Shown: one piece after another, positions 1 to 64,000 of the stretch | Layout: each line of letters opens with the position of its first letter | Position numbering within the stretch: position 1 is the first letter of the stretch | Assembly: GCA_946699065.1 (NCBI GenBank) | Contig: CAMPDV010000004.1 | Location: 2,170,001-2,234,000 of the forward strand | Length of the DNA stretch: 64,000 nucleotides | DNA from: Loxodes magnus | Lineage: Eukaryota > Ciliophora > Karyorelictea > Loxodida > Loxodidae | Direction of reading: 5' to 3' | The notes under the pieces: generated by a model | What the model saw: the letters and a program-made list of their open reading frames with translations, nothing else | Databases searched by the model: none | Told to the model about the DNA's origin: nothing | Made by a program: the position numbers and the translations under genes

Positions 1-912
1 GACGAAATCAAAACGTTTTTGTTTATATTTCTGACAAATCCTAAGGATTTTTAGATGGTGTAACAAACCATGACTCATAAATCATGCAAGCAAATATCAG
101 AATTCTTTTTCATGCACAAATATACCTTCAAGTTAAAAAAGCACCTTAGAAAAATATCCCTATTAGCTCGCAAGTAAATGGCTTAAATAATTGAATAGAT
201 TATAAAGTAAGAAATCCAAAGTCTGGAATATTATCTAAAGAATGTAGAGAAGTATGATGACTTTAGAATTTTGAACAACTAGGTGTTAGTGAGATATGCT
301 AGATTTAAAGACAAGGATTGTATGAATGCAGTGACGTATTCATCTGATAGAAAACTTATACTAAATGAGGTTTAGTCATCTGCTCTTATTAAACTAAAGA
401 AAGCTTAACCAGCTGTTGATGAAGAATATCAGTATTTTGAAAAATTTGGGAAAGATATCACAAAGCTAACCTTGTACAGCAAAAGAAATAAAGAGAATAA
501 GCAGTATCTCTAATACAAGAGCTATGTATTCCAGAAATAGGAATCACCTTCTAAGTCCTATTTTTTTGAGGGAGTTTTAGACAGTAAGAGAAAAACTAAA
601 CGGTTTAGGGATGAAGATTAAGTCTATCAACTTCAAGAGGAAAACTTATAAGATGAAGAAAAAAAGAAGAAATCATGCTTTTGGACTAGATAAGATAAAA
701 TTAAATTTCTTAACTGTTTGAAGAGCCATGGAAAGGATTGGAAGATTATACAAAGCGAATTCGATAACAAAAGCGATTAGCAAATAAGAAACTTTTATCA
801 GAATTACAGGCACAAACTAAAGCTTGATGTCTGGTTAGGAGATAAGTAGAAAGCTATGACAGCTAATGAATTTCTTACTTCACTTGGAATAGTAGCAAAC
901 GAAGTAAGTTGA
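1..912 (+). CDS. Dual-SANT (NCoR/SMRT-like) protein, 5' end outside window
   Basis: Frame 1 is open from the first base and ends on TGA at 910-912, so 303 residues of a protein that starts upstream are seen. The first 50 residues form a SANT domain (FLFIFLTNPKDFQMVQQ, then a CKQISEFF-Y-like helix). A second SANT/Myb domain covers about residues 227-275: WTRQDKIKFLNCLKSHGKDW followed by KSDQQIRNFYQNYRHK. Two SANT domains about 180 residues apart, joined by a charged linker, is the layout of NCoR/SMRT and yeast Snt1 corepressors, which bind histone tails and deacetylases in the nucleus. Function is inferred from this layout only. TAA and TAG occur often as Gln. The next gene converges on it from the other strand. 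Confidence 0.75.
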
Positions 913-1081
913 ACTAGTTTAATTAGTGTTTAGAATTAATTTGTTCATTAAGCAATAAATATTTCACAGGTCATATATGAGATTTTTACTTAAAGCAGTT
1001 AAATTTAAGTAATAATATAAGTGAAATGTGAATTAGCTATATAATGCTTCTTATTTTTCTGATGTAAATAATTCAAACGCT

Positions 1082-2221
1082 TCAGCAGTGCCCAATATAT
1101 AAATGCACTGATCATCTGCTATAAGATTTTTAGTAAGAACCACATTGCTTAGAACTTGATATTGTAGATTATAGCGTTTTGTTATATGGCAATAGAGTCT
1201 GCACTGAAAATCTACCTTATTGCTCAATTTATAACTCTTGAACTGAACTGATACATACTTGGGTTTCTAGTCAATTTTATAGGCCAAAACATGTCTTTGG
1301 ATATTGTTCAGCCATCTGAGATGATGATTTTGAAGAGTTTGTTAAAATCGCAAATACTTATCACTTAAAAACTTCGTGCATGAACAGATCTCTTGAGCTT
1401 TTTGAAGAAATTTGCAAATTTCCTAATCAGAACTCTTTACCACAAAGCGTTTAATTATGAAAAGTTTGTGAATCAGATTCAGATTGCTAAGATAGATGCC
1501 TTTGTGTGCCTAGAAATGATCAAAAGGGTAGATGTTCTACAGGTGAAAATGAAAAGGCAATAATAAGCAAAGCAATGATAGCATCAGCTTGTGCATCAAA
1601 CCAAGAAATGTTTTGCACTATTAGAGAGATTTACGATTAGTACTTTAACTAACCTTATAATGAGTGAAGAGGTGCCTTTATGCTTTCTTTAATAGAGAAT
1701 GATTTAGAATGCATTAAGAGTTAAACCTGAGATGACTTAGAATATATACATAAGAACCTGAATCTGAAAATGGCTTTTGAATATTTAAAGTAAATATCCT
1801 AATGGAAAGGCAGTTTAAAGGATTTCAAATTTTCAAACGCGCTAATACTTTCAACTTTCGCAAGTTTTATGGTTTTATTATGATAATTTTCGAATATTAA
1901 TTAATTAGGCCTTCTTGCTTATCAATAAATTAACTTAAATAATGCTAGTAGCTTTTCAATTCTATCTAGCTTTACTTATAGCTCAAGATTTAGGAAAATA
2001 TTTTTAACTTTATTCTTTTCCTTTAATTTAGGACCAAAATCATATTTAAAATCTAACTTTACCCATTTTAACTGTAAAAGTAGTAGTAACTGGATTTATA
2101 AATAGCTATATAAACTTTGCTACTTTGATTTTCTTTTATATGCATAAATGATAAAAATGCTTACATTTATTAGTAACTATTTGATCCATTAAACACTATA
2201 ACAAATCATGAAGTAGAACAT
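1082..2221 (-). CDS. Unknown protein, possible membrane segments
   Basis: A minus-strand frame of 379 codons runs from ATG at 2221 to TGA at 1082-1084. No known family is recognised. The first 55 residues are rich in Ile, Leu and Tyr and could include a signal anchor. The centre is basic and helical (KLKEKNKVKNIF, LDRIEKLLALFKLIYW). A hydrophobic stretch near residue 210 (ADAIIALLIIAFSF) could cross a membrane, followed by a Ser/Gln-rich tail. I chose this frame over a second fully open minus frame (964-2145) because its residues look more natural. With TGA so rare, openness alone proves little. It converges on the SANT gene with about 170 bases between. Confidence 0.45.
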
Positions 2222-2679
2222 TTTGAATTCTTATAGTAAAGGGAGTATCAAATGATTATGTGATAAACCTAATTTAAGTATTCTGGTTTCTATTTATTTT
2301 ATTTAAGCTTACTAGAAAGTTTTATCTGGTTTAAAATAGTGAGATTGTATTAGTATTATAAACCAATACAGTTGTCTGCTGGGTGCTAATATTTTTATAT
2401 CCTAACTATATCATAACGCCAATTTGTTTCCCAACCTCTAACTTTTTTAACACCAATATTTTCCAAAATCTTACTCCTTCTTCTCAAAATCTATCGCACT
2501 CTTTTCTTACTTCCTTTATATAATTAGAAAATAACTAGAATAAGAGGAACATCTTAGAAAGCTTCAAAATTAGAATAAATAATAGTAGTAAAGGAATAGG
2601 ATGACATGATGCTAAGCATAAATAGTGAAATACGTTAATAAAAGTAACTATCAAATTTAATTAATTATTAGACTGTTTA

Positions 2680-3393
2680 ATGTATAGAAATTTCCTTAAA
2701 CAACCTGAATATCATAACTTTCTCTAAATTCCTGAATCTAACATACTAACCTCCAAATAATTGGACACCTTTCCTGATTCTGCTTCTTCTTCTTAGGCAT
2801 CTGCTCAGGAAATTGAAGAAAGAACTAATTTCGAATCATGATTGAGTAATAAACAATGGTAGTCTGATCATTATTCTAGAAGATCTGCTATGAAAGATCC
2901 TAAAAAGTATGGAAGTATTAAAGAGTTAGAATTTTGGCTTGAGCATAGAAGAAGGTAGCAATTATTATAAATGAATATGTATTAAAAGGATTAAAAATGC
3001 TAAGAAGAAGAGGATAGAGAAAGGGAAAAAAACAGATCTCTAGCTATGAAGTTACTACAAGATGAGTTCAGAAGGAGATATTAGAAATAGTTCTAGATTG
3101 AAGAACAGAAAGCTCCATAAGAAGTTTAAGAAACTAATTAAAATGAATAAATTGTAGAACCCATAGTGACTTAAGAGTAACAGTAGAAGCCAAAGAAGAA
3201 AAAGGTAAAAAAGAAAAAGAGAAAGTAAAAGAAGAAAATCACTAAGAAATAAATTAAAAGATTCAAATTGTATATTAAGGAAAAGGTATATCAGTAATAT
3301 GATTATGTTGATAAAATGATTATTGATGAGAATAGAACAAAGGTTAGAAAGCAATTGGCAAAAGAAATTTGTTTTGTGCGTCGATATTAATGA
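2680..3393 (+). CDS. Basic, lysine-rich protein of unknown family (237 aa)
   Basis: ATG at 2680 to TGA at 3391 gives 237 residues. The N-terminal 45 residues are Ser/Gln-rich and probably disordered. A segment with the look of a short fold follows (YGSIKELEFWLEHRRRQQ), then a Gln/Glu coiled-coil stretch, a strongly basic run near residues 175-200 (KPKKKKVKKKKRKQKKK) that could act as a nuclear or nucleolar signal, and a final helical block ending ICFVRRYQ. One internal TGA sits in a Trp-like context (NFESWLSNK). I recognise no family; a nucleic-acid-binding role is only a guess from charge. Confidence 0.65.
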
Positions 3394-3457
3394 ATTTAAG
3401 AATACATTGACATTGTAATACTTTAATTCAGGTAAAAGCTAACTTTTATTTTTAAAC

Positions 3458-6400
3458 ATGGCTTTGATAATGAAGAAAGGAAGAAAATTTCAAAGATTTA
3501 TTTGAAGAGGCATATACTATGATAAAGTTAGACATTATGACCCACTAAGTTCCAAATAAGCATTTGATACTCCAAGTTATTAATAAACCATCATCTAGTT
3601 AGCAAACTACATAGCCACTATCAATTATCAATGTTCGCTCTATTTATCCAAAATAGGCAGCAAATTACAACTAGCTCTCTAAAAGCTTTTACAAAAAAGA
3701 CAACGAGCCTAAAAACGATTTACTAAGTTTATCAGCTCTTTTTTAATTCATAACTTAATACTACCAGGCAAACATTACTATGATCAATTATCTTTATTAT
3801 TCAATTGAATTGTCCATCTAAAAAATTCACTTTTAAAACTACTGAAAAAGTTAACCCCTTTAATGCTCTTTATTCTAAGCTCATTTAATTTCAGATAGTT
3901 TATATATATTATCTGATTTTATATCCATAATGATAAGTCACTAGCATTTTTAACTTTTCTTAAGTTATTTTTCTCTTCATTTGACACTTTTAAGCGCTTA
4001 ATTTTCCTGAATAAACTCTAAAATAGAATCTCGTCTATTTTATTCATATGAATAGCCATCAAAGGACAGGCTTGCTTTCTATAAAATGCTTAATTCCATA
4101 TAAAGCATATCTTGGATAATTAAAAATTAGATCTAAGCTTATATTACTATGTTATCTCCAGCAACTAGCAAGATATAGACTGCTAGTTAAAGATGGAGAT
4201 CCTTCTATTTCTAGTTTATGTAGAATTAACAAGCCATTAAAATACACATGGTTATAGCTATAGGATTATAGACATTTTATAGAATATATTTCCAACAATA
4301 GAAATGGAACATGTATCATTAAGTGAAATTTTAAAGGTTTAGAAATGAACTAAAAGTCTTAAACCTCTAAAGAAAATGGAAAGAATATTAATAATCAGCA
4401 TGATAAGAAAGTGTTACAATAAAACTCTTCAATAAGATTAAAAATTCATTACTCTTCAACTTTTCTTCTCCTTAAACAAGGTTTTACAGTAATCTAGAAC
4501 GATTCTAGCACAACAATATAGCCAAATATTGATAAACTTCAAATCTTTGTATTAATTAGCTAGCTCTATAAGACTATTTAATTATAGTATCATTAAACTA
4601 TAGCTATCTAGCTTTATTTACTATTTAAAATCAATATAAAGATACAACTTCTATCAGTAAGTAATAAAGTAATTAGGTAGGTAATCAAGGTGTAATTAAT
4701 TATCTGGCTTTGTATGATGTAAACTGATTAAATCTATAAACACTAAAGGATGAAAAAGTGGAGTATATAGAGAAGATTACTAGATTAAAAGCAATAAATT
4801 AAACACATAGATTTTGAATAGTGTTAATCGCTATTTTCTTCTTTACTTCTTGCCTTATTTCGTTTATTGGCTTCTTTATTTAGCGCTCTGGTGTTGGCAA
4901 AAAATTAAAGTCAGATGATAAATAAGCACTTTTAGGTCTGATTTATTTAGGTTTTGCTAACTCTTATAATCTCCTTCGACCGAATATCATATCTTCGTTA
5001 TTGTCAATTAGTAAACGCTAGGTAGAAAGATTATAATGTGAGAATAAAAGTCCTGATTTACTTAGGGGAGATTTGATTTAATTAGCCTTTAATTATATCT
5101 ACATAGAAAACTTACTTCAATGGTTGCTTGTTTACGCTTCTAAAATGTTTCTTTTTATTATTTTCTGAAGGTTTCAATTCACTTAGTTCTCTATTCCTGT
5201 GAACTTGCTAGCTACTACTATCTCTTTATAATCTAATCTATTGTGTTATTTATTTTTCTACTTTCTTATAACTACAACTTCTGTTATACTTCTGATGCTT
5301 TTCTTTTAGTCTAATTTGGACTTAAAGTAGCAGGGTTAAACTATTGAGACGCTGAGTTTTAGTCACTTTTTATAATGTTCAGATAATCGTTTATTTAGAT
5401 ATTCATATACTTTTTTGCTTATGGAGAATTAAACTACTAAGAACATTAGGGGGATTTCAGCAATAAATTTTCAAAACTGTTTTCAGTAGTTTATGATTTC
5501 CTTGTAGAGAGTCTTTTCTTTACTCCTTTTGTCTTAGTTGCCATTGCTTCAATAGACTATCTTTCCATTTTTCTACGAGTGAGCATAGCCATTTACTCTA
5601 CCTATCTCTTTTTCCTCTATTCTTATCTAATTTATTCTTGTATTTGCAATTGCTTTATTTACTCCTATTTCTTCTATCTCATCTCAATTTCTGTTTTCTA
5701 TTACTTGTCAATTCAGTAAGGTCTAAACTTTGCGCTTATTTTAGCAGGATTATTCCAAGAATTGTCTCCGATACTACCTGCAATGTATTGATTTTTCTTT
5801 ACTATAATTTATTAAGAAGGTCGTTACCAACCGTACTCGAAGAATTAGTTAGTAATGAACATTAAAATATTAACTTTAAATGATTAAAATCAAATCAAAT
5901 TGTACTTTATCCCTTTGCTATCACATTAATATAACTCAACTTACACTTAGTCTCTCAAAATACTAATCATTTTACTTCTACTTCGAAGGACTAAGCAGCT
6001 TTATTCAATTCTACCAATTTAAATTCCAAGTTTCTCCCTTTTTACAAGCAAATAACTGATAAAAAGATTAGTAAATCCTTAAGCATAAGATTTATATCTA
6101 AAAGGGCTTTTCTACGTAGAAATGCTTATTTAACTGTAATTTAGTTAAAATTATTCTAGAATGTATTTTTAGGCTTTATTTATATAATCACTAACCTAAA
6201 GTTAATATATCTTATTAAATTGTTCCTTCATAGCTTTCTATCTTAAATACTATGCCACTATTCAAAACTCTTGCTATTTTACCTTCTTGCATATTCTTTT
6301 TAGCCTTTAAATTTTATTTGATTAGCTTGTATCAATCAATATTTATGTTTTTTTCTTTAAATAATAGAATCTTTAATAGAGAGATTTATTATAATAGTGA

Positions 6401-6730
6401 TATAAATTAAGATTTTGATTTCCTAAACTACTGTAGATGCTTATGTATCAAGATTTAAACTCATGTCTATATTATCCTCTATAATCAGCTAGAAAATTAC
6501 TCATCTTGCTTCTTTTTTATACTCCCTACTATCTTTCCTTTTGTCTTATAACATTCATGACAGATAGAAATTTTAGTAGATGGTGATATAACTTTAAACA
6601 TAGGAAAATTAGAGTGAAAATATACTATTTAGCATCATAGAAGTTGCTTATTTACTATTACTGCTAGAAGTAGCATTCTAGAGTCTTTTGAACATGCTAA
6701 TAAGTAAAAAGAGTGTGAAAACAGTTTTGA
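3458..6730 (+). CDS. Large multi-pass membrane protein, exon structure unresolved
   Basis: This 3.3 kb stretch is coding-like throughout, but the best-looking frame changes along it, which suggests several short introns I could not place. Frame 2 from ATG 3458 reads well at first (HYYDQLSLLFNWIVHLKNSL, then membrane-like segments). Frame 1 reads well near 4100-4500 (KDGDPSISSLCRINKPLKYT). Frame 0 gives hydrophobic helices near 4810-5260 (FWIVLIAIFFFTSCLISFIG). Frame 1 returns near 5690-5850 (QGLNFALILAGLFQELSPIL). At least six membrane helices are visible. Many in-frame TGA codons would be Trp. No family is certain; large multi-spanning proteins of the ciliate Tiny-macrocysts type are one possibility. 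Treat both ends as approximate. Confidence 0.45.
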
Positions 6731-6734
6731 GCGA

Positions 6735-8198
6735 TCACACACCACCAGCGTTTTGCTAATCTAAAATACTGTCATTCGTTTTGAATTTTAGACTTTAATT
6801 GCTAGTCATTTATAAGATAGCGATAATTTTAAGTTAAATTGACTTAATATAATGAAATAACTGTGATAAGCATTGATAATGAGAAGAGTTATGATATTTG
6901 AGTTATTTTTCGTTTAAAGCAGAATCAATTAATGCTAAATGTATTCAGTGGATTGAGCCTTTTCTGTTAACCTTCTCAAATAAATCTGGTTCAAAGCAGA
7001 GTTCTTTTCGGTTAATGAGCTACTTCATTTTATTTCTGCACTCTGAGATAAGTAGGCCTAAATCTTCTTTGCATTGACATATAAACTCATAAACAGCAAT
7101 AAATTTTGGATTTTAAACTGCAAATGCAGAGTTTGACTGCTCTAAAGATTTCAAATAAGTATCCTTTTTATAGTTTTTAAGATGGCATTCGAACATTTTT
7201 TGGATATTTAGATCTTATATAGCTTTGATAATCTCGCTACTTAAGTTAAAGCATTAGATAGAGTTGATTACTTTGCTCATAGCTTATGATCTACTTTCAT
7301 TGAGAACTTTTTTGAAAATAAACTAATATGCTAACTGTTTTCCAGTACGAGTACCTATGAATAGTCTAAGCTGCTATGCATGGATATCTATCCATTCCTA
7401 AGTGAGCTTGAAGTAAGTAGTCATGAATTTTTGAGAAACTAGGTAAAAAGGTCAGCTAGAGTTCTAACTTTAACTAGATCGACAAGTTTAGCAAATTGCT
7501 TTTTTAATTATTGGACAGAATCAATCTGAATTTCCTTAGCAGCTAAAACAACTTTAATGTAAGCAGCTGAAAAAAACTACTTTTCAGCGAATGTTTTTAT
7601 CTTCTATTTAGAATGCTTTGTACTTATCCTATGCACTTTTAAACTAACTTAGACATAAATATCTTCATACATCTTCTTTACAAGCAGCTGAATATCAAAA
7701 TTTGCATACTTATGTCAATGTGTTTGCCACAAAAGTTCCTTCAACAAACTAGAAAATTTGCATTAAGCATCGTTAATGAGGATTATTATTGAATTAATTG
7801 AGTCATTTTTTATTATAGTTTAACCATTCTAGCCGTATTATTGGATTTACCTGATTCCAGTTAGAAAGTCATATTTTTAAAGAATTTAGATACAAAAGAT
7901 TTCATTGGTCTTTAAATTCAACCATTAGATTCTCTTTTTTCAGCAAATGCTTTACATCTGTCTTAAAGCAGTGCAAATGAGTTCATTTCTTCTACTAGAA
8001 CTCACGAACTATAATCTAATCATAAGCATCTCTCTTACAAATTTAACACTTTTAACAATCTTTGCTAATTCTAATTATAATTCAGCGAGATACTTCTGTT
8101 TTCGCATCTTAGTTAACTCAAAAAATTTCAAGGTCTTCTAATTCTTCCACTGATCCTTGCAAGAACTAGCAGTCCAGCGCTTAATTTCCTTTTTTCAT
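6735..8198 (-). CDS. Zinc-finger F-box protein
   Basis: Read on the minus strand from ATG 8198, this is about 487 residues. Residues about 50-90 hold a zinc-binding-like block (CQKCQICKRD ... HLHCF). An F-box follows near residues 140-185 (LMQIFQFVEGTF, VCKFWYSAACKEDVWRYLC), then a second Cys cluster (SCFSCQ ... FCP ... CQTC). F-box proteins bring substrates to SCF-type ubiquitin ligases by binding Skp1; the flanking zinc modules would be the substrate or partner surface, which is inference. The C-terminal half is helical with no known repeat. A TGA at 6945-6947 could end the protein 70 residues earlier; I kept the longer form because the residues remain natural up to TGA at 6735-6737. Confidence 0.65.
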
Positions 8199-8493
8199 TT
8201 AACGGATTTTTGAACTAAAGTTAAAAATAAATGAAGATAAAAAGATTTCTTTGAACCTCTTTTAGAATTACCCTTTTATTTTTAAATTCTCATTGAAAAT
8301 TCTTTCGTTTTATTTATATCTTAATTCTTAAATTCAAATATGAATACCCTTCGTTTAAATTGCTTTGCTACTATTAGAATTCTTATTCTAGAAGCTTTGT
8401 TTGATAATCATTTCTGAGTATCTATCTTCATTTTCAATACATTATTTAAACTTCTCTTTCTGGTATTAGTAACTTCAGTGATCAACTAGTATT

Positions 8494-8814
8494 ATGAAAA
8501 AAGAAATTAGAAGAGCAATACTTTAATAGAGGATATAAGCTAAAAGAACTAAATTAGATAGCTCATTAATTAGTAGCAGGAAGACAATAAAAATTATTGA
8601 AGGAGGATTATAAAATAATTGAAACGCGATAACTAAAATTGATACTATCTCATATCATCAGAAAACAATAGATTAGTTGGTAAACACAAGGATATAAGTT
8701 CCTCTAGTATTACCTCATAAGATTACTTCTATCAAAATTTAGTTTTTTTATTTCTCAATAAAATAAATTCATTAAATCCTGCCATTCAAACCCTTTCTAG
8801 TATAAAACTAATGA
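8494..8814 (+). CDS. Small basic ORF, unknown
   Basis: ATG 8494 to TGA 8812-8814, 106 codons. The first 60 residues look like real protein (MKKEIRRAILQQRIQAKRTK, helical and basic), with one in-frame TGA as Trp. The later part is less convincing, and another frame from about 8690 reads better, so a short intron or chance openness is possible. No family recognised. Confidence 0.3.
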
Positions 8815-10002
8815 TAGAAATTTAAATCTAAAGCCTTTTCTTTATATAATTCCATTAAGATACTAAATTTAGATTTTTTCTTTTGGATGAACTTTATTCT
8901 GTTTGCATATATCCATTATAAATAAACTATTTAATACTTTAACTTATTCAAATAAAGAGCATATTTCCTATATTATACTAAAGGATAACAAAAAATTTTC
9001 AGATAAAAACTCATAAAGTTTTATCATTAAAACGAAGCTAATATGCCATAAAAAGAAGCAAGATACTTCTAGTAGTTATTTAAATCATAAGGGTTTATAT
9101 ACATGCTGATAGAGTTTAGACTAAATAAAAAAGGAAAGCGATTAAAACTGTAATTTTAAAAGGGATGCTTTGTTCTAAAATCCTTATTTTTATATAACTT
9201 TGAAAATAATTCATTTAAGTACGCTTAAGAAGATGAATCAGTGATATTGTAATTATATAAATGAAATCTAAACCAAAATATTTATTCCTTTAGCTTGTGT
9301 TTTATTATCTTTTATACAAATTGAAATAAAAATGACTAATATAGTATTATACTTCTGTAGAATATAGAGCTTATGAACGTTGAAGATAGTAAGCAGTAAA
9401 AAAAAGCTTTTAGCAAAGAATCACCTGAAAGTAGTTCGTTCTTGACTAATAAAAAAGAAATAGCATCAACATTTTTTAATCTTTGTTGGTTTAAAATTGA
9501 ATTTTAGTAGATACACTATCACATCTAATCTTAAATACATTTAGTTTTAGATTAATAAGGTTAAAATTTTATTGAATGCAAATTAATTAAAATTTATAGA
9601 ACTAATACTTAAGCAAATGAATTCTTATATTTAAACTTAGATTCTTCACTTTTTTCTTTGAGCAAATTCTGGAAGTAAGTTTTGCATTTATTTTAATGGT
9701 ACAGGAATATATATAAACAGGTTAGATTTATCTATAATACAGACAATATTATTAACTCAGATGCTTACTTTTTTCACCTGCCTTTTGATATTTTCACCCA
9801 TTTTTTTATTTTACTCATATATAAACTTATTAGCTTTCAAATCTTCTTAATTGTAGGCTAAGTTTCAATTTCATTTCAAACAACTAGACTAATAAATGTA
9901 TAGAGCAGTAATAGATTGCTGTGTAGAGTGTGTATATTGTAATACTAGAGATACTCATAAGGCTTTAGTTTTGATTATTTGGATTATTTAGTAAACTTTA
10001 AA
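8815..10002. other. AT-rich spacer with a weak upstream open frame
   Basis: No clear gene. A frame in phase with the downstream TRIM-like gene is open from ATG 9373 and begins plausibly (MNVEDSKQQKKAFSKESPES), but its middle is Ile/Phe-rich and unconvincing. I therefore start the next gene at 10003. A longer N-terminus or an upstream small protein remains possible. Confidence 0.4.
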
Positions 10003-11893
10003 ATGTCTGAAGCTAATTAATGTATAATATGCTTTGGAGAATATAACAAAGCAAGAAATTAGCCTAGATATCTTAACTGTAAGCATATAATATGCTTTGA
10101 CTGCGCTTTGAAGATATACTAGAGACATAATTAAATCACTTGTCCTTTATGTAGAGTTGTAACGAACTCAGAACCTCCAGATTTAGAATTAGCGTTTCTA
10201 CCTGAGGAGCAAGTTTTTAAAGTAAATATTTGTTAAGTACACAATGAATAAAAAAAGCTGCTATGTAGAAATGATTTTGAAACTATCTGTCAATCATGTG
10301 CTTTTTCTTAGTCTCATAAAGGTCATTAAATTGAAAAACTTAGCGAAGTTATTGAAGATTTGAAACAGAATGAAATTAAAAAAGCATTGGAGTAAAAATA
10401 AGCAGCATAGTAACAAATAAATGATGTGAAGCTAAAGCTCCAGAATAATTTCTAGTAAATAAGAAACCAAGTTCAGGATTATAAAAATCTTATTAGACAC
10501 AATTCTCAAGAGCTAACTAAAATAATAAACCAAACATGATAAGAAAGAATTCAGTAAATAGAAAAGCAAGAAAGTATCATATCTCAAAAATTTTAAGATG
10601 AAATCAAAAAAGCTGATTAAGTTAGTAGAACTTTGAGTTCTTTAAGTCCTAGTGATCAGTAAAATGTTAGCGAAATGATTGATTTCGTAAAGGGTATTTC
10701 TTAAATAGTTGGGTAGGAAAAAAGCATAACTTAATTAGATGTAAAGCTACATTTTGAAAAGGGAATAGAAAAAGTTTCCTAGTTATTAATTAACTTCATG
10801 CGGTTTGACTTTAAAGAGATCTCTCATCAAAGCTAGCTATAATAAGTTCAGCTAGAAAATCAATTAAAAGATATTAATAAACTAAACCAGTCTATTGGAA
10901 TTAGCCAATAGTAGAGTAATGCAAAAGGAATACAAAATTAGCATGAACAATACTAAGAATTGTAATTTAAGAGTGTATCCACATTATGCTATGACTCAAA
11001 TAATAAGAAAACTTATGATATACTTTCTAGCAGTTTTTAGTCTCAAACTCTTTCAATTGAAAAATTATATCAAAACTGTACTCAAGTAGAGTAAATTTAT
11101 GATAACGTTCTTGTGATTTCAGGAAGACAAAGCACTAATTAGAAGAGATTTACATTATATTCAGAAGAGGAAATATAAGACTTATAGATGTAATTCTAGA
11201 GATATTACCATAGAACAAATTTCAATAAAAGAGATAAAATTTTTATAATATCAGGAAGTAAGATTTTCAAATATTACAGTGATAGCAGAATGTGAAGTGT
11301 TTGATATGAATAGCAAAACCTTCAGTAATTGCAAAAATATTCTAACTCCAGTTAACTCCTTTGGATGTGATTAAACTAACTAGAGCATTTATGTTTTTGG
11401 AGGTTTTAACTCTAATTATGGAGGACATCAAGACAAAATTTAATCGTATGATATAATTAGTAATTAATGAATTAACTGCTAGCAAGTTATTTTAAATAAG
11501 AGCATGACTAATGCAATTTATATACCATAGTTCAAATATTTCCTCATTTATAAGAATAAAATTGATATATAAACACAAATATTCGACCTAAAATCAATAA
11601 TCAAGTATGGAGATAACTATTTAGGCGGAAAACAAAATTACAGTGACTTTATGCAACCAGTTTTAAGTGGAAGTTTTGTATACCAGTTTGATGGAAACAA
11701 TGATTTATATAATTATGAGATAACTAGTGGAAAATGGGGAAAAATAATTTAAACATTTTAATTTGTAAATATCTATAATAACCTCTCTAAATATATCAAT
11801 GCTTCTACTAAATAAGGCAAATCTTAATTACCTTTATATTTATAAAACTAACTTAAACAGGAAATAATAAATAGCCAAATATTTTGGAACTGA
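10003..11893 (+). CDS. TRIM-like RING / B-box / coiled-coil / Kelch protein
   Basis: Spliced length is 622 residues. A RING finger covers residues 7-50 (CIICFGEYNKARN ... LNCKHIICFDCAL ... CPLC). A B-box-type zinc finger follows at about 77-110 (CQVHNEQKKLLC ... CQSCAFSQSHKGHQ), then about 190 residues of Gln/Lys/Glu coiled coil, then Kelch-type repeats with the typical SIYVFGGF and SYDIISNQW motifs. This is the tripartite-motif plan: the RING recruits an E2 ubiquitin-conjugating enzyme, the coiled coil dimerises, and the propeller binds targets. The Kelch part is in frame only if a 22-nt intron at 11258-11279 is removed. Start ATG 10003 is chosen because the RING follows at once. TGA 11891 is the first stop-like codon after the last blade. 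TGA is used as Trp inside (INQTWQER). Confidence 0.8.
11258..11279 (+). other. 22-nt spliceosomal intron
   Basis: The intron begins GTAAGATTTTC and ends ATTACAG. Removing exactly these 22 bases joins the coiled-coil frame to the Kelch frame (IISG|MIAECEVFD). It is the clearest single intron in the window and sets the size and border pattern used to read the microexon gene at 24-28 kb. Confidence 0.8.
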
Positions 11894-12602
11894 AAACTGA
11901 TTTACAAATATACAATAAAATTATACTCATAAGTATGTTTATTTACTATTTAATCAAACAATAATAAGTTTTGCAGCTTTATTAGTTTTATCGTTATTTA
12001 ATATTAAAAAATCTAAAATTTATCAAAATGTTGAAATTAAATTGGGAAGCTTATTAATAAAAGAGATTAAGTTTAGTTAGTTATATAAATGATATAAACT
12101 TAAAATTATTCTCCTTTTTTAATTTTAAAACAAGGCTTATAAATTTAGAAGAGTAGCAAGAACATTTTTATGGAAGCTACCTATATTAAATTTAGCATCT
12201 TATTTAAGGAAAGAACTATTTATGTGAATATTTGGTCTACTTCAATTTTTAAAGATTTAGGCCTTAACTTAAGTTTTGTTCGAAAACTATTGGCAAAAAA
12301 TTATAAAATTTTTGCTTTTTCTCCAAATTTAAATTTTTGAGTAGAAGACAAAGATAAGCTAGTATCTGCAAGTAAAACAGTAAGGTAAAAATAAACTTAT
12401 TAGTTTACAATGAGAAATAGATAGCATAATAGAAATGAATTGTTTATGTATGCTGTTAAAAGAAAGAGCAATTAATGATAATTTCTTAAATAGATAAATT
12501 TTAGGAGCTTAATAGCAATTGATTTAAATATAGTTGTATTAATAAATCAGCTAAGTTAAATTGGTAAGTATAAGATTAGTCAATATTTTGCTATTAATAG
12601 AA

Positions 12603-14327
12603 ATGAAAAGTTTTGCAAATATTGATTATAGCATTTTAAAAAACTTGGCTGAACTAGGAATATTATAAGAATACTCCTCTGCTTAACTCTAAAGTAATGA
12701 AAGTAGTTATTTCGAAAATAGATTAGATGAAAATTATTAAGTTAGATATATTTAAGGAGAATAAGTAGCTGTATAAATCCTTTAGGAGGAATCATAGATA
12801 AAAAAATGTTTAGATTGGATACTATTTTATGGTGTTCTTAATCATCCAAATATTCAAACTTTAAAAGGATTTTACTTTAATTAAAAATAACTATTTCTAA
12901 TATTTCAGCATCCGAACAGAGGTTCCTTAAAAAACTGCATAGACAAAATTAACGGATTTGAAAACACAGTAGAAAGAGAAAAGATAAAGCTTGATATATT
13001 AATTGGCATAGCGAAAGGTTTAGAGTTTCTACACTCTAAGTAGATAATTCATGGAAAGATTAATCCAAATAACATTCTACTAGATTCCTGCTATAATGCT
13101 ATCATAAGTTACTTTAACTTAACGTAAAATGTAATTGAGAATAATAAAAGAATACAACAGGAAGAAGGGAATTTCCTTTCAGAAAGTATTAATATTAAGG
13201 ATCAACTTACTGAAAAAATGGATATTGAATGCTTCGGCCACATTGCTCTCTTTTTATTTTCAGATAATTAAACTCAAACTAAGAGCTAAGATTAAAGGGT
13301 CAATAACTTACAATATCAATATAACTTTATATTTGATTGCATGAAACCCAACCCAAACGAAAGACCTTCAGTTAGTTAAATTTTAGATAAGTTATTAGAT
13401 ATAAAAAATAAGGGGAAAAATTAAAAAATGAAGGCTCAGTAAGTAGAGAATAGTATATTCATTAACTTTTGCTATGCGTAGCTTTTTGCTATATTTGTTT
13501 TGTGACTTCTAATAGGAACAAAAAGTTGCTTCGAAGAGGAAGATCAATTTAGAAAAGTAAGAGACTAAAAAATCCTCTGAAATTAAACACTAGAAAATGG
13601 CTTTCTAGAAAATGATTTAAATGTCAATTTAGTGTTTTTTGAACTTAACTGGGATAATCAATACTTATAAACTATCTACACTTCCATCGAAGTAAAGATA
13701 CAAAACTTATGAAAATCTGAACTCTACAAAAATTAGTCTATTCCTTAGTGGCTCCAGATATTTAAAAATAAGAATGAAAATTTCGAGTTGATGAAGTAAA
13801 ATTAAGAAATGTTAAATCAAGTAAATAAAAAAGTCTCAGAAGCAAGAAAAAAAATATATGACTACTATTAATAAGATTAATGTCTGTTTGATAGAAATAA
13901 ATAGGATTGCTTTGAAAAAAATAAATTTATTAAATTCTATACTTTATGATAAAAATTAACCAAATTATCCATTGAGTTACCATAAATATATGAAAATGAC
14001 ATATTGAAATGAGCAAGCAGTTTTAAAGATTCTTTTTATCGAGAAAATCAATATAAGACCACAATTTTTTAAAATATATCAGGATTTCCCATTATGTTTA
14101 ATAAATGAATGGTCCATAAAGACTAAAATAAAATCTTACAAGTTAACCGTTGCGTGGAGGTTTATACTTCTATTGGAGGTCCTATATTTTATGTAGAAAC
14201 AGGTCCTTTCTATTGAAGTAAATATTTAACACATGAAATAACGAAATACTGATTAAATAAAAATAGAGAAATCTTATAATTTTATTTCAACTTTGATGAG
14301 TTTTAGGAAAAAACAGATTAACTTTGA
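12603..14327 (+). CDS. Transmembrane pseudokinase
   Basis: 574 residues in one frame, ATG 12603 to TGA 14325-14327. Residues about 42-275 have a protein-kinase fold: LNHPNIQTLKGFYF, LFLIFQHPNRGSLKNCI, GIAKGLEFLHSKQIIHG, and a final NPNERPSVSQILDKLL. Catalytic residues are missing: the beta-3 Lys is Gln (VAVQIL), HRDLKPEN reads HGKINPNN, and DFG is replaced by YFN. It should bind partners rather than phosphorylate. A membrane helix at about 286-308 (FCYAQLFAIFVLWLLIG) separates the kinase-like domain from about 260 residues of unknown type, so the topology is the reverse of usual receptor kinases. Trp is coded by eight internal TGA and three TGG. Confidence 0.75.
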
Positions 14328-15470
14328 CTATTTCTTTTAGCTAACTTTTAAAATTGAGCTTTTTACTTAACGTTCTTAAATCAAATTTTTTTTAATTAAA
14401 TAATTCTGCAGAATTGAATAAAAATGCCTATAGAGCGAAAAATAAATCACAAAAATAGCAAAAACTGAATATAAAAATGGGATTGATATTTGCATAAATA
14501 TATGATCGAAACTTTTAATTAAACAACTTCAATGCAAAAAATTGTGTTTTTATCTTAAAAAGTAAATTTAATATCTATAGAATGTAATAAGAAAAGACTA
14601 CATAAGGATTTAGTTTAAAATTAAATGCATATAAATAATCATGAGAGTAGACATATTTATGAATAATTTAATTATCTAATTTCAACTAGAAAACTTAATC
14701 TGAAATTCAACTAAAAGGTTAAAAAGTTGATTAAAAGTAGCTATTATTATATAAAGTTACTAGCATCAAAATTAGTAAAAGTTTTCAATTGTAATTAAAT
14801 TTCAAAATATTTCAAACCTTAATAACGACTAATTTTTCTTAATTCTGCTACTTGTAAAAGATATAATTATTGCTTATTAGCATCTAAATGTAGTTAAAAT
14901 ATAATTAAAGGAAAATATAATCAAAGTTCTGATTAAAGAAACAAAGCTATTTAAATAATATGAAAAAGAATACCAAACATAACCTATCCTTTTATTTAAA
15001 GGGAGTTTTCATACCTTAAATTAAAATTGATGAAAAATTAAGATTAAAAGATAATATGGAAACATAAAAATCTTTTGAAAGTCTTAACTTTAATTGTAAT
15101 ATATCTTTTTTAGAATATATACACATAAGTAAATTTTTATTTCTGAGTACTTCGCTTAAAATAATAAATAGCTGATTTTAAACTCACATTAAAAATTTCG
15201 CTAATGCCTAAAAAAAGGTGTTCGGTAAAAAATAACAAAAATAAAAATATTTATGAATTAATTAATTAATTTACGTGGTTTCACCATTGATAGATTGACC
15301 ACAAATTGTCATGATTTTAGTTTAAAGAAAAAACTAAAAGTGTTCTCTTAACGACTATTATTTCTTGCAATGCAATCTCAAGACACTGTAATTTCCAAAT
15401 GGGAATATATTGTAAATTCTAATACTTGAATTTAGATTAAATAATCATATTTTTGGAAATTAGATACCAG
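14328..15470. other. AT-rich intergenic DNA
   Basis: Nothing coding is apparent on either strand. It holds runs of A and T, and near 15275 the first of two GTGG...CCAC repeats (listed separately). Confidence 0.5.
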
Positions 15471-15786
15471 AATAGTAAATCAAAAATAATGGAACTCCTC
15501 CATGTCTTTTCTTCTACTTTTGAATCTACATCTTGTTAGTTAACATGGAAAGGTAGAGATAAGATCTAAAACCAGGAACTTTTGACTAAGAGTCCACCTC
15601 CAGTTGAAACTTCTCTCTAGAGGTACCCCAAATAAATTAGGCATCTCCCATAAGGGCCCGTCCACCTTTATACGTGGCATCATCCAGATTGAAAGCCCTA
15701 CCAACAGTGGTTGTCGTCCATATTTAATATATTATAATAATAATAATAATTTATTATAGTGGATTCACCTTTATTTGGTTAACCAC
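15275..15786. repeat. Pair of 28-bp GTGG...ACCAC direct repeats
   Basis: Positions 15275-15302 and 15759-15786 are related 28-mers (21 of 28 identical), each starting GTGG, containing TTCACC and ending ACCAC. Each could fold on its own ends. They bracket about 450 bp that includes a GC-richer SINE-like segment, so they may be ends or insertion scars of a small non-coding element. I recognise no known transposon family. Confidence 0.35.
15480..15735 (-). repeat. Diverged SINE-like element
   Basis: A GC-richer non-coding segment related to the copies at 29.7 and 39.2 kb: it shares the order of blocks around GTGGCATCA, a GGGCCCGTCC-like block and the AT-rich lead beside the element start. The conserved 3' hairpin of the family is not found, so this copy is partial or old. 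Confidence 0.45.
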
Positions 15787-15849
15787 TTCTTAGTTTGTTA
15801 GTTTATTCATTAAAAATAAGATTTCACTTCAAATTTGCTTAGATCTTTA

Positions 15850-16500
15850 CTGTCATGTTTCTTGATAATTTAAGATTATTTTCTTTGATTTTTTCCAATA
15901 TGTCAATCTCAATCATTTTCTATTGAAATCATTTACTGCCTTTTAGATATAAGCAGCTTCTTTGTTTAGTGGAATAATTTATTCAAGATAGAGGAAACTT
16001 CACTTGTGCAGTGTATTCCAAATATATTAAACCATTAATTTATATTAATCTCTTTTATTTTATTAAAATTGGTAGCAATTTCTTACTTTTTGTTCTGAAC
16101 GTTTGCAATATCAGCATATCATTATTTTCCTAAAGGGAATATATTTTGATACAGGTTGCTATTCTATTTCCATTGGATCATTTTGTATTTAGGATTGTTC
16201 TGGTTTACATTTTTTGAGTTTTAAATTTCTCTTTCTATTTGTTCTGTCTGTAAAATTCTACTCTAAATTTGTTGTAAATACGGATTTAGAGCTAATTCCT
16301 ATCATAGTGCTGAATTTTCCGATTTAGAATTTCCATAGAGTTTAATAAATAATTAGTTCGTTGATAAAGATCTTAAACAGCATTTACTAATTCTTAATTC
16401 TCTAGCTAAAGAAGGTAGAGATCATTGGCTACATCCTACTAAGCGTTATTAGTCTTTGTTGGTGAATTTAGTTATTTCTTAGTTGCCATTTTATAAGATA
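15850..16500 (-). mobile_element. Fossil of a coiled-coil/zinc-knuckle retroelement ORF
   Basis: On the minus strand a coiled-coil-like stretch is followed by a CCHC-like knuckle (ICWYCKRSEQ) and the same Cys-proximal tail (FQQNKRD) seen in the copy at 44 kb. It looks broken in more than one place and is old. No reverse transcriptase is seen nearby. Confidence 0.5.
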
Positions 16501-16504
16501 TTAA

Positions 16505-17400
16505 TAAAAATAACTGAATTATTATAAAAAGGAGCAAGTATACAAAATTCTTGCTTATATATCTTTAATAAAGCTATGCAAAATACATGAATTAGTAACT
16601 ACAGTATAAATCAAAGCTAATAAGCATGTTTTTCAGAATTCCTAAGTATAAAAGATGGTTTAATATTGAAAAATGATAAAATGCTCAAAAATCTAAAATT
16701 TTATAATTATATTTTTGATAGTAGTAGAGTAAATAATTTTTGCTCTACTAAATTAAAAAAATCAAAGTACGACTAAAAAACTAAGCATATTGCTTCATTG
16801 TTCACAGCTTTAAAAGGATAGAATTTATTCTATTTCCAACAAAGATAAATATTTTTAACCTTTCATTATTTATTTTTATCTCTTATAGATAATACCTAAA
16901 GTTTACATTTATCATAAAAATAGAATATGTCTAATCTTAGATCAATTATTTTTCATTTAAGATACTCATTTTTAGTTTTTAATTATTATCTTTTTGTTTT
17001 TCTATACAACCTTTAAAAAGAATTACCACCAAATTTTTATATTTTCAATCTCGATTCTTTTAGATTGTATTATTCTATTTGAGTTTATGTTATCAATAAT
17101 TTTCTTTTAAGATTTTATATTAAATTAAGCCAAGTAAACATTATTTTTGCTCTGATATCTAATTTTTCCATTTTAATGTGATCTAGTAAAAAGAATTAGA
17201 TAATCATTTTTTTTCCAAGCATGACTTTTAGTATATCTTACTAAAATTGAGCCTTAATATTCTGCTATTTTCCCTTTTTCTAATATTTGTATTATAATAC
17301 GATATATCAGCTTATCTCCTATCAAATTTCCTTGTATTTTTTAAGGCTAAAACACTTTCTTAATAAATTTATTTAGCCTTTTAAATTACCTGTAAGGTCG
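16505..17400. other. AT-rich DNA, no gene seen
   Basis: High-AT sequence with poly-A/T runs between two fossil elements. I see no domain, RNA gene or convincing frame. Confidence 0.45.
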
Positions 17401-17419
17401 CATTAGTGTCTAATAAATT

Positions 17420-18150
17420 CATAATTTCTATTTAAACTCATAACGCAAATTAAATATTCAGAAAATAACTTAGAAAAAATTATGTTGAACTTGAGAAAAA
17501 TATCATTTCCCACTTCGTAAAAAGAACAAACAGAGTTGCAGAACTTAGAAGAAACTAAAAAGTGACAGAAAATGACCCATGAAGCAATAACGCCTACCTT
17601 TGAGGAGAAACTGAGGAAATAGACGAAGTCCTCCTTATACCAAGAATTCGCAGAATTCAATGCTTCATGGAACAATTCATTAAGGTGATGATGAACCTAC
17701 AGGAGAGATTAAGAAACTACGAAAGGAAAATATTAAGTTGATGGAGTAAATCTAACACGGACTTTAAGATACAATTGATTTTTGAAAGGCTTATTAGGAG
17801 AGAGAGATTGAAGCTCTATGAAAATATAAGCAAGAGCAAAACGCTAAACCAAATCTTAGATACAGAAGATAAATAGTTAAAAAACATATCTTGAAATTAA
17901 AATCTCGAGCCAACAACAAATCGAGTAAAGGAAAAGGAATTTAACTAAAACAGCAAAGTGGAGATTGAGGAAATAGGACGAAAAAGAAATATGTAAGAAC
18001 AGCGAGGCAGACTAAATTTAGAAAGAAATGCTTTTTCTGTTGATAACTAGGTCATTTGTACAAGTAGTGCAAGAAATTTTATTATTTAAAGGAAAAATAC
18101 TGAATCAAGAAAAAAAGAAAATGAAATGTTATTCAGCAATTGGGTAAAAT
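17420..18150 (+). mobile_element. Fossil of a coiled-coil/zinc-knuckle retroelement ORF
   Basis: Related to the element at 44 kb: it has the TPTFEEKLRKQTK-like block matching TPTSSEKPRKQMK there, then a charged coiled coil, and ends with a good CCHC knuckle (CFFCWQLGHLYKQC) and the KYWIKKK tail. Broken, with at least a couple of breaks; moderately old. Only the nucleic-acid-binding ORF is present. Confidence 0.6.
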
Positions 18151-18154
18151 GATT

Positions 18155-19160
18155 TTAGAAGAAAATGAAATCAAGATACACTGAGGTTATTTTAGCAATA
18201 CCTATAGGAAGAAGACAACTAAATTAAATAAATGGAGAAGAAATTAAACTTAAAAACTTATTTTAAGCGACAGTTGTGAAATCGGCTGCTAAGCAATTTT
18301 AAGCAAATAAATAAATATTCGGATAGTAATGTTCAATTACTTAATTAAATTTAATTACTTTACTTGGAAGATAAAAATTTATATCTTTTAACATTAATAG
18401 AGATAGCTTTTTTGAGATTTTAGTTCTTGATGAGTTTAGTTATCAATCTAAAATTTAACTATTTTAAATTTTATTTTCACTTTTTAAACTTTTTATAATA
18501 ATTAAAAAATAATTTTTATTGGATATTTTTCTTGTCTTCAGTATATTTAATATATTCTTATAGAGCAATCAATATTTTTTGTTTATATTAGAAAAAATAA
18601 ATCTGGCTTCTGATTAAATAAGACTAAAAAGTGAATATTTAGTTATATGATAAGCCTTTTAATATAAAATAATAAAGCCATCTTAATTGATCCATTTAGA
18701 AGCTAGAACTTTTTTTATTTATTAGTAGAGTAAATTTAAAAATTCCTTGCATTTCTCAATTTCGAATTAAAATTATACTTTTATTACTCCTATAGAATCA
18801 ATCTAAAAAAACATTTTCCTTTTTCTTTCAATAGATGGACTGATTTCTGAGTTTTTCAATTAGGAAGCTACGTTAAACATTTTAAATATTTGTAATTCGT
18901 AAGTTAATCTTTAACTATATTCAAATATGTTTGAAGCTAAGATAAAATTAGCAAAAGATGTTATTTAGTTCCTTAAGTGTAAAAGATAAATTACTTAATC
19001 TTCTTCCATTTTTTACTATATATGCTTAATAAGAAATGAAATACAATGTTTTTAAGGAGAATCTTTCAAAATTATGTCCGTTTTTGTTTTTATAATATCA
19101 GGAATTATATAAATTTAAGAACCATATAACTAATAACTATAACTTAATTTAAATCCTTTT
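18155..19160. other. AT-rich DNA, no gene seen
   Basis: About 1 kb of high-AT sequence with no supported coding frame, RNA gene or repeat. Confidence 0.45.
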
Positions 19161-19164
19161 CTAG

Positions 19165-19440
19165 TGAAATAGTATTAGGAGAAATGGTACAAGGACCCAA
19201 ACTCCAAATTATTATTTTGGTTATCACGCCCTTTGGGTATTTTCGCGTGGTGGCCTACCTATTTAATTATCCTGTTGAGATGAAGTTGCGATAAAGACGG
19301 TTGGAGTCTAATTTTTTGCAATGTTTGCATTGGATTGCAGAGTCGATGGTGATTTGGCATTGCCATATGATTAGATGAAGAAGTCCAATCATCAAACATA
19401 ATTTCTGGAAGTCCAAAATCACAAGCTATTGAGCATACTT
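19165..19440. repeat. GC-richer non-coding island
   Basis: This stretch is clearly less AT-rich than its surroundings (blocks GGTTATCACGCCC, CGCGTGGTGGCC, GATTGCAGAGTCG). It shares the general make-up of the SINE-like elements but I could not align it to them or find their 3' hairpin. Possibly another short-repeat family or a structured RNA. Confidence 0.35.
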
Positions 19441-19444
19441 AATT

Positions 19445-20010
19445 TCTCGTTAATTTAATTAAAAAATTTGATAAATTGAATAAATTAATAAAATAATAAT
19501 TTTAATTTTTAGGATATTTACTTAATTTATTTTTTACATACTATCTATTAAGTTTTTGCATTTAAAGAATAAAATATAAAGTTTCTATTTTACAAGCTTT
19601 AAATATTTTTGGAGTCATACAATTAGTATACCTATTATTTCACTTTTTCAGAATATTTTAACTTTAGTCAAGTTTATTTTTTAAAAGTATTTATTACATT
19701 TTTTTAATATTTTTGCTTATTAAAATTATTTTTAAAGTTAACTAAGAATTAAAAAATTTTAAAGAGAAATTAAAAAAAGTTGAAGAATTTATATTTTTGA
19801 ATCAAAAATATAATTATTAAAATAAAATAAGCTAATTTATTCTATTTGAGATTTAAAGTTCTTCTGTTAGCAAATAAAATCATAAACTTTCGTTAAAATT
19901 TAGATTTTTTCTTCAAAGTTAATTAAAAATGCCGAAATTTATTTAAATATTTAATAGAGATCATACAATTTAGCTAATTTTTTAATCTTAAATTATAGGG
20001 ATTTTACCTA
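19445..20010. other. AT-rich DNA, no gene seen
   Basis: Very AT-rich with long A and T runs; nothing supported. Confidence 0.45.
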
Positions 20011-20220
20011 TCATTAAGACTCATCATTGCTTAAAGTTTAAATTTGACTTAAGTATTGTTTCATTTCCAATCTTCTTCTGAATCTTCTTCTTGAATACTT
20101 ATCTTCCAGTATTCTGTTCACTCTTTTTAATTTAAGGTATCTTGCTTCAATCGATTTCGATTCCAAGCATATTCGAATTTTTTCTTTTATGAGCTAATGC
20201 GATGTCCTTCGTGAGCTCAT
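20011..20220 (-). CDS. Small basic helical ORF, unknown (69 aa)
   Basis: Minus-strand ATG 20220 to TGA 20011-20013. The peptide is Arg/Lys/Glu-rich (ARYLKLKRVNRILEDKY) and looks like a single amphipathic helix. Codon choice is less AT-biased than the surrounding DNA. It may be a small gene or a remnant of a retroelement ORF, given the element copies beside it. Confidence 0.35.
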
Positions 20221-20254
20221 TTCCTATGTACGATTTATTTCTGTATAATAAAAA

Positions 20255-20560
20255 ACTAAGATTATAGAGCACATAGCCCTACGATAGCGCGCAGCTCTTT
20301 AAGTTTAAAAAATTTATAACATTGCATTATTTCCTGTGCTAGCATCCCTTGAAAATTCTTGTCTCTTATAGGGCCATTGTCGGAGTGGTTCCTTAAAGAG
20401 ACTTTAATCTCAGGTATCGTTCAAAATATCGTTTCTTGATGCCTCGATCTTGACATCCTTGGCTCCTGCCAAGATTCTTGTTCAGGTATTCACACGGGGT
20501 ACTTCCTGGTACCAGACTTTCTATCAATCACAATGGTAGAATTTCTCCTTTCTATTTAAA
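20255..20560 (-). repeat. SINE-like element, subfamily A
   Basis: Non-coding, about 300 bp, sense on the minus strand. Its 3' end carries the family hairpin (20266-20298, AGAGC...GCTCT stem) followed by an AT tail. The body shares GGTACCAGGAA, GATCGAGGCATCAA and GGCCCTATA blocks with the copy at 42.2 kb, so these two form one subfamily. Confidence 0.6.
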
Positions 20561-20639
20561 ATCAATATATCATAAACCTTCGGGAGTAAAAAATAGAGTA
20601 GAACATTCGTCATTCTAGAATTAAAAAAGAAAAGCAAGA

Positions 20640-21350
20640 AAGCAAGCGACTAATCGAGAGTTTAGCTCATCTTCAGAGGAAAAAGTAATGGTTGGTCTTA
20701 TTGAATATGTTAATCCTGGAAATAAAAATAACAAATTACTCTAAAATTAAATTGAACAAATGAAAGTATATATTGCACAATATGAAGAAACTTTTTTTAA
20801 TCAAGGAGAAAAAATCCGGGAGCTAATGAACTGCAAAGAAAATCAAGAAAAAGAATTGTTAATTCTTAAAAGTTAACTGATAAAAAACAGTTTAGTAACA
20901 GAAAATTAACATTAAGAAATAACTTAATCCAATTAAAAATAATAACAAAGAATGATTATAAAATAAGATTGACATTAACAAAACATTATTAAGCAAAATA
21001 AAGTTAAGAACAAATTGATTCAAACTTAAACAAAAGAAGTAAGATGTTAGAAAGAAGGATTTATCCAAAGAATAAATTTGAGAAGCAATATAAAAATTGT
21101 TGGTACTGTTAAAGTAAATTAATATCTACTAAGATTTTGCAAAGAATGAAGGTTACTCAAGTACAATGAAAAACTAAGAACCTGAAGAAATTTAAATAAA
21201 CTTTGAATTACTGAACGAGTCGTTTATAAATAAAATTTACTCATAAGAAACTAAGAGATTTCTTGTGATAGTCACCCATTTATTAAAAAGATCATGGAAT
21301 ACAACCTCGAAAAAAAAATAGTCCGTTGATACCTGGTTGAAAGTTCAGGT
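20640..21350 (+). mobile_element. Fossil of a coiled-coil/zinc-knuckle retroelement ORF
   Basis: A coiled-coil stretch (IEQMKVYIAQYEETF) is followed by a degenerate knuckle (NCWYCQSK) as in its relatives. It looks broken, old, and lacks any polymerase part. It sits head to head with the next fossil. Confidence 0.45.
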
Positions 21351-21439
21351 ATGCAAATCTTTATTTTACATTTAGTTAAGTAATAATAATAATAGACCTT
21401 ATGGAGTACAGTATAGATTATTTATGGATTTTCATAACT

Positions 21440-21880
21440 TAAAGCTTTCAAGTTTTTATTTTTATTAGAATTTTCAGCAATATCTTGAAATGCTACCATA
21501 TTTCCTGCAACATCAGCATTACTTTCTATTCTTTATTATCGGAACTTTTACTGATTAAGGATTTTGCTTCACATCCATGGAATCATCTGTTGTTGTATTT
21601 TTTAGAAATAAACTTTCAGCCAATTCTGCTAATTGATTGAATTTTTATTCTATTTGTTCAATTCTCAGATTGACTGGTTGGAAATTTTCATTTTTAAGTA
21701 TTTATGTGTTAGACATTAGGTACGCAGTTTTTCCTTCAAGTTCTTATTCGTTTCTTAAAAGTTTAAAATTCTCTATTACATTACTTTAAGTTCTTAGAGT
21801 ATTTTGCTAATCATAATTTGATTGGGATGGATTCTGTTCAGAAGAAATTTTTGCAAGAAAATTAGATTTTTTTTAATATA
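21440..21880 (-). mobile_element. Fossil of a coiled-coil/zinc-knuckle retroelement ORF
   Basis: Minus strand: a short coiled coil (RIEQIEQKFNQLAELAE), a DDSMDVKQ block equivalent to DPMDIEG in the 45.9 kb copy, and a knuckle-like CWCCRKYGSISRYC. Partial and old, lacking the N-terminal third. Confidence 0.5.
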
Positions 21881-21884
21881 ATTA

Positions 21885-23155
21885 TATTTTATGAAATCAA
21901 AAAACTCAACAGTGAAATAAGTTAATCTAACTTATAAACTGTAAAAGAAGTCATATCAATAAAAGTTACTAGAAATTAAAAAAATTTGAAATTTTTATCT
22001 ATTTTATTTGTTTATTAAATTAAATTAAATAATGTTCACCTTTCAGCTTAATAAAATAATTTTTATGATATCACTCTCATTCTAAAACTCTTAGGTCTTC
22101 ATTATTGTTTTGATTTGATTTTTTTAGTTTAGTTTCTCTTCTTCTTGTATCTTTGTTCATTCTAAAAATAATCATTTTAAGTCTTCTTTATTCAAATATT
22201 ACTAATAGATTATTTTTCCCTCAATCATTCTTAAAATCAAGTTATTTGTTAATTTTTTTGTTTATAAATAATAAAATATTTTATTATCTTTTATTCCTGA
22301 TTTATTTTCCAAGCATTGATTAAAATTTACTTATAATTATTAATTTAATTGACTTTAATATTATACAAAATGCTAAAATAATTTTTTATATCTAATCTAA
22401 GATAAAAAAAGTTAAATTTTTTTCTATTTTTATTGAAATATTTTAAATATAAATATCTCTATTTTTTATTTTTTACTCCTATCATATTAGTATAGAAATA
22501 GAATTAATATCTATTGTATTTTAAACTTCCATTTTTTTTTTAATTATTGTTTTGCTTATTTTTGCCTTTTAACAAACATCATTAGCAAGTTTTATGGAAT
22601 AAAGTTTTAAAATTTAAACTTGTAAGAAAAGTTAAATTTTACATAAGCTATATTTAGTTTAATGGCTCTTTAGAGTAGATATTTCTAAAAAATATTGGAA
22701 AAAAATTTAAAAGAGTTAGTTAGTAAATCATAGTTTGGTATAGAAATAAATATGTAATGAAATTGTTTAGAGTGATTTCGTTATGAAATATCGAATTTAA
22801 ATAAGAAAAGAAAATTCAATTAAATTAAATTTATATTTAAAAAAGCTTAAAATTTAAGTTTAGATTTAAAGCTTTGATTCCTAGAAATTTTCCAAATCCA
22901 TTTTTATTAGCTTTTAGCATTATTTTGAATGAATCTTAGAAAAAATTCTGATTCAGTAAAATTTAAATAAATTACAAAGAATTTAATGATCTAGAGTTTA
23001 GAATGTGAAATTATGTGGAAGTTTAATATAGTTAGGATTTTTTTTAACTTCATAAAACCTATTCTGATAAAGTAAAAATGATGATTATTTTCAAAGATAA
23101 TAAATAAATATATTATTTACTTATTTTTTATGATATCTGTATGATTTATTTTAGC
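21885..23155. other. AT-rich DNA, no gene seen
   Basis: About 1.3 kb with long T runs; no domain or RNA gene seen. Confidence 0.45.
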
Positions 23156-23157
23156 AA

Positions 23158-23625
23158 TCAATGAAACATCCTCAATTAAGTTAAGTTTAGAGAAAAGAAG
23201 CAACTGTTTTTCTGTTATAATTTTTTTGAATAAGTTATTAACTTAATTATGTCGTTTCTAAACTCGGTTATTCGGTTGTATGAAAAAAGTTTTCTATCAA
23301 ACTCTGAAAGATTGTAGATTTGCTCATTCTGATTTTTTAAATTTTTTTTAAAATTTTTACATTATTTAATTATCAAATCCGATAATTGTTGAAATATCTT
23401 AATCTTCTTGTACTTGTTTGCCTTTATATAAAAAAAGATTCCTGTAACTATTGTTTTTTCTAAATTTGACCTATCTCATATTTTTTCTCTTGTTAATTTT
23501 TCGATTCTTTTTTCTTCTTTTTCCATTTGGATTTTTATAAGATAATTTAAATAGCACTCATTTTCATTTAAATGGTCAACAAAAAAAATTTTTTCTTTAT
23601 TTTTGCTTTTTTTAATTTATTCCAT
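23158..23625 (-). CDS. Unknown charged protein (155 aa)
   Basis: A clean minus-strand frame from ATG 23625 to TGA 23158-23160. The protein is Lys/Glu/Ile-rich and helical (EKEEKRIEKLTREKIWDRSN, FDRKLFSYNRITEFRNDIIK), with one internal TGA as Trp. It has no Cys pattern, signal peptide or membrane helix. It is divergent from the RING gene (153 bases between starts), so the two could share a promoter region. No family recognised. Confidence 0.6.
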
Positions 23626-23777
23626 TTCTGACTATCTTTTTAACGTTAATGCAGATAGCTTTTCCTTTAAAATAATTTGATAATGTTCTTAAGGTTATAT
23701 GTAGATTAGATTTATTTAAATAGGAATATTTAAGTAAGCTTAAATTAATTTTAATTCCATCTTTAATTATAATAAAG

Positions 23778-26700
23778 ATGGCTGAATCTAATAGGTGCAG
23801 CTTATGCTTACGCTAATTCGATTCATTAATAAGAACTCCTGTGGTTCTTCCTTGTGGACATCAAGAATGCCAAATTTGTATTCTTGAAGAGTACTTAAAA
23901 GTTGGTTCTAGCTAATGTCCAAAAAGAGAGTGCCAAAAAGTTTCTTAAACTGATCCAAAAAATTTGACTATCCAAAACGGGCAAACAAATGAAAGTTAAA
24001 ATTAGCAGAAATAACTTAATCTTGAAGAAAGTAAAAACGAGATTCCTTCATAATAATAAAAAAAACTCCTAAAAGTAAAGATTTTAACAGAACATGGAGA
24101 AGAAATAAACATATAAGCAGAGGAAAAAGATTTTATTGAATAACTAAAAATAAAAATAAAAAGACAAGAAGGAATCGATCCTGATTTTTATGAACTATAA
24201 TTGGAAGAACCAATTTTAGACAGATAATAAAATATGAATAAAATAGAAGCTTAAGTAGATGTTTATTTTAAATTAAAAATGAATGAATGTAACATAATAA
24301 AATATATAGGAAGTGAGAAATAAAATTAATTGTAGAAGGTAAAAAGTAAAGAAAGAAAGTATTGAATTAAATAATCAGTTTTTAAGGAAATGAGATTATT
24401 ATACGGTAAAAAATGTAATAATAGAAAGTAATATATTAATACAACTTAGAAAGTATTTGACATTTAAAATAAGATGAAAGTATAGCAAATTATATAAAGA
24501 TTTGGATGAAATAAAAAAAAGTAAATGATAAAAATTAATAAAATAGGAGGTAATTTTTAAAAAAGCTTGTAATATTTAAGCAGAAGTGAGTAAACATTGA
24601 AAGCTTAGAAAGTTATAATTTTAATTATAAGAATGTATGAATTAAAAAAAGTTTGTAAGAAAAAACTTAGAAAAGGAAGTAAAAGCTAAAATAGGATGTA
24701 ATAAATAAAGAAGACTGTAAAAAAATAAAAAAAGTTGGTAAAACAATCAATACAGAAAGTAAATTATTTTATGCATAGTTAGTATCATTTAAAAAAAAGG
24801 AGGTATTTAATAAAATAAGATGGTAAAATAATGAATATAGAATGTAACATTCCTTAAATGCTTAAAGAAAGTAGAATATTTAAATTATAGATGGTTAGAA
24901 ATCTAAATATTATAGAATGTGAGATCTTTAAATATTTATAGAATGTAAAGTGTTTAAATATTAATAGATTGTAAGATATTTTAAATTCATATAGTTGGTA
25001 AAAGATTTAAATATTAAAAGATGGTAAGATACTTTAAGGTCCTATAGAATGTAAGATATTTAAATATTTATAGAATGTAAAATGTTTTGAATATTTAAAG
25101 AGCGTAGCATATTTTAAATATTAATAGAGGGTAAGATATTTTAAATATCTGTAGGTTGTTAGATTCTTTAAGTGCTTATAGAATGTAAAATGATTTGATA
25201 TATAAAGAGCGTAGGATACTTTAAATATTAATAGGAAGTAAGATATATAATATATCTAAAGTGCGTATTACATTAAGTATATATAGAACGTAAGACTTTA
25301 TAAATATTTATAGGGTGTAAGATATTTTAAGAATTTATAGATCGTAAGGTTCATAAAATGTTTATAGTAGGTAGGATATTTTAAATATTTATAGAAAGCA
25401 AGACATTTTAATTATTAATAGTGAGTAGGATATTTTAATATTTATAGTGAGTAAAATAGTGCTTATAAATTCATAGTGGGTAGGATTTTTAAACTGTTTA
25501 TAGTGAGTAATATATTTAAAGAATTTATAGAATGTAAGATTATTTAAATATGCATAGAGCGTAAAATGTTTTATCATTTATAGAACGTAAATTGATTTAA
25601 ATGTTTATAGTAGGTAGAATATTTAAATACTTATAGCGAGTAAGATATTTAAAAAACTATAGAATGTAAAATTATTTAAATACTTATAGTAAGTAAGATA
25701 CTTTAAGAATTAATAGAAGGTAAAATTATTATAATATTTATAGAGAGCAAGATACTTAAATATGTACAGAAAATAAGATTATTTAATATTTATAAACTGT
25801 AAGTCATTTAAATAATAATAGGATGTAAGGGATTTAAATATTTCTAGATAGTAAGATATGCTAAATATTTACATAACGCAAGATATTTTGAATTTTTACA
25901 GGGTGTAAAATTTATGACTGATTATAGAATGTAAAATATTAATAGTTTGTAGAAAGTAAAATATTTTAAATATCTATAGGACGTAGGATCTTTTAAATAT
26001 TTATAGGTTGTAAGATTTTTTTAATATCTATAGAAAGTAAGGTATTTTAAATGTATGCAGATCGTATTATTTTAGATACTATAGAAAGTAAAATTTATTA
26101 GATGCTATAGAAAGTAAGATGCTTTAAATGATTATAGTGCGTATGATTTTAAATCTATAAAGGGGGTAAGATATGTTTATATCTATAGAATGTAAGATAT
26201 TTTAAATATTTAAAGTGAGTGAGATCATTAAATACTTATAGAATGAAAGATGTTTTAAATATTTATAGTGGGTAGATAACTTAAAAATATATAGGGAGTA
26301 AGATTTTTTAATTTAACAGACCGTGAGATATTTTAACTATTTTTAGAATGTAAAATTTTAAAAGTTAATAGTAAGTAAGATATTTTAAATATATATAGTG
26401 CGTAGAATTTTAAAATTCACAGAACGTAAGATTCTATGATACTAATAGGGAGTATGATAATTTAAATATCTATAGAATGTAAGATATATTAAATATTAAA
26501 GATTGTAAGATACTTTAAATATCTATAGGAAGTAAGATTTTTTTTAATTCTAAAGAAAGCAAGATGCCTCAAATATTTATAGAAGGTAATATTTTTTAAA
26601 TATTTATAGAAAGTAAGCTATTTTAATGCTTATAGAATGTAAGATATCTTTAATATTTATAGAAAGTAAAAAATTTTTAATCTTTGTAGTGGGTTGGATT

Positions 26701-27944
26701 TTAAATATTTTTAGAAAGTCAGATATTTATATATTAATAGAAAGTAAGATATCTTAAATATTGTATAGTGCGTAAGAATTTATAATATCTATAGGTAGTA
26801 AGATGTTTATATCAATAGGAAGTAAGATAGATAAAATACTATAGGGAGTAATATAATGAACATTTTTAAAGAATGTAATATATTTTGAGATGTAATAGAT
26901 TGTAAATCATTCAAATATTATAGAAGGTAAGATATTTTAAATACTTTTAGTGGGTATGATACTTAATTAGAAGACGGTAAAATATTAAAAATACTTGAAG
27001 ATTGTAAGTATTTTTAAAGATTTTTAGTAAGTAAGATATTTAAATATTTATAGATGGCTAGAATTTAATTATTATAGAATGTTAAGCCTTTAAAATGATT
27101 ATAGTGTGTAAAATATTTTAAGATCTATTAGTGAGTATGCTTTTTTATTTATAGTTAGTAAATATTTAAAGACTTATAGGGAGCAAGATATTTTAATTAA
27201 TTATAGTGAGTAGGATAATTTAAAGATTGATAGTTAGTAATATATTTTAAATATCTATAGATGGCATGATATTTTAAATAATTATAGAAAGTAAGGCATT
27301 TAAAAAAATTATAGGTGTAAGATATTTAAATAGATTATAGATCCTATTACAAAATATTAAAGATGGTTATTTACTATCTCTAGATGGTTTTATCTTATTT
27401 TAGAAGGCAATTTTTTTATTTTAGGTATCTTTTTAAGATTTGACTGTATTAATTAATTAATTATAAGATAGTAATTTACTACTTTAGTTTGTATCTTTTA
27501 ATATGAGATTGTAATATTTCAGTTAAGTCAGTAATAATAATTATATAGAATGTAAAATATTTAAAAAATTTAGGGGGTAATGGATTATTTTAAGAAAGTA
27601 ATTTCTTACTTTTAGGTAATTTTTTATTTAAAGAAAGTTAATGTAATGTTTTAGATTGACCAGTCTTTTCATATTAGATTGTTATTTTTTATTTATAGGA
27701 TGTAAAATATTTTATAGAAGTAAGAATTTTTATATTCAGAGTGTAACTTTTATAAAAAAGTTGGGAAAAAGGATTTCTTTTAACTCTTATTAAATTTGTT
27801 CTCTTTTAAATTTCTTTTTTAATAAGTTTATCTCTTATAAAAATCCTAATATCTTTCATAAATTAACTATTTCAATCTTCATATAAATTCTCTAAATTAC
27901 AACTTTAATATTTCATTAAGAAAAGAAAGAATTTATGCTACTGA
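23778..27944 (+). CDS. RING plus ubiquitin-like coiled-coil protein built from one-codon exons
   Basis: Exon 1 (23778-24288) codes for 170 residues: a RING finger at about 7-52 (CSLC ... LPCGHQECQIC ... CPKREC), a Gln-rich linker, and a ubiquitin-like beta-grasp domain at about 98-150 (LKVKILTEHGEEINIQ, EGIDPDFYELQLEEP). From 24289 the sequence turns into about 135 GT...AG units of about 22 nt, separated by exons that are nearly all exactly 3 nt. Joining those exons in phase continues the protein as a natural coiled coil: WKEIFKEMRLLYEKNENLDE, then QQRMQRYLEMMMVKQQLAKL, then DDLNELLIRMINESILLQNI. The plan suggests a RING-type ubiquitin ligase with an oligomerising tail. If splicing failed, translation would stop at an intronic TGA (24363-24365), giving a 195-residue form. 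The last exon starts at 27761; its frame and the stop (27942-27944 is one candidate) are not settled. Confidence 0.75.
24289..27760 (+). repeat. Array of about 135 mini-introns with 3-nt exons between them
   Basis: Viewed as DNA this is a 26-28-nt minisatellite, consensus GTAAGATATTTTAAATA...TATAG plus three bases. Three facts show introns rather than a plain satellite. (1) The intron-like part varies from about 15 to 26 nt inside, while the spacer stays at 3 nt in about 124 of 134 cases. (2) The exceptions are 6, 21 or 27 nt, or sets that balance (2+25, and 8+8+2), so the frame is kept. (3) GT and AG ends are kept, a few as GC-AG or AT-AA, while the 3-nt spacers differ freely and spell a protein-like sequence. 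Nearly all introns fall after the first base of a codon. Exonic bases total only about 480 of 3,472. Confidence 0.8.
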
Positions 27945-28116
27945 TTATTTAAGTTTCCTTATGATATAAATCTATTTTTTAACTAAGATTATTTATTATA
28001 TTAACTTAATAAAAATATTTATAGAATAGATTAAAAATAATAAGGAACCTGATCTAATTTATAATACAGGACTTGCTTGTTTTTTTATGCTTAAGCATTT
28101 ATTATTTATGCATATA

Positions 28117-29250
28117 ATGGTAGAAAAATTCAAGAACATTTGTTTACCACTTTTTTTATTAGGATAGAAGAAAAAGAGTATCTCTACCTTAGTACGCATT
28201 TTCGGTTTAACTAACTTAACCTTCTTAAGATCTTCAACTGGATAGTAGAAAAGGCAAATAAAAAGTAGGTAAAAGTTCAAAATAATAATCCTTTGTATGA
28301 AATCATTAAAAAAGGCAAGGAAATGCCAATATAACTCTATAAAGGAGAATAAACTCCAAATTTTCATAAATAATTCAAGAAAGGGTCAGCATCAGATAAT
28401 TTATTACAGATTATTCCTCAGTGAATTAATAAAGAGCAAATATTAGGAGGGAACTATAAGCAAGCATCCAAAATATTCACAAGTTTCCTCTATATTCGAT
28501 TATCTTGATTTTTAAAACTTTATTTTATACCTTTTTTAATTTTTCACTATAGCACATGCATGATAGTATTTTAATTCAGAAGAATAGTATAATTATTGTA
28601 TTTATTGTGTTTTTCTTTTTTTAAGACTAAAATAACAATATTTAAAAAAAATGGCTCCTAAGAAATAATCGAATAAAAACTAACAGTACATCGAGTAATA
28701 AAACTCTCTAATCGAAATATACTCTCTAGGAGCTGAAAATAAAAAATTGTTACAATCACTTCTAGACTTAATTTAACGATTAGATTCTCTAACTTTTACT
28801 GTGCAACATTTATAAAATGAAAATCAATGACTAAAAATGGAAATCAGCACTAAAACATCCAAATCTTAACCTATCTAATAATTGGAAAAGACGCAGTTAA
28901 AATTAAAGATACTAAAAAGCAAAATAATTCCGAATAACTTATTTCTACTCATAATGTCCTGTAATGGCAGTATTCCAAAACTGTTTCTAATCGGAAAAAA
29001 TATTAAAAATGGAAAAAATCTTTAAAATGTCAAAAATTGGACATATCTCTAAAAAATGCACAACAAAATGCTTCTTTTGTTAAAGAAATGGACAAATATT
29101 TCAAAACTGGTGGTACTTTTAGAGAAAACAGAAATAAACAAGTCAAAAGTTATGAAATGACATATCTAAGTTATATTGTTCCCCAGAAGGAATACTTTTT
29201 AAGAAAAAGGTATACGGTGGAGATTAATTACTGATGGATAAAGTAAACGC
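28117..29250 (+). mobile_element. Fossil of a coiled-coil/zinc-knuckle retroelement ORF
   Basis: It begins ATGGTAGAAAAATTCAAG, matching the MVE(G)FK start of the copies at 44 and 45.9 kb, followed by a coiled coil (IEIYSLGAENKKLLQSLLDL) and a decayed knuckle region near 29000. It looks broken in several places and old; no polymerase part. Confidence 0.5.
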
Positions 29251-29254
29251 TCAA

Positions 29255-29745
29255 AAAAGAAGAATGATATAAATGTTTGAACCTAATTGAGATTGGAACT
29301 AGATTTCTACTGTCAAGAAGGGATAAATTAACTTGAGTCGATACGTAATAGAAGAATGCGAGTCTATTAAACGCGAGAAAAATGGATTGACCCCATAAAA
29401 ATTTGAGAAAAATTATAAACTGATTCCGTGACTAACCTAACAAAGGAAGAAATCACGTAAATAGATTTGAATTATTATTATTATAAAATTGGTATATAAG
29501 ATTTAAGATAAACTATAATATTTTATTTTAAATTTAATAGAAGATAAATTACTAAATTTTGATAAGTTGGATTAAAATGGAGAGAGTATTATTATTATTA
29601 GCAAGTTAGGGATATATTAGTTAAATTAATTTAGATATTGATTAGTTTAATAGAAAATAAAAAAACATAAATATTTAAGAAGCATTATTGTAAAAGGTTT
29701 ATAAATAACAATAATTTTTTAATAAATAAATAAATAAATAAAAAT
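29255..29745. other. AT-rich DNA with AAAT microsatellite
   Basis: No gene seen. The (AAAT)n run at about 29720-29745 is the tail of the SINE-like copy that follows, read on its minus strand. Confidence 0.45.
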
Positions 29746-30165
29746 GATTATAGAGCGCGTAGCACCTCATTGGCGTGCAGCTCTTTCAATATTAATATTT
29801 AATATTAAGAAAATGTTCTCATGTTTCTTGTTAAAATTCTAGAGGTTGATGAGTCATGTCAGCTTCTCCAAATGGGGAATCTTCTTATTAAAAATTATTC
29901 TTAAATATTGAGTCAAATGATTCAGTCTTCTTGAATAAGGTCCAAATAAGAATTAGTTATTAAGTCGGTAATTAGAAGGCCCGTCAGTCAAACTTTCATA
30001 CTGCTAGAGAGAACCCTCGGGGTAAGTTAGGTATGTCTCAACGGAGCTTATCCATCTTTCCCCGAGGTGGCATCAAGTTTGAAATTACTTGCAATGCAGT
30101 ATACACTGCACCAGATTACCTACTAGTTTGGCTGACGCGGCCGACATCAATTTTATAATATATGT
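29746..30165 (-). repeat. SINE-like element, subfamily B (inverted partner of 39.2 kb copy)
   Basis: About 410 bp, non-coding, sense on the minus strand. Its 3' hairpin lies at 29752-29784 (AGAGC...GCTCT stem) and is followed in the sense direction by TATAATC and an (ATTT)n tail. It starts near an ATATATTATAAAAT/GATGTC border. It differs from the copy at 39.2 kb at only about 14 positions in 400, so both are recent. Confidence 0.7.
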
Positions 30166-30169
30166 TAAT

Positions 30170-33100
30170 CATAATAAAAATAATATTATTTATATAATCA
30201 AAAGCAATTTAATTTAAAAGCTTTAATTGTTTAGTGTAAAAATATTTAATAATTCAAAAATCAGGCAGGAAAGCTTTGATTTAAAAGTATCAAATATCTT
30301 CATAATTCTAAATTAATTTATCAAAATTATTTCTATAATAAAAACAAAAAAAATATAAAACTTAAAAAGGTATAAAAATTGACATTAACAAAAACTCAGT
30401 TAAAATGAAGTAACTGATCTAAATTAGAAGCTTTATGCGGAAACTTTTTTGGTAAATCGAATTAATAAATAATATGAAATAGCAAATTTGAAAGATTATA
30501 CTTAAAATTATAAAATTAAACAAAATAGAGAATTAATATTAATTACTAAAATTTCATTAATTAAAAGTATTTAATTTTATAAAAAGACTATAATTAGATA
30601 AGAGCAAATGAATAAAATTTTATCAAACTATTAAAAATTAAAAATAAAAGCTAATTAAACTGAAAAATAAATAGAAACTCTTTAAATTAATAAATCATAT
30701 AATTTTTATTTAATTTAAGTATCCAATATTTTCAGTAGAATTTTGAAATAATTATCTCTTTAGAATTTCTGGTTTAAAAATGATTTAAATTTTTATTTCA
30801 TAAATATTAACTTTTTCAAATAAAAAAGTGTAATAAATCAAATAAATTAAAATTGATTAAATAGCAAGGTTTTAATTATATATAATTAAAGTTATTAAAA
30901 GCTTTAAGAAATTAATTAATATAAATATATCAAGATCGTGAAGGAATATTTTAATGCTATTAACTGATAAAATTAAATTTTTTTAAATATTTATTCTCCA
31001 TTGAAAATTGAGAAAAATCATAAGCTTCATATATAAAATAATTTAGCAATTTTCTAAATTTTCTAAATAAGGAATTAAATTTTCGAGTTTAAAAATGAAA
31101 TTTCTTTAATAAGCTCCAAGCTTTTTTCTTTTAATATGGTTCTAAATAAAAAATTTTAAAAGCTTTTAGAAATTTAGAGAAACATTTATAAATAATTAAG
31201 TACATAATTTATCTTTAGGGAACTATTATTGAAAAATTAATTTTTCGCTAATTAGATTTTTTTTAAGAAATGGTAAAAATTGAAAAAAAAATTAAATTGG
31301 AATTTTTTAATCTAGTAAAGAAATCATACTAATTTCTGACTTAAAATTTAGAGAAAATTTAAATATCTAGGAAATTAAGGCCGGGATTATATATCATTAG
31401 ACGAATATATTAATATTAAAATAAAAAGTTTTGGTGCGTATGGGAAATATAAAAATACTCTTACGATCTAATTATCTTGCAAAGTAGTTGTTTATTTTAG
31501 AATCCATTGGAATATAATTATTTTTTCTTAGTTTATATCATATCTTAAAAAATATTTTATATTTTGAATTATTTTATTTTCCTCGCTAACAAAAATATAT
31601 GAAAATCAAATATAAATTAGCAACTATTATATATAGTTAGTCCTTAATAAAATCTTCTTTATTTTAAGAATAAAAAGCAAAGTTAATTTAAATACTAATT
31701 TAATAATTATCTCACACCTAGAAAGAATCATTGATTATTTAAATTAAATCCCATATTTTTTAAAACACTTATATTTTGTTTGATATGTACCTATTTATGA
31801 TAAAGTAACAATGATCACCTTATCTTATCTTTTAAAAAAAGTAAGCTGGCTTTTCTTCTGAAATATCTTTCCTGCAATAACTTATTAATTATATATATAT
31901 ATTGTTATGTTAGATAAAGAACTATTGACTTATACAGCTTATTTTGCTTTATTTTTTAATCTATTCTAGTTAGTATAAATTAATAAATTGAATGTAAATT
32001 TAAAGAGCTTCTATATTAAATTATTTACTATTTATCAATTACCTAAAATAGAATGAGAAGGTAAATTTTATTTATTTTATCTATATTAAAATTTCTAAGT
32101 AGCGTCTATTTAAGCTAATTGAGCATTAAATTATCAAAAAGCCTAATTATATTAGACTTAAGCCATTTAAAATTTAGAGCTAATTATTTTAAATTTAGAA
32201 CTTTGCTCTTAAGTTATTTTATTAGATCAGAATATGATAATAGAAAGCATTTATTTTAAATTTTTAGATTTAGGAAAAGCAACTTTTGAAATCAACAATT
32301 TGATAGTAGCTAAAAAAGCAAAATAAATAAAAAATTTTGCTCCTAGATTTGTTAATTTGAAAAAATAAGGAAAACAAAGTTTTAAGAGCGAATTTTAGAG
32401 AACTAAAATTATCCTTATACTTTTATCAGCAGCTTGAGTATCTTTTCTAAAATATTTAACTATAAAACTAGAAAGATAAATAGATCAGATAATTTTTGAT
32501 TTATAGCTACTGATTTTTTAAATCCTTTAAAATATACCTAAGTAAATGTATTGACTATTTCAAATAGTTAGAATTTTTATACTTTTGATAGCTATTAAGT
32601 TATTTATTGCTTTAGGGAAGAATAAAATAATCTCCGAATATCAGCGAAATTAAAAAAAAAATAGGAGTTTTAAAAGAGATCTAGAACTAATTTTAACTGA
32701 GAGAATAAGGGTGAACACCTGATACATTGTATAAAACTAATCTTAAAATAGCCAAAATCTTATAAAAATAAATAGTTGCACATTTAAGGAATTGACTTAC
32801 TATTATTTAGTTAAAACCTATTATTCATCATAATAGCTAATATACCTTTCTTCATAACTTTATGATGCTTATAATCTTAAATAAAATTAATTCTAAAATA
32901 AATAAAAAAACAACTAAGATAATCCTTATTTTTTGATTATAATAAGCTATTTAATTATTTATTCATATATAAATAAAAAAGGATTTATTTTCATTAATTT
33001 TATAATAATAAGAGAAGGTATAAATGTATAAGAGCTCTTTCTCTTATGAGATATAGAAATAGTCGCGCACTAAAAGTTTAATTAGCTGATAAAAATAGAA

Positions 33101-34141
33101 TTGAAAATTGATATATCAACTATAAGAAACTAAAACTAAGATAAATTTAAAATAACTCTTTTGTATCTATTTATAAACTCAATTTATAAACCTCAACAAT
33201 TTAATAAGTTTTAATTCTAAGTTATTCTTATTAAGAAAAATAGATTTTGCTTGCTATTATTAATATTTTGCTTCTTATTTATTTTTATTACACTACAAAA
33301 CCTTTTTAAAATACTAATGATTGCTATATCTAATTTAATTTTTATTAATTCCTCCAATCTTTATATTTTAAACTAAAACCTTTCATAATTGTTATTTTTT
33401 ATAGTTAAGCTATGTAGTTAATTTTAGATTTAGGAAATAAGAAAAATAAAGTCAATTACCTCTAGAATAAGATATTATTACTATCTCAAATTTAAGTTAA
33501 AATTTGAGTGATAAATTATAAAACCCATTGCCTATTTCTTTATTCCTTGATTCTTTTTACTAAACCAAACCTTTTATAGTATTTGAATCTTTTTTCTAAG
33601 TTGGTACTATTAATTTATTTTTATAGGCTTTTAATTTAATAATTTTTATTCTTTATACCATTTAAAATTATCTATTTATATTGATAAGCTACTAAGCTAT
33701 AAATAAATAGAGTGAAATAGTTTTGTTACATGCTCATATAATAATTTCTAAATTTTTCCTTTTTCTCTTTATTTTAGTAGTTAAGCTATTAATTTAATAT
33801 CCTTGTAATCCTATTATTTTTAGCATCATAAACCTTAGCATGCATATTATACTTTTAAATTTAATGATTTGCTCTAAGCAGGTTAGACACCTAATTGATA
33901 GACATTCTAATAGTTTATAAGAAAGCTTTTCTTATATAGTATAAATTCCCTTTATGTAAATTTGATCACTTTAAGAGCTATCTAATTAAGGAGATTAAGA
34001 AGGAAGCCTAAAGTGGGCAGTATATGACATTAGAAAATGCAAATAGATAGATATTATAATTCCTTTTTTAATTAATTAGTCTTTAATTTATAAGGATTAA
34101 TTAAAAAATCCTAACTTAATTATTGCTAATTTGTCTAATAA
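30170..34141. other. Long AT-rich spacer, no gene seen
   Basis: About 4 kb of very AT-rich sequence. I find no domain, tRNA or convincing frame on either strand. It may hold regulatory DNA for the fluoride-channel gene at its right end. Confidence 0.4.
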
Positions 34142-36643
34142 ATGGTTGAACAAAACGTATAGGCTGAAATTCAAATTGTCGAACATATAGAATAGGGAGA
34201 AGAAATTGATTCACCGAAAGAATAGAAAGTTTAAAGCAAAGTTGATAAATTAATTTGATGGGCTTTAACTTTATGTGGATTGGGAATTGGTGCTATTTTG
34301 GGAGCTTATATAAGAGTTGGAATTTATTACTATAGGGTATGAAGAACTGATACTAATTATTGCGTTTTGTGAGCCTAAATTATAGGTAGTTTTATAATGG
34401 GACTTGCTGTAAGTCATAAAAGATATCTTTTTGATACAAGTCAAAATAGATTATCTAAAATTATTTATCTTTCTGTCACAAGTGGTCTATGTGGCTCTAT
34501 AACTACTTTTTCAACTTGGTAACTCGAATGCAACAAAAACTTTTTTCTGTAAATGGATTATAGTTGAGGAAACGATATTGGTTCATATAACGGAGGTCGT
34601 ATAATAGAATGAATGGTATCTCTCTGAGTAGGAGTGGCCGTTCCTATTTCCGCCTTAAGATTTGGAATAAGTTTGGGTTAAAACAGCAAATATTCTGATT
34701 ATAAGCACAGCGAAGAAAATAATTAGAAATTTATGTATGGCAAGACAGTCTAAACATTATGCGAAATTCTATTATGTTTGACCTTCTTTGCTTTCTTGAT
34801 TATCGTAATTGCAGTTCCTTTTTCAAAGTATAAAACTTGAGTATTTTTATCCTATACTGCGATCTTTGGAATTGTAGGAGCTTATTTTAGATATTTTTTG
34901 TCTCTATTGAATCCTAAGTTTAAATAATTTCCAATTGGAACATTTATTGCCAATGCACTAGGAAGTTTTTTGCTAGCTATTTTCACTTTATTGGCTAAGT
35001 TTCAAGTATCTTACAGTGATCATAGTTCGCTAGCAATCTTATTCGGATTTTCTTATGGATTTTGTGGAAATTTCACTACTATATCTACATTTGTTAATGA
35101 GTTGAATAGTCTTTCAAAAAAAGCTGCTTATATATATGGTCTTACTTCAATAATAGTATCTTAAATTGGTGTTATTTTAATCCTTAATATCTATTAGCAC
35201 TAGCTAATCAAAGATAATTATATCATGCCTCCTCCAATAAATCTCTGTGAAGCATATGAATAAACTTGTCAGAATTTTTTAGATTATTCTGGTTGCCCAA
35301 TCATCTACCAGAAAAAGTAGTCATGTTTGGATTTCAATGATTACAACACGTTTAAAGGAATTTGTCGCTGTGGAAACTTTCGTTTAAGTTCTGGAAGAAT
35401 AAGTAAATAGCTAATTGATTCTCAAGTCAAATAAAACACTACAAGTAGTTTTGTATCCGTGTGGCCGTTGGAGGAAGATATTTTACTTGATGAACCTTCA
35501 ACAGCCATAGATGCCTGTATAAGCTATGAAAATTTATGTGATCACTGGTTGAATAGAATAGCTTGTCCCTATAATTTGCGTACTATTTCAGGATGTGGAA
35601 GAGAGACTATAGGATCAAATGAAGGAAAATGTATATGTGGAAAATTTAATATTTCTAGTACGAGAATAAATGATATTATAGTGGATATTAGCGTGTAGAG
35701 ACGATATGATCTGACTCCTTTTTATGGCTATGCTACTCTAACTTCCATTAACCTTTGTCTAGCTTTCCAAGACGTTTGCTCAAGAATGCTAGATCATGTT
35801 TAATGTCCTCATGGATTAAGAAAAATAAAAGCATGTGATGATCCTCAAAATTATGATACATGAAATGAATAATGCGAATGCGATAGAAAATATATAATAA
35901 ATAGCCCAATAACCAAAAACATAATTGATGTCATTGTAAAACCCAGTCTTCCCAGTTTTATGATTAAATCTTAATAATAAATTTAAGAATCACATCTAGA
36001 GTTCGATTAATGTGCTTCTTTTCTTAGCATATGCAACTTTATTTTAGATAAAATTAATTGTCCTAATAAGCAAAGAAAAGTAGAAAGTTGTTAAGATAAT
36101 GCTTTTTGAAACTATATAGGTGCTTGTTAATGTGGATCAGAACGTATTATTTCAAGTAAATGTGGAGAACTTTTGGTTGATGCAACTATTTAAGAATTTA
36201 TACGCAACAAATACTATTACATTCCTCCGCCAGTAAACCCTTATAGTTAAATAGTGGCTTACAATCCTTATAGGCCTTTAACAACTCCTACATCAACTCT
36301 TCCTATATGATTTTTATTTATGCTTATTTTGCTAGTTTTAATAAATTATTTATTATACATAATTTATCTTATCTTTTATAAAAAAATAAATAAAGCTACA
36401 TATAGCATTCTATTAAAGTCGCTTCAGGTCAAACCGATTTTTATCCAAAGTTTTATATCAACCATAAATTTATAGCTTAAAAATAAGAGAAACTCCTTAC
36501 TCAAAAAACTATAGAGTGGAAATTATAAATATAATGCGCTTTTCTTTATTTTTTTATATAAACCTTTAAGATTTTTTTGCTAAATTTAAAAAAAGTTCTT
36601 GAAAATATCATATAAATTATTCTATTTTAAACAAATAAAGTGA
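34142..36643 (+). CDS. Two-domain Fluc/FEX fluoride channel with four six-Cys repeats
   Basis: 833 codons if read to TGA 36641-36643. Residues about 38-195 and 215-355 are two CrcB/Fluc domains: GAILGAYIRV, GSFIMG and GLCGSITTFSTW in the first; GAYFRYFLS, GTFIANALGSFLLA and GFCGNFTTISTF in the second. Fluc/FEX proteins form plasma-membrane channels that let toxic fluoride out. Residues 369 to about 675 hold four repeats of one pattern, C-x6-C-x8-C-P-x8-C-x11/12-C-x-C, beginning at residues 369, 459, 539 and 624, a cysteine-rich fold not normal for this family. After a Pro-rich linker, TGA 36308-36310 precedes a membrane helix (FLFMLILLVLINYLLYIIYL): read as Trp the tail is anchored, read as stop it ends free. 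Nine other internal TGA are Trp. The conserved TM2 Asn is Gln in domain 1. Confidence 0.85.
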
Positions 36644-37599
36644 ATAGAATTTTAAAATAAACTGAAATAATTTTATTTCTATTAATTGAAAGAAAATTTT
36701 TCTTAACTATTTAATTTTCTTATATATATTAATTTTTCACCTTGCACTACGTTTACGCTTTGAACATTTTAGAATTCATTTCAATTTCATCTGAGTTTTA
36801 GTTTTTAGCCTATTGGCAATCAATTCTCCGCTAATTACTTTTAGATTTATTTTAGGAATTAGATAAAAGTTCTTCACTCGTATTTAAACTGAATTTTAGA
36901 ACCTTAAATATTTTTATTCAAATCAAGATTAAATAGTATCCTTTTTACATCTATCCGAAACATTTTTCATACTTTTGAAATAAAAAGTTTGCTTTATATT
37001 TGAATCTAGAACTATAATTTGATGATATAAGATTATACCTTTATTTATATGATTTATCTATTCTTAAAATCATTTATAAGAAGCTTATATACTCTAGTAA
37101 TTATAACTAAGCTACTTAAAAACTATTGTTCAAAATAGAAATTTATTTAATACCTGCTAAAAGATCTAGCTTATTAAAACTCACTTATAATCTAGAGTTT
37201 CTTTAATTTTTCTAAACTAAATACCTAACTTTCTGTTTTTATTCTTCTTTTATATTATTAAGTTTAGACTGTTTGTATCTACTTCAATTGAATATTATAT
37301 TTAGATAGTGAAAAATTAATTTACATTAATTTTTTTATTTATAGCTTATATAATTAAAGTAGATTAAGCATCTTTAGTTAGCTTTTTAATTAAGGAGTTT
37401 TCATCTAATTTTAAGAACAAGCATCAAAATAATTGAATACTAATAACTCCAATTCAGATATATGAGGAAATAGTTTATATTTTAGCTAAATAACTTATTG
37501 ATTTTTAACTACTTAAACCAAATGTTTTGACAAAGTTAGTCTATTTAAATATTTTAAAGCTTTAATAGTTTTTATAACTATCATAACAATAATAATAAA
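36644..37599. other. AT-rich spacer, no gene seen
   Basis: No supported frame or RNA gene before tRNA-Tyr. Confidence 0.45.
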
Positions 37600-37683
37600 C
37601 CGGCAATAGCTCAGCTGGAAGAGCATGAGACTGTAGAACAAGTGGAAATCTCAGGGTCCTCGGTTCAATCCCGAGTTGCCGGA
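37600..37683 (+). tRNA. tRNA-Tyr (GTA) with a short intron
   Basis: The acceptor stem CCGGCAA/TTGCCGG closes perfectly, with the C1-G72 pair typical of eukaryotic tRNA-Tyr. The D-arm TAGCTCAGCTGGA and T-arm CTCGGTTCAATCCCGAG are standard. The anticodon GTA is at 37633-37635 and the stem TGAGA/TCTCA encloses an extra insert of about 11 nt just after the base following the anticodon, the usual place of tRNA introns. It carries A as discriminator base. Confidence 0.93.
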
Positions 37684-39160
37684 TTTTTATTAGATTTATT
37701 ACAGTATAATAAATAAAAATATTTTGCTAGAATAAACAGTAAATTAATTAATTAAAAACATATTAAAGGATTTTAAATCAAAGCAATTAGGCTAAAATTA
37801 GAGATATTACTAATATAATAAAATGCTATTTTTTTAATTTAAGCTCTTCTAATATAAATGGAAGTAATATTAATTAATTTTTAGATTGTATATTATTAAG
37901 AAAAAAAGGATAAAGCAAGGTTATTTACACTTCTAGAAAAGAAAAAAATCCTTTTTTAAATAAACTAGATGCTGATAATTAAAATTATGAAGCTTCTTTA
38001 AATATGAAGTTTAATATAGTTATTAAATGCTAAAGCAAATGAGATGAATAAAGCTAAAAATTAATTTAATTTTACCCTTAAGAAAAATAAATAATAGCTT
38101 AAGATGAGCTTTATACTATTAAAGAAGTCGAGGAAAATAAGTAAAATAAAAAGAGGTAAAGCAACACTAAATTAATTCTTTAAATATTAGAGAAAACTTA
38201 TGGTAAAAAGAGGTGTAAGAGATATAGAAAAATGATGAGTATAATAGAATAACAGATTTAATATTAATACGCATATTAAAGAGAATAAAAAGGATTAAAT
38301 ATCGAAATAACTTTTTATTATAATATCAAAATAATTTTTAAACAAAAATTTTAAATAAAATATGAAATATAATCATTAATAGCTTTTTCAAATATAGACA
38401 AATAAAAGATATATTAAGGAATTTAAAAAGATAATAAAAAAATAAATTAAATTAAATTTTATTGAAATAAATAGTAAGATTTATTTTCTATCAATAAAAT
38501 AGCTAAAAATAAAATCGCAGAAAAAGATGTGAATAAAATTTTAATTAGATTTATAATATTTTAATAAAATATGGAATTAATAAAAAAAATTTAAATTTAA
38601 AGAAACTTCATTAGATTTATTATTTATATAATTTTAATTTATTATTAAATAATTAAAATTTTAAAAAGATAGTAGGAACTTAAATACTTTCATAGCTTTT
38701 ATCTATTTTTTTAGATAAAAATAAATAAAATGTACAATAAAAATAAATTTTAATTTGATTATTTTTGTTAATATTTTTCAATTTTTAATTTAATTTCTAA
38801 AATGTAATTAAATATTCCCTTTTTGTTACTTTATTAATTTTATATAAATTAAAATAACTAAAAGACTATAATTAATCTCATTTTAAATTATTTAATTTTA
38901 TAATTTTAAATAGGTATTTGGTATATTATCAAAGATTTTATTTATAAAAATTAATTGAAAGATTTAGCAAAACCCTATAAGATAACTAGCTAAAATATAA
39001 AATATTTTTATTTTATTTTGATACTTTTTAATTCGCAAAGATATACAATTGAAAAATAAACAATTTTATTTCTCTATATAGAGCAAAATTATTCATTAAA
39101 ATTAAAAAAAATGAAGATTAATATGAAAATAAAAATGTATATTTTACTTATTTTTTTAAT
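37684..39160. other. AT-rich spacer, no gene seen
   Basis: Among the most AT-rich parts of the window, mainly A and T runs. Nothing supported. Confidence 0.45.
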
Positions 39161-39164
39161 TACT

Positions 39165-39600
39165 ATATATTATAAAATGGATGTCAGCCACGTCAGCCAA
39201 ACTAATAGGTAATCTGGTGCAGTGTATACTGCATTGCAAGTAATCTCGCACTTGATGCCACCACGGGGAAGGGTGGATAAGCTCCGTTGAGACATACCTA
39301 ACTTACCCAGAGGGTCCTCTCTAGCAGTATGAAAGTTTGACTGACGGGCCTTCTAATTACCGACTTAATAACTAATTCTTATTTGGACCTTATTCAAAAA
39401 GACTGAATCATTTGACTCAAGATTTAAGAATAATTTTTAATAAGAAGATTCCCCATTTGGAGAAGCTGACATGACTCATCAGACCTCTAGAATTTTAACA
39501 AGAAACATGAGAACATTTTCTTAATATTAAATATTAATATTGAAAGAGCTGCACGCCAATGAGGTGCTACGCGCTCTATAATCATTTTTATTTATTTATA
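39165..39600 (+). repeat. SINE-like element, subfamily B
   Basis: About 400 bp, non-coding. It starts ATATATTATAAAATGGATGTC, ends with the hairpin at 39545-39577 (AGAGC...GCTCT) and TATAATC, then an ATTT-rich tail. It is almost identical to the 29.7 kb copy in inverted orientation. The general plan, a short GC-richer body, conserved 3' stem-loop and simple-repeat tail, fits mobilisation by a partner LINE. Confidence 0.7.
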
Positions 39601-40034
39601 TTGTACTTTTTTATTTTTAATAATAAAATGAATATTTACTTAATTCTTAATTTCTTCCTAGGTTATATTTATTAAATTAGTAGTTTAAAATAGATAAATT
39701 TGATACAAATTACTATGAGGCTGCTTATGCAACTTAATATTTAGCAAAAGTTGTTATTCTTAGGTTATGCATTTAAATTTTGTGATTATTTTGTTTATTT
39801 ATTATCTAACTACAATTATATAAGAAATAAAAAGGATTTAAGGTATAAATATGAAATAAACATTTAAAAGAGTATAATAAAATAGATATATTAAATATTA
39901 AGGTTTTTTAAGTTAGATTCTTAATGTTTATAAGAGAAATAAAATTAATTTAAGCATAAAAGAAAGTACTTAAAACATCATTTACTTATTTCATAAGTTT
40001 CCTTTATTTACTTCACACTTTTTATTTATTATAA

Positions 40035-41858
40035 ATGGAACAGACGAAAAATATTATCTGCTGCTAATGCAATAAAATTTAGATGAGTAAGAATGAAGCT
40101 GAAAATTAAATTTCTTAGTAGGTAATAATTGCAAAAGAATGCAAAATTCAAGAAACTTAAGAGAAAATAATCTGTTAGGAATGCTAGCTAACTTAGAAGA
40201 CAGAATATAACATTTAAACTTCTAAGCAAGAATAGTTAGAAATGACCATCACAATAAGTACCGAAAAAAATGAAAAAAATCATTAATTATGGAATGAAAA
40301 TTCGTATAAAATATGAAAAAATAGAAACATTTTAGATTAAATAGCAAACTTTCTAACCAATAGAGATATATGCAAACTACAAAAAGCAAATAAACATTTC
40401 TACTAGTTTAAATTCCATTATGACACTTTAGTAATAAAAAAGTATACAAATAGAGATACTCAATATATCAAAAATAAAATAGAATGAGCTTTAAGGTAGT
40501 TGACTCATTCTTATGCGAAACACTTATAAATTGATACCTTTTAATTATCTGAAAATATATGCCTATAGTTGCAAAAATATTTAAATGATTTATTTAGGAA
40601 TAAAGAGTAAAATAGTAAAAATAGTAATATTAATTTATTAGAAAAACTAGAATTTAAAAGATGACCTATAAAGAATGTCAATTTACCAGATATTTCTCTT
40701 TGTAAAAACTTAAAAAAATTATCGTTTTCATTTATAGAATTAGAAGATCAAAACCTAGCCTTTCTAGAAAAGCTAACAAATTTATAGAGTTTAATGATAT
40801 ACAAATCAGAAAATGTAACAGTGAAGTTTTTATTAGATTATTGTCTTAACATTTGACTGAAAGATTTAATTATCTTCTGCAAAATTTTGAATTAAAAAGT
40901 TCTAGAATAATATTTAAAAATTAAAGGAAATCGGTTAGAATATATAAGCATAAAAGATTTTTAAGATTAAACTTATTACTATTATGAATAATGTCCTAAT
41001 TTAACTTTAATTGAAATTATTAAAACTTCTAGTTTGCCAGACTTTTAGTTAGATAAAATAAACACATAAAAGGTATAAATTTTATAATTTGAAGAAGTTT
41101 CATATTCCTCTTAATCATTTTCCAAACTTTTTTCTAACTCCTTTCCAAATCTTTTGGAAGTAAAACTAGTTGATTGTAATAATTTTAATGAAGAAATTTT
41201 AGAATTGCTGCTTAAAAACTCACCTAAGTTGGAGTAAATAAGTTTAGAAAATCTACCAGATTTATAAAAATAAGGCTATAAATGAATAGGAATTTATGGA
41301 AATAACTTATAAGTAATAACAATATATTCCTATGAATTTGATTTAGATCAAGAGTTGTAATTTATCTTCTAAAATTGTACAAAATGTGTTTACTTATAGC
41401 TTTAAATAAAAAAAATTAAACAGGAAACTTTGAGGATTATTAGAGAAAGATGTCTGGATTTATAAAGCTTTCATTTATCTGATTGTAGAGTTGATGGTTA
41501 AATTTGGATTTAGGAAATTACTCAAATGAATAAATTAGAAAGACTTAGTCTTGATAACTGCTAACTATTTAATAACGATGTAATTGAGATAATAAAAACT
41601 AGATAAAGTTTAACATTTTTAAGCTTATCAGATAATTAAAACATTACATAAGAAGCTTTTCCTATTTAAGACGAATAAGGAAAAGATTATCTAATTTACA
41701 ATAATTTAAGAAGCTTATATCTTATAAGCTGTAATTAAATATAAGAATAGTTTTTACAAAGCTTGAGTTAGAAATACAGGAAATTAAAAATAAATTTTTA
41801 GTACTATTCATAAAAAAACAAGGATGTGGTAGTAGATTTCAAGTTGTGTTTCTTCTGA
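40035..41858 (+). CDS. F-box / leucine-rich repeat protein
   Basis: 607 residues, ATG 40035 to TGA 41856-41858. The N-terminus has paired Cys motifs (IICCQCNK ... CQECQL) that could bind zinc. An F-box lies at about 94-140 (WKNRNILDQIANFLTNRDIC). From about 200 to 580 leucine-rich repeats follow (LEKLEFKRWPIKNVNLPDIS; LERLSLDNCQLFNNDVIEII; SLTFLSLSDNQNIT), with the Cys/Asn spacing of the FBXL type. Such proteins are SCF ubiquitin-ligase adaptors in which the LRR horseshoe holds the substrate. Some TGA are Trp inside (RRWPIK-like sites). The terminal TGA is chosen because the repeats end there; the frame stays open beyond but becomes Ile/Phe-rich. Confidence 0.8.
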
Positions 41859-42189
41859 GAAAATCAACTAAAATAAACTTAGAAATTATAATTTCTTTTT
41901 TGTTTCTACTTGTAGCATCTGCTTCTTAAAATTAATTTTCCCTTATTTATCTAATTAATTTTTATTTTTATTGTCTTAGTAATTTAAATAATAGTAATTG
42001 TTAAAAAAGGATAGAAATTTAGAGAGATAAATTATGAAAAAGTGTTAATAACTAATAGAGTCTATAAAGCTAATTTAAACACCATAACTATAATCTTCCA
42101 ATTTTATAGAAGCTAAAGTGAATTGATTTGTTACACTCTATAAATTAAGATTTGGCTACTTTAAACTATTTATTATAATATATAAATAA

Positions 42190-42520
42190 ATAGGGAGGAA
42201 CAATCCTCCAATTGAAACTGACTATAACTCTGGTACCAGGAACTACCCCATAGGTGAAGAACAAGCCAAGAGAAGAGAAGACAAGACAAGATCGAAGAGG
42301 CATCAAATAGCATTAATGACGGAAGATGCCAGATACTAAGGTCTCTTAAGGTAGCATTCCAATCGCGGCCCTATAGAAGACAGAACTCACAAGGGAATGC
42401 TAGCACTGTGGAAGACTTCAACAAGGAATTTTTTAACTTTGAAAATCTTTATTAAAGAGCAGCGCACCATTGAGATGCCACGCGCTCTAAAATCCCATTT
42501 ATTTATAAAATTTATTAAAT
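42190..42520 (+). repeat. SINE-like element, subfamily A
   Basis: About 310 bp, non-coding, sense plus. Body blocks CTGGTACCAGGAA, AAGATCGAAGAGGCATCAA and GGCCCTATAGAAG match the 20.3 kb copy. The 3' hairpin near 42458-42491 uses the same AGAGC/GCTCT ends, with compensating-type changes inside, then an ATTTATTTAT tail. Confidence 0.6.
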
Positions 42521-42524
42521 ATTA

Positions 42525-44010
42525 TTAAATTAAAAATTTAATTAGCTATCATTATCAAATTCTAGGTTATAAGTAATTAACAAATAAGATTGGCTTGTCT
42601 TACTCAAAATAAAAGCATACCTGACTGTTTATTCTTTGAGTAAATAAAAATAGTAAAAGATATAATATAACTCATTATTAAAAGCCCCAACTAAAGTTAA
42701 TTAATTATGTTTATCTATAATTTAATATAATTATAACGCTTAATAATTATAGTCTAATCAATTTTACTAATTTTAAAGAAATAAAATTAATACATCTATT
42801 ATGCAAATATCTATAAGTAAATTTAACTAAGAAATGTATAGTTTCAAATAAAGGATAAAGCTAAACTTTAATCTAAAATCCAAAAATAGACAGTTTATCA
42901 ATAGATTGATATTTTGAATTATTTAATTAGTAGAAATTAATTTACTATTGAAGGATAATTTTTTAGTACCTAGTTAGTTATTAAGTTTCTAATTTAATTT
43001 TTCATTCATTTATCTTAACTCTAATTAAGAAAATTAATAAATGATTACAATCACTATTAGTTGCTTATTATGTTCAGCTTTAATTTTTCAGAGAAATAAA
43101 AGTAATAAGGCCTATTAATATTCAAAAAGAAAAGAAAGGGATTTTGATATTTGTTTAGCAAAAAGGTTGAATAAGATGAATAAATTAAAGATAAAATTTA
43201 ATTTATATTATTAAACAAATTTGATCACTAAGAATTAATATCCTAAATCAATTTGAATTAGATATTCAAAAAGTAATAATTTAGCAATTTTAAGCAGACA
43301 ATATAACAATGCGATTATAGATTAATGATAATAAGAAAGATTTTATAGAAGTTTGCTTATAAATTGAAAAATTAAAATATTAAAAAGTTTTAATTTGCTT
43401 ATGTTAATGCTTAAGAATTCTTAATATATAACTTCAGATATAAAATATTTCATAATTAATTTGTTAACTTTAGAATAATTAATTACTAAAAGATAAAAGA
43501 TGCTTATATTTTGATTTTATAAATTTAAATTAAAGTATAAACTCGTAAATATAAATAGAAATAAAAATAATTATTTTGGAAAAATTTGATTCTCAGCTCC
43601 CACCATCTTTTCAATTATTTGTTTTTAATTATAATAAAACATTTTTATTTCCTTAAATTTAACTAAATTAATTTAATATCTATTTTATTTTTTTAATTTA
43701 AATTTTTAATTTTTATATATTTAGAAAAAATTAATTTACATGAATTATAATTTTATTTTTATCAACAATTTTCGTTAAAGAAGCTTCTAATTTATCAGAT
43801 TATTTTACAGCAAGATGTAATATTTTATTTTGAAAATCCATAAAATAAATTTTTTTTCATAATTGACAAAGTACTTAATTAAACTAAATTTATTTATAAA
43901 TATGAGAAAGAACATAATATGTCTATTACTGATTAAATCGAATAAATATAAAATTAGCTAAAATTTTTAGTTTATTAAAAAACTAAAATTATTTATATCA
44001 AAATTCTTTT
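42525..44010. other. AT-rich spacer, at most one weak small ORF
   Basis: Mostly low-complexity AT DNA. A 71-codon frame at 43041-43256 starts plausibly (MITITISCLLCSALIF, signal-anchor-like) but soon becomes Lys/Asn-rich and may be chance. No RNA gene seen. Confidence 0.35.
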
Positions 44011-44038
44011 TAATTTAATAGCAAAGAATTTTAAAAAA

Positions 44039-44900
44039 ATGGTTGAAGGTTTCAAATCAGGCTTCTATACCACCTCTTCCTAAGCCAAAAAGGAAGGGAG
44101 GAAGCAAGAAACCAAGTCTTAATAATCTTAACAATCTTCTCTATCACAACCTTAGCCAGCACTGAACTAACAACTTGGAATCTAACAAAACGAACGAAAG
44201 TCAACCTTGAAGAATATACACATGGAAACTCCAACCTCAAGCGAGAAACCGAGGAAACAGATGAAGTTTATTCTCCACCAGGAGGTATCAGAGTTCAACC
44301 CTTCTGGCCAAATGAGCATGGAGCAGCTCATCAAAGTGGTAATGAACCTCCAGGAAGAGGTCAAGAGATTGAAGAAGGACAATGATATGCTGATGGCAAA
44401 GCTAGACCTAGCAGAAGGAATTGAGTCAAGACTTATGGCCTAGGAAAGAGATCTTAACGCCTTTTGGAATATCTCACAAAGTAAGACTGACGAATCCTAA
44501 AATTAGCTTTAGAAACAGACTGAACTGGATAACAGACTCGGAAAAGTAGAAGAGAAATTGTAAACTTTTAAGAAAGAGTAAAGCGAAACTGTAGCTATAC
44601 AAATGGAAATCGAAGCCTAGAAAGAGTAAACAAATCAAGGAAAATAATTTAAAATCAAAAAGAAATGTTTCTGCTGTTGAAGCGTAAGACATTTTTATCG
44701 GAAGTGTCAGAAATTCCAATAGAAATAAAGAAACTATTGGATAAAAGAACAACAAAAGAAGAAAAAAGAAGAAGCAAGAATGAAAAGAATGTATTGCAAC
44801 CCAGATGGTTCAATATACAAGATTAAGATGGAACCAAGGCAAGTTAAAGGAGGGAAAACCTGGAAAAACCCGAGTTCCCAATCTCGCTAAAATTGGGCGA
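44039..44900 (+). mobile_element. Zinc-knuckle retroelement ORF, looks whole
   Basis: From ATG 44039 the frame reads without an obvious break: MVEGFKSGFYTTS start, a Ser/Gln-rich region, a coiled coil (MEQLIKVVMNLQEEVKRLKK), a second charged helix, and a CCHC-type knuckle (CFCCWSVRHFYRKC) followed by a basic tail. It is less AT-rich than host genes, which suggests recent arrival. Only this ORF1/Gag-like part is present; no reverse transcriptase, RNase H or integrase. Retro-type ORF1 proteins of this plan coat the element RNA. Confidence 0.65.
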
Positions 44901-45169
44901 CCCGAACTTTTATATTTAACAGCAGGGAGCATGAACTGCTGTATTCCTGACGGGGTTGGAAATCCCTAAAACAGAAATCTTAAAATTAATATTATTATTT
45001 GTTTATTTAATAGCAAAGACTTTAAAAATTAAAAAAATTTAAATTTGAGTTTAGTGAACTTGGAGGACTTTCAACCTCGTGTTCACAGGACCAGTTTGAT
45101 AACCTGGCTGGAACCAGCTCCCTTCAGGACTCTTTCTTCAGTCGCCTTAGATCGTATACCACTTCGGTT

Positions 45170-45934
45170 TGCAAATTTGACCTCCTAACGGATAAAATTA
45201 GTTACAGAATTCTCGTCTAATCATATCCTAATATTAGTACTATTATTTTTCTTATTATTTCTATTCCAGTACTATTATTTAATTAATTTCAATTTCTAAC
45301 ATTGTCTATATTTATGTCCCGTTTGTTTGTATGCAAAACATCTTGGTTTATTCCTAATTCATTTCTTGTCTGGACTCCTCGGTAAATTAATAGCTCCTTC
45401 TATGTCCATTGGATCTTGAATTGTCTACAGTTGCTATTTGCTGTTCTCTTCAAGCACAGTTGTTCTCTGCTGAAGCAATCCCATTTCCCTGAAGAAAGTG
45501 TTTTGCTCTCGATCGTAGACTTCCCAGAAGCTTTCTTTCCATTCCTTGAGCTCAGTAACTTGATTTTTTAGAGCTCTATTCTCTAATTGTAGCTTCTTTA
45601 CTTCCTCCTTCAGGTCAGAGAATGCGACTAAAATTTATGCCTGTTCTTCCTGGAACTGTGGCATCGCAAACTCTCGCACTGCTGCTGCTTCTTGCGTCTC
45701 CAGCTCCTTTCTAGGTCCTTCCTCTTCAGTTGGTGTCATCGAGGTAGCCTTTTGGCGCTTTTGTCCCATCTTTTAAGTTTGTCTGGAAGTTCCTAGTTGA
45801 GTCTATTATTCTTGAAGGTTTTGAGAAAAAGATTATTTCTAGGAAGAAGACGTGTTAGTTAGAGATGAGGGTTCTTACTTTATCTCCACTTTTTAGGAGG
45901 TGGTATAAAAGCCTTTCTTGAACCCTTCTACCAT
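45170..45934 (-). mobile_element. Zinc-knuckle retroelement ORF, looks whole
   Basis: Minus strand from ATG 45934: MVEGFKKGFYTTS start shared with its neighbour, a long coiled coil (LKEEVKKLQLENRALKNQV), a DPMDIEG block, and a knuckle (CFAYKQTGHKYRQC). It reads without an obvious break. The N-terminal dozen residues are much closer to the 44.0 kb copy than the rest, so the two are different subfamilies that share a start. No polymerase ORF. Confidence 0.65.
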
Positions 45935-45969
45935 TTTTTATTTTATAGCAAAGACTTTATAGTTTATTT

Positions 45970-46600
45970 TTTATATAGTTACTTAAACTAATTAATTATT
46001 ATAAATCACATACTTATCGTAATTAATTTATAATAGATAAAATTATTTATTAATTTTAACGAAATTAAAAAACATAATGAAAGATAGATAAATACGGATA
46101 AAATCATAGAACCAATTATCTATATTTTGCATTCCTTAAATTTTAATTAAGTTCGTATAAGTTCAGAATAATTAAATATTTCTAATTTTTTAATTTTTAT
46201 ATTTAGAATATTTTAACTATTAAACCCTTTTCTAAAATCATATTTCTTATAACTAGCAGTTTATTTCTATAAATTTTGAAAAAGAAACTAATTATATATC
46301 TTATTTCTTTAGACTTATTTAAAGCAAAAAAAGTTATTAAGATGAGTGTATTTAAAACTTTATAATTAAAGTTGAATCTAGTTTATTTTTTAAATTCAAT
46401 AGTGATATTAAATTTTAAGAGCTTTATTAGTGTGAAAGTTAGTTTTAAAAAAATTATTTTTAAACTAAAATTGATAAGATCAGCAGGTGTTTATCTTGAT
46501 TTAAGTATATAGATAAATTTTATTAATATATAATTAACTTAAACATATACAATTAAAATTATACTAATACTTTATTCTTTTTGTATTTCTTAGATAAATA
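45970..46600. other. AT-rich spacer, no gene seen
   Basis: No supported frame or RNA gene. Confidence 0.45.
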
Positions 46601-47100
46601 AATTTGATTATAGAGCACGTAGCACTCTCGTTGGTGCGCAGCTCTTTAAAAAAAATGTTTCATACTGACAAGAATGTTTGTTACTGATAAAATTATCAGA
46701 TACTGATAAACCTTGTTCAATACTGGTATAATTATTCAGTACTGATAAAAATGTTCAATACTGATATAATTTTAGAATACTCGTAATCTTTAATACTTGC
46801 TGGAGGTCCAAGGACATAGCAGGATTGTGTCTCATTGCATCACCAAAGCAGAGGACGACATGTGTCGATTATGGGTACTTAAATTCCTCACCTCTGATGA
46901 AGCTCGCAATATTATTTCTTTTTCCTTCCAGTATTAAAAATAAACGAAACCAAGTCAAACCAACGTCGAAGGTCTAAGAATCTTATGTCTCGAGGCCAAA
47001 CCAAAGCAGAGGAAGACATAAAGTCGATTATGGGTACTTCCCCAACCTCTGATGAAGATGACCTTGTTGTTCACCTTCGAAGAACTATGGCGGTTTTAAA
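46600..47100 (-). repeat. SINE-like element, subfamily E, with internal duplication
   Basis: Sense on the minus strand. The family hairpin is at about 46614-46648 with the ATTT tail beyond it. The body differs from subfamilies A and B. Two copies of a roughly 55-bp block (sharing CATCAGAGGT, GTACCCATAATCGAC and CCTCTGCTTTGGT) lie about 170 bp apart, and next to the hairpin a 20-22-bp unit built on CAGTATTGAACA is repeated about six times. Confidence 0.55.
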
Positions 47101-47104
47101 GATA

Positions 47105-49005
47105 ATATAATAAAAATATTTTACATTTTATCATATTTTTAAGAACTTTTTTCACTTCTACTAGTAAATATATAATTATTTTATATTCTATCAATAGATT
47201 TGCTTTTAATACCTCTTCTGCTAAATTTTTGTAGTAAAGGAAATTCTTTCAAAAATAAGTAAAAAATGAATATATTTTTGGTTTTTAAAATAATAGTGTA
47301 ATTTAGCTTTTTTGAAAACTTGATTTCTATCCTTTACTTACAATTTTTTTTCTAAAAATTGAGAGCAATAAATTGATTTCTCAGGAACAAAGGAAAATAA
47401 AACGCTATATAACAAATAAGCATCAAAGATGTAAACAAAAATTAAAATAGAACTCTTATGGTTTATAAATGAGATACTTTATTTTAAATAATAGTTGTTA
47501 TAACTACATAAATAATTTCCTTAATCATTATTAAAAATATTGGATTAAACAAGTAATTTGGATATAAATAGTAAATTTCTATAAATAATCTAACTTGCTA
47601 GTAATCTAAGTTATATTATAAAAATGATAACTTAATTATGTCTTTTCATTTACAGTAAGCTTTCAACTAGTTTAAATATACATCTATTTTTATTCTAATT
47701 TAAATTTATTTAGTCAATTTATGCAATCCAAATAAGTGCTTTTTTCTTTTAAAATCCATTATATCAGTTTAAAATTCAACCTTAAGCATTTATTTCCTAT
47801 AAATTATTAAATTTTAAATTTTTGACTAAAATTGGTTCTTAAAAAATATCTAAAATATCTAATTGAAAAAGAAGAAAAATAAAGCAAATTTAATAATGAA
47901 TCTATAGAACGTTGAAATGATAATATAATTTCCTTTTAAAACTAATTAATGTGATATCATAATTTCTTTTGGAGATATTGTCTTTTTATACTATTTCAAA
48001 CAATCACAATAAGACTTTTAAGATATTTTTTATTCATAAAAGGTAATATAATTAGACACTCTGAATTTTATTAGAAAACATTTTTCATCGAGAAAATAAA
48101 ATAGTTAATAGCATTTAAATTTTATTTATAGGAATAAATCAAATAAAAGATAAATAAAGTCCAAATTATAAAAATTGAGATAATTAAGATATGGTAGTAT
48201 AAATAAATCCTTACACTATTAATTTCTACTAGTTTTGCATCCCATAATTTATTTTATAAACATTTAGTTAGTTTCAGTCATTTTATACTTAGTAATCAAA
48301 TGTATGTAAATAAATTAATTTTATTGGAAACAATTCTTTAGTTCATTATTGTTTAGAGTTTTATAAATCTAAGACAAATAAAAGAAATTATGAAATAATT
48401 ATGAAGTTATTTATTAAACTAATTATTTCAATCACCATTCTATTTCACTTTGTAGTTAATATTTTATTTACTAGAAATGAATATATTATATAGTACTCTA
48501 TAATACAAGAAAACTAATTATTGTAAATAAAAATATTAATTTAGGCTATTTTGTTATAATCTTTAATTATGCAATTATTTTAAAAGGTATAAGAAATATT
48601 AATTTTATAATTTGTACCAGCATATTCTTTTTTCTCAGTACTAGCTTGATATGGAACTCTTTTAAGATATATACTAATTAGATTTTAATTAGCTATTTAC
48701 TAATCTATTTTAGTCTTCTATCACTTCTTATTAATTTAATGAAAATAACCCTATAAGATATATTTATAAATTAAATAAGCTAGATATCTGAAAATAATTA
48801 CTTATGACTATTAAGATATGTAATTATAAGAATATATCATAGTAGATTTATAGATATACTAGCTATACAATTTTTAGAATATGGCTTCGGTTATAAAATA
48901 TACATTTAAACTGATTTAGAATTCTAATGCTACTAAACTCTTATTTTAATTAATTTAAAAGCATTTTAAAATAACCTAATACTAAAGGCTATATTTGAAT
49001 GAGAT
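47105..49005. other. AT-rich spacer, no gene seen
   Basis: About 1.9 kb of high-AT DNA; I find no convincing frame or RNA gene. Confidence 0.4.
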
Positions 49006-49006
49006 G

Positions 49007-49769
49007 ATGAAAACTATTGAAAACTTTAAGAAGGATATATCAAAAGTTGATATTAATAGATTATTAAATGAAGTTTTATAATTAAAGCTAGTAAATTAGC
49101 CCAATTGAACATAGTTAAATAGTTAATCTCACTTATAATTGAGTCAGAATGATTCAAAGACTTCTTAATTGTAGCTAATATTTAGCTTAGAGTACTTTAA
49201 GCAATGCTTAATTATTCAATTGAAGGTTTAATAAATTAAACATGATATTTAGTTTAAATTCAATGTTTTGCTTAATTTAAATAATCGTAAGTTCAGCTAT
49301 GAAAGACTTAAAGTAACTTGTAGATGAGTGGTCGTATGAAGAAGATTAGTTTGTCATAGAAAAAATGAAACTGCGCAACTTCTACTATAGATGGACTAAA
49401 ATAGCCAGATACCTCAATAAGAATATTCACTAAGGAGAAATTTTGAAAACAGATAAATAAATAAAGCGTAGATGGTCGCATGTTCTTTCTCCATTATTAA
49501 CTAATGAGTGGAATAGAAACGAAGCAATACTATTTGTTAAAATATCATAGAAGTATTAGCATTCAAGTCGTAGATATTGAATAAAGCTAAAGAAAGAGCT
49601 AAAGACTTACTCACACAAAATGCTTAAGTATAAATATAAATAATATTAATTGATGGGAGAAGCTAAATTTATAATTAGTCATAAGACCATCGAAGTAAAA
49701 AAAGAAATGACCTCAAGTTTTATTGGCTGCGTAAATACGTTGTGTAAACAACTAGGAAGTTTAGCATGA
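49007..49769 (+). CDS. Two-repeat Myb-like DNA-binding protein
   Basis: Exon 1 from ATG 49007 codes for a Gln/Ser-rich leader. A GTAAG...AG intron at 49287-49305 (19 nt; an alternative acceptor gives 37 nt) joins it in frame to the Myb part, which ends at TGA 49767-49769. Repeat 1 has EWSYEEDQFVIEKM ... RWTKIARYLNK ... KQIKRRWSHVL; repeat 2 starts NEWNRNEAILFVKI and ends RRYWIKLKKEL with TGA as its last Trp. The spaced Trp residues are those of Myb/SANT helices, so nuclear DNA binding is likely. About 235 residues. Confidence 0.7.
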
Positions 49770-49873
49770 AAAAATATATTTGCTTTAATTTAATATTTAG
49801 TATACAGAATTTAAAAGTCAAAATTTATAATTAATATATTACAAAAGTTAGGAACCATTCATATGATAACTGA

Positions 49874-50476
49874 ATGAAATTTAAATTAATACTGATATAG
49901 CAAACTTGTCTTACATTATTCATAAATATTTCTACTTAAAATGCTGAGCTAGATCTTAAAAAATACCAATCAATATATCAATTGATTAAGCCTAGAATAT
50001 AACCAGAGAATGATAATGATATACAAAATTGAAGGATTAGATTAATTATTATAATTAATTATTAAGTTTTAGAAGATGCTTCATTTCAATTCTTTTATCA
50101 ACTAACATTTAGGAATTAGAGTGTTTTTAAGTTTATTAAAAGCATAATAAGATAATTTTTAAAACAGTTGCTTAGTTTTAAGTAAAAGGATACTTTTTAT
50201 TTTGATTTAAAGAGTGAAAAAATATTAAAATATTTTAAATCTCTGCAATACACTGAAATGATATATTCTAATTTTACACTCGCTAAGGAAATATTTTGCT
50301 TTCTTTAGTTGAAAAGTCTTGTAAATATATCCTAAGCTTATTAAACCTATTTCAAACTAAAGTATCGATCTGTCTAAGCATTTGATAATTGTCAAATATA
50401 TTTAATCTTAGAATAAAAATAATAATAGATGCTTAGTTAGATTTAATATGGGTCGTCTGATTTCCTAAATTAATGA
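49874..50476 (+). CDS. Unknown helical protein (200 aa)
   Basis: ATG 49874 to TGA 50474-50476, about 100 bases after the Myb gene on the same strand. The protein is Phe/Leu/Gln/Lys-rich and looks folded and helical (LKYFKSLQYTEMIYSNFTLA, YQTYFKLKYRSVQAFDNC). The first 20 residues could be a weak hydrophobic segment. No Cys pattern or known motif. One internal TGA is Trp. Family not recognised. Confidence 0.55.
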
Positions 50477-50479
50477 CTA

Positions 50480-51395
50480 TTTTAATAATTATCCTTCAAA
50501 TTTAGTTAGAGCAAAACCATAAATAGAGTGAAATATATTTTAAAGTAAAGCACTTAATTTAATTTCTCTTTGATTTATTTTTAATAAGACTGACAAATCT
50601 TTTCACTCTCAATATGAATAATTAACAGAGTTTATCTTTATTAAAGAGCAAAAATATAAACTTAAGCTAAAATGCATATGATAACTCAATAAATTTTGCA
50701 CTCTTATAATTTAAATTTCTATAATTTCATTTTTTATTATCAATAGGGTATTTAAAAACTATTATACACTTTTTTAGATTATGCTTACTTAATAATTAAA
50801 AAATACCTAATAGAACTAAGTTGTTACTATTAAAAATATTAATAAATAGAATTTAACACAGTTTATTTGCCAAAAGTCTATATTAACTTAGTATATTAAT
50901 CTCTCTAATACATGAAATAGCATTATAAAAATAAAAAAAGGTACATTTGAAGTTCTGTTTACTAAAAGCTAGATAAATTGTTATTAAACTTATGAATAAT
51001 TTTGAAAATATTAGAGTGATTTATTTATTAATTTGGTTTATTCATCTTTAATTAAAAACTAAATTGGTAACAATTAACTTTACAACAGATTTAATAAGAG
51101 AAATTAGATTTGTTATGAATAATTTTATTTAAATGATAAAGTTAGACTTACTTTTTTTAAGGTACTTCTTGAAATTAGATTTCTTAAAATATAATAACTA
51201 ATTTCTTTTATAATGAAATTACAGTTTTTTAATTATTTTACTTTAATCCATCTTATAGGTTTTAAGCATATAGCTAGTAATTTTGCGCTAATAATTATGA
51301 TTTTTAAAGTTTAGATTAGTTCTAAATAAACTTAAGGCATAAGTAATTTCTTTTATCATAAGTTCATTTAAATACTTTTTATTAGTATTTAAATA
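50480..51395. other. AT-rich spacer, no gene seen
   Basis: Nothing supported before the tRNA cluster. Confidence 0.45.
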
Positions 51396-51397
51396 AG

Positions 51398-51460
51398 TCC
51401 GCATTAGTGATTAGGATATTCGGCTCTCGAAAGAACAGGGTTCAAGCCCCGGATGCGGAA
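51398..51460 (+). pseudogene. Shortened tRNA-Glu (CTC)-like gene
   Basis: A perfect 7-bp acceptor stem (TCCGCAT/ATGCGGA), a partial D-arm (TAGTGATTAGGAT), an anticodon loop CTCTCGA reading CTC, and a T-arm with TTCAAGC. Total length is 63 nt, about nine short of a normal tRNA: D-arm and variable-loop bases are missing, the anticodon stem has mismatches and the T stem one. It is probably a decayed tRNA-Glu gene, less likely a functional truncated tRNA. Confidence 0.6.
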
Positions 51461-51498
51461 TTATTTTGTCATCGCTGTTGAATTTATAAAATTAAAAA

Positions 51499-51571
51499 CG
51501 CCCAACGTGGGGCTCGAACCCACGACCACCAGATTAAGAGTCTGACGCTCTACCGACTGAGCTAGCCGGGC
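51499..51571 (-). tRNA. tRNA-Lys (CTT)
   Basis: Minus strand, 73 nt, no intron. Acceptor GCCCGGC/GTTGGGC, D-arm TAGCTCAGTCGGTAGAGC, anticodon loop ACTCTTAAT with CTT, T-arm GTGGGTTCGAGCCCCAC, discriminator G. All arms are standard. It is convergent with the tRNA-Glu-like gene 38 bases away. Confidence 0.95.
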
Positions 51572-51792
51572 TTAATCTTTATAACTTAAATTTCTTAAAT
51601 ATATTTATTTATAGAATAAGAAAGCTTTATTAACTAAATATTTTATTTAATCGCGTTTTTTTCGATAACAAAATCAGATAAATATTTTAAGAAAACCTAA
51701 AATAGCTCTTATTATTTTAGGAGAGACCTTGAAATTCATTAATTTTAGTTAGAAGTCTTCTAAATTAAAGGACTGATTGGAACTATGTTAGT

Positions 51793-53681
51793 TCACCTTG
51801 CTTGTTTTAAAACATTATTTTATAAAATATACTTGGATAAATGTTCTTAATTAGTCAAATCTGAGTTTTAGAACTTCTTTCTATTATTTTATTCTCCTTT
51901 TGCTATATATTTTAAATAAATAATTCAGAATGATCCATTGATTTTTGTTATAAGATTCTACATTCTTTTTAAATTTTTTATTATAGCGTTTTTAGCTTAT
52001 ATATCATTGCATTTTCCTTCTTATGTTTTATATAAAATCGTTTTATTATATGTTCGGATGCATTCTTATTATCCTTAGGTTCTTTAAATAGTTTCCTGCT
52101 ATAGTATCTGCTTTTCCTAAAATTTTTTTTATTTAAAGAAGTGCGAAAAAAATTTTAAAAGTTTGAGAAATTTAATTGAATTATTAGTCTATCTGTCAAC
52201 TTTTGTCTCATTTGCGAATTAAATCTTATTAATAGTCTCATCTATAGCTAGAATCAAAATTTTTATTTTTAGGCTATTTTCTCTAGCATCTATTTTAATT
52301 TTAATTTTTATTATTTTAACTCTTATTATGATTTCCTTCTCTTTAATCAAATGCATTATATCAAAATTTGTATTATGTATGAAATATTAACTCTTTTTTA
52401 GCTATAAAAAGTATTTAAAAAGGAGCTTGATAAAGAATTATGATTAATGGCTCAATAATAATAATATCAATTAATACGTTTTTCTATATTTTCATATAGG
52501 TAATAAAACTGCTTATTTATATCTTATTCATCAGTCCTACTCTACTAATTTCTACTGCTTCAATTTTATCCAGATCACTGTAGTAATTCCTCATTCCACT
52601 TTAGAATTTCAATTCTTCTTTTCAATAATTTTTAATTGAAGCTTTTAATTCTAAAATATATTTCTTTTAACTGCTTTTAAGTACGAAAATTAAGAGTAAA
52701 GTAACTTTTATTGTATATTAACATCTTTTTTAAATCGTATTTTTAAGCCTTGAAACTCCTAAATAAAATCTTGTAGAGTTTCACATGATTAAATATGAGC
52801 GAAGCTATCTAATTCTCCGTATATGCAAATCTCAGAGTCCTTAATTTCGAAGTGTCTTTGTTATAAGTCGTATTAGAAATTATAGTAAAAGGTTCTCCAT
52901 TTGTATTTAGAAATTGTTTCTCTAATCATAAATTAATTTAGTTTCGTATAAAATGGAAATTATCTTGTTTCTTTATAAATATCTTCAAAGTTAAAATATG
53001 AAGTTTACATTGATCTCATACTTTCTGTAGCATCTTAAAAGAACTTTTCTTTTATTTTGTTATAATCCTTATTCAACAATTTTTTTCAATATTCTATACA
53101 TCTATTTCAAAATGTTAAGTTTCTCTTAGTTTTTAAAATATTTCAGGTTAGTTTGTAAATAAAAAAGCAATATTAGAGTCAGAATTCGTTTATGTTTCTT
53201 ATCATAATTTTAAATAAAACTTTAAATATCTCGTATGTAGTACTCAAATGGTAGTTAATTCAAATCTATGAAGCATGATTAATTAAATGTTGAGTTTTTA
53301 TTTTAGAGTGTATATCTTGCTCTTTCTTTAACTACTCTGTACGTCTTTCTTTATTTTTCCGATGTTCCTTAGAATCGTTTATGGAATAACTTCTGAACCA
53401 TACTTAGTATTTAAAAATTTATTGAGTTATATTCTAATATTTTTGACAACCATAATACGGATCAACACATTTCTTATTTTTTGCACTATTTCTAAGTAAA
53501 GGACTTTATAATATTCATTTTCATATGGAAAGTATATCTTAGTAAGTTACCCTCTTAGATTTCAAAATATTCAAATTGTGTGAATTTTTATCATAATGAA
53601 TATCATATGTGTTGCAGGTTTTTCTGTTTTTATTGATTAATAATTATGATAATTATACTTTTTTAATTTTAGTTTTTTCAT
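51793..53681 (-). CDS. Unknown long protein with many in-frame TGA codons
   Basis: Minus strand, from a likely ATG at 53681 to a possible TGA at 51793-51795. One frame is strongly protein-like from about 52950 to 52610 (FNFEDIYKETRQFPFYTKLN; RHFEIKDSEICIYGELDSFA; SCETLQDFIQEFQGLKIRFK) and stays open down to 51793 if TGA is Trp. Between 53000 and 53350 a second frame (NQLPFEYYIRDIQSFIQNYD) competes and the first has five TGA in 60 codons, so a short intron probably switches frames there. Alternative ends are TGA at 52609, 52467 or 51925. No family recognised. It diverges from the kinase gene at 53827. Confidence 0.5.
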
Positions 53682-53826
53682 AAAGATTTCCCTTTTTTTA
53701 GTTACTTAATATTTTTCTTAATTTAATTTTAAAAATAATTTATTTTCTTTAATGATAGAAAAAATATTACTCTATTCTGGTACTTTTTAATGCTTAAGAA
53801 ATTATTTTACGTAAAATTATAAAAAA

Positions 53827-54800
53827 ATGATTTCGGCACTGGATTAGGATTAGATTATATAAGATGCAGAAATTCAAAATATTGAAGAGATAGCAAAAGG
53901 AGGTTTCGGAGTAATTTACAAAGGCTTAATAAAAGAAACAGAGATAGCAATTAAAGAACTATATAATCAAAATTTAACTCCAAAAGAAAAATAAGAGTTT
54001 GAAAATGAAACTGCGCTAATGTGTAAAATGAGACATCCAAATGTAATTACAGTATATGGTTACTGTTAGTCTCCATTAAGTTTAATAATGGAGTTCATGT
54101 CTAGAAGTTTATTTCACTTACTTCATAGTAACTAAGAAATGCCTTGGGAAATGCGCTATAATATAAGTTTAGACATTGTCTAAGGGCTACAATATATTCA
54201 GTGAAAAAAATATTATTCATAAAGATATAAAAAATCCAAATATTCTATTGGATAATAATTGCAAAGCAAAAATTACTGACTTTTGATTGTCTAGAATAAG
54301 AAATGAGTCCAAATAATAGTAAGTGAGTCATAAGTAGGGACAGTTAGTTGGATGGCACCTAAGATAATGAGTATTTAACCAAAATATAGCGTATAGTCTG
54401 ATATTTTTTCTTTAGGAGTCACTTTTTTGGGAAATTGCGGCTCGTAAATTACCGATTAAAGGTGCTAATCATGAATTTATTAAGGAAAGTATCAGAGCAG
54501 GGGAAAGAGAATAAATACCAGAAGATTGTCCTTAAGAATATCAGCAAATAATAAAAGGTTTCTGGTTTTGAAATCCAATTGAAAGAACAACTTTGCAAAA
54601 AACTTATGAATCATTAAAGAAAACGCTAAAAGCATCATAAAACTAGCCTGTTATTCCCGTTCAAAATAACTAAACCTTAATAACTAAGTAAGATTAAAAA
54701 ACCTTAAGAAGAAAGAAAAACTATTACACCTGATCTTAACAATTTAAAAATTTCATCCTTACAAAGAATCATAACGACTAAAGATCAAGCAAAACAGAAA
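53827..54800 (+). pseudogene. Decayed TKL-type protein kinase domain
   Basis: From ATG 53827: IAKGGFGVIYKG (P-loop), IAIKEL (beta-3 Lys), MRHPNVITVYGYC and LIMEFMSRSLFHLLH match kinase subdomains I-V. HKDIKNPNILLD, TDFWLSR (DFG with TGA for Gly), VGTVSWMAP and SDIFSLGVTF follow, but in changing frames: breaks lie near 54200, 54330 and 54420, and none can be removed as a GT-AG intron. A Ser/Gln-rich tail leads into WD40-like sequence. The closest plan is a kinase followed by a WD40 sensor. Either a pseudogene or a locus with assembly errors; the three breaks plus DFG loss favour decay. Confidence 0.65.
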
Positions 54801-54839
54801 TATTTGCATAATAAAATTTCTATTCTCATTAAGAAAAAA

Positions 54840-55729
54840 CTCAAGGTAATTCTTAATTATTTTAGACTAAATATTAACTGGGTATTAGTTTGGAGTTTAC
54901 TCAGTAGCAAATTATATGGACAAGAAATAAATCGTATCTGAAAGTTCTGATAAGACGATCAAAGTCTGAGATTTAAAAGCGGAGAGATGTCTGAGGAATT
55001 TAACTGGACATACGAATGGAGTTAGATCTAAAGACAAAAAATGGCTTGTATCTGCAAGAATTGGTTGATAAAACGATCAAAGTCTGAAACTTATAGACAT
55101 ATCAATATAATCAAACTTAAAAGGGCATTCGGATTACTTGTACAAAGCTTTGATAACATCGGATAAAAGTTTTATAATATCAATTTTGAGTAATAATAAA
55201 AAAAAGAATATGGAATAAAATATGGGTAAATGTATTCGGAATATGTATGGGATGTTGGATCAGAGTAAATTTAAGCTTTAAGTGTGGACAATAAAGGGTA
55301 AAATGTAAGTGGAGTGAAAAAGAAGGCGAGTAAGCAAAAAAATGAGAGAAAAAAATAGAAAATCTTCAATAAAAAGTAAATAAGATAAAATTTTATTTAA
55401 AGTTTTTAAAGTATGCTAAAAATATTCTCTATAAAATTTAAATAAATTTAACTAATAGTTCAAGGAATAGTTTTGAAGTACCGAAGTTTCAAAGTAATAC
55501 AATCCCCTCAAGATAAATGTACTCTGAAAAATAAGATAAGCCAAAGAATTTAAAAAGTTTAAAAGGCCAAACATAATTAAAAGACACCATCATGACGAAT
55601 TATAGACTCGTCGCATTATTGAACTTTCAAATAGATAAAATGTAAAAATAAAAGGTAGCCTAAGTATATAAAAAAAGTGTTGACTGATAGAAGAAAAAGT
55701 ATATTTGAAGAAAATAGGAATAGACTATG
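54840..55729 (+). pseudogene. Degenerate WD40 repeats
   Basis: Recognisable WD40 pieces in shifting frames: SSDKTIKVWDLKAERCLRNL with GHTNGVRS, then DKTIKVWNL and GHSDYLYKALITSDKSFIIS. They are quite different from the array that follows, with frame breaks and spacer DNA from 55400 to 55700. They look like the old propeller of the kinase protein, overtaken by the expanded array. Confidence 0.55.
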
Positions 55730-58700
55730 GGACGTCAAGACAGGTACCTGTAAGACCATGAGTGGTCACACAAATGTTGTATATGCTGTGGCTATATCCA
55801 GTGATTAAGAGTTCATCGTATCGGGAAGTGTAGATTAGACGGTGAGACTATGCGACGTCAAGACAGGTACCTGTAAGACCATGAGTGGTCACACAGGTTA
55901 TGTATATGCTGTGGCTATATCCAGTGATTCAGAGTTCATCGTATCGGGAAGTGAAGATAATACGGTGAGACTATGGGACGTCAAGACAGGTACCTGTAAG
56001 ACCATGAGTGGTCCCACACATTATGTTTATGCTGTTGCTATATCCAGTGATTCAGAGTTCATCGTATCGGGAAGTGTAGATTAGACGGTGAGACTATGGG
56101 ACGTCAAGACAGGTACCTGTAAGACCATGAGTGGTCACACAAATTAGGTATCATCTGTGGCTATATCCAGTAATTCAGAGTTCATCGTATCGGGAAGTGT
56201 AGATTAGACGGTGAGACTATGGGACGTCAAGACAGGTACCTGTAAGACCATGAGTGGTCACACAAATTAGGTATCATCTGTGGCTATATCCAGTAATTCA
56301 GAGTTCATCGTATCGGGAAGTTATGATTAGACGGTGAGACTATGGGACGTCAAGACAGGTACCTGTAAGAACATTAGTGGTCACACAAATGTTGTATATG
56401 CTGTGGCTATATCCAGTGATTCAGAGTTCATCGTATCGGGAAGTGTAGATTAGACGGTGAGACTATGGGACGTCAAGACAGGTACCTGTAAGACCATGAG
56501 TGGTCACACAAATGTTGTATATGCTGTGGCTATATCCAGTAATTCAGAGTTCATCGTATCGGGAAGTTATGATTAGACGGTGAGACTATGGGACGTCAAG
56601 ACAGGTACCTGTAAGACCATGAGTGGTCACTCTAGTTATGCATGATCTGTGTCTATATCCAGTGATTCAGAGTTCATCGTATCGGGAAGTGTAGATTAGA
56701 CGGTGAGACTATGGGACGTCAAGACAGGTACCTGTAAGACCATGAGTGGTCCCACACTGGTTATGTTTATGCTGTGGATATATCCAGTGATTCAGAGTTC
56801 ATCGTATCGGGAAGTGTAGATTAGACGGTGAGACTATGGGACGTCAAGACAGGTACCTGTAAGACCATGAGTGGTCCCACACTGGTTATGTTTATGCTGT
56901 GGATATATCCAGTGATTCAGAGTTCATCGTATCGGGAAGTTATGATTAGACGGTGAGACTATGCGACGTCAAGACAGGTACCTGTAAGACCATGAGTGGT
57001 CACTCTAGTTATGTATATGCTGTGTCTGTATCCAGTGATTCAGAGTTCATCGTATCGGGAAGTTATGATTAGACGGTGAGACTATGGGACGTCAAGACAG
57101 GTACCTGTAAGACCATGAGTGGTCCCACACTGGTTATGTTTATGCTGTGGATATATCCAGTAATTCAGAGTTCATCGTATCGGGAAGTTATGATTAGACG
57201 GTGAGACTATGCGACGTCAAGACAGGTACCTGTAAGACCATGAGTGGTCACTCTAGTTATGTATATGCTGTGTCTGTATCCAGTGATTCAGAGTTCATCG
57301 TATCGGGAAGTGTAGATTAGACGGTGAGACTATGCGACGTCAAGACAGGTACCTGTAAGACCATGAGTGGTCACACACATTATGTTTATGCTGTGGATAT
57401 ATCCAGTGATTCAGAGTTCATCGTATCGGGAAGTGTAGATTAGACGGTGAGACTATGGGACGTCAAGACAGGTACCTGTAAGACCATTAGTGGTCACACA
57501 AATTAGGTATCATCTGTGGCTATATCCAGTAATTCATAGTTCATCGTATCGGGAAGTTATGATTAGACGGTGAGACTATGGGACGTCAAGACAGGTACCT
57601 GTAAGACCATGAGTGGTCACACAGGTTATGTATATGCTGTGGCTATATCCAGTGATTCAGAGTTCATCGTATCGGGAAGTTATGATTAGACGGTGAGACT
57701 ATGGGACGTCAAGACAGGTACCTGTAAGACCATGAGTGGTCACACAAATTAGGTATCATCTGTGGCTATATCCAGTAATTCAGAGTTCATCGTATCGGGA
57801 AGTGTAGATTAGACGGTGAGACTATGGGACGTCAAGACAGGTACCTGTAAGACCATGAGTGGTCACACAAATTATGTTTATGCTGTTGCTATATCCAGTG
57901 ATTCAGAGTTCATCGTATCGGGAAGTTATGATTAGACGGTGAGACTATGCGACGTCAAGACAGGTACCTGTAAGACCATGAGTGGTCACACACATTATGT
58001 TTATGCTGTGGATATATCCAGTGATTCAGAGTTCATCGTATCGGGAAGTGAAGATAATACGGTGAGACTATGGGACGTCAAGACAGGTACCTGTAAGACC
58101 ATGAGTGGTCACTCTAGTTATGTATATGCTGTGTATATATCCAGTGATTCAGAGTTCATCGTATCGGGAAGTTATGATTAGACGGTGAGACTATGGGACG
58201 TCAAGACAGGTACCTGTAAGACCATGAGTGGTCCCACACTGGTTATGTTTATGCTGTGGATATATCCAGTAATTCAGAGTTCATCGTATCGGGAAGTTAT
58301 GATTAGACGGTGAGACTATGCGACGTCAAGACAGGTACCTGTAAGACCATGAGTGGTCACACACATTATGTTTATGCTGTGGATATATCCAGTGATTCAG
58401 AGTTCATCGTATCGGGAAGTGTAGATTAGACGGTGAGACTATGCGACGTCAAGACAGGTACCTGTAAGACCATGAGTGGTCACACTAGTTATGTATATGC
58501 TGTGTCTATATCCAGTGATTCAGAGTTCATCGTTTCGGGAAGTGTAGATTAGACGGTGAGACTATGCGACGTCAAGACAGGTACCTGTAAGACCATGAGT
58601 GGTCACACAGGTTATGTATATGCTGTTGCTATATCCGGTAATTCATAGTTCATCGTATCGGGAAGTTATGATTAGACGGTGAGACTATGGGACGTCAAGA

Positions 58701-61700
58701 CAGGTACCTGTAAGACCATGAGTGGTCACACACATTATGTTTATGCTGTGGATATATCCAGTGATTCAGAGTTCATCGTATCGGGAAGTGAAGATAATAC
58801 GGTGAGACTATGGGACGTCAAGACAGGTACCTGTAAGACCATGAGTGGTCACTCTAGTTATGTATGATCTGTGGCTATATCCAGTGATTCAGAGTTCATC
58901 GTATCGGGAAGTTATGATAATACGGTGAGACTATGGGACGTCAAGACAGGTACCTGTAAGACCATGAGTGGTCACACAGGTTATGTATATGCTGTTGCTA
59001 TATCCGGTAATTCATAGTTCATCGTATCGGGAAGTTATGATTAGACGGTGAGACTATGCGACGTCAAGACAGGTACCTGTAAGACCATGAGTGGTCACAC
59101 ACATTATGTTTATGCTGTGGATATATCCAGTGATTCAGAGTTCATCGTATCGGGAAGTGTAGATTAGACGGTGAGACTATGCGACGTCAAGACAGGTACC
59201 TGTAAGACCATGAGTGGTCACACAGGTTATGTATATGCTGTGTCTATATCCAGTGATTCAGAGTTCATCGTTTCGGGAAGTGTAGATTAGACGGTGAGAC
59301 TATGCGACGTCAAGACAGGTACCTGTAAGACCATGAGTGGTCACACAGGTTATGTATATGCTGTTGCTATATCCAGTGATTCAGAGTTCATCGTATCGGG
59401 AAGTGTAGATTATACGGTGAGACTATGGGACGTCAAGACAGGTACCTGTAAGACCATGAGTGGTCCCACACATTATGTTTATGCTGTGGCTATATCCAGT
59501 GATTCAGAGTTCATCGTTTCGGGAAGTTATGATTAGACGGTGAGACTATGGGACGTCAAGACAGGTACCTGTAAGACCATGAGTGGTCACACAAATGTTG
59601 TAATTTCTGAGACTATATCCAGTGATTAAGAGTTCATCGTATCGGGAAGTGTAGATTAGACGGTGAGACTATGCGACGTCAAGACAGGTACCTGTAAGAC
59701 CATGAGTGGTCACACACATTATGTTTATGCTGTGGCTATATCCAGTGATTCAGAGTTCATCGTTTCGGGAAGTTATGATTAGACGGTGAGACTATGGGAC
59801 GTCAAGACAGGTACCTGTAAGACCATGAGTGGTCACACTAGTTATGTATATGCTGTGTCTGTATCCAGTGATTCAGAGTTCATCGTATCGGGAAGTGTAG
59901 ATTAGACGGTGAGACTATGGGACGTCAAGACAGGTACCTGTAAGACCATGAGTGGTCACACAAATGTTGTAATTTCTGAGACTATATCCAGTGATTCAGA
60001 GTTCATCGTATCGGGAAGTTATGATTAGACGGTGAGACTATGCGACGTCAAGACAGGTACCTGTAAGACCATGAGTGGTCACTCTAGTTATGTATATGCT
60101 GTGGATATATCCAGTGATTCAGAGTTCATCGTATCGGGAAGTTATGATTAGACGGTGAGACTATGGGACGTCAAGACAGGTACCTGTAAGACCATGAGTG
60201 GTCACACAGGTTATGTATATGCTGTGTCTATATCCAGTGATTCAGAGTTCATCGTTTCGGGAAGTGTAGATTAGACGGTGAGACTATGCGACGTCAAGAC
60301 AGGTACCTGTAAGACCATGAGTGGTCACACACATTATGTTTATGCTGTGGATATATCCAGTGATTCAGAGTTCATCGTATCGGGAAGTTATGATTAGACG
60401 GTGAGACTATGGGACGTCAAGACAGGTACCTGTAAGACCATTAGTGGTCACACAAATGTTGTATATGCTGTGGCTATATCCAGTGATTCATAGTTCATCG
60501 CTTCGGGAAGTTTCGATTAGACGGTGAGACTATGGGACGTCAAGACAGGTACCTGTAAGACCATGAGTGGTCACACAAATTAGGTATCATCTGTGGCTAT
60601 ATCCAGTAATTCAGAGTTCATCGTATCGGGAAGTGTAGATTAGACGGTGAGACTATGGGACGTCAAGACAGGTACCTGTAAGACCATGAGTGGTCACACA
60701 AATTATGTTTATGCTGTTGCTATATCCAGTGATTCAGAGTTCATCGTATCGGGAAGTTATGATTAGACGGTGAGACTATGGGACGTCAAGACAGGTACCT
60801 GTAAGACCATGAGTGGTCACACACATTATGTTTATGCTGTGGATATATCCAGTGATTCAGAGTTCATCGTATCGGGAAGTTATGATTAGACGGTGAGACT
60901 ATGCGACGTCAAGACAGGTACCTGTAAGACCATGAGTGGTCACACACATTATGTATATGCTGTGTCTGTATCCAGTGATTCAGAGTTCATCGTATCGGGA
61001 AGTTATGATTAGACGGTGAGACTATGGGACGTCAAGACAGGTACCTGTAAGACCATGAGTGGTCACACACATTATGTTTATGCTGTGGATATATCCAGTA
61101 ATTCAGAGTTCATCGTATCGGGAAGTGAAGATAATACGGTGAGACTATGGGACGTCAAGACAGGTACCTGTAAGACCATGAGTGGTCACACAAATTAGGT
61201 ATCATCTGTGGCTATATCCAGTAATTCATAGTTCATCGTATCGGGAAGTTATGATTAGACGGTGAGACTATGGGACGTCAAGACAGGTACCTGTAAGACC
61301 ATTAGTGGTCACACTAGTTATGTATATGCTGTGTCTGTATCCAGTGATTCAGAGTTCATCGTATCGGGAAGTGAAGATAATACGGTGAGACTATGGGACG
61401 TCAAGACAGGTACCTGTAAGACCATGAGTGGTCACACAGGTTATGTATATGCTGTGTCTGTATCCAGTGATTCAGAGTTCATCGTATCGGGAAGTTATGA
61501 TTAGACGGTGAGACTATGGGACGTCAAGACAGGTACCTGTAAGACCATGAGTGGTCACACACATTATGTTTATGCTGTGGATATATCCAGTGATTCAGAG
61601 TTCATCGTATCGGGAAGTGAAGATAATACGGTGAGACTATGGGACGTCAAGACAGGTACCTGTAAGACCATGAGTGGTCACACAAATTAGGTATCATCTG

Positions 61701-64000
61701 TGGCTATATCCAGTAATTCATAGTTCATCGTATCGGGAAGTGTAGATTAGACGGTGAGACTATGGGACGTCAAGACAGGTACCTGTAAGACCATTAGTGG
61801 TCACACTAGTTATGTATATGCTGTGTCTGTATCCAGTGATTCAGAGTTCATCGTATCGGGAAGTGTAGATTAGACGGTGAGACTATGCGACGTCAAGACA
61901 GGTACCTGTAAGACCATGAGTGGTCACACACATTATGTTTATGCTGTGGATATATCCAGTGATTCAGAGTTCATCGTATCGGGAAGTGTAGATTAGACGG
62001 TGAGACTATGGGACGTCAAGACAGGTACCTGTAAGACCATGAGTGGTCACACACATTATGTTTATGCTGTGGATATATCCAGTGATTCAGAGTTCATCGT
62101 ATCGGGAAGTGAAGATAATACGGTGAGACTATGGGACGTCAAGACAGGTACCTGCAAGACCATGAGTGGTCACACAAATTAGGTATCATCTGTGGCTATA
62201 TCCAGTAATTCATAGTTCATCGTATCGGGAAGTTATGATTAGACGGTGAGACTATGGGACGTCAAGACAGGTACCTGTAAGACCATGAGTGGTCACACAC
62301 ATTATGTTTATGCTGTGGATATATCCAGTGATTCAGAGTTCATCGTATCGGGAAGTTATGATTAGACGGTGAGACTATGCGACGTCAAGACAGGTACCTG
62401 TAAGACCATGAGTGGTCACACAAATTAGGTATCATCTGTGGCTATATCCAGTAATTCATAGTTCATCGTATCGGGAAGTTATGATTAGACGGTGAGACTA
62501 TGGGACGTCAAGACAGGTACCTGTAAGACCATGAGTGGTCACACTAGTTATGTATATGCTGTGTCTGTATCCAGTGATTCAGAGTTCATCGTATCGGGAA
62601 GTTATGATTAGACGGTGAGACTATGCGACGTCAAGACAGGTACCTGTAAGACCATGAGTGGTCACACACATTATGTTTATGCTGTGGCTATATCCAGTAA
62701 TTCAGAGTTCATCGTATCGGGAAGTGTAGATTAGACGGTGAGACTATGGGACGTCAAGACAGGTACCTGTAAGACCATGAGTGGTCACACAAATTATGTT
62801 TATGCTGTTGCTATATCCAGTGATTCAGAGTTCATCGTATCGGGAAGTTATGATTAGACGGTGAGACTATGGGACGTCAAGACAGGTACCTGTAAGACCA
62901 TGAGTGGTCACACACATTATGTTTATGCTGTGGATATATCCAGTGATTCAGAGTTCATCGTATCGGGAAGTTATGATTAGACGGTGAGACTATGCGACGT
63001 CAAGACAGGTACCTGTAAGACCATGAGTGGTCACACACATTATGTTTTTGCTGTTGCTATATCCAGTGATTCAGAGTTCATCGTATCGGGAAGTGTAGAT
63101 TAGACGGTGAGACTATGGGACGTCAAGACAGGTACCTGTAAGACCATGAGTGGTCACACAAATTAGGTATCATCTGTGGCTATATCCAGTAATTCAGAGT
63201 TCATCGTATCGGGAAGTTATGATTAGACGGTGAGACTATGGGACGTCAAGACAGGTACCTGTAAGACCATGAGTGGTCACACAGGTTATGTATATGCTGT
63301 GTCTGTATCCAGTGATTCAGAGTTCATCGTATCGGGAAGTTATGATTAGACGGTGAGACTATGCGACGTCAAGACAGGTACCTGTAAGACCATGAGTGGT
63401 CACACACATTATGTATATGCTGTGGATATATCCAGTGATTCAGAGTTCATCGTATCGGGAAGTGAAGATAATACGGTGAGACTATGCGACGTCAAGACAG
63501 GTACCTGTAAGACCATGAGTGGTCACACACATTATGTTTTTGCTGTTGCTATATCCAGTGATTCAGAGTTCATCGTATCGGGAAGTGTAGATTAGACGGT
63601 GAGACTATGGGACGTCAAGACAGGTACCTGTAAGACCATGAGTGGTCACACAAATTAGGTATCATCTGTGGCTATATCCAGTAATTCATAGTTCATCGTA
63701 TCGGGAAGTTATGATTAGACGGTGAGACTATGGGACGTCAAGACAGGTACCTGTAAGACCATTAGTGGTCACACTAGTTATGTATATGCTGTGTCTGTAT
63801 CCAGTGATTCAGAGTTCATCGTATCGGGAAGTGTAGATTAGACGGTGAGACTATGCGACGTCAAGACAGGTACCTGTAAGACCATGAGTGGTCACACACA
63901 TTATGTTTATGCTGTGGATATATCCAGTGATTCAGAGTTCATCGTATCGGGAAGTGTAGATTAGACGGTGAGACTATGGGACGTCAAGACAGGTACCTGT
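55730..64000 (+). CDS. Near-identical WD40 array, 67 complete units, runs off the window
   Basis: Units of 123 bp code for 41 residues: RLWDVKTGTCKTMSGH, a variable stretch, YAV, ISSDSEFIVSGS, a variable residue, D, then Q or N, TV. From 55730 to 63979 there are exactly 67 unit lengths plus four 2-bp insertions. Differences cluster at a few codons: after GH (TNVVYAVA, THYVYAVD, TGYVYAVA, SSYVYAVS, TNQVSSVA), S-D/N-S, and V/Y/E/F before D. TAG and TAA are Gln in nearly every unit and TGA is Trp in two (YVWSV-type, near 56635 and 58865). WD40 units build seven-bladed propellers that bind proteins; this array would make nine or more. Four units carry the frame-shifting CCCACACTGG variant, so no single frame spans the window. 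Confidence 0.8.

Follow-up and report, generated by a model that had tools for sequence, protein, structure and literature searches.

Downstream of an exon encoding a RING finger in the ciliate Loxodes magnus, GT/GC...AG units, mostly of 16–26 nt and ∼127–134 in number, are separated by spacers that in most cases measure exactly 3 nt. This raises the question of whether the spacers are exons, to be joined after each unit has been removed as an intron, or whether the array has some other fate. We addressed this question in a 64,000-nt stretch of contig CAMPDV010000004.1 (the window) and by comparison with related copies elsewhere in the genome. Judging from sequence, we consider it very probable that the locus is a member of a large gene family and that its coding region after exon 1 is split by ∼130 spliceosomal introns, leaving exons mostly of 3 nt. 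The encoded protein would probably comprise a RING finger, a probable ubiquitin-like domain, a coiled-coil-like part and a C-terminal FDYxxFKWE motif.

The preliminary description had placed GT...AG units with 3-nt spacers from position 24289 onwards, and this layout was confirmed by parsing. Under a scoring scheme that favours 3-nt spacers and in which other tandem repeats can score too, the region 24001–28000 obtained 710.8 (132 units, 121 of 131 spacers being 3 nt long). Reversing the region lowered the score to 19.1, the opposite strand gave 0.8, and none of 40 dinucleotide shuffles exceeded 28.0. When 13 other 4-kb segments from the window were scanned on both strands, a 123-bp WD40 repeat reached 64.7 (21/78 spacers of 3 nt) and the next best 12.1; a reversed control made of the same repeat (L027) scored 337, with 122/280 spacers of 3 nt. 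None of the 15 stretches picked regardless of the array (L020–L034) contained one, the best forward score there being 22.

Altogether 134 GT/GC...AG units were parsed in the window, from 24289 to 27721. Our hand-finished model, in which six exceptional places were decided by hand so as to keep the frame, holds 127 predicted introns (120 GT, 7 GC) and 118 exons of 3 nt, near the ∼135 introns and ∼124 tiny exons first claimed, as well as other exons of 27, 6, 21, 21, 30, 2, 25, 21 and 8 nt (Table 1). Intron bases amount to 2,859 and exon bases to 515, with a ratio of 8 to 1 in the core unit, and with these hand choices the joined frame stays open for 342 codons. An example run of joined exons reads KKFWRYFEIRDE, and the 3' arm reads IFLRFDYIYFKWE. 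The exons had been described as one-codon exons; they are indeed codon-sized, yet exon 1 ends in phase 1, so that each straddles two codons. Beyond 27655 the window is poorly resolved by the parse.

Table 1. Positions of predicted features in the window
Feature	Position	Strand	Description
Exon 1, 511 nt	23778..24288	+	RING finger and probable ubiquitin-like domain
5' arm	24289..24843	+	23 distinct predicted introns (16–26 nt), 3-nt exons
5'-arm longer exons	27 nt (24379–24405), 6 nt (24474–24479), 21 nt (24500–24520)	+	
Core	24844..27340	+	∼96 units of type gtaagatattttaaatatttatag + NNN
Broken core units	25747–25798, 25851–25901, 26242–26271, 27315–27316	+	
3' arm	27341..27662	+	Distinct predicted introns, then motif FDYxxFKWE
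3'-arm longer exons	25 nt (27341–27365), 21 nt (27425–27445)	+	Lead into FDYxxFKWE
Two abutting introns (AG|GT, zero-length exon) or one 36-nt intron	27598..27633	+	
22-nt intron gtaagattttcaaatattacag	11258..11279	+	In RING/B-box/Kelch gene, comparison intron

When the core, with its limits taken from the parse, was aligned to the 27-nt unit with no preference for splice sites or for a 3-nt spacer, the window showed the pattern noted before, in which unit ends are kept and spacers vary: columns G1, T2, A23 and G24 were kept in 96.9%, 91.7%, 98.9% and 97.9% of units, interior columns in 68–92%, and the spacer columns were free to vary. Only 1 of 78 indel events fell within the three spacer columns (8.7 expected, P = 0.001); for the cores of the window, L014, L015, L016 and L018 combined, the count was 1/224 compared with 24.9 expected (P = 1e-10), and for ten uniform cores 3/111. 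The giant array L041, with at least 341 near-identical units, is the exception, as its spacers carry an excess of indels (14/41) and their length is unconstrained. Spacer length is hence kept, outside this array, while the length of the predicted introns drifts.

The core itself would expand as its 27-nt unit is duplicated in tandem. The proposal that a single intron has multiplied holds for this tandem 24+3 unit but not for the arms, which are made of distinct introns, most with counterparts in paralogues (in copy L012, 23 introns in the 5' arm and ∼18 in the 3' arm). Hypermutation of the spacers was rejected, as unit blocks in L009 look, by eye, duplicated with their spacers unchanged. It is barely credible that the 27-nt unit escapes splicing and encodes a 9-residue repeat: the 24+3 unit does form an open frame if TAA and TAG code for Q, but 30 of 233 anchored units differ from 24 nt, and the unspliced frame meets a TGA 32–284 nt past the first donor in all eight copies tested (at 24363 in the window).

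We then turned to the paralogues, which are numerous: all 150 scored candidates, out of 2,495 at first look in the same genome, matched. In 17 copies compared with L012 as reference (18 copies in all), identity in the 5' arm was 0.986 for GT and 0.995 for AG but 0.869 for intron interiors, and the predicted splice sites are conserved at the level of individual units. Over 1,904 site comparisons in this arm no indel fell in exons, compared with 214 indel bases in introns, and spacer length was 3 in 192 of 192 anchored cases from 12 copies. The units thus combine features of spliceosomal introns, namely conserved GT/AG ends with a relaxed interior and a kept length of the flanking exon (L041 excepted), and the paralogues support reading the array as coding, with its units as putatively individually spliced introns. 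The 3'-arm exons were 0.930 identical and the intron interiors 0.838; 5'-arm exons, however, were not better conserved than introns (0.854 compared with 0.869), which counts against the coding reading. Frame-breaking exons occurred in the automatic parse of L009, L013, L014, L015, L017, L035, L036, L037 and L040; exon skipping or a faulty parse would remove the break.

Exon 1 exceeds the gathering scores of both the zf-RING_UBOX and zf-C3HC4 models of Pfam, whereas its ubiquitin match (PF00240; 20.7 bits, E 3.6e-4) lies under the gathering score of 25.4. Of 12 copies, all but L011 and L017 have a readable start and are open from the start codon, with a pN/pS of 0.51 among those 10, and exon 1 is free of TGA in 130 of the 150 scored matches. 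These values, and the fact that diverged copies retain the splice sites of individual units, argue against the array being a satellite or pseudogene tail that originated from an intron, is not spliced and has no function in most copies. We regard this as highly improbable, even though several copies have frame defects, L041 is long and unconstrained as described, and strict unit pairs number 24,844 genome-wide compared with 1,556 in the control. Of those 24,844 places, the ∼100 that were listed belong to 11 arrays, all in one gene family; a pattern with 2-nt spacers gave 110 genome matches, a figure not comparable with the 24,844, which counts a different, double pattern.

Do the joined spacers encode protein? 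Relative to three other genes of the window, the exon 1 frame gave the best codon-usage fit in 10 of 12 copies (L011 and L013 fit another frame better) and −5.52 bits per codon over all copies, compared with −5.89 and −5.98. TGA occurred in 14/847 codons of this frame and in 42/885 and 81/847 of the others, a low count that is largely compositional, with 17.0 expected when exon order was shuffled. Intron-split codons from 18 copies vary synonymously at several places (TGA 9, TGG 8, TAA 1; TAA 12, CAA 4; AGC 10, AGT 4; GTG 11, GTA 4). Joined residues are also shared: KKYWKY in 14/18 copies, FDY and KWE in 17/17 aligned copies and FDYxxFKWE in 16/17. In the 5' arm pN/pS was lowest in the coding frame (0.56 compared with 0.67 and 0.81); in the 13 codons of the 3' arm this frame was not favoured (0.60 compared with 0.20 and 1.24), and a synonymous-change test on 12 copies failed to tell the frames apart. 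On coding statistics, then, with these contrary results among them, the spacers behave as short in-frame coding exons: when UGA, UAA and UAG are read as sense, they carry a coding signal in the frame of exon 1, and codon usage and the residues shared by paralogues agree with the earlier claim that they continue this frame. A coiled coil, also proposed earlier, may be read from the joined residues; their heptad signal is weak, with P = 0.006 for the window and P = 0.017 for the sum of 12 copies. Several copies lack it, and some show it in phase 0.

The coding signal also bears on whether the array might instead leave as a single long composite intron, or as a few of them, in which AG-NNN-GT would at most mark recursive steps and the spacers would be lost. 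A tandem repeat within an intron is ordinary, the 5'-arm spacers are conserved no better than intron interiors, and the 3' arm contains abutting AG|GT sites, the internal AGGTAA of which is identical in L011, L014, L017 and L018. We nevertheless consider this very unlikely, as it leaves unexplained the kept spacer length, the codon usage in the exon 1 frame, and the synonymous swaps and shared residues in the spacers.

Alternatively, translation may stop at the first joined codon, which is TGA in 18/18 copies and never TGG, the array being a spliced 3' untranslated region. According to the L. magnus genome study (PMC11441545), UGA, which can be sense, is also the stop of this code, and in-frame UGA is depleted just upstream of stops; the same study gives a mean of 53 nt for 3' untranslated regions. 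Spacer length and coding signal persist past the first TGA, and at a W codon 28 codons downstream TGA and TGG interchange, so that we hold termination at this codon to be very unlikely. Excision at the DNA level was rejected: the array is present in the 705.7-Mb assembly and the L. magnus macronuclear assembly measures 706 Mb (PMC11441545), and that study reportedly found no canonical eliminated sequences.

For the favoured split-gene reading, each tiny intron would be recognized by itself by the spliceosome (intron definition), and the introns would be removed one after another, the upstream exon gaining 3 nt at each step, because neighbouring sites 3 nt apart could hardly be occupied simultaneously. 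Such a layout may be tolerant of errors, since one skipped 3-nt exon would cost one codon without frameshift and a retained 24-nt core unit would add eight codons without a stop (xKIFQIFI). It is likely that some 100 or more consecutive 3-nt exons are joined per transcript and that the layout is kept as error-proof; the invariant first-junction UGA may be read either as stop or as tryptophan depending on poly(A) distance, and processing of the array could choose between a short RING-UBL and a long form.

In recursive splicing with zero-length exons, removal is likewise successive where AG adjoins GT; here, in contrast, the spacers measure 3 nt, carry a coding signal and are apparently kept. 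In length and GT-AG ends the predicted introns resemble those of L. magnus (mean 19.3 nt, mode 17 nt; PMC11441545) and of heterotrich ciliates (15–16 nt; PMC11441545, PMC9505925), but those are described from ordinary genes, whereas intron bases outnumber exon bases in the array, and introns of 3n length are relatively depleted across the L. magnus genome (PMC11441545), whereas 24 nt is the most frequent intron length in the array. Published reports describe a 1-nt exon in Arabidopsis APC11, for which intron definition and removal of one intron after another were proposed (PMC4674806), and a 3-bp micro-exon in Drosophila homothorax (PMC7392893); the array exons are similarly far below usual size, but number ∼100 in a row between ∼24-nt introns instead of one. 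Introners and introner-like elements are described as copies inserted into many genes (PMC9860276); they share with the array the abundance of near-identical introns, but not its tandem arrangement, fixed 3-nt spacing and, in the arrays examined, restriction to one family. Among the papers listed by searches of open-licence PubMed Central, none mentioned arrays of 3-nt exons in its title or abstract opening.

Searches with joined sequences were negative within their scope. A 222-residue query (L012 exon 1 and array start) found no homologous protein at E ≤ 0.001 among 181 candidates, and the joined C-terminal part of L012 had no Pfam match. A 68-residue joined coil, searched against the same genome, revealed no intronless or processed copy among 27 matches (best E 0.91), of which 25 start where the query has its exon 1 end, the remaining two showing 35% identity (E 5); this search is neither support nor refutation for the split-gene reading.

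Should each unit be spliced out individually, the locus would have the densest intron arrangement known to us. It would offer a direct test of minimum exon size, of whether neighbouring introns must leave in sequence, and of splicing accuracy: with 130 introns, 99% success at each would give ∼27% complete transcripts, and 99.9% would give ∼88%. It would also represent a natural intron-exon unit multiplying like a minisatellite within coding sequence. Runs of 3-nt exons are expected to defeat ordinary splice aligners, and the L. magnus study masked tandem repeats of at least 1 kb (PMC11441545); such genes could therefore have been overlooked there.

Lastly, the independent 22-nt intron described at 11258, which lies in the RING/B-box/Kelch gene, holds, as its removal carries the frame into a Kelch repeat, and it is of the same sequence type as the array introns.

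From position 24289 of the window, GT/GC...AG units alternate with spacers that are mostly 3 nt long (see table). An automatic parse returned 134 units in the region originally reported, and 132 units for positions 24001–28000, where 121 of the 131 spacers are 3 nt long and the score is 710.8, whereas none of 40 dinucleotide shuffles exceeded 28.0; the reversed sequence scored 19.1 and the other strand 0.8. The GT...AG units with 3-nt spacers given in the preliminary description are thereby recovered well above the shuffled background. The parse score alone is not specific, as it is also raised by a 123-bp WD40 repeat, both in the window (64.7; 3-nt spacers in 21/78) and in the reversed control stretch L027 (337; 122/280). 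Arrays were absent from the 15 control stretches (L020–L034), taken without regard to arrays.

Features of the window and their positions
Feature	Position	Content	Basis
TRIM-like gene	9997-11600	RING, B-box and Kelch parts, 22-nt intron	
Intron of 22 nt	11258-11279		
Exon 1	23778-24288	RING finger and probable ubiquitin-like domain	Pfam; ubiquitin match below gathering score
5' arm	24289-24843		
Core	24844-27340	tandem 24+3 units	
3' arm	27341-27662		
Abutting introns	27598-27633	two introns, AG directly followed by GT, or one intron of 36 nt	
CrcB-like open frame	34841-35860	PF02537	E 4e-20
WD40 gene	55722-64000	123-bp repeats, running off the window	92% matches, GC 43%

A hand-settled model of the array comprises 127 introns and 118 exons of 3 nt, with a joined frame that is open for 342 codons and reaches IFLRFDYIYFKWE; because six exceptional places were resolved so as to keep the frame, its openness alone is no evidence. 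The tests of splice sites, lengths and coding are independent of this model.

Searching the genome (705,730,643 bp, 7,843 contigs) with a two-unit pattern gave 24,844 matches, compared to 1,556 with the reversed pattern as control. About 100 of these places were listed, among which were 11 arrays (L009–L019), all of them paralogues of the window gene. Using exon 1 as query, we obtained 2,495 first-look candidates; all 150 scored ones matched, 20 of them with a TGA inside exon 1, and six further copies (L035–L040) were picked from the exon-1 matches. A giant array, L041 (C894:77001-86900), was picked from a genome search with a 2-nt-spacer pattern; it holds at least 341 near-identical units, runs off its stretch and includes 2-, 4- and 5-nt spacers.

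The 23 introns of the 5' arm are mutually different and mostly have counterparts in the paralogues. When 17 copies were compared with the reference copy L012, identity reached 0.986 at GT and 0.995 at AG, with 0.869 in intron interiors and 0.854 in exons. Cores were aligned to the 27-nt unit with no extra weight on splice sites and no spacer length demanded; in the four diverged ones (L014, L015, L016 and L018) the splice-site columns scored 0.996 (G), 0.961 (T), 0.996 (A) and 0.996 (G), and the other columns 0.75–0.95.

Spacer length is kept as well, except in L041. The 5' arm exons showed zero gaps or insertions in 1,904 comparisons (17 copies against L012), where about 44 would be expected under uniformity with the intron positions (68 gaps and 146 inserted bases). 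Of 224 indel events in the window core and those of L014, L015, L016 and L018, a single one fell in the spacer columns (24.9 expected, P = 1e-10); of 111 in ten more uniform cores, 3 did (12.3 expected, P = 0.001). L041 showed the reverse pattern (14 of 41 events in spacer columns), indicating that the alignment can also yield the opposite outcome and that L041 is not under length constraint; this array looks like a satellite, expanded without constraint, that follows a copy of the gene. Spacers anchored by TTTATAG and G[TC]AAGATA, with lengths of 0–14 allowed, were 3 nt long in 192/192 cases from 12 copies. The 2 gap bases found in 672 comparisons of 3' arm exons are explained by a 21-nt exon that is one base shorter in L014 and L015.

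Joined spacers of 12 copies were translated in the three possible frames, using 1,062 codons from three unrelated window genes as codon-usage reference. The frame carried on from exon 1, which ends in phase 1, was the best fit in 10 of the 12; other frames fitted best in L011 and L013. TGA was also fewest in this frame (14/847, vs 42/885 and 81/847), a difference largely due to position-specific composition, and shuffling the exon order gave 17.0. In the 5' arm of L012, 23 of 37 codons are split by an intron; among 18 copies, such codons include a tryptophan position with TGA (9), TGG (8) or TAA (1), a glutamine with TAA (12) or CAA (4), a serine with AGC (10) or AGT (4) and a valine with GTG (11) or GTA (4), and KKYWKY is present in 14 of the 18. 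Identity in the 3' arm is 0.930 for exons and 0.838 for intron interiors, and FDY and KWE, read by alignment columns, occur in 17/17 aligned copies, L011 lacking the anchor exon.

Several results speak against coding or splicing. The 5' arm exons (0.854) are not better conserved than the intron interiors (0.869). In this arm pN/pS is 0.56 in the exon-1 frame and 0.67 and 0.81 in the others; the corresponding 3' arm values, from 13 codons only, do not favour the exon-1 frame (0.60, 0.20 and 1.24), so that pN/pS by frame is not decisive. The first joined codon (junction 24288/24310) is TGA in 18/18 copies, whereas both TGA and TGG occur at the tryptophan codon further on. Frame-changing exons appeared in the automatic parse of L009, L013, L014, L015, L017, L037, L035, L036 and L040, the last three having a broken donor in common, for which exon skipping is needed, and a readable exon-1 start is missing in L011 and L017. 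Some family copies may be pseudogenes. Searching the joined coil sequence against its own genome, we found no intronless copy.

Overall, each unit is most likely a spliceosomal intron. The units resemble ordinary short introns of Loxodes magnus, and the 22-nt intron of the TRIM-like gene, previously proposed as an independent match, holds as such, its removal leading into the Kelch repeat. PMC11441545 gives a mean intron length of 19.3 nt (mode 17 nt), UGA as either sense or stop, and a 706-Mbp macronuclear assembly with 231 Mbp of tandem repeats. Splice sites only 3 nt apart leave little room for binding two neighbouring introns at once, so the units would be taken out stepwise, one intron after another; intron definition with stepwise removal is proposed for a single-nucleotide exon in PMC4674806. 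A spacer being 3 nt long, skipping it keeps the frame. The commonest unit is 24 nt long with a single in-frame TAA, which this organism reads as sense, so that retention of the unit would likewise be harmless. L013 holds 20 exons of 30 nt, corresponding to 3+24+3 with a lost donor (GAAAG in 18) and translating to RKIFQIF or similar.

In uniform arrays the spacers vary and the introns are nearly identical: among the 47 units of 24 nt in L012, the introns come in 5 versions, with 0.02 differences at each interior site, and the spacers in 9, with 0.58 at each site. Either selection favouring an optimal intron or expansion of the array from an initial set of spacers could account for this. Abutting introns are found in the window as well as in L011, L014, L017 and L018, and their AG/GT junction in the window may serve as a point of recursive splicing.

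Each element is known by itself, be it tiny introns, micro-exons or stepwise splicing, and the literature searches listed no gene in which 3-nt exons follow one another in series; pending RNA, the array gene would represent an extreme new variant of split genes.

Family copies repeat tens of kilobases apart along single contigs (C156, C505, C1057 and C1364), with a copy at identical coordinates (1668–2177) in C505 and C1364, which suggests large repeats or alternative assemblies. Among the controls, L028 (C1000:30001-40000) is taken up over its ten kilobases by a tandem repeat of 80 bp, and L033 (C5800:1-4000) over its four kilobases by one of 37 bp; neither carries 24+3 arrays. L027 (C400:50001-60000) is wholly filled by a repeat with the period of the window's WD40 repeat and a similar consensus, on the opposite strand.
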